The notes under the pieces: generated by a model
Seen by the model: the letters and a program-made list of their open reading frames with translations, nothing else
The model's database searches: none
Told to the model about the DNA's origin: nothing
Part shown: one piece after another, positions 1-32,364 of the stretch
Position numbering within the stretch: position 1 is the stretch's first letter
How the letters are laid out: every line of letters starts with the position of its first letter
Translations under genes and position numbers: made by a program
DNA from: Solirubrobacterales bacterium
GTDB taxonomy: Bacteria; Actinomycetota; Thermoleophilia; Solirubrobacterales; Solirubrobacteraceae
NCBI GenBank assembly: GCA_019240305.1
Contig: JAFAYP010000447.1
Location: 1-32,364, forward strand
DNA length: 32,364 nt
Reading direction: 5' to 3'

Positions 1-1
1 C

Positions 2-361
2 CTGCCGCTGATCGTCAACCACGGCCACGTCAACCCGAACCTGTCCGACGGCCCCGAATGGGGCGCGACGCTCGGCAACAAGATCTTCGTCTGGCGCTCC
101 GGCGTCGGCATCGACCGGCACGGCAACCTGATCTACGCGGCTGCCGACAAACAGACGGTCGCCTCGCTGGCCAACATCCTCATCCACGCCGGCGCCGTGC
201 GCGCGATGGAGCTCGACATCAACTCCTACTGGCCGAGCTTCATCACCTACCGCTTCCCGGGCGCGGGCAAGCCTGCCAACCTGCTCGCCGACATGGTCCG
301 CTCGCCGCTCCGCTACCTGACCCCCGACGATCGCGATTTCTTCGCCGTCTACCTGCGCTGA
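2..361 (+). CDS. Phosphodiester glycosidase-like (NAGPA/DUF2233-type) protein, C-terminal fragment (5' truncated by window)
   Basis: Frame 2 is open from the window edge to TGA at 359-361: ...LPLIVNHGHVNPNLSDGPEWGATLGNKIFVWRSGVGIDRHGNLIYAAADKQTVASLANILIHAGAVRAMELDINSYWPSFITY...; the 'GAVRAMELDIN' region resembles phosphodiester glycosidase domains. The listed ORF 58..381 is a different frame. Confidence 0.6.
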   Translation: MPLIVNHGHVNPNLSDGPEWGATLGNKIFVWRSGVGIDRHGNLIYAAADKQTVASLANILIHAGAVRAMELDINSYWPSFITYRFPGAGKPANLLADMVRSPLRYLTPDDRDFFAVYLR

Positions 362-1393
362 GTGAACGTCGTCGCCGGTAGCTCGCCGCTCGGCGGATTG
401 ATCGCGATCCTGCTCGCGCTGTTCGGCCTGCTCGGCCCGTCTGCGCCCGCGCGCAGCCGGCCGGTTCGCATCAGCGCGCGTGCCGCCGGGCTCCGCACCG
501 CCAGGGTCGGCGCCGCTGCTCCGCGCGGACCGCAGAGCGCCTTCGCCGTCGGCATCCGGACGCTCAGGTTCGTCGATCACAGCCGGACCTTGCAGCTCCC
601 GGGTCAGAAGCCCTCCGCGCGCACGCTGGTCACCGTGATCCGCTACCCGGCGGTTGGACCGGTTTCGGCGGTCGACCGGCCGGGCGCTCCGGCCGCCCGC
701 GCGGGCGGGCCGTTTCCGCTCGTGATCTTCGGCCACGGCTTCGCGGTGACGCCCGGGCCGTATGCCCAGCTGCTCGAGGCCTGGGCCCGCGCGGGCTACG
801 TGGTGGCCGCGCCGATCTTCCCGCTGGGCAACGCCAACGCCCCGGGCGGCCCGAACGAGGCGGACATCGTCAACCAGCCGCGCGACATGAGCTTCGTGAT
901 CTCGCGAATGCTCGCACTGAGCGCCGGGCACCGAGGGCTGTTCGCCGGACTGATCGCTTCGCACGAGATCGCGGTGTCCGGTCAATCGGACGGAGGCGAG
1001 ACCGCGCTGGCCACGGCTTATGACCAGCACTACCTCGATCGGCGCGTGCGCGCTGCGGTGATCCTGTCGGGGGCCCAGCTCCCCGGCGCCGGCTTCGCGT
1101 TCCCCTCGCCCAGCCCGCCGCTGCTGGCATCCCAGGGGACGGCCGACACGATCAACCGCCCGGTGAACACCTACCGGTTCTTCAATGCGGCGCCGCGCCC
1201 GAAGTTCCTGCTGGGCCTGCTGGGGGCGTCGCACCTGCCTCCGTACACGACCGAGGAGCCGCAGCTCGGGATCGTCGAGCGCGTGACGATCGCATTCCTC
1301 GATCGCTATCTGAAGGGCAGCCCGCGAGCCCTGGCGCGCATGAACGCCGCCGGGAACCTACGAGGAATCGCGTCGCTCCAGGCAGACCCCTGA
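362..1393 (+). CDS. Alpha/beta hydrolase (chlorophyllase/dienelactone hydrolase-like), secreted or membrane anchored
   Basis: 343 aa, GTG start directly after the preceding stop; hydrophobic N-terminus; 'PLVIFGHGFAVTPGPYAQLLEAWARAGYVVAAP', nucleophile-elbow-like 'VSGQSDGGETAL', C-terminal 'GASHLPPY'. Confidence 0.75.
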   Translation: MNVVAGSSPLGGLIAILLALFGLLGPSAPARSRPVRISARAAGLRTARVGAAAPRGPQSAFAVGIRTLRFVDHSRTLQLPGQKPSARTLVTVIRYPAVGPVSAVDRPGAPAARAGGPFPLVIFGHGFAVTPGPYAQLLEAWARAGYVVAAPIFPLGNANAPGGPNEADIVNQPRDMSFVISRMLALSAGHRGLFAGLIASHEIAVSGQSDGGETALATAYDQHYLDRRVRAAVILSGAQLPGAGFAFPSPSPPLLASQGTADTINRPVNTYRFFNAAPRPKFLLGLLGASHLPPYTTEEPQLGIVERVTIAFLDRYLKGSPRALARMNAAGNLRGIASLQADP

Positions 1394-1394
1394 C

Positions 1395-2060
1395 CTACTG
1401 GACCAGGGCCTCTGCGAGCAGCCGGAAGCCCCCGGGAACGTTCGCCGCGCTGACCGACTGAATCCGGACGTGCGGATCGGCCAGCAGCGTGATCGTGGCC
1501 AGCGCGCCGAACGGGACATCGGGTGCCACCACCAGCGCGCCGTCCCGAGCCGCCACGATCGCGTCGACGCTCGCGGTCAAGCCGAGCAGGCTGGCCGTGC
1601 CGCGCAGGATCAGCTGCCCTGCGGCCGAGGCGACCGGCTGCACGTTCTGAAGGAACGGGACCGCGGCGCGCAGATCGCTCTCCATCACCACCGCCGAGCC
1701 GGACAGTTCGTTGCCCCGCTTGTGCAGCGTGGCGTCACGCAGGGTGAGCGCACCCGAGTCGACCTCTTGGGCCGTGACGTCGAGCGCGCCCACATTGGCC
1801 GCTGCGCCGAGCTTGCCGCCGATCTGGCTCGCGCCGGCGCGGTAGCGGCTGAGCCGGATCGTCACGCTGTCGGCATGGCCCCACAGCAACTCGATGGCGG
1901 GAAACGCGCTGACCTTGACCGACAGCACCGTGCCGGACTCCGACAGCTGGCTGCGCAGGCGGTTGGCCGCAATTCCGGGGAGCACGAGCTGGGCCACGAT
2001 CAGCACCACCAGCACCACCAGCACCAGGGTCACCAGGCCCGCGGCGATCAGGCGGCGCAC
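1395..2060 (-). CDS. LmeA-like/DUF2993 phospholipid-binding protein
   Basis: 221 aa, N-terminal TM segment LVTLVLVVLVVLIVAQLVLPGIAANRLRSQL followed by DUF2993-like pattern 'VSAFPAIELLWGHADSVTIRLSRYRAG'. Confidence 0.65.
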   Translation of the reverse strand: MRRLIAAGLVTLVLVVLVVLIVAQLVLPGIAANRLRSQLSESGTVLSVKVSAFPAIELLWGHADSVTIRLSRYRAGASQIGGKLGAAANVGALDVTAQEVDSGALTLRDATLHKRGNELSGSAVVMESDLRAAVPFLQNVQPVASAAGQLILRGTASLLGLTASVDAIVAARDGALVVAPDVPFGALATITLLADPHVRIQSVSAANVPGGFRLLAEALVQ

Positions 2061-2076
2061 CCGGGGTCCGCCGGGC

Positions 2077-2724
2077 TCAGCTGAGCACCGCGCGAGCGGC
2101 GGCGATCGCCTGCTCGGTGAGCGGGCCGATGTCGAGCTCGGGCTCGCTCAGGCGCCTGACGATCACGCCGTCGGCCAGTGCAAACAGGAACATCGCCGCG
2201 AGCTCGGACTCGACCCGCAGCGAAAGCACACCCGCAGCGCGCTTGCGCTCCAGCGCCCCCGCCAGGTGAGACCGCGTTCGCCGACCCAGCTCGGCCAGTT
2301 CGCCGGCGATCTCCTCGTTGCGCTGAGCCAGCGTCAGCATCTCGTAGATCATCACCGGCGCCGGACCGTCCCCCAGCCAGTCCTCGAAGCTCCGCACCAG
2401 CGCGTCGAGCACATCCTCGGCGTCGGCCGCCGCCTCGATCGCCTGCTCGAGCCGCTCGGTGCGCACCGCACACTCGCGGCGCACGACCTCGATCAGCAGC
2501 TGTTCCTTGGTGCCGAAGTAGTAGTGCAGCAGGCCCCGCGAGACGCCCGCCTCGTGGGCCACGTGGTCGAACGTGGAGCCGGCGATCCCGCGCGCGGCCA
2601 CGCTGGTCCGCATGGCCTCCACGATCCGCGCCGCCTTTACCCCCGAGAGCTCACGCGGACGCGACTGCGATGGTTGGGTTGCCGCCTCCACGGTGGCGAT
2701 TCTAGTCGAGCCCCCTTGGGCCAC
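2077..2724 (-). CDS. TetR/AcrR family transcriptional regulator
   Basis: 215 aa with canonical TetR HTH: 'RIVEAMRTSVAARGIAGSTFDHVAHEAGVSRGLLHYYFGTKEQLLIEVVRRE'. Confidence 0.9.
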   Translation of the reverse strand: MAQGGSTRIATVEAATQPSQSRPRELSGVKAARIVEAMRTSVAARGIAGSTFDHVAHEAGVSRGLLHYYFGTKEQLLIEVVRRECAVRTERLEQAIEAAADAEDVLDALVRSFEDWLGDGPAPVMIYEMLTLAQRNEEIAGELAELGRRTRSHLAGALERKRAAGVLSLRVESELAAMFLFALADGVIVRRLSEPELDIGPLTEQAIAAARAVLS

Positions 2725-2754
2725 CGGCGGCGCACAAACGCTCCCTTAACGCGC

Positions 2755-2778
2755 CGGAGGCGCCATCCGGCGCCTCCG
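2755..2778. terminator. Hairpin, 10-bp perfect stem and 4-nt loop (CGGAGGCGCC-ATCC-GGCGCCTCCG)
   Basis: Direct reading; lies downstream of the minus-strand CDS ending at 2812. No clear U-tract. Confidence 0.6.
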
Positions 2779-2811
2779 CTCACGTGCTGGCAGATCGACT
2801 CACGCCGACCG

Positions 2812-3298
2812 TTACGCGGCTCCGACCGGTGAACTGGGCGGAGTCGAGGCGGTGGCCGGAGGCGGGGTGTATTCGAACTCCTCCTCCTTGCCGAACACCA
2901 TGTCGAGCACCTTGGTGCGCAGCTTCTCGCTGCCCGCCAGCGCGAGCCCGAAGCCGAGACCGGCGATGAGCAGCTTGCTGGCGAAGCCGCCGCCCTTCTT
3001 GGCGGGACGCTGCTTCTTGGGAGCCTCGCTCAAGGCGTTGGTCGCCTCGCGCAGCGCCTCCACCGCGGTCTGCAGATCGCGCTGGAGCTTCTTGTCCTCG
3101 AGCAAAGCCTTGGCCGGCGCTTTGCCGTTGGTCAAGCGCGTGTACGCGCTACGGCTCGAGTCATACGCCGTGCGCACGTTCTCACGCAGCTTGGCGTCCT
3201 GGACGATGCGCTGGATGTACGGGGTCGCTTTGCTGATGCTCGAAATGTCCACGGACTTGACCTGATCCGCCACGGACTTCTTGGAACGTAATGCCATA
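2812..3298 (-). CDS. Hypothetical protein with C-terminal hydrophobic segment
   Basis: Likely start at MALRSKKSVADQ (internal ATG of ORF 2812..3375); ~161 aa, helical N-terminal region, glycine/leucine-rich hydrophobic segment SKLLIAGLGFGLALAG, acidic/proline-rich tail. Confidence 0.65.
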
Positions 3299-3343
3299 GA
3301 TCTCCCTCGTACTTGGGGGTCGTCGATGGAGGATACGCCAATC

Positions 3344-3366
3344 AAGCGCCCCTCCGGGGGCTTTTC
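3344..3366. terminator. Intrinsic-terminator-like hairpin downstream of lon
   Basis: AAGCGCCCCTCCGGGGGCTTTTCT: short GC-rich stem, T-run on the + strand and A-run on the opposite side; 34 bp past the lon stop. Confidence 0.6.
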
Positions 3367-3399
3367 TCCCCGCATCGGGTGTGCTTCAACCCGCAGCGG

Positions 3400-5814
3400 T
3401 CAGGCCGCCCGCAGCGCCCCGGCGCGCCGGCGGGCCGCACGTCGCTGAAGCGCGACCTCGAGGGCCTCCTCCACCCGGGCCACGAACCGGAAGGACAGGT
3501 CCCGGCGCAGATGCTCGGGGATCTCCTCGATGTCATGTTCGTTTCGCTCGGGGGCGATCACGCAGCGGATCCCGCCACGCTGTGCGGCCAGCGCCTTCTC
3601 CTTCAGGCCGCCGATCGGGAGCACTTGGCCAGTGAGCGTGATCTCGCCGGTCATCGCCACGTCGGATCGCACCGGGCGCCCGGACAGCAGCGAGGCCAGC
3701 GCCACCACCATGGCCACGCCGGCGCTCGGCCCATCCTTCGGCGTCGCCCCGGCCGGGACGTGAATGTGGATGTCGTGGGTGGCGAACCAGTCCTCGGGCA
3801 GATCCGGCACGAGCTCGACCGCCTCGGAGCGCACGAACGACAGGGCCGCCTGCGCGGACTCCCGCATGACGTCGCCGAGCTGTCCGGTGATCGTGAGGCG
3901 ACCCGTGCCGGCCATCGCCGTGGCCTCGATGAACAGCACCTCGCCGCCGACCGGCGTCCAGGCCAGCCCGGTCGCCACGCCCGGGCGCGCCGTCCGCCGG
4001 CGCGTCTCGGAGAAGAACTTGCGCCGGCCGAGCAGCGAGCGGACTCGGGGCTCGGTGACCGTCAGCTTGCGCTTCAGCTTTCCCTCGGCCACCTGGCGGG
4101 CCACCTTGCGGCAGATCGTCCCGACCTCGCGCTCGAGCTGCCGGACCCCGGCCTCGCGCGTGTAGTCGGACACGATCACCTTCAGGGCGGAGTCGCTGAA
4201 GGCGATCCGCCGGGCCGACAGGCCGTTTCGCTCAACCTGGCGTGGCACCAGGTAGCGCTTGGCGATCTGGAGCTTCTCCTCCTCGGTGTAGCCGGCCAGC
4301 TGGATCACCTCCATCCGGTCGCGCAGCGGGCCGGGCACGGTGTCCAGCGTGTTCGCGGTGCACACGAACATCGCGTCGGACAGGTCGAACGGGAGATCGA
4401 GGAAGTGGTCTCGGAACGAGTGGTTCTGCTCGGGATCGAGGACCTCGAGCATGGCGCTCGAGGGATCGCCGCGGAAGTCCGCGCCCATCTTGTCGATCTC
4501 GTCGATCATCAGCAGCGGATTGCGTGCTCCGGCGTCGCGCAGCGCGCGGATGATCACGCCGGGCATCGCGCCGATGTAGGTGCGGCGGTGTCCGCGGATC
4601 TCGGCCTCATCGCGCACGCCGCCCACGCTGATCCGCTCGAACTGCCGGCCGAGCGCCCGCGCGATCGATCGCCCCAGCGAGGTCTTGCCGACCCCGGGCG
4701 GGCCCACGAAGCACAGAATCGATCCCCGGGCGTCCGGCTTCAGGCGCCGAACCGCGAGGAACTCGAGGATCCTGTCCTTGACCTGCTCGATGTCGTAGTG
4801 GTCCTCGTCGAGCACCGTCCGGGCGTGCGAGAGCTCCAGGTTGTCCTCGGTCGCCTCATCCCACGGCAGCGCCGCGATCCACTCGAGATATCCCCGGATC
4901 ACCCCGTACTCGGCCATCGCCGGCTGCAGGCGCTCGAGCCGGGCCAGCTCCCGGTCGACCTGCCTGCGCGCCACCTCCGGCAGCTCGATCTCCTCGAGCT
5001 GCGAGCGCAGCTCGGCGATCTCGGCCTGGACCTCGTCGGTCTCGCCGAGCTCGTCCTGGATGGCCTTCAGCTGCTGGCGCAGGAAGTACTCGCGCTGGCC
5101 CTTGTCGAGCTCGGACTGGACCTGGGACTGGATCTTCGAGCCGATCGCCACCACCTCGAGCTCGCGGGCCAGGATCTCCGACAGGCGCCGCAGGCGCCGC
5201 CCCACGTCGAGCTCCTCGAGCAGGGCCTGCTTCTCCTCGGCCGGAATCCGCAGGGCCCCGGCGATCAGGTGCGCGAGCACGCTGGGGTCGTCGACGTTGG
5301 TCACCATCACCTGCAGCTCCTCGGGCAGGTACGGGACCTGTTCGATGATGTCGGTGAACGTGTGCTGGACGTTGCGCATCAGCGCGATCAGCTCGGGGGT
5401 CTGCTCGACCACGTCGGGCGCCTCGGTGATCTCGGCCACCAGGTAGGGCTCGGTCTTCACCCAGCGCTCGATCCGGATCCGCTGCGAACCCTGAATCAGC
5501 ACCCGCAGGGTGCCGTCCGGTACGCGGATCATCCGCGCCACCGCGCCGAGCACGCCCACCCCGTAGAGCTCCTCAGGCGACGGCGTCTCCACCTGGGCAT
5601 CCCGGCTGGCCACCATGGCGATCGTCCGCTCGCCCCGGAGCACCTCGTTGATCAGCTCGACGCTGCGCGGCTGGCCGATGTTGAGCGGGACCAGCATGTC
5701 AGGGAAGGTGACGGTGTCCCTGAGCGGCAGGACGCCGACCCGGTAGGGCAGCTCGCGCGTGGCGCCGACCGCCACGTCGCGGGCGGCTCGCTCGGCGGTG
5801 CCGATCTCGATCAC
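3400..5814 (-). CDS. lon: ATP-dependent Lon protease (endopeptidase La)
   Basis: 804 aa; Lon N-terminal domain ([27 protein letters not shown]), Walker [21 protein letters not shown], Walker B LLMIDEID, catalytic Ser motif '[11 protein letters not shown]', '[28 protein letters not shown]'. Confidence 0.97.
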
Positions 5815-6260
5815 GTCGGCTCGTCCTGGCGCGAGATGGGCACTGGACGTGGTGGGCGGGGACCAAATCCATGCGCCAGCGGCAGCTCGATCCGCAGCAT
5901 GCCGTCCTCGTACACCGCCTTCGCTTCATGTCCGCGCACGTCGGCCCCCAGCTCGACGACCCGGCGGAACTGCCCCCGCGCGATCTCCACCTGCTGGTAG
6001 ATGTCGGTCTGCGACTCGGACGCCCGGCGGCTGCCGGACAGGATCAGCTTGCGCCCCTCGATCTCGATCTCGATCTCGGCCGGGTCGATCCCGGCCAGCT
6101 CGGCGGTCACGATCGCCCGCGGCGGGTCGGGCGCGTAGGCCACGTCGACCGCCGGTGCGAACCCGGTCCGCCGCCGGGCCACGCCGAACACGTCGCCGAA
6201 CAGCTGGTCCATCTCGCGCCGCATCCGCTCGAAGTTGGCAAACAGGTCGCGCTCGGACAT
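5811..6260 (-). CDS. Hsp20/alpha-crystallin family small heat shock protein
   Basis: 149 aa; 'FAPAVDVAYAPDPPRAIVTAELAGIDPAEIEIEIEGRKLILSGSR...GQFRRVVELGADV...AVYEDGMLRIELP'. Confidence 0.92.
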   Translation of the reverse strand: MSERDLFANFERMRREMDQLFGDVFGVARRRTGFAPAVDVAYAPDPPRAIVTAELAGIDPAEIEIEIEGRKLILSGSRRASESQTDIYQQVEIARGQFRRVVELGADVRGHEAKAVYEDGMLRIELPLAHGFGPRPPRPVPISRQDEPT

Positions 6261-6279
6261 CCCCTACGAGGTTAATCGC

Positions 6280-7071
6280 TCACGGGACGGTGTACACGGC
6301 CCCCTCGTAGGCCAGTTCCACCGGGCCGCCGTAGGCCTCGCCGGCCTCGGTCCGCGCCCAGTCCGGATCGAGCTCGTCCGAGTAGTGGGTGAGCACGAGG
6401 CGACGGGCACCGGCACGGCGGCCGTGCTCGCCGGCCTCGGCGGGCGTGAGGTGGCCGCGCAGGCCGGTGCGCTCGGGACGGGGCAGCGTCGCCTCGATCA
6501 GCAGCAGGTCGGTCTGGCACGCGAAGCTCACCAGCGCGTCGTTGGGAGAGCAGTCGGCGCTGTAGGTGAACCTTCCACCGGCCGCCGACAGCTCGACCGC
6601 AAACGTGCGCGTGTAATGCGGAACCTCGCGGAAGCGGACGGTGAACGGTCCCACTGACAGCTCGTGGAGACCGTCGTACTCGCTCAGGCGGAACGCCCGC
6701 TCGACCAGTTCCTCGTCGCCCCAGCAGGCCACCAGGTGACGGAACATGTCACCCGCGCCCAGAGGAGCGAGCAGCTCCGGGCGTGCCCGGCGGGTCGTTC
6801 CCGGCCAGCCGCCCACTGCGACCGGCTGCTGACGCGGGGCGTAGGTCAGCGCGTAGCTGTACGGGACCAGGTCGAGGAAGTGATCGGCGTGCAGGTGACT
6901 GATCAGGACCGCGTCGAGATCGACGTAGTCGAGGTAGTGACGCAGTTTGGAGAACACGCCGTTGCCGCAGTCGAGCAGCAAGGCGAAGCCGTCCTCCTCG
7001 ACGAGATACCCGCTGCACGCCCCGTCGGCGTCCTGCCACGATGGCGACTTGCCCAGCACGGTGATCCGCAC
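6280..7071 (-). CDS. MBL-fold metallo-hydrolase (RNase Z/phosphodiesterase-like)
   Basis: 263 aa; metal-binding 'VLISHLHADHFLDLVPY', 'FTYSADCSPND', C-terminal 'RLVLTHYSD'. Confidence 0.9.
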   Translation of the reverse strand: MRITVLGKSPSWQDADGACSGYLVEEDGFALLLDCGNGVFSKLRHYLDYVDLDAVLISHLHADHFLDLVPYSYALTYAPRQQPVAVGGWPGTTRRARPELLAPLGAGDMFRHLVACWGDEELVERAFRLSEYDGLHELSVGPFTVRFREVPHYTRTFAVELSAAGGRFTYSADCSPNDALVSFACQTDLLLIEATLPRPERTGLRGHLTPAEAGEHGRRAGARRLVLTHYSDELDPDWARTEAGEAYGGPVELAYEGAVYTVP

Positions 7072-7145
7072 GCCGCTCCTCTCTCAGGTCCGGGCCCACT
7101 GTAGTCGCTCGGACACCAGCAATCGCCGGTTGCCAGGCGGACCGC

Positions 7146-7697
7146 TCAGCGGTACTCGAACGGGAGCGAGTCGGCGATCTCGGCCAACATCGGCGCGCCG
7201 GCGTCGCGGGCCGAGGCCATCAGCTCGCTGCCCCCCGGCCACTCGATGCCCACGGCGGGATCGTTGTAGGCGAACCCGCTCTCGAGCTTCGGGTCGTAGT
7301 ACGCCGAGGTCATGTACACCACGTCGGCCAGCTCGCTGATTACGCAGAAGCCGTGCGCGAACCCATCCGGACAGTAGAACTGATGGTGGTTGGCGTCGCT
7401 CAGCTCGAAGCCCTCCCACTGGCCGAAGGTGGGAGACCCCCGGCGCAGGTCGACCACCACGTCGTAGATGGCGCCCCGCGCGCAGCGGACCAGCTTGGCC
7501 ATGCCCGGCTGAAAGTGCATGCCCCGTACCACGCCGCCGCGCGAGCGCGAATGGTTGTCCTGTACGAATTCGTCCGCGATCCCGTACTCGGCGAGCGTGC
7601 TCCGCCGATAGGTCTCGAGGAAGAAGCCGCGCTGGTCGCCGTGCACGATCGGTTGCAAGAGGACCGGGCCGGACAGCTGGGTGGGCAGTCGTTCCAC
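7146..7697 (-). CDS. rfbC: dTDP-4-dehydrorhamnose 3,5-epimerase family protein (RmlC/RfbC-like)
   Basis: GTG start assigned at VERLPTQLSGPVLLQPIVHGDQRGFFLETYRRS; 'FVQDNHSRSRGGVVRGMHFQ', 'YCPDGFAHGFCVISELADVVYMTSAYYDP'. The upstream extension in the ORF track is probably untranslated. Confidence 0.9.
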   Translation of the reverse strand: MERLPTQLSGPVLLQPIVHGDQRGFFLETYRRSTLAEYGIADEFVQDNHSRSRGGVVRGMHFQPGMAKLVRCARGAIYDVVVDLRRGSPTFGQWEGFELSDANHHQFYCPDGFAHGFCVISELADVVYMTSAYYDPKLESGFAYNDPAVGIEWPGGSELMASARDAGAPMLAEIADSLPFEYR

Positions 7698-7785
7698 GGC
7701 GGGCAATCTAGCCGGTTGGGGGCACGGGGCGACGCACTGGCGTAACCCGCCGGGCGGGTCCAGCCCCGCCGGAACCCGCGTCGGC

Positions 7786-7890
7786 TCAGTGGTGGTTCGC
7801 GTCGTCGCGGCGCGAAGGATCCATGATCCAGCCGAGCAGCAGCGTGACGAGCACCACCGCGATGAAACCACCGATCAACGGCCAGTACAT
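7786..7890 (-). CDS. Small single-pass membrane protein (34 aa)
   Basis: ATG at 7888-7890: MYWPLIGGFIAVVLVTLLLGWIMDPSRRDDANHH; one TM helix with a charged tail. Confidence 0.4.
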   Translation of the reverse strand: MYWPLIGGFIAVVLVTLLLGWIMDPSRRDDANHH

Positions 7891-7901
7891 GGGCCGGAAC
7901 A

Positions 7902-8135
7902 CTACACGCCGGCGTGCAACGCGACCTGCTCGCTGGCCGTCGGGAACGCCCAGGCCACCTGCATCCGGCGCTCCTGGCGGAACACGAACTGGAGCTGGCT
8001 GGGCGGACGCAAACCCTCGGGGTGGTTCGGCCGGTAGGTCGCGCACGGGCCAGAGCTCGATACCGCACACAGCAGGTTCTGACGGAAGAAGCAGTCCTCA
8101 CAGCTCACTTTCGTCGTCCCCGCGCGGGTGTTCAT
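7902..8135 (-). CDS. Small Cys-rich hypothetical protein (possible metal-binding CX2CX7CX7C)
   Basis: 77 aa: MNTRAGTTKVSCEDCFFRQNLLCAVSSSGPCATYRPNHPEG...; four regularly spaced cysteines. Confidence 0.6.
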   Translation of the reverse strand: MNTRAGTTKVSCEDCFFRQNLLCAVSSSGPCATYRPNHPEGLRPPSQLQFVFRQERRMQVAWAFPTASEQVALHAGV

Positions 8136-8425
8136 CGTGTTCCGTCCTCCTCCAAGCAGCTCAACTTCATCGGCGATGCATCAAAGCCGACTTCTCCCCC
8201 TCGGTGCAACGACGATTCCCGGAAATCGCAAGAACTTCACCTCCACCGAAATCCCTGCAAAAAGCGGGAACTTTCGCAGCGCGGCGTTAACCTGGCGCAA
8301 TTTCCGGGAAGCCTTTGGCACTCCCCGATGGCGGGCGCCGAGCCGCCGGCAGCCTGGCCCGGGAGGGGCGCCGGGCGCCCCGCCGGGCCACCGGACGATG
8401 CCCGGCCGTTAGTGTCCGCGACACC

Positions 8426-8878
8426 ATGAGCACCGTCCGAGCCCAGATCGAGATCGACGCGCCCGTCCAACGCGTCTGGGACACGGTGATGGATCCCAGT
8501 TGCCTAAAAGACTGGGTCACGATTCACAAGTCGGTCAAGAACGTCTCCGACCATCCGTTGCGCAGGGGCTCGACGATGGATCAGGTACTGCACATCCGCG
8601 GGGTCTCGTTCAGCGTTAACTGGACGCTCACCCACATCAGCTCGCCACAGCGCGCCGAATGGGAAGGACAGGGTCCCGCACATTCGGTGGCGCGCATCCG
8701 TTACGAGTTGTCGGGCGACGGCGACGGCCCCACGACGTTCGGCTACACGAACGAGTTCATGCCTCCCGGGGGGCGCCTCGGCAACGTCGCCAGCCGGTTC
8801 ATCGTGGGCGCCACCTCTGAACGAGAAGCCAACAATTCACTGGCTCGACTGAAGGCACTCGTAGAGCGCAAAGCCTGA
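8426..8878 (+). CDS. SRPBCC family protein (polyketide cyclase/CoxG-like)
   Basis: Start at MSTVRAQIEIDAPVQRVWDTVMDPSCLKDWVTIHKSV; START/Bet v1-like pattern. Confidence 0.88.
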   Translation: MSTVRAQIEIDAPVQRVWDTVMDPSCLKDWVTIHKSVKNVSDHPLRRGSTMDQVLHIRGVSFSVNWTLTHISSPQRAEWEGQGPAHSVARIRYELSGDGDGPTTFGYTNEFMPPGGRLGNVASRFIVGATSEREANNSLARLKALVERKA

Positions 8879-8943
8879 AACGACACTGACTACATGTATC
8901 GTGTTCGTGTAGCCCGTCGCTTATCCAACAGAGGAGACTTAAT

Positions 8944-9342
8944 TTGGCTGGCTTTGTCGACACGACTGTGAAGGAAATCGATGACCGTCTGCGCGACCTC
9001 AAGGAAGAGGTAGCCAGGTTGGAGGCGGCGCGCAGCGCACTCACCGGTGGCCGCCGCGGACCGGGGCGCCCTCGCGCCGCGCGCAGCAGCACCAGCCGCA
9101 CCCGCGCAACGCCCACGCGCCGCAGCAGCGGGCGCCGGCCGGGCCGCCCGCGCGGTCGCAGTCGCGGCGGCACCCGGGCCAACCAGGCCCTCGAGCTCGT
9201 GCGCTCCACGCCGGGCATCACGATCCCCCAGATCGCGGAAAAGATGGGCATCGAGCCGAACTACCTCTACCGCGTGATGCCGCGCCTGGCCACCGACGGA
9301 CAGGTCAAGCGCGAGGGCCAGGGCTGGCATCCAGCCGGCTGA
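8944..9342 (+). CDS. Coiled-coil/AT-hook/winged-helix DNA-binding protein
   Basis: TTG start; 132 aa: N-terminal heptad-like 'VKEIDDRLRDLKEEVARLEAARSAL', basic linker with two GRP-core AT-hook-like motifs (RRGPGRPRAAR; GRRPGRPRGRSRGG), C-terminal wHTH 'ANQALELVRSTPGITIPQIAEKMGIEPNYLYRVMPRLATDGQVKREGQGW'. Confidence 0.75.
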   Translation: MAGFVDTTVKEIDDRLRDLKEEVARLEAARSALTGGRRGPGRPRAARSSTSRTRATPTRRSSGRRPGRPRGRSRGGTRANQALELVRSTPGITIPQIAEKMGIEPNYLYRVMPRLATDGQVKREGQGWHPAG

Positions 9343-9360
9343 CGGGCATCAACCGGACCG

Positions 9361-9411
9361 GGAAGGCCGCCTCGCCGGCTCGCCGGAGCGAGACATCGCG
9401 AGGCGGCTTCC
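9361..9411. terminator. Long hairpin downstream of the AT-hook gene (GGAAGgCCGCCTCGC ... GCGAGGCGGCTTCC)
   Basis: 10-bp arms GCCGCCTCGC (9366-9375) and GCGAGGCGGC (9398-9407), extended by GGAA/TTCC with one bulged G. Confidence 0.6.
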
Positions 9412-9601
9412 AGGGTCACCATCGCCGCGCGGCTTCGCGCGCGTAGATCTCACGCTCTGAACCCGCAGGCTGTTAGGCGCGAGCCGTACAAAAGCCTGCG
9501 CACGGATGGCGCGTTAAGCAACCAAGATGCCCCAAGCCGGGAGGCATGCCATCCGTGCCTAGAGCAACCCCTCTATCGATCCACACCTACAGGGCCGTGT
9601 G

Positions 9602-10633
9602 ATGCCGCCCGATGTGGCTGCACTCATCGCCGACCTGGATCACGAGTCCTCCGCGCCCGGCGACCACACGCCTGCCGGAACCCGCAGACAGCATGACCAC
9701 CGTCTGCGGCTCGTCGCCGCGCCGCCTCCGGGGCGAGTTGCAGAGTCGGATGCTGTCACGCCAGAGTCGTGCTTTTTCATCTGCCACACGCTCCGCTGCG
9801 GGAGCACGCTCCTGTGCGACGCACTAAGCAGCACGGCAGTGGCCGGCTACCCCGAGGAATATTTCCCGGAGCGCCTCCGCAACGGGCGACTTTCGCTCGC
9901 CACCGTTGCTGCTCTGAAAGATCCCGACGTCTGGCGATCCGATTGGTCGTCCACTCCGTTCGATGACTGTCTGAACCGAGTCCTGAGTAGCGGCACGAGC
10001 GTAAACGGGGTGTTTGCGTCGAAAGTCAAGTGGTCGAACATGCCGTACCTCGGCGAGGCACTCGGCACGAGTCAGCTTGGCCGTCCGCTGGCTGAGCGCC
10101 TGGACGGAGTGTTTCCGAATCTCCGCTACATCTGGATAACGCGGCGGGACAAGGTCCGGCAGGCGGTATCGCTTGCCAAGGCGAGGCAGTCGGCGGAATG
10201 GAAGGCGATGTCAGCGGCCGCGCAGCGCTCCGGCCGGCTCGATTACAGCTTCCACGTAGTCGACGTCGCGCTGCGCCGGATCGTGCAGGAGGAGTGCGCC
10301 TGGGAGGAGTACTTCACGCAGGCCGGCATCACGCCGATCACCGTCGTCTACGAGGATCTGGTGCGCAACTACGAGTCCACCGTACGCAGATTGCTCGAAG
10401 ACCTCGCGATCAGCCTGCGGAGCGACTATGCGTTCCCGGCCCCCCGGCTGCACAAGCAGGCCGACGCAGTGTCGGAGGATTGGGTCGGGCGGTACCGACG
10501 GGACGCCCGGACCAGCCGGATGCTGCGCACGGTGGCCAACCTCCCCGCGCTCCTCGCGAGGCGGCGCCTGCGCGCGACGTACGTTATGCCGCACCTCCGG
10601 GCACTCCTCGACCGTTTGCGCCGGAGCGCATGA
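9602..10633 (+). CDS. Stf0-family sulfotransferase (trehalose 2-sulfotransferase-like)
   Basis: ~343 aa; 'SCFFICHTLRCGSTLLCDALSSTAVAGYPEEYFPE' (PAPS-binding loop-like), 'NLRYIWITRRDKVRQAVSLAKARQSAEWK', 'VVYEDLVRNYESTVRRLLEDLAI'. GTG at 9599 is an alternative start. Confidence 0.88.
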   Translation: MPPDVAALIADLDHESSAPGDHTPAGTRRQHDHRLRLVAAPPPGRVAESDAVTPESCFFICHTLRCGSTLLCDALSSTAVAGYPEEYFPERLRNGRLSLATVAALKDPDVWRSDWSSTPFDDCLNRVLSSGTSVNGVFASKVKWSNMPYLGEALGTSQLGRPLAERLDGVFPNLRYIWITRRDKVRQAVSLAKARQSAEWKAMSAAAQRSGRLDYSFHVVDVALRRIVQEECAWEEYFTQAGITPITVVYEDLVRNYESTVRRLLEDLAISLRSDYAFPAPRLHKQADAVSEDWVGRYRRDARTSRMLRTVANLPALLARRRLRATYVMPHLRALLDRLRRSA

Positions 10634-10645
10634 GCGATCGCGCGC

Positions 10646-10692
10646 TTCCGGGTGCGCCGCCTCGCGGCAAAGAGGCGAGGCGGCTCCCGGAA
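10646..10692. terminator. Bidirectional terminator-like hairpin between convergent genes
   Basis: TTCCGGG-tgc-GCCGCCTCGC-GGCAAAGAG-GCGAGGCGGC-t-CCCGGAA; inner 10-bp and outer 7-bp stems. Confidence 0.75.
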
Positions 10693-10696
10693 CTCG

Positions 10697-11686
10697 CTAC
10701 ACCAGCTGTAGCTTGCTGATCGTCTCGCGCTCGTCCTTTAGTTCCTTGACCGTCGCCTCGAGACGCGACCGCGAGAAGTCATTGAGGTCGAGTCCCTCCA
10801 CCACCTCGTAGGACCCGCCGGAGCAGGTCACCGGGAACCCCGCGATCAACCCCTCGTCGACGCCGTATGACCCGTCGGAGGGAATGCCCATCGACACCCA
10901 GTCCCCGTCGGGAGTGCCGAGGACCCAATCGCGGACATGATCGACAGCGGCGTTCGCGGCCGACGCGGCGCTCGAGGCGCCGCGCGCCTCGATCACAGCC
11001 GTCCCGCGCTTCTGCACGGTGGGGATGAAATCGTTCTCCAGCCAGGCCTGGTCATCGACCGTCTCGGCGGCGTTCTGACCCTTGACCCTGGCGTTGAAGA
11101 TGTCCGGGTACTGAGTGGGCGAGTGGTTGCCCCACACGGTCATGTTGGTGACCTCGCGCACCGGCGCGTTCGCCTTGGCCGCGAGTTGGGCGATGGCCCG
11201 GTTGTGGTCGAGCCGCATCATCGAGGTGAATCGCTCGGCGGGGATGTCCGGCGCATTCTGCTGCGCGATCAGGCAGTTCGTGTTGGCTGGGTTGCCCACC
11301 ACCAGGACCTTGACGTCGGACGCCGCGTGAGCGTTCAGCGCCTTGCCCTGCGGCTTGAAGATGCCGCCGTTGGCCTCCAGCAGGTCGCTGCGCTCCATGC
11401 CCTTGGTGCGCGGCCGCGCGCCGATCAGCAGCGCGATGCTGACCCCATCGAACCCCTTGTTGGGGTCGTCGGTGATGTCCACTCCGGACAGCAGCGGGAA
11501 GGCGCAGTCGTCGAGCTCCATCGCGGTTCCCTCGACCGCTTTCAGCGCGTCGGGAATCTCGAGCAGAGACAGGTGAACTGAGGTATCGGGACCCAGCAGC
11601 TGGCCGCTGGCGATTCGAAACAGGATTGCGTAACCGATCTGTCCGGCGGCTCCGGTCACGGCAACTCGAACGGGGGAATCACTCAC
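10697..11686 (-). CDS. mdh: Malate dehydrogenase (NAD-dependent)
   Basis: 329 aa; '[25 protein letters not shown]', '[25 protein letters not shown]', '[16 protein letters not shown]', '[15 protein letters not shown]', '[11 protein letters not shown]'. Confidence 0.97.
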
Positions 11687-11712
11687 TGCTATTCATCTCC
11701 TTGTTGTTTGGC

Positions 11713-11730
11713 CGGCACGCTAGCGTGCCG
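11713..11730. repeat. 18-bp perfect palindrome CGGCACGCTAGCGTGCCG
   Basis: Direct reading; lies between the M32 carboxypeptidase stop and the mdh start (both minus strand). Confidence 0.85.
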
Positions 11731-11765
11731 CTCGCCGAGAGCTCGAGTCCACGGCCCGGCCTGCT

Positions 11766-13289
11766 CTAGCGCAGGTCGAGGTCGTACACCTGACTGAGCT
11801 TTCCCTTCAGGTAGGCGATAAACGGGCCAACCTCGATCGGGCCGCCCACCACCGTGGGGAGAAGCTCCGCGGTCGAGAACTTGGCGCCATGGCGGTGGAC
11901 CTTGTCACGCAGCCATTCGCGCAGGTCGTGCAGCTGTCCGGCGGACAGCTGCGCATCGAGGTCGGGCACGTCCTGGTGTGCGCGTTCGAACAGCTGCCCG
12001 GCGATCAGGTTGCCTAGCGCGTACGTCGGGAAGTAACCGATCAGCCCTGAGGACCAGTGCACGTCCTGGAGCACGCCCTGCGCATCGTCGGGCACGGGTA
12101 TCCCGAGGTACTCCTCGTAGCGGGCGTTCCACGCCTCGGGAAGGTCCCGGACCGCCAGCCGCCCCTCGACGAGCTCCTGCTCGAGCTCGAAGCGCACCAC
12201 GATGTGCAGGCTGTAGGTGACCTCGTCTGCCTCCACCCGGATCAGGGAGGGGGTGACCCGGTTGACCGCGCGATAGAACTCCTCCACGCCGACGCGGGCG
12301 CCGTCTCCGAACACCTCGGCGATGCGGGGCACCAGCACCCCGCAGAACGGCCGCCCGCGCCCCACCATGTTCTCCCACAGGCGACTCTGGGACTCGTGCA
12401 GGGCAAGCGACTCCGGGTGACCCAGTGGCGTGCGCTGCAGCGACTGGGCCACTCCCTCCTCGTACAGGCCGTGTCCACATTCGTGCATCGCGCCGTACAG
12501 CGAGGTGGGCAGGAACCGCTCATCCCAACGGGTGGTGATGCGCACGTCCCGGTTGCCGAACCCGGTTGCGAACGGGTGGATTGCGTCGTCGATCCGCCAG
12601 CCGGCGCGGTCGAAGCCCATCTGCTCGATCAGCCAGGTGACCAGCCGGCGCTGACCGTCAACCGGGAAGTGACCGTGCAGGAACGAGTCATCGACCCTGC
12701 CGGCGCGATCGGACAGCGCGTTGATGATCGACCGCAGCTCGCCCTTGAGCTCGTCGAATAGGCTGGAAACCTCAGCCGTGCGACCGCCCGGCTCATAGTC
12801 ATCGAGCAGCGCGTCGTAGGCGCAGTCGAAGTCGTCGAAGCAGTCGATGTAGCGGCGGACCAGCTCGAAGTTCCGCTCCAGATAGGGGGCGAAGCCGGCG
12901 AAGTCTGCGTCACGGCGGGCCGCGATCCAGGCCTGCTGCCCGATCGAGGCGGCACGGGCGAGATCGGCCGCCAGCTTGCTGGGCACGCGGCGGGCCTTCT
13001 CCCAGCGCCGGGTGACCACGCGCACCAGGGCGGCGTCGTCGGAATCGGGCGGGGCGCCGTCCAGGTGGGCCGCGGCCGCCGCGAGCAGGCGCCCCGTCTC
13101 GTCGGCGACGAACATCTCGTGGCTGAGGCGCTGGACGGTGGCGACCGTCTCCGCACGGGCCGGCGCACCGCGCGGAGGCATCATCGTCTGCTGGTCCCAA
13201 TCGAGCAGCTGGGCCACGCTGCGCAGGTCGGCCAGCTCGGCCAGCCGCTCGCGCAGCGCGTTGAAGGGATCTGTCGTTACTTGAGTCAT
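11766..13289 (-). CDS. M32 family carboxypeptidase (Taq/Pfu carboxypeptidase-like)
   Basis: 507 aa; zinc-binding HECGH in 'LYGAMHECGHGLYEEGV', 'HESQSRLWENMVGRGRPF', 'SLHIVVRFELEQELVEGRL'. Confidence 0.96.
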   Translation of the reverse strand: MTQVTTDPFNALRERLAELADLRSVAQLLDWDQQTMMPPRGAPARAETVATVQRLSHEMFVADETGRLLAAAAAHLDGAPPDSDDAALVRVVTRRWEKARRVPSKLAADLARAASIGQQAWIAARRDADFAGFAPYLERNFELVRRYIDCFDDFDCAYDALLDDYEPGGRTAEVSSLFDELKGELRSIINALSDRAGRVDDSFLHGHFPVDGQRRLVTWLIEQMGFDRAGWRIDDAIHPFATGFGNRDVRITTRWDERFLPTSLYGAMHECGHGLYEEGVAQSLQRTPLGHPESLALHESQSRLWENMVGRGRPFCGVLVPRIAEVFGDGARVGVEEFYRAVNRVTPSLIRVEADEVTYSLHIVVRFELEQELVEGRLAVRDLPEAWNARYEEYLGIPVPDDAQGVLQDVHWSSGLIGYFPTYALGNLIAGQLFERAHQDVPDLDAQLSAGQLHDLREWLRDKVHRHGAKFSTAELLPTVVGGPIEVGPFIAYLKGKLSQVYDLDLR

Positions 13290-13336
13290 TTCAATTCCCG
13301 GCCGGGCCGATTGTGCGCCTGTGCGACCATTGCAGC

Positions 13337-14518
13337 ATGTGGCGACGGCCCGCGTCGATAAAGCTGATGGACCTCTTCGGGTTCCGCATCGGCGTGAATC
13401 GCAGCTGGTTCCTGATCCTATTCCTGATGATCTTCCTCCTGTCGGGGGATTTCCGGGTGGCTCTGCACAGCTCCGATGGGGTGGCCTACCTGACCACGGT
13501 CGTCACCGTTCTGGTCCTGTTCTGCTCACTGATCGTGCATGAGCTGGGACACGCCCTGATGGCCCGCCGGCACGGCATCGTGGTCCACCGGATCGATCTG
13601 TTCCTGTTCGGCGGGTTGACCGAGATGAGCCGCGACGCCGCCACGCCCGGCGAGGATTTCAAGATCGCCGCGGCCGGCCCGCTGGCCACCTTCGCCTTCG
13701 TGCTGCTGTGCCTGATCCTCGACCTGATCATCGTCGGTCCCCACCGATTGATCCACGCTGCCCAGTTCGACGACACGGTGAGGATCACCCCGGTGTTGCT
13801 GTCGCTGAGCTGGCTGCTGTTCTGGAACGTGCTGCTGCTGCTGTTCAACCTGGTACCCGCCTTCCCCCTCGACGGGGGCCGGATGACCCGGGCGATCGTC
13901 TGGCGGCTGACCGGCGAGAAGCAGCGCGGCACCGTGGTCGCGGCAAAGCTCGGGCAGGGGTTCTCCTTACTGCTGGCCGGTTTCGGCGTCTGGGCCACGC
14001 TCACATACCGGGATTTCCGCGGCATTTGGCTGATCGCCATCTCGTTCCTGCTCTACCAGTCGGCCCGCGCAGCGATCGTGCAGACCGCCATGAACGCCCG
14101 GATCGAGGGAGTGCGGGTGGCCGACATCATGGATCGCCAGCCGGTGGCGATTCCCGCCGGCACCCCGGTGGCCAGCGCACTGGATGAGTTCTTCCTGCGC
14201 TACGGCTGGTCGTGGTTCCCGGTCGTCGACCAGTCCGGGCGCTTCCTGGGGATCGCTCGCCAGGAGGGGCTTCAGTCGGCCGAGGACCGGGGCGAGAACT
14301 GGCTGACGATCGAGGCCGTGCTCGAGCCCGAGTCAGATGCCGGCTGGCGGGTACGCGAGGACCGGCCGATCACCGAGCTCCTCTCCTCCGAGTCACTCGG
14401 GCGGCTCGGCGCCTTGATGGCAGTCGACGGCGAGGACGTCCTGCGCGGCGTGGTCACGGTCGAGCAGGTGCGCCGCGCGCTTCAGGCGGCATTCGCCTCG
14501 CCTGGCAGCCTGGCTTAG
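13337..14518 (+). CDS. Site-2 protease family (M50) membrane metalloprotease with C-terminal CBS-like region
   Basis: HELGHALMARRHGI, 'NLVPAFPLDGGRMTRAIVW'; multiple TM segments; 'VADIMDRQPVAIPAGTPVASALDEFF' CBS-like. GTG at 13313 is an alternative start. Confidence 0.93.
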   Translation: MWRRPASIKLMDLFGFRIGVNRSWFLILFLMIFLLSGDFRVALHSSDGVAYLTTVVTVLVLFCSLIVHELGHALMARRHGIVVHRIDLFLFGGLTEMSRDAATPGEDFKIAAAGPLATFAFVLLCLILDLIIVGPHRLIHAAQFDDTVRITPVLLSLSWLLFWNVLLLLFNLVPAFPLDGGRMTRAIVWRLTGEKQRGTVVAAKLGQGFSLLLAGFGVWATLTYRDFRGIWLIAISFLLYQSARAAIVQTAMNARIEGVRVADIMDRQPVAIPAGTPVASALDEFFLRYGWSWFPVVDQSGRFLGIARQEGLQSAEDRGENWLTIEAVLEPESDAGWRVREDRPITELLSSESLGRLGALMAVDGEDVLRGVVTVEQVRRALQAAFASPGSLA

Positions 14519-14522
14519 TCAG

Positions 14523-15629
14523 CTAGCTGGCGGCGACGAGGTCCGACGCCTTGCTCTTGATCGAGTCGACCAGCGAGTCATAGGACTCCGCGAATGACTT
14601 CACGCCCTCGTCGACCAGCTCGTGCTGGACGATGTGGTCGAAGTCGACCCCGGCCTCCTTGACCTGCTTGATCAGCTCGTGCGCCTGCTCGACGTCCTGA
14701 TCGACGGTCCGCGCGGCGGTTCCGTGGTCGCGCGCGGCCTCGATCGTCTGATCGGGCATCGTGTTGACGGTGTGGGGACCGATCAGCTCGTCGACATAGA
14801 GCGTGTCGGGGTAATCGGGGTTCTTGGTCGAGGTTGACGCCCACAGCGGCCGCTGCGGGTTGGCGCCCTTCTCGGCCAGGGCCTCCCAGCGCGGACCGCT
14901 GAAGATCCGCTGGAACGACTCGTAGGCGATCCGGGCGTTGGCCACCGCGGCCTTGCCGCGCAGCTCCTCGTGGCCGGTGCCCTCGAGCGCCTTGTCGACC
15001 TTGCCGTCGACCCGGGAGACGAAGAAGCTCGCCACCGATGCGCTCTTGTCGATCGACTCGCCGGCCTCGACGCGGCGCTCGAGCCCCTTGATGAACGCCT
15101 CGGCGATCTCCTCGTAGCGCTCCACCGCGAACAGCAGCGTGACGTTCACGTTGATCCCGAGGGCGGTCAGCTCCTCGAAGGCCTTGACGCCCTCGGCGGT
15201 GCCCGGAACCTTGATCAGGACGTTCGGCCGGTCGATCTCGGCCTTGTAGCGCTTGGCCGCCTCGATCGTCTTGTCGCTGTCGAATGCCATATCGGCCGGC
15301 ACCTCGAACGACACGTAGCCGTCGAGGCCGTTGGTCTGCTCGAACACGTCGCGCAGAAGATCGGCCGCATCACGGATGTCGCGGTAGGCCAGGCGCTCGA
15401 AGATCTCCTGAGGATCCTTCGTCTCGTCGATGACCTCGCGGAAGGCGTCGTCGTAGCGATCCGAGTGAGCCATCGCCTTCTCGAAGATCGTGGGGTTGGA
15501 GGTCACCCCGGTGATCCCGTCCTCCTCGATCAGGCGGGCCATGATCCCGTCCTCGAGCAGCTGGCGGCTGATGTTGTCGATCCAGATCGACTGGCCCTGG
15601 GCCTCGATCTCGCGAAGGTGGTTGCTCAT
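14523..15629 (-). CDS. tal: Transaldolase
   Basis: 368 aa; '[16 protein letters not shown]', '[16 protein letters not shown]', '[53 protein letters not shown]', '[33 protein letters not shown]'. Confidence 0.97.
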
Positions 15630-15741
15630 CTCATCGGCTCCGTTCGTCGTTCTCTCTTCTAAGCCTAGTTACCCAGGGAACCACGCCATGATTTATGAGA
15701 TCGAGCCCGGCGGACGATCACGGTCGCGTAGCTTCCTGGCG

Positions 15742-16965
15742 ATGTCTGTGAACGCCGTCGAGGAGGCCTATCGCGAGCATCGCGCCCAGGTGCTGGCCGC
15801 GCTGGTCAGCCGGCTGCGCGACTTCGAGCTGGCCGAGGACTCCGTGCAGGATGCGGTCGCGCTGGCGCTCGAGCGCTGGCCGGCCGCCGGGATCCCCGAT
15901 ACGCCCGCCGCGTGGCTGTTTACGGTGGCGCGCAACCGCGCGATCGACCGGCTGCGCCGGCGCGCGAGCTCTGAGCTCGACCTGGAGTCCGCTCCCGAAT
16001 CACCGGCGGCGCCGGTGGATTTTGTGCCCGATCGTCTGATCGAGGTGGGTGACGAGCGGCTCAGCCTGCTGTTCACCTGCTGCCATCCGGCGCTGGCTCC
16101 CGAGGCGCGGGTGGCCTTGACCCTGCAGGCCGTCGGCGGGCTCACCGGAGCGGAGATCGCTCGCGCCTACCTGGTCCCGGACGCCACCATGTCTCAGCGC
16201 CTGGTCCGGGCCAAGCGCAAGATCCGCGACGCCGGGATCTCGTTCGAGCTGCCCGGCGACGAGGCGCTGCCCGGCCGCCTGACCGAGGTCCTGGCGGTGA
16301 TCTACCTGATCTTCAACGAGGGCTACGCCGCCACGGCCGGGGCGGATCTGGTGCGGGGCGAGCTGTGCGCCGAGGCCGTGCGGCTGGGGCGGCTGCTGGC
16401 GGCACTCATGCCCGACGAGCCCGAGGTGCTCGGGTTGCTCGCCCTGATGCTGTTCCACGACTCGCGCCGCCACACCCGGACCGGCGCCGAGGGCGAGCTG
16501 GTGCTCTTGTCCGAGCAGGATCGCTCGCGGTGGAACACCGGCGAGATCGCCGAGGGGGTGCGGGTGCTGAATCGGGCCCTGCGGCTCCGGCGCCCCGGCC
16601 GCTACCAGGTCGAGGCGGCCATCGCGGCCCTGCACGCGCAGGCCACGCGCTCCGAGGAAATCGACTGGCCGCAGATCGCCGCCCTGTACGAGGAGCTGCT
16701 GCGCATGTGGCCCTCGCCGGTGGTGGCGCTCAACCACGCCGTCGCCGTGGCCGAAACCGGCCGGGTCGTCGAGGCCTTGGCGCTCCTCGACGGGATCGAC
16801 GGGCTCGAGCGCTACCACCTGCTGCACGCCGCGCGGGCCGATCTGCTGCGCCGCCTCGGGCGCGACGACGAGGCACGCGGGGCGTACGGCCGTGCACTCG
16901 AGCTGACCCGCAACCCGGCCGAGCAGGACTTCCTGCGCCAGCGCCTGTCGGAGCTACGGGCTTAG
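15742..16965 (+). CDS. ECF RNA polymerase sigma factor with long C-terminal extension (DUF6596/ECF42-like)
   Basis: Start at [47 protein letters not shown]; '[21 protein letters not shown]', '[58 protein letters not shown]', '[16 protein letters not shown]', TPR-like tail. Confidence 0.92.
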
Positions 16966-16977
16966 ACTGCGCCCCGT

Positions 16978-17727
16978 ATGAACGGCGCATTTGTCGATCC
17001 CGGCGCGGAGGTGGCCGAGGGCGTCTCGCTGGCGCCAGGCGCGGTCGTCTATGCCGGCGCCCGGATCGGCGCGGGCACGCGGATCGGCGCCGGCGCGGTG
17101 GTGCACCCCGGCACCGTTCTGGGCGAGGACTGCGTGATCGAGGAGGGCGCCGTCCTCGGCAAGCGGCCGCGGCTCCGGGCCGGCTCGAGCGCAGCCGGCG
17201 CCTCGATCGGGTCGCTCGTGGTCGAGGCTGGCGCGACCGTGTGCTGCGGTGCGGTGGTCTACGCCGGGGCGTTCGTGGCGGCCGGCGCGATCATCGGCGA
17301 CCAGTCCCAGGTCCGCGAGCGGGCCTCGATCGGCGTCCAGTCGGTCGTGGGGCGGGCATCGTCGGTGGACTTCGAGGCCCGAGTTGGCGCGCGGGTCCTG
17401 ATCCAGACCGGCGTGTACGTGACGGGAGGCTCGATCGTCGAGGACGACGTGTTCCTCGGTCCTGGCGTGCTGACCACCAACGACCACACGATGAGTCGCC
17501 ACGCCTCCGGTGAACCGCTGCTCGGACCGACCTTCCGCCGCGCCTGCCGGGTCGGCGGTGGTGCCGTGCTCGTGCCCGGAGTGGTGATCGGCGAGGAGGC
17601 GTTCGTGGCGGCCGGGGCGCTCGTCACCCGCGATGTGGGCAAACGCGAGGTCGTGATGGGCGTGCCGGCACGCGTGGTCAGACAGGTCCGGGACGAGGAC
17701 CTGCTCGAGCGCTGGCGAGGTGCATAA
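16978..17727 (+). CDS. Left-handed beta-helix (hexapeptide repeat) acyltransferase
   Basis: 249 aa, many [V/I]-G-x-G/x-G-A-x-V hexapeptides; 'FLGPGVLTTNDHTMSRHASGEPLLGPTFRRACRVGGGAVLVPGVVIGEEAFVAAGALVTRDV'. Starts 12 bp after the sigma gene stop. Confidence 0.9.
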   Translation: MNGAFVDPGAEVAEGVSLAPGAVVYAGARIGAGTRIGAGAVVHPGTVLGEDCVIEEGAVLGKRPRLRAGSSAAGASIGSLVVEAGATVCCGAVVYAGAFVAAGAIIGDQSQVRERASIGVQSVVGRASSVDFEARVGARVLIQTGVYVTGGSIVEDDVFLGPGVLTTNDHTMSRHASGEPLLGPTFRRACRVGGGAVLVPGVVIGEEAFVAAGALVTRDVGKREVVMGVPARVVRQVRDEDLLERWRGA

Positions 17728-17831
17728 CGCGTCACGTGCACCCGTCCCCAGGAAGCGTGGCGCGCTATGCATCTGGGAGATGCATAACACGTCACGCTCG
17801 TCCGGCGGCCCGTCGCGTGACGTGTTAAGCA
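17721..17831. repeat. Two tandem imperfect hairpins built from four copies of a 16-mer, alternating orientation, 60-bp period
   Basis: TGCATAACGCGTCACG (17721-17736, +), CGTGGCGCGCTATGCA (17756-17771, inverted), TGCATAACACGTCACG (17781-17796, +), CGTGACGTGTTAAGCA (17816-17831, inverted); both loops 19 nt. Confidence 0.85.
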
Positions 17832-17967
17832 GCTCCGACGCCGCGTCCGCCACAAGTTATGCCGCCGGCTTACCGTTTTTCGGTATCCGCGGATGCTTGT
17901 GGGTGCCGTCCACATTCCAATCGCCCGCGATCGATCAAGCGAATCGTGGGGCGATGTCCCGAATGGA

Positions 17968-18558
17968 GTGGACGAGCTGCGTGGGAAACGTATCCGGGGG
18001 CTGGCGGCAGTCCTGTTGAGCATCGGGGTCGTGTCCGGGTGCGGCGGGGCTGCGCTGGTCAGCTCCGCTCCGGGTTCTGGCGCGCCCGCCCCGACTTCGA
18101 CAGTCACACGGGACCCCACGCTGTCCGTCTCCTACTGCCAGCAGCTGGACAGCGGTGAGTGGGTGACCAACGACAGCGCGGACTCGACGACGCCGTGCGT
18201 CCCAGATCCGGCGTATGCCGTTCGCTATGAGCTGGCCGGCGAGGACATAGCTGTCCCGCGCTGCTCCACCTGCACGCTGTCCGATTGGGAAAGCGCTGAT
18301 CGACGCGCCTTGCAGCAGACCGGACAGGCTTCGCCGACGTCCACCGTCGCCACCGCCGCGCCCAGCGCCCCAGGCGTCGATAAGTGGTCCCGCGGCGTCC
18401 GCGCCACGTTCATCAGCAACTGCGCCGTGTACATGACCGGGTCCCTCTGCCAATGCCTCGCGAACCATCTCGCCTGGCAGGTTCCGGCCGACCAGGTGCA
18501 AGGATTGTCCGGAGAAGATCTACGGGTCCAGGTCGCCGCCAAAGAGTGCCGGTCCTGA
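17968..18558 (+). CDS. Putative secreted lipoprotein, Cys-rich, unknown function
   Basis: GTG start proposed at 17968 (VDELRGKRIRGLAAVLLSIGVVSGCGG): positively charged N-region, hydrophobic core, lipobox VSGC, then Ser/Thr/Pro-rich and Cys-containing mature region. Confidence 0.6.
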   Translation: MDELRGKRIRGLAAVLLSIGVVSGCGGAALVSSAPGSGAPAPTSTVTRDPTLSVSYCQQLDSGEWVTNDSADSTTPCVPDPAYAVRYELAGEDIAVPRCSTCTLSDWESADRRALQQTGQASPTSTVATAAPSAPGVDKWSRGVRATFISNCAVYMTGSLCQCLANHLAWQVPADQVQGLSGEDLRVQVAAKECRS

Positions 18559-18592
18559 GCTCCTCGCGGCAGGGAGCGTGGCTCACCTGCGC

Positions 18593-19675
18593 TCAGAGAA
18601 CCGCTGCCAGCGCCGCCACGACCTCGCCGGCCTTCTCAGCCGACAGCGTCGGGCTCATCGGCAGGGCCAGGTTGGTCGCCGCTAGTTCCTGGGTGGCGGG
18701 TAGCGGGTGCGCCGGGACGAACTCGGCCAGCGCGGGCTGGCGATGCAGCGGCGTGCGGTAGTAGGCCCGCGCCTGCACGCCGTGCTGGCGCAGGCCGGCG
18801 ATGACTGCGTCGGCCTGCGGATGGGTGACCACATATAGATGCCAGGCGGGCTGGGCGGCGCCGGGGACCACGGGCGGCGTGACGTAGTGGTCCAGGCCAG
18901 CCTCCGCGTAGGCGCGCGCCGCGGCCCGCCGGCCTTCACACCAGCCATCTAGCTCGGGCAGGGCGACGCGCAGCACGGCGGCCTGCAGCTCATCGAGCCG
19001 CGAGTTGTAGCCGACCAGCTCGAAATCGCGCTTGTCGCGCGAGCCGTGGAAGCGCAGCAGGCGGGCCCGCTCGGCCACCGCGTCGTCGTCGGTGCAGATG
19101 GCCCCGCCGTCGCCAAGTGCGCCCAGGTTCTTGGAGGGATAGAACGAGAAAGTGGCTACGTCGCCCAGCGAGCCGGTGCGTCGCCCGTCCAGGCTCGCGC
19201 CCACCGCCTGGGCAGCGTCCTCCAGCACCGGCACGCCCAGCGAGCGGATCTCGGGCGAGGGCGCGGGACACCCGAACAGATCGACGGTGACGATCGCAGC
19301 GGTTCGATCCGTCATGGCCGTCCGAACGGTGTCGAGGGTCACATTGCGGGTGGCGGGATCGACGTCGCAGAACACCGGCCGGGCGCCCGCGGTGACGACC
19401 GCCTCGGCCGTGGCGTAGAAGGTGAACGAGGGCACGACCACCTCATCGCCCGGCTTGATCCCAAGCGCGCGCAGGGCGATCGTGATCGCGTCGGTGCCGT
19501 TGCCCACGCCGATGGCGTGGCGCACGCCAACGTATTCTGCGAGCTCGGCCTCGAAGGCAGCGAGCTCGGGCCCGAGGATGAACACACCGCGCTCCACCAC
19601 CGCGGTCATGCGCTCGACGAACCGCTCCTGCAGAGCGGCCAGCGGCGTCGCGGTGTCGAACAGCGCGATCGGCAT
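18593..19675 (-). CDS. DegT/DnrJ/EryC1/StrS family PLP-dependent sugar aminotransferase
   Basis: 360 aa; 'FEAELAEYVGVRHAIGVGNGTDAITIALRALGIKPGDEVVVPSFTFYATAEAV', 'LEDAAQAVGASLDGRRTGSLGDVATFSFYPSKNLGALGDGGAICTDDD'. Confidence 0.95.
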   Translation of the reverse strand: MPIALFDTATPLAALQERFVERMTAVVERGVFILGPELAAFEAELAEYVGVRHAIGVGNGTDAITIALRALGIKPGDEVVVPSFTFYATAEAVVTAGARPVFCDVDPATRNVTLDTVRTAMTDRTAAIVTVDLFGCPAPSPEIRSLGVPVLEDAAQAVGASLDGRRTGSLGDVATFSFYPSKNLGALGDGGAICTDDDAVAERARLLRFHGSRDKRDFELVGYNSRLDELQAAVLRVALPELDGWCEGRRAAARAYAEAGLDHYVTPPVVPGAAQPAWHLYVVTHPQADAVIAGLRQHGVQARAYYRTPLHRQPALAEFVPAHPLPATQELAATNLALPMSPTLSAEKAGEVVAALAAVL

Positions 19676-19739
19676 TCCGAGGCCAAACGCTACAGAGCGG
19701 GGGCGGTGGGTGGCGCGCGCTCAGGTCGCGGCGCGCGAC

Positions 19740-20399
19740 TCAGGCCGCGGCGCGCGCCGTCGGAGCGCATTCCATGTCGGTCAGCTCGCGGCGCAGCGCA
19801 AGGCGACCGCGATGGTGAAGGCCGTGCACCGAGGACTCGGTGCGTCCCATCCGATCGGCAATCTCGCCCGGAGTCAGACCGACCAGGTGACGCAGCACGA
19901 CCACGTCGCGCTGATCCTCGGGCAGCGTCTCAAGCGCGACCTCGAGGCCCCAGCGGCACTCGCGGCTGGTCTCATCGGTCTGCCGGGTGGGCTCGAACAC
20001 TTCCTCGCAGGGCACGGCCCGGCGCTGGCGCAGATGGTCGATCGCGATGTTGCGCGCCACCCGGAGGATCCACGCGGTGAACGGGACGCTCCGGGGCTCG
20101 TACTTGTGGATCGCCAACATCAGCTTCATGAACACCTGCTGCGTGACGTCCTCGGCCTCGTGCGGCTCGCGGACGATGCTCAGGACGTAGCCGTAGACGT
20201 TGTCCTTGTAGCGGAGGTACAGAAAGCGAACCGCTTCCATGTCCCCTGACTTCGCCGCCAGTACGGCTCGGTTGATCGCCTCGTCGTGGTTGTTGTGGTC
20301 CACCGTCTTGGCGGCGCGGAATCCAGGCGCCGCGGCGCGCTCGAGATGCGGGTCGGTGCGGACCGGCCCAGCGATGGCAAGCGATGTCTTTTTGTTCAT
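19740..20399 (-). CDS. ECF-type RNA polymerase sigma factor
   Basis: 'AVRFLYLRYKDNVYGYVLSIVREPHEAEDVTQQVFMKLMLAIHKYEPRSVPFTAWILRVARNIAIDHLRQRR', 'LPEDQRDVVVLRHLVGLTPGEIADRMGRTESSVHGLHHRGRLALRRELT'. Start may be 20399 or 20444. Confidence 0.92.
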   Translation of the reverse strand: MNKKTSLAIAGPVRTDPHLERAAAPGFRAAKTVDHNNHDEAINRAVLAAKSGDMEAVRFLYLRYKDNVYGYVLSIVREPHEAEDVTQQVFMKLMLAIHKYEPRSVPFTAWILRVARNIAIDHLRQRRAVPCEEVFEPTRQTDETSRECRWGLEVALETLPEDQRDVVVLRHLVGLTPGEIADRMGRTESSVHGLHHRGRLALRRELTDMECAPTARAAA

Positions 20400-20586
20400 G
20401 TAGATAACAGCCGGACCACAGGTGCACGCTGATTGCGCCCCCATGCACCTGAGTCGGCTGGCCCCCTGTATTGGTTCTCGAAGTCCGTTTCTCGTTAAAT
20501 CCCTGAGCCCGTTTGAACATCCGTCCAGGATGTGCAGGCTTGGCTAAAGCTACTCCTTCCCGCACAGCTCGCACCAGGGATGCTCC

Positions 20587-21162
20587 CTAGCCTTTAGGGT
20601 GGTCCGGGCGAGAAAATCGGCTAGGGTCCCGAGGGTCCAGGCCCGCGCCGTCGCTCTCGCGATCGAGCATCCGAACGACCCGGGCGGGGTTGCCCACGAC
20701 CAGCGCGAAGTCGGGCACGTCCCGGGTCACCACTGCCCCGGCGCCGACCATCGCGCGTTCCCCGACCGTGATCCCGGGCAATAGAACCGCACCCGCGCCG
20801 ATGCTCGCGCCGCGCCGGATCGTGGTCACCTGGCACTCGAAGGCGTGCTTGCTGCGCGGAAAGCGGTCGTTGGTAAAGGTGGCCTGCGGTCCGATGAACA
20901 CGTCGTCCTCCACCCGCAGGCCGTCCCACAGGTACACGCCAGACTTGATCGTCACCCGGTCGCCGACAATCACATCGCCTTCCAGGTAGGTGTGGTCACA
21001 GATGTTGCAGTCCGCGCCGATCCGGGCGCCCGCCATCACGTGGGCGAAGGCCCAGATCCGGGTGCGTGGCCCGATCGACGAGGTCTGGACCAGCGCCCAG
21101 TCATCCACGAAAACGTCCGGCTCGCTTTCAGGTGACATACCGGCGGCCGCCGGTGAGGTCAT
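20587..21162 (-). CDS. Left-handed beta-helix acyltransferase (WbpD-like N-acetyltransferase)
   Basis: 191 aa; 'RTRIWAFAHVMAGARIGADCNICDHTYLEGDVIVGDRVTIKSGVYLWDGLRVEDDVFIGPQATFTNDRFPRSK', '[44 protein letters not shown]'. Confidence 0.93.
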   Translation of the reverse strand: MTSPAAAGMSPESEPDVFVDDWALVQTSSIGPRTRIWAFAHVMAGARIGADCNICDHTYLEGDVIVGDRVTIKSGVYLWDGLRVEDDVFIGPQATFTNDRFPRSKHAFECQVTTIRRGASIGAGAVLLPGITVGERAMVGAGAVVTRDVPDFALVVGNPARVVRMLDRESDGAGLDPRDPSRFSRPDHPKG

Positions 21163-22280
21163 CCCGCCGCGACGAGTTCGCGTCGCTCCGCCAGCTGCCG
21201 GCTGATGTCCGCGTGATCGGCCAGCGACACCTCGCGACCGCCGGCCTGCAGCGACTGATCGGCTGCCTCCACGATCGCCACGACACTGCGGGCAATCGCC
21301 GTGTGGAACTCCATCGGGTCACCGGCCTGGATCGCCTTGACGAAGTCGGCCAGCTCCAGACCCAGCGGCTCGTGCGACTCGATCCGCGGCGAGATCACAT
21401 CGCCGCTGCGATAGGACAGGTGGTACTCGCCAAACGTCTCCGGATCGCGGTACACCACTCCCCGGTCGAACAACCGGACCGGTTCGGGCGCCCCATCGTC
21501 GTAGATCACCATGCTCTCGCTGCCGACCAGCACCGTGCGCCGCAACTTACTCGGCGCCAGCCAGCTCAGCTCGACGTTGACCACGATCCCCGAGGCAAAC
21601 GTCATGGTCACAAACGCCACGTCGGCGATGCCCTTGACAATCGAGTCGCGACCGACCGCCCGCACGCTGGTGGGCAGCTCGCTCAGCCAGTACAGGAGGA
21701 TCGAGAAGTCGTGCGGCCCCAGGTCCCAGATCACGCTCACGTCGCGCTGATGCAGGCCCAGGTTCACCCGGCTCGAGGAGATGAAGAAGATGTCACCGAG
21801 CGTCCCGGCTTCGATCATCCGCTTCACCGCGCGCACAGGCGGGCTGTACAGGAACGTATGACCACACATCAGGATGCGGCCGCGCTCGCGGGCCAGCTGA
21901 GCCAGATCATCGGCCAGCTCGGTCGACTCAGCCAGCGGCTTCTCGACGAACACATGCTTGCCCGCCTCGAGTGCCTGAGCGGCCAGCGCGTAGTGGGTGT
22001 GGACCGGCGTGGCGATGATCACCGCGTCGACCGTCGGATCGCTCAGGACTCGGTCGATCCGGGTCGTGACCCGGGCGGACGGATGGCGGCGCCGGTACTT
22101 CGCGAGTCGTTCGGTATCCAGATCGCAGATCCAGCGCACCTCGGCATCGAGGTTGTCGCCCAGCACGCGCAGGAGGTTGGGTCCCCAGTAGCCGAGGCCG
22201 ACAACCGCGATTCCGACCGGCTGGCCGTCGTTTGCGCCCGTCAGGTCCTCGTGAGTGATTGATAGAGCCGGGTTCAGCAT
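21159..22280 (-). CDS. Gfo/Idh/MocA family oxidoreductase (WbpB-like)
   Basis: Start at MLNPALSITHEDL; 'PVGIAVVGLGYWGPNLLRVLGDN', 'VDAVIIATPVHTHYALAAQALEAGKHVFVEKPLAEST', 'ILMCGHTFLYSPPVRAVKRMIEAGTLGDIFFISSSRVNLG'. Confidence 0.95.
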   Translation of the reverse strand: MLNPALSITHEDLTGANDGQPVGIAVVGLGYWGPNLLRVLGDNLDAEVRWICDLDTERLAKYRRRHPSARVTTRIDRVLSDPTVDAVIIATPVHTHYALAAQALEAGKHVFVEKPLAESTELADDLAQLARERGRILMCGHTFLYSPPVRAVKRMIEAGTLGDIFFISSSRVNLGLHQRDVSVIWDLGPHDFSILLYWLSELPTSVRAVGRDSIVKGIADVAFVTMTFASGIVVNVELSWLAPSKLRRTVLVGSESMVIYDDGAPEPVRLFDRGVVYRDPETFGEYHLSYRSGDVISPRIESHEPLGLELADFVKAIQAGDPMEFHTAIARSVVAIVEAADQSLQAGGREVSLADHADISRQLAERRELVAAG

Positions 22281-23440
22281 CGGGCTTCTCCTGATCGTGC
22301 GCTCGGGGTCCGGACCGCGGCGTGCACCGCATCGGCCACGCGTTCGATCTCGTCTGGACTGAGGTCTGGATGCATCGGAAGCGACAGCTCCTCGGCCGCC
22401 CAGGCCTCGGCATTCGGGACCTCGCCGTGGCGCACCTGGTCCTGGCCCCACGCCGGGTGGCCGTGGACCGCCGGGGTGTAGTGGATGCCGGTTTCGATGC
22501 CGTGTTCCTTCAGCACCGTGGCCACGGCAGCGCGGTCCTCGAACCGCGCCGGGAACAGGTGGTGAACCGACGGGCTCTCGGGCCGCTCCTCGACCAGCCT
22601 GATGGCCGGATCGAGCAGCTGCCGGTAGAGCGCGCCGTGCGCCTGGCGGGCCTCGTTCCACTCGTCGAGGTGAGCCAGCTTGACCCGTAGCAGGGCCGCC
22701 TGCAGACCATCGAGACGCTCGTTGTAGCCCAGCTCGACGTGCTCGCCCTTGGCCCGCTGGCCGAGGTTGCGCAGCCGGCGAAGCCGAGCCGCCAGCATGT
22801 CGTCGTCGGTGCAGATTGCACCGCCGTCGCCCAGCGCGCCGAGGTTCTTGCTCGGGTAGAACGAAAATGCTGCCGCGTTGCCGAGCGAGCCGGCGCGCCG
22901 GCCGTGGTACGTGGCTCCGTGCGCCTGCGCGGCGTCCTCCAGAACGAGCAGACCGCGCGGTCCGGCGAACGCGTGCAGCGCATCCATATCGCAGGCCTGG
23001 CCGTACAGATGGACAGCCAAGATCGCCGCGGTGCGCGGGCCGACGGCGGCCCGGGCGGCGGCGGGATCGATGAGTCCGGTGCCTTCGAGCACGTCGCAGA
23101 GCACCGGCGTAGCGCCGACATGGGCGACCGCCAGCGCCGACGCGATGAACGTGTGCGCCGGCACGATCACCTCGTCGCCGGCTCCGATGCCGTAGGCCTC
23201 GAGCATCAGCGACAGCGCAGCCGTTCCCGATGCGACGCCCACACAGTGGCGCGCATGCGAGTACTCAGCGAATTCCGCTTCGAAGCTCTCCACCTCGATG
23301 CCGAGCGTGTACGCGCTCGATTCGAGCAGACGAGCAAACGCCTCTTTCAGTTCACGCTCAACGCGTGCGTGTTGTAGATCTAGAGCGACGAAGCGCACTT
23401 TGCCCCCGCGCCGCGCCGCCAAAGCTGCTGCTGCCTCCAT
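22274..23440 (-). CDS. DegT/DnrJ/EryC1/StrS family PLP-dependent sugar aminotransferase (WbpE-like)
   Basis: 388 aa; 'FEAEFAEYSHARHCVGVASGTAALSLMLEAYGIGAGDEVIVPAHTFIASALAV', 'LEDAAQAHGATYHGRRAGSLGNAAAFSFYPSKNLGALGDGGAICTDDD', 'LGYNERLDGLQAALLRVKLAHLDEWN'. Confidence 0.95.
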   Translation of the reverse strand: MEAAAALAARRGGKVRFVALDLQHARVERELKEAFARLLESSAYTLGIEVESFEAEFAEYSHARHCVGVASGTAALSLMLEAYGIGAGDEVIVPAHTFIASALAVAHVGATPVLCDVLEGTGLIDPAAARAAVGPRTAAILAVHLYGQACDMDALHAFAGPRGLLVLEDAAQAHGATYHGRRAGSLGNAAAFSFYPSKNLGALGDGGAICTDDDMLAARLRRLRNLGQRAKGEHVELGYNERLDGLQAALLRVKLAHLDEWNEARQAHGALYRQLLDPAIRLVEERPESPSVHHLFPARFEDRAAVATVLKEHGIETGIHYTPAVHGHPAWGQDQVRHGEVPNAEAWAAEELSLPMHPDLSPDEIERVADAVHAAVRTPSARSGEARC

Positions 23441-23521
23441 AACCCGTCCTTGCCGGTTTCCGTGCGAGAAGAGTTATGGCAGCCGAATGCGCAGGACGGA
23501 ATAGGGCGCCGCGCCCATGGA

Positions 23522-23558
23522 TCGTTCAAGCGAATGAACAGCGACGGCGGGTTATACT
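23522..23558 (+). promoter_or_regulatory. Candidate promoter of the response regulator gene: palindrome GTTCAAGCGAATGAAC plus -10-like TATACT
   Basis: Palindrome at 23524-23539, TATACT at 23553-23558, 83 bp before the start codon at 23641; near-identical palindrome occurs at 26914-26929. Confidence 0.5.
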
Positions 23559-23640
23559 TTGGGGCGGGCATTTCGGCGGACTGGCGATGCTTTTGGGCGC
23601 TAAGAAACCGCACGACGGGGCATGAATTGATGAGAACTAA

Positions 23641-24312
23641 ATGACTGAAGCCGCGTGGAACGACGGGTCCATCCGCGTCCTCGTGGTGGATGACCATGAT
23701 CTGTTCAGGGCCGGTCTGGCCTCGCTGCTGAACGCGCAGGCCGGAATCGAGGTGGTGGCTCAGGCCTCGGGCGGCCGCATGGGCGTGCGCCTGGCGAGCG
23801 AGCTGCGCCCGGACGTGGTGCTGATGGACGTGCGGATGCCTGATCTCGAAGGGCCAGACGCAACACGCGAGATCCTCGAGCGAGAGCCGAACGCGCGGAT
23901 TGTGGCGCTCACCGTGGTCTCCGATGAGTCCGATGTGGCGGCCGTGGTCGAGGCCGGCGCCTGCGGGTTCTTGGCCAAGGACACGCCGATCGACGGAGTG
24001 GTCCTGGCTGTCCGGGCCGCTGCCAACGGCGTGGCCTGGCTCTCGCCCCGGGCGGCCGAGGTGGTTCTTGGCCGGGTTCGCCGCGACGGCACCGACCCAG
24101 AGCCGGAGAGCGACCTGGTCGATGAGCTGTCCGCTCGCGAGCTCGAGGTGCTTCGGCTCATCGCCCGCGGCATGGAGAACGCGGAGATCGCGCAGGAGCT
24201 CGGCATCAGCCCCCGCACGGCCAAGAACCACGTGTCGAACATCCTGGCCAAGCTCGGGCTTCCGAGCCGGATCCAGGCCGCGATCTACGCAGTGCGGCGC
24301 GGCCTCAACTGA
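23641..24312 (+). CDS. NarL/FixJ-type response regulator (REC + LuxR HTH), canonical phosphoacceptor
   Basis: 'IRVLVVDDHDLFRAGLASLL', 'RPDVVLMDVRMPDLEG', 'ALTVVSDES', 'GACGFLAKDTP', HTH 'LSARELEVLRLIARGMENAEIAQELGISPRTAKNHVSNILAKLGLPSRIQAAIYAVRRG'. Confidence 0.95.
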   Translation: MTEAAWNDGSIRVLVVDDHDLFRAGLASLLNAQAGIEVVAQASGGRMGVRLASELRPDVVLMDVRMPDLEGPDATREILEREPNARIVALTVVSDESDVAAVVEAGACGFLAKDTPIDGVVLAVRAAANGVAWLSPRAAEVVLGRVRRDGTDPEPESDLVDELSARELEVLRLIARGMENAEIAQELGISPRTAKNHVSNILAKLGLPSRIQAAIYAVRRGLN

Positions 24313-24605
24313 GGCGCTCGCGCCGGCCGGCGGCCCCGGGGGCGCGACCAGCCGGCATCGGCGCCTAGGACGAAGCCGAACGCGAGCATGCTGGTCTCGA
24401 CGTCGTGCAGCGCGCGTAGCTCGGCGATCGCCTCGCGCACCGACGCGATCCCGCGCTGGAGCTGCGCTCGCACAGCGCCGGTTTCGCGGGCGCCGTCGGG
24501 CGCGCCCAGTGCACTCGCCTCGATCGCCATGAGCGCGGCGCAGCTCGCCTCGAGCGCGGACTCCAGGTGTGCGAGAGGTTGCTGGATGTCCCGGCGCTCC
24601 GTCAT
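24285..24605 (-). CDS. Hypothetical helical protein, 3' overlap with convergent response regulator gene
   Basis: Start at MTERRDIQQPLAHLESALEASCAALMAIEAS...; ~106 aa, mostly helical-looking, basic C-terminus; downstream of the LuxR/HK genes on the same strand. Overlaps 24285-24312 of the + strand CDS. Confidence 0.5.
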   Translation of the reverse strand: MTERRDIQQPLAHLESALEASCAALMAIEASALGAPDGARETGAVRAQLQRGIASVREAIAELRALHDVETSMLAFGFVLGADAGWSRPRGRRPARAPQLRPRRTA

Positions 24606-24681
24606 CGTCGAATGGCCCTGAATCCGGTCATGGTGCCGGTTGGCGCGGACGGCCACAATGAGCCGCCAGGTCCCGAGCCGT

Positions 24682-25329
24682 TCAGGTTTTCTGCACGGCG
24701 GAGGGGGTCTTGTGGGCACCGTTCGTGGTGACAGCGCCGGTGAGCGCCGCGCGGTTCTCCACGCCGAGCTTGCGCACCAGCTCGGAGACGTGCCGACGGA
24801 CCGTCACCGGTGCGATCGACAGCCGCTCGGCGATTTCCGCCGTGCGGTGTCCGCGACGAAGCATCCCGAGCACCTGCGACTCGCGCGCGGTCAACGCGTC
24901 CGCTCCACCTCCACCGCCGCGGAGCTCGAGGACGAGCTCGAGCACCATCGACCGTGGCACGACCGCCTCGTTGTTGGCGGCCGCCCTGACCACCCGGTTC
25001 AGGCGCTCGGCGTCGAGGGCACCTGGTACGTACCCGACCGCCCCGGCCCGGACGCACTCCAGCAGGTAGTCGGCGTCATGCGCCTGGGCCAGCACCACGA
25101 CGGCACACCCCGGCGCGGCCCGGCAGACGCCTCTGATCGCCGCCAGCCCGTCGCCGGCGATGTGATCGCCGACCAGGCACAGGTCCGGCTGCTCGCGCAT
25201 CGCGGCACGAATCGCCTGCTCCGCGTCGTCCGCCTCAGCACATACCTCCACGCCGCCATTGAGCGCCAGCCGGATGCCGACTCGGGTGGGCGCTCGATCG
25301 ACGATCAGCAGTCTCAGGCGCTCGCTCAC
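24682..25329 (-). CDS. LuxR-family regulator with degenerate (aspartate-less) receiver domain
   Basis: GTG start; 'SERLRLLIVDRAPTRVGIRLALNGGVEVCAEADDAEQAIRAAMREQPDLCLVGDHIAGDGLAAI...VVVLAQAHDADYLLECVRAGAVGYVPGALDAERL', HTH 'LTARESQVLGMLRRGHRTAEIAERLSIAPVTVRRHVSELVRKLGVENRAALTGAV'. Confidence 0.88.
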   Translation of the reverse strand: MSERLRLLIVDRAPTRVGIRLALNGGVEVCAEADDAEQAIRAAMREQPDLCLVGDHIAGDGLAAIRGVCRAAPGCAVVVLAQAHDADYLLECVRAGAVGYVPGALDAERLNRVVRAAANNEAVVPRSMVLELVLELRGGGGGADALTARESQVLGMLRRGHRTAEIAERLSIAPVTVRRHVSELVRKLGVENRAALTGAVTTNGAHKTPSAVQKT

Positions 25330-26810
25330 GGAAGGACGACCTCGAGCTCGGTCCCACCCCGGCTGGGCTGGTGGACGTTCAGCTCGCCGCCCAGTGCAGC
25401 GGCGCGCTCGCGCATGCTGCGCAGCCCAAATCCCTCCGGTGCGGGAGCCTGCTCGGCGCCCTTGATTCCGCATCCGTCGTCGACCACGCGCAGCGCGATG
25501 CCGCTCTGGCCCTGACGCAGCGAGACGACCACGTTCCGCGCCTTACCGTGGCGGGCGGCGTTGGCGATGGCCTCGCGCACGATCCGAGTGACGTTCTCGC
25601 GCTCGTGCGGCGCCAGGTCACGCTCGAGTTGCGCGTTGACCGAGATCGAGATCTCGAAACGCTCGCCCAGTTCGTGGGCGACGGCCTGGAGAGCCTCGTG
25701 CGCGGTCGCGCCGTCCGGATCGGACAGCTCGGAGATCGTCGAGCGGGAGAGGGCCAGCGCGCGGCGGGCGGCGACCACAAGCGGGTGGTCGTCGCCGAGC
25801 TCCTGGACGAAGCGCGGGCCGTGCGCGGCAATGAAGGCGAGGTCCTGCGCGATCCCGTCGTGCAGATCACGGGCGACTCTCCGGCGTTCGGCCAGCGCGC
25901 TGGCCTTGGACATCCGAGCCTGGACCTGCCGCTCGCGGATCACCGCGGTGAGCAGGATCGCGGCGCTGGCCATGCTGCGCAGAAGCTCGCCGGCGCCGAT
26001 GCGCCCGGCGGCCAGGGAGCCGACCAGCAGGCTGGAGAATCCCGCTCCGGCCAGCAGGATCATGGCTGCCGCCAGCAGTTCGCAGACCCGATCGGGCTCC
26101 GTCCGCCGGCGAGCGGCGAGGAATCCCCAGGCGGCGTAGCCCGGCAGCGCGGTGGCGGCCACCACCAACACGATCAGCAGCGGGTGCCCGAGCGTGAGGT
26201 CGAGGCGCTGGGCGCTGGCGCGAGTGGCGCCGGCCAGGCCGCCGAGCCCGGCGGTGGCGAGCCCGGTCACGACGAGGCCGCCGGCGATCGCCACCGGACG
26301 GCGGCGCCGGGCCAGCAGCCAGTCGGACGGAGCAAACGCGGCCACGGCGAACATCGCGCCGACGGACACCCGGCTCCACAGCTGGGCGGTGGCGAAATAT
26401 GCCCCGTGGCCCAAATCGAACGCGGCGGGTACCGCGGCCACGGCAAAGTTGGTCAGCCCCAGTACGAGCGTCGCCGCAAAGAGCAGGAGATCGCGCAAGC
26501 GCCGGGAGGAGCCGAACTGGGTGCGGAGCAGCCACGCCGCGGCGAAGGTGAACAGCGTGATCATGGTCTCGAGCGCCGCCCTCAAGGTCGGCGCGGTGAC
26601 CGAGGCACTCCGGAGCGCCACCGGCGCGGCCAGCGCGACCGCCCCGAGCCCGACCAAGCTCAGACCCGTCGGCGCGTCGCCGATCCCACTGCGTCGCTTG
26701 TTCAACGACCGACTGCTCGCCGAGACGTTGTCGCTCGCCCCGAGCGCCGCCTCACGTTGCCCCATGGTGCCCCCAGGTTTTTGTGCGAATCCCTCGCCGA
26801 ACCTGATCAT
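25326..26810 (-). CDS. NarL-type sensor histidine kinase (HisKA_3 + HATPase_c) with multiple TM segments
   Basis: 'ERRRVARDLHDGIAQDLAFIAAHGPRFVQ' (H-box), 'ENVTRIVREAIANAARHGKARNVVVSL' (N-box), 'VVDDGCGIKG...GFGLRSMRERAAALGGELNV'; N-terminal hydrophobic region. Confidence 0.93.
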   Translation of the reverse strand: MIRFGEGFAQKPGGTMGQREAALGASDNVSASSRSLNKRRSGIGDAPTGLSLVGLGAVALAAPVALRSASVTAPTLRAALETMITLFTFAAAWLLRTQFGSSRRLRDLLLFAATLVLGLTNFAVAAVPAAFDLGHGAYFATAQLWSRVSVGAMFAVAAFAPSDWLLARRRRPVAIAGGLVVTGLATAGLGGLAGATRASAQRLDLTLGHPLLIVLVVAATALPGYAAWGFLAARRRTEPDRVCELLAAAMILLAGAGFSSLLVGSLAAGRIGAGELLRSMASAAILLTAVIRERQVQARMSKASALAERRRVARDLHDGIAQDLAFIAAHGPRFVQELGDDHPLVVAARRALALSRSTISELSDPDGATAHEALQAVAHELGERFEISISVNAQLERDLAPHERENVTRIVREAIANAARHGKARNVVVSLRQGQSGIALRVVDDGCGIKGAEQAPAPEGFGLRSMRERAAALGGELNVHQPSRGGTELEVVLP

Positions 26811-26901
26811 AGCCGATAAACGAAGCCCGATCCACGAACTTTCTGTCGGCTGGATTAAGCCGCGACTTTAGGGTTTTGGGAAGAATAATCACGGTTGGGG
26901 A

Positions 26902-26953
26902 GCGTTCAATCGTGTTCAGCCGCTTGAACGCGGCAATAGGTCGAAGCGTTCAT
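26902..26953. promoter_or_regulatory. Cluster of GTTCA boxes (candidate operator) in the divergent HK/ECF intergenic region
   Basis: GCGTTCAA 26902-26909; GTTCA 26914-26918; TTGAACGC 26924-26931; GCGTTCAT 26946-26953; embedded palindrome GTTCAGCCGCTTGAAC 26914-26929. Confidence 0.5.
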
Positions 26954-27125
26954 TGACCCTCCCGGGCACGGCGAGGAGACTTCACCGCACAGGAATCCGA
27001 GTTGCGGGGATCGCGCTCGGGGGGCACAAATCAAACGGGGCATCAGGGCGGAGTCGAGGCTGGGCGCGGCGCAGCGTCCGCTGCTCGAACTCCGGCTACC
27101 CATCACCTCCACGGGGGATAGAACG

Positions 27126-27788
27126 TTGATCAAGGAAGCATTGGCCGGGGCACGGGGAACGATTGGATTCAGAACGCGCGCGGCGCTCAACGACGCGCCG
27201 GAGCTGCGCGAGAAGACCCGGCTGGCGGTCGCTCGGGCGAAGGAGGGGGACGACGAGGCACTTCGCTTCCTCTACATCACCTATTCGCAGAACATCTATG
27301 GCTACGTCCGCTCGATCGTGCGCGACGATCACGAGGCCGAGGACGTGACCCAGCACGTGTTCGCCAAGCTCATGACGAGCCTGGTCAAGTACGACGACCG
27401 CGGGGTCCCCTTCTTCGCGTGGCTCATCCGCCTGGCCCGCAATGTGGCCATCGACCACCTGCGGGCCAATCGCTTGACGCCGACCGAGACGGTGCTCGAC
27501 CCGGCCTCGTTCTCGGACGTGGACATCGATCACGGAGAGACGGTGCGGGCCGCCCTCGCCGCGCTCCCGGACGAGCAGCGCGAGGTCGTCGTGCTGCGGC
27601 ACATCGTCGGCCTGACGCCGGCCGAGATCGCCGACCGCATGGGGCGGACTGAGAGCTCGATCCACGGACTGCACCATCGCGGTCGCCGCACGCTCCAGCG
27701 GGAGCTGCAGCTGCTCGACTCGACGCCCTCGACGCGGCCGGTGGCGCCGGCCCGGCGCTCGATTACGCACGAGCTCATCGCCGCGTAG
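27126..27788 (+). CDS. ECF-type RNA polymerase sigma factor (paralog of the 19740..20399 gene)
   Basis: TTG start; 'ALRFLYITYSQNIYGYVRSIVRDDHEAEDVTQHVFAKLMTSLVKYDDRGVPFFAWLIRLARNVAIDHLRANR', 'LPDEQREVVVLRHIVGLTPAEIADRMGRTESSIHGLHHRGRRTLQREL'. Confidence 0.93.
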   Translation: MIKEALAGARGTIGFRTRAALNDAPELREKTRLAVARAKEGDDEALRFLYITYSQNIYGYVRSIVRDDHEAEDVTQHVFAKLMTSLVKYDDRGVPFFAWLIRLARNVAIDHLRANRLTPTETVLDPASFSDVDIDHGETVRAALAALPDEQREVVVLRHIVGLTPAEIADRMGRTESSIHGLHHRGRRTLQRELQLLDSTPSTRPVAPARRSITHELIAA

Positions 27789-27944
27789 CCGCCAGCGGCT
27801 GCGAAACCCGGCGCATCTGCCCGACGGCGGATTCATGCTGTGCATCCGGGAGAACAGCTGTCCAGCACCATCACCCGCATGCAAGAATCACCAAGCGGCG
27901 GGCGTTACAAGTGTGATGGATGAAACGCCCCACGCCGTAGGTAA

Positions 27945-28904
27945 GTGATGTTCGTCGACGACCCGAGGGATCTGCGCCCCCTGACCGTCGCGCTGGTCAA
28001 CAACATGCCGGATTCGGCGTTTCTCGACACCGAGAGCCAATTCCGGGAGGTGGCGCTCGGCCGCCTCGGTACCGGGATCGACTTTGAGCTCTACACGATC
28101 AAGGAAGTTCCGCGCTCGGACAGGGTGGCCTCGGTGATCGACGAGCGCTACGACGGGCTCGACGAGTTGTGGACGCGCCCGCCCGACGCCTTGATCGTTA
28201 CCGGGACCGAGCCGACACAGGTCCAGATGCAGTTCGAGGCTTCCTGGCCGTACCTGGCGCGCCTGCTGGAGTGGGCAGCCGAGAACGTCCGGGCGACCAT
28301 GCTCTCATGCCTCGCCGCCCACGCAAGCGCCCTCCTGTTCGACGGCATCGAGCGCGTGCCGAGGCCGGTCAAGTGCAGCGGCGTGTTCGAGGGCACCGTG
28401 GAGAACCCGTGCGATCCCCTGGCGCGTGGACTCCCCGACACCGTCTGCATCCCGCACTCGCGCCTGAATGATGTGCCCGAGTCGGCCTTGATCGACGCCG
28501 GGTACCGAATCGTGGTCGGCTCCGGCGCCGCGGGCACGGGATGGTCGGTGGCCGCCCGCGAGCAAGGAGATGGGATCTTCGTGCTCTGCCAGGGCCACCC
28601 CGAGTACAGCACGCTCAGCCTGCTGCGCGAGTACCGGCGCGACGTGCGCCGTTGCCTCTTCGGTCGGGGCGCCGTCCCCTATCCTCGTCTGCCCGTGGGC
28701 TACCTAGGCGAAGAGGCTGTGGAAACGCTGACAGAGTTTGAGCGTCGCGCCGGCGCCACCGACGTCGATCCGCCCGAGCTGTGGCCGAGCTTCCCGTTCG
28801 AAGAGGTGGCCGCAACGGTCGAGAACAGCTGGGCATCAGCGTCGGCGACGCTGTACGCGAACTGGCTGCAGTTGGCGCGCGTCGCAGGGCCAGCCCGGGT
28901 CTGA
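27945..28904 (+). CDS. MetA-like homoserine O-acyltransferase family protein (divergent)
   Basis: 319 aa; 'LTVALVNNMPDSAFLDTESQF', 'DALIVTGTEPTQVQMQFEASWPYLARLLEWA', Cys in 'TMLSCLAAHASALLFDGIERVPRPVKCSGVFEG', 'IPHSRLNDVPESAL', 'FVLCQGHPEYSTLSL'. Confidence 0.88.
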   Translation: MMFVDDPRDLRPLTVALVNNMPDSAFLDTESQFREVALGRLGTGIDFELYTIKEVPRSDRVASVIDERYDGLDELWTRPPDALIVTGTEPTQVQMQFEASWPYLARLLEWAAENVRATMLSCLAAHASALLFDGIERVPRPVKCSGVFEGTVENPCDPLARGLPDTVCIPHSRLNDVPESALIDAGYRIVVGSGAAGTGWSVAAREQGDGIFVLCQGHPEYSTLSLLREYRRDVRRCLFGRGAVPYPRLPVGYLGEEAVETLTEFERRAGATDVDPPELWPSFPFEEVAATVENSWASASATLYANWLQLARVAGPARV

Positions 28905-28913
28905 CCCCCGGCG

Positions 28914-30197
28914 ATGCGCGACGAGACTCTCGCGATCCACGGCGGCTATGAGGCCGACTCGACTCGCGCCGTCGCCGTTCCGATCTACCAGACAGTCGCC
29001 CACGAGTTCATCGACGCAGATCACGCCGGGGCGATCATGGACCTCGAGTCCCCCGGGTTCCATTACAACCGCATCAACAACCCGACGGTGGATGTGCTCG
29101 AGCAGCGCCTCACCGCGCTCGAGGGCGGAGTCGGAGCGATGGCGGTCGGTTCCGGCTCTGCCGCGGTCAGCATGTCGGTGCTCAACCTGGTGAGCGCGGG
29201 GGACAATTTCGTCTCGGTCCCGCAGCTCTACGGCGCGACCTACACGTATTTCGCCCACGTACTCCCGACGCTTGGGGTCGAGGTCCGTTTCGCGGCCGAC
29301 GACCGGCCTGACTCGATCGCCGCTCGCATCGACGGGCGGACCAAGGCGGTGTTCTGCGAAACGGTCGGGAACCCGGCCGGCAACGTGATCGACCTGGCCG
29401 CCGTCGCCGAGATGGCGCACGGGCTAGGCGTACCGGTCATCGCCGATAACACGGTGGCCACTCCATTCCTGCTCAAGCCGTTCGCTCACGGTGCGGACGT
29501 GGTGGTCCACTCGCTCACGAAGTTCGTGGGTGGCCACGGCACGACGCTGGGGGGCATGATCATCGATGGGGGAACGTTCCCGTGGGCCGACCATCCCGAG
29601 CGATTCGGCTTCATGATCGAGCCCGAGCCTGCCTTTCACGGCGTGCGGTACGCCAGCGAGTTCTCCGACGCCGCGTATATCACCCGCTGCCGGACGGTCG
29701 GCTTGCGCAACACGGGAGCCTCGCTGTCTCCGTTCAATGCGTTCCTGCACCTTCAGGGGCTCGAGACGCTGGCCGTGCGACTGCCCCGCCACGAAGCCAA
29801 TTCGCGGACGGTGGCGGCGTTTCTCGCCGCTCATCCCCAGGTCGCGTCGGTCAGCTTCTTGGGCTTCCCCGACAACCCCTACTACGAGCTGGCTCGCCGC
29901 TATCTGGGCGACCGGGTCCCCTCGATCCTGACCTTCACCGTGCGCGGCGGGCGCACGGCCGGGATCGCCGTCTTCAACCGGGTCAAGCTGTTCAAGCGCC
30001 TGCTGAACATGGGAGATGCCAAATCGCTCATCACCCATCCGGCGTCGACCACCCACCGCCAGCTCACCCCCGACGATTTGAAGCTGGCCGGCATCACGCC
30101 GGACATGGTGCGCCTGTCGATCGGGCTCGAGCATCCAGACGACCTGATCGAGGACCTCGACCAGGCGCTGGCCGCGGCAGCCGCGGACGCCGACTGA
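28914..30197 (+). CDS. Cys/Met metabolism PLP-dependent enzyme (O-acyl-homoserine sulfhydrylase/MetY-like)
   Basis: 427 aa; 'MRDETLAIHGGYEADSTRAVAVPIYQTVAHEF', 'YNRINNPTVDVLEQRLTALEGG', PLP Lys in 'VVHSLTKFVGGHGTTLGGMIIDGG', 'NMGDAKSLITHPASTTHRQL'. Confidence 0.96.
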   Translation: MRDETLAIHGGYEADSTRAVAVPIYQTVAHEFIDADHAGAIMDLESPGFHYNRINNPTVDVLEQRLTALEGGVGAMAVGSGSAAVSMSVLNLVSAGDNFVSVPQLYGATYTYFAHVLPTLGVEVRFAADDRPDSIAARIDGRTKAVFCETVGNPAGNVIDLAAVAEMAHGLGVPVIADNTVATPFLLKPFAHGADVVVHSLTKFVGGHGTTLGGMIIDGGTFPWADHPERFGFMIEPEPAFHGVRYASEFSDAAYITRCRTVGLRNTGASLSPFNAFLHLQGLETLAVRLPRHEANSRTVAAFLAAHPQVASVSFLGFPDNPYYELARRYLGDRVPSILTFTVRGGRTAGIAVFNRVKLFKRLLNMGDAKSLITHPASTTHRQLTPDDLKLAGITPDMVRLSIGLEHPDDLIEDLDQALAAAAADAD

Positions 30198-30202
30198 GCG
30201 CT

Positions 30203-32062
30203 CTACGCGACCAGCTGCGCGCTCGCGCAGGCGTCGCCCATGATCTCCGCCACGCAGGCGCCGATGTCCTCGACGGCCCGCATCCGGCTGCGCGGTGAGG
30301 GGATGTAGGCCGTGAAGTGCCGCACCCCCTCGGTGAGGACGCCGAACATCGAGATGCGCTCCTGGGGCCGCCCATCGATGTCGATGGGATGTGAGTCAGC
30401 GGTCAGGTCGACGCTGCCAACGGCCACCTCGCCGTAGCGGAACTGGCTCACCCGGCCGCTGTTGTAGAGCCGAGTGAGCAGCTGCGATGCCGAGCCGGCG
30501 ATCCGCGGCTCTTCGAGGTGTCCGCGGATCACGAAATCGACATCGTTCGCGTAGGGCCGTTCGAAGGCCGTTGACGAGATGCGGGTCCGGGCCGCGGTTC
30601 GACCCGGATTGCCGACGGCCAGACCATGCGCGGGCGCGGGACCGTACGGCATGCCCACCACCCCGGCCTCCATCAGAGCCAGGAACTGCCGGTTGCGCAG
30701 GGCTGGTGGTCCGGCAACGAGGCGATGGATCCGGCTGCAGATATCGGCATTGAAGTCCAGGTAGGAGTCCAGCGAAAGCCCCCCGAGTTCGACCACCCGG
30801 CGCATCCTGTCTCGGAAGATCCGGAACACCTGCGCCGCCGACTTCACGGGGCTGGCACCGTCTGGCACCTCGGCCTCGCGCAGATCGTCGGCAAGCGATT
30901 GGTAGACGAACCGCTCGTAGTCCTCGCTGCAGCGGTACTGGGGCTGGTGCCCGAAGAACAGCGCCTCAGCGTCGAAGCTGCCATAGCGCGCAGACAGCCG
31001 CGCCAGCTCATCGTCGAGCCGGCCGTCACTCCAGGCGCCCTGTAGCCGCTCGCGGACGGCGGCGCCGGCAGCCCGTCCCGACGCCTGGAAGGCGACCTGC
31101 GAGTAGTAACGCGCGTGCATCTCGGCGAACATGAGGGGGAGCAGCTCGCTCCGCAGGTCGACCAGGCGCCGGCGGCCGTTCGAGCGACCGCTCAGCGCGT
31201 CCAGGGCCTCGTCGGTGCAGATCAGCGGCTTGTAGACATCGGTGCGGTCCTTACCGGTGACCGATTTGGCCGTAAACGGCAAACCGCTCCGACAGAACAG
31301 CTGAACGCGTGGCTCTCGGCCGCTGGCTCGGTAGCGCAGTCGACCGCCGTCCTCGACGAAGTCGCCGCCGCGCCCGACGGTCAACGCAGTCACCACGTCA
31401 ACCGCGACCAGGCCCATTCCCGCCACGCCGACCGTCGCACCGGCGGGAATCATGTCGACGTAGGAGCCGACGGGGTACGGGTCGAGCTGGCGTCCGGGGT
31501 CATCGGCTCCGTGATTTGCCGTGTGGCCAGAGGTCACGATCACGTGGTCGACCACGACCGAGCTGCCGTTGGCCAGACGCACCTCTTCGCACTCGTCGCG
31601 CCGGGCGACGAGGTCGACGGCGGCGGTCGGGTGGTGGATGATGTGCAGCCCGGGCGGTGCGCTGGCCACAAGCGCCTGGTAGAACCACTGCAGGTACTCG
31701 CCCATCAGCCGGCGGGGCAGGAAGTGGTGGGGCTCGACCGGCGCGCCCCTCGGGTCGATCGCACACCGCTCACCGACCCACCGGTAGCCGTGCGCAACAG
31801 CCCAGTCGTACAGCCCGACCGCATAGCGCGGCTGGTCGGCCTCGACCTCGAACGGGTAGAGCGAGAGCTCACCGCAAGCGTTGTTGAGCAGCAGGTAGTC
31901 AGGCTGGGTTACGTCGTAGACCCCCGATCCGGGGGTTCCGGGCTCGATCACGTGGACCGCGACGTCCGTACCCGGCGCAAGCTCTTGGCGCGCACTCGTG
32001 ACCACGCGCTCGAGGGCACAAACGCCCCACGGCCCTAATCCAACGATGGCTATCCGTAGCAC
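30203..32062 (-). CDS. Large FAD/NAD(P)-binding protein (NAD_binding_9-like)
   Basis: 619 aa, GTG start; 'MLRIAIVGLGPWGVCALERVV', 'VIEPGTPGSGVYDVTQPDYLLLNNACGELSLYPF', 'VVDHVIVTSGHTAN', 'ATVGVAGMGLVAVDVVTALTVGRGGDF'. Confidence 0.88.
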   Translation of the reverse strand: MLRIAIVGLGPWGVCALERVVTSARQELAPGTDVAVHVIEPGTPGSGVYDVTQPDYLLLNNACGELSLYPFEVEADQPRYAVGLYDWAVAHGYRWVGERCAIDPRGAPVEPHHFLPRRLMGEYLQWFYQALVASAPPGLHIIHHPTAAVDLVARRDECEEVRLANGSSVVVDHVIVTSGHTANHGADDPGRQLDPYPVGSYVDMIPAGATVGVAGMGLVAVDVVTALTVGRGGDFVEDGGRLRYRASGREPRVQLFCRSGLPFTAKSVTGKDRTDVYKPLICTDEALDALSGRSNGRRRLVDLRSELLPLMFAEMHARYYSQVAFQASGRAAGAAVRERLQGAWSDGRLDDELARLSARYGSFDAEALFFGHQPQYRCSEDYERFVYQSLADDLREAEVPDGASPVKSAAQVFRIFRDRMRRVVELGGLSLDSYLDFNADICSRIHRLVAGPPALRNRQFLALMEAGVVGMPYGPAPAHGLAVGNPGRTAARTRISSTAFERPYANDVDFVIRGHLEEPRIAGSASQLLTRLYNSGRVSQFRYGEVAVGSVDLTADSHPIDIDGRPQERISMFGVLTEGVRHFTAYIPSPRSRMRAVEDIGACVAEIMGDACASAQLVA

Positions 32063-32161
32063 GTCAGCAAAACCCCCGTTTTCTGGTCACTACCTACTGA
32101 ACGGGGCGCCGACTGAAGATCTTTCAAGAAGCACGGACCCACCTCAACCCGCCCGCCGTCC

Positions 32162-32364
32162 CTAGGGTGCACCCGCCGACCACAGTGCCGTGCCGTTGGC
32201 CGCGCTCGGGCCATCCCGCTCGGGGACGAGCTCGGAGTCGGTCACGGTACGGACGACCCTTGCCGGATTGCCGACAACCACGGCGAACGGCGGTACGTGT
32301 TTGGTTACGACCGCTCCCGCCCCGACCATGGCGCCCTCGCCGACGTTGACGCCCGGTACGAAGG
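32162..32364 (-). CDS. Hexapeptide-repeat acyltransferase, C-terminal fragment (5' truncated by window)
   Basis: Minus strand open from the window edge: [66 protein letters not shown]; canonical LbH 'VGAGAVVT...[11 protein letters not shown]' end. Not in the supplied ORF list. Confidence 0.85.

Follow-up and report, generated by a model that had tools for sequence, protein, structure and literature searches.

A 16-bp palindrome, GTTCA-N6-TGAAC, lies in two divergent intergenic regions of the window, the 32,364-nucleotide stretch of Solirubrobacterales DNA analysed here. Judged by its preservation in relatives, it is a real, conserved operator-like site, at which binding is predicted. Comparison across the genus establishes the conservation of the sites, their position, the orientation of their conserved flanks, and their association with polysaccharide loci and RR2-type genes. 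We lean towards a dimeric NarL-family regulator as the binder, likely RR2, alone or with RR1, which would activate a surface-polysaccharide regulon; both the binder and the activation are what we infer. This would be a NarL-family regulon with a new operator sequence. An uncharacterised genus would thereby gain a testable regulon, with a defined operator and two candidate regulators.

The palindrome and its gene neighborhood

The features of the locus are collected in Table 1. RR1 and RR2 both match PF00072 and PF00196 above the cut-offs, giving each a receiver and a LuxR-type (GerE) DNA-binding domain. The phospho-acceptor Asp, Thr/Ser, and Lys are present in RR1 and lost in RR2 and all its orthologs; on these residues RR2 is an atypical NarL/FixJ member. 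The recognition helix has the core VTVRRH in both RR2 and its paralogs, whereas RR1 differs, with T-x-KNHVS. The best NCBIfam match of ECFa is the BldN family, far below cut-off. A contig search with the kinase returned only one distant match, from Treponema. Since the dehydrogenase gene overlaps both neighbors, the DegT, Gfo/Idh/MocA, and hexapeptide genes probably form one operon.

Table 1. Genes, palindromes, and promoter-like elements of the locus (window coordinates)
Feature	Position	Strand	Remarks
Hexapeptide sugar acetyltransferase	20587..21162	-	NeuD-like best match, below cut-off
Gfo/Idh/MocA dehydrogenase, UDP-GlcNAc 3-dehydrogenase-like	21159..22280	-	overlaps neighbors
DegT/PseC-like aminotransferase	22274..23440	-	first gene of probable nucleotide-sugar operon, facing site 1
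CATAAC, -10-like of DegT operon	23473..23478	-	17 bp from TTCCGT
CCTATTCC element	23498..23505	-	18 bp downstream of site 1, DegT direction
Palindrome site 1, GTTCAAGCGAATGAAC	23524..23539	.	divergent region, DegT operon (-) / RR1 (+)
TATACT, possible -10 of RR1	23553..23558	+	closest relatives only
RR1, NarL-type response regulator	23641..24312	+	canonical receiver
RR2, NarL-type protein	24682..25329	-	degenerate receiver (phospho-Asp, Thr, Lys lost)
HisKA_3-type histidine kinase (HK)	25326..26810	-	variable membrane part
Palindrome site 2, GTTCAGCCGCTTGAAC	26914..26929	.	divergent region, HK-RR2 (-) / ECFa (+)
TTGACC, -35-like of ECFa	26953..26958	+	23 bp after palindrome
GAGACT, -10-like of ECFa	26976..26981	+	17 bp spacer
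ECFa, ECF sigma factor	27126..27788	+	facing site 2

An earlier note on this DNA had described two matching non-coding palindromes, identical at 16 of 18 positions. The letters, coordinates, and non-coding setting all held up: 23523-23540 on the plus strand reads CGTTCAAGCGAATGAACA, 26913-26930 on the minus strand reads CGTTCAAGCGGCTGAACA, and two positions differ. An extra half-site, GTTCAA, lies at 26904 and is not conserved in relatives. The pattern CGTTCAAGCGNNTGAACA with up to three mismatches gives 3 matches in the window against 0.23 expected from shuffles. Pattern searches of the organism's own draft genome (G000; 3.68 Mb, 73% complete) found exact matches to GTTCAAGCGNNTGAAC only at the two window sites. 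The looser GTTCAN6TGAAC has nine exact sites there, four of them non-coding, including both window sites, and five intragenic; a reversed control pattern gives no match. Nothing relevant to the motif turned up in a literature search.

The looser pattern occurs in 27 of the 28 genomes of the genus and is mostly intragenic where checked, as would be expected if the window held two similar but functionless palindromes by chance. Yet all 52 coding matches examined share one reading phase, TTC ANN NNN NTG AAC, so they are an artefact of common codons in frame. Equal frequency in coding DNA, which the earlier note offered as grounds for refutation, would therefore mislead, and such a codon-phase artefact can mask true sites in whole-genome counts. 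Non-coding DNA holds 22 of the 64 exact sites in genomes with RR2 or an RR2 paralog, where 12.8% would be expected (p = 8e-6), and 0 of 10 in four genomes taken as having neither. The non-coding sites are moreover kept across species in position and orientation. These comparative data already contradict chance, which we regard as extremely improbable.

We searched the genus for orthologs of RR1, RR2, HK, and ECFa and compared their loci; the relatives are draft genomes whose genes were called by a simple codon-based script. The exact palindrome of site 1 is found at the RR1/sugar-operon junction in six genomes (G000, G007, G022, G023, G005, and G014). That of site 2 is found in the gap between ECFa and HK or RR2 in nine (the same six plus G011, G013, and G003). 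A tenth genome, G017, has at this place a form with a 5-bp centre (N5), GTTCATCCGGTGAAC. At both palindromes the arms are fixed and the inner six bases vary among relatives, a pattern expected for the binding site of a putative dimer. This conservation bears out the proposal of an operator-like palindrome tied to the NarL-type, kinase, and ECF gene group. As for the check suggested alongside it, conservation at orthologous regulator and kinase genes, the palindrome is kept at both intergenic places and is absent upstream of six RR1 orthologs. G026 and G002 have RR1, RR2, and HK with no palindrome nearby, although their upstream DNA is partly off the contig.

Promoters faced by the sites

Site 1 is upstream not only of RR1 but also of the DegT operon, which runs divergently on the minus strand from its start at 23440; the earlier note does not mention this placement. 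That note had assigned site 1 to the RR1 promoter and site 2 to the kinase and/or sigma promoters. We compared the flanks of each site in distant pairs of genomes. For site 1, identity is 0.70 on the DegT side versus 0.56 on the RR1 side, with 0.57 for shuffled sequence. For site 2, it is 0.66 on the ECFa side versus 0.55 on the HK side, again with 0.57 for shuffled. Because only the flanks towards DegT and ECFa are conserved, we reassign the targets: site 1 appears to face the nucleotide-sugar operon, its better-supported target, and site 2 the ECF sigma gene, not the kinase. The proposed link to the sigma promoter is thus retained, and those to the RR1 and kinase promoters are not. An apparent autoregulation palindrome of the nearest regulator can in this way be reassigned from flank conservation.

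The distribution of site 1 points the same way. RR1 orthologs in G017, G011, G025, G002, G013, and G026 (58-70% identity) have no upstream palindrome, and none is found at RR1 orthologs without an adjoining sugar operon. Autoregulation of RR1 was rejected, since orthologs without a DegT neighbor show no palindrome. DegT copies elsewhere in G007, G005, G011, and G003 also do without one. Site 1 therefore belongs to the RR1/sugar-operon junction. At this locus in G007 the DegT gene is missing, and the dehydrogenase gene comes after the same promoter.

On the DegT side, CCTATTCC overlaps a weak -35-like TTCCGT (23496-23501), and the CATAAC is kept in G007, G022, and G023 and reads CATAAA in G005. 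On the ECFa side, the TTGACC-type -35 lies 22-23 bp from the palindrome in nine genomes, and the -10-like hexamer reads GATACT in several relatives. We read both sets of elements as probable sigma70-like promoters; in each, the centre of the palindrome would precede the -35 by ~30 bp and lie near -65. Of 26 system sites, 16 have a TT[CG][AC]C element 21-24 bp from the palindrome, compared with none of 52 coding controls and 2.5% of non-coding positions drawn at random. Orthologs among the system sites are not independent, and some of these sites served to define the element, which makes the p-values descriptive. At two of three pelF-upstream sites and at the RR2-paralog sites, the usual spacing holds no -35 element. 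A second shared element seemed to be present in CAATGGG (after site 2) and CATGGG (after site 1) but was dropped, as most other sites do not show it.

Further sites in the genus

In the own genome, the palindrome followed by N18-CCTATTSC has three matches at 0-1 mismatch, two of them beyond the window. One of these two sites, on contig C481, separates a divergent pair of NarL-type genes (RR3), and a bacterial sugar transferase is encoded in the same locus. The other, on C83, is upstream of a small coiled-coil gene adjoining a CofD-like gene. Similar sites occur in relatives (G022:C235, G023:C64, and G025:C183); that on G025:C183 precedes a gene pair for a polysaccharide deacetylase and a glycosyltransferase. 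All five carry a CCTATTCC-type element at the same distance (N17 in G022:C235).

Three genomes, G022, G023, and G009, have an N6 palindrome flanked by a PelF-family gene (in G023, NF038011 above cut-off) and an Agd3-like deacetylase gene. These pel loci also have an N5 or N6 palindrome upstream of a coiled-coil gene and an N5 palindrome directly upstream of an RR2-like gene; the latter is seen in G017 as well. The RR1 paralogs of the pel loci come with an N5 site carrying one mismatch and no exact palindrome. The list of candidate target promoters is short: the nucleotide-sugar operon, the ECF sigma gene, and the pel-like and sugar-transferase loci.

Candidate regulators and known systems

Across the two kinds of locus, the common neighbors of the palindrome are RR2-type genes. 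RR1-type genes are also present in both RR2-type loci, with an exact palindrome of their own only beside the sugar operon, and for this reason association gives no means of telling RR2 apart from RR1 or the pair. Nevertheless, RR2 or an RR1/RR2 pair is favored as a better candidate binder than RR1 alone, because the palindrome precedes RR2 paralogs and polysaccharide genes and because G003 (87% complete) keeps ECFa, the palindrome, HK, and RR2 with no RR1 ortholog found.

In the favored model, RR2 would bind the palindrome as a homodimer or as a heterodimer with phosphorylatable RR1. From a position ~65 bp ahead of the transcription start, it would help RNA polymerase use otherwise weak promoters. 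Within the window it would act on the DegT/Gfo-Idh/acetyltransferase operon through site 1 and on the ECF sigma gene through site 2; elsewhere, its targets would be genes of the pelF-like, sugar-transferase, and small coiled-coil kinds. The kinase would probably feed its signal in via RR1, a presumed link. A more specific version, of low probability, is that phosphorylatable RR1 and phosphorylation-dead RR2 form a heterodimer on a palindrome with a 5- or 6-bp centre, coordinating unlinked polysaccharide clusters and the ECF sigma factor. If so, the pair, not a single protein, would decide the timing of matrix production.

The earlier reading, in which the palindrome is the operator of RR1 and serves its own promoter plus that of the kinase and/or sigma gene, draws on RR1 being a canonical NarL-type regulator and on a 16-bp length that fits NarL-family sites. 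G000 and G007 do have the TATACT box cited for it, 13 bp past site 1, and G022 and G023 have one like it at 15 bp, but in G005 and G014 this position is not conserved. Against this reading stand the six genomes without a palindrome upstream of RR1, the shuffled-level identity of the RR1-side flank, the palindrome of G003, and the pel-locus RR1 paralogs. We consider it quite improbable. The RR3-type regulators beside the sugar transferase were also rejected as binder, being absent from several palindrome genomes.

A regulator encoded outside these loci, such as a Crp/Fnr-type dimer or another global factor, is somewhat less improbable, though still unlikely. The geometry alone is not specific to the NarL family, as Crp/Fnr-type sites are also 5-N6-5, and G009 and G010 carry palindromes at such loci with only ~40% paralogs of RR1 and RR2, not orthologs. 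The palindrome nevertheless adjoins RR2-type genes repeatedly in two kinds of locus, the usual signature of a local regulator. It is doubtful, too, that the same operator and regulator repress the sugar and sigma genes. Repression is compatible with the sequence alone, and in G005 a TACAAT box stands on the RR1 side, 4 bp away from site 1. However, on the conserved side the centre of the site precedes the -35-like hexamer, as is typical of upstream activators, and the site 1 promoter has weak -35 and -10 elements.

One of the closest parallels to the favored model is BldM-WhiI of Streptomyces, a NarL-type heterodimer with 16-bp sites, in which the BldM homodimer operator is TCACcCgnncGgGTGA (PMC4125116). 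Shared features are atypical NarL-type regulators, a 16-bp palindrome, a second NarL-type partner, and an ECF sigma link. The present sites read GTTCA-N6-TGAAC, not TCACcCgnncGgGTGA. Unlike BldM/WhiI, this system has polysaccharide targets, N5 variants, a canonical RR1 receiver, and a kinase encoded alongside. BldM and WhiI heterodimerize; RR1 and RR2, encoded by neighboring genes, would be a candidate pair.

VpsT and CsgD-type proteins are LuxR/NarL-type proteins that control exopolysaccharides, VpsT working by c-di-GMP binding (PMC3359988). They resemble the present case in pairing such proteins with exopolysaccharide genes. The c-di-GMP motif after the VpsT receiver contains Trp. The RR2 translation has no tryptophan, so RR2 cannot carry that motif.

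Gram-positive pel gene clusters have been described (PMC7112168). As in those, G022, G023, and G009 have a PelF-family glycosyltransferase with an Agd3-like deacetylase nearby. The difference here lies in the NarL-type regulator genes and palindrome alongside; the window itself has no pel genes.

The closest solved structures to both RR1 and RR2 are the response regulators NarL, VraR, DevR, and DesR. The half-site sequence of the NarL group differs from the GTTCA arms, and RR2 differs from that group in having no phosphorylation residues. A NarL 7-2-7 site consists of inverted heptamers around a 2-bp centre, 16 bp in all. The N6 sites span the same 16 bp, but conservation covers only 5 bp per arm, and N5 sites that look functional occur as well; a mix of 5-bp and 6-bp centres is not what one would usually expect of a strict 7-2-7 NarL site.

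RR2, its kinase and the palindrome

The NarL-type protein RR2 has lost all phosphorylation residues from its receiver domain, a state kept across 13 genomes. In four genus-mates (G014, G011, G013 and G025) no kinase lies between RR2 and ECFa, the ECF sigma factor gene, or the palindrome. Since the kinase is missing from that place in these genomes, the pairing of RR2 with the palindrome is more stable than the kinase itself.

Coordinates of the features in the window
Feature	Positions	Strand
RR2	24682-25329	-
Kinase	25326-26810	-
Stretch with the CAATGGG-like element	26930-26958	+
ECFb	19740-20444	-

Sequence around and within palindrome matches

ECFa promoters carry a conserved CAATGGG-like element, 4 bp past site 2, and CATGGG occupies a comparable place after the palindrome at site 1. 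The element was not found at most other palindromes. The ECFa promoter region has a diverged near-copy on a small contig of G003 (L149, G003:C345, position 1359); this copy is either a duplicate or contamination.

Intragenic GTTCAN6TGAAC matches across the genus read TTC ANN NNN NTG AAC in frame in every case checked (52/52). In high-GC genomes, palindrome counts can be swamped by codon-phase effects of this kind.

ECFb and the Pel-like loci

A second ECF sigma gene, ECFb (~55% identity to ECFa), has as neighbours the sugar operon and a second gene for a DegT-type aminotransferase. There is no palindrome close to ECFb. Four Pel-like loci (L311, L312, L313 and L317) hold several palindromes inside ~6 kb. 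Among the genes there are two of NarL type, pelF, one for an Agd3-like deacetylase, glmS-like and CofD-like genes, and small coiled-coil genes.
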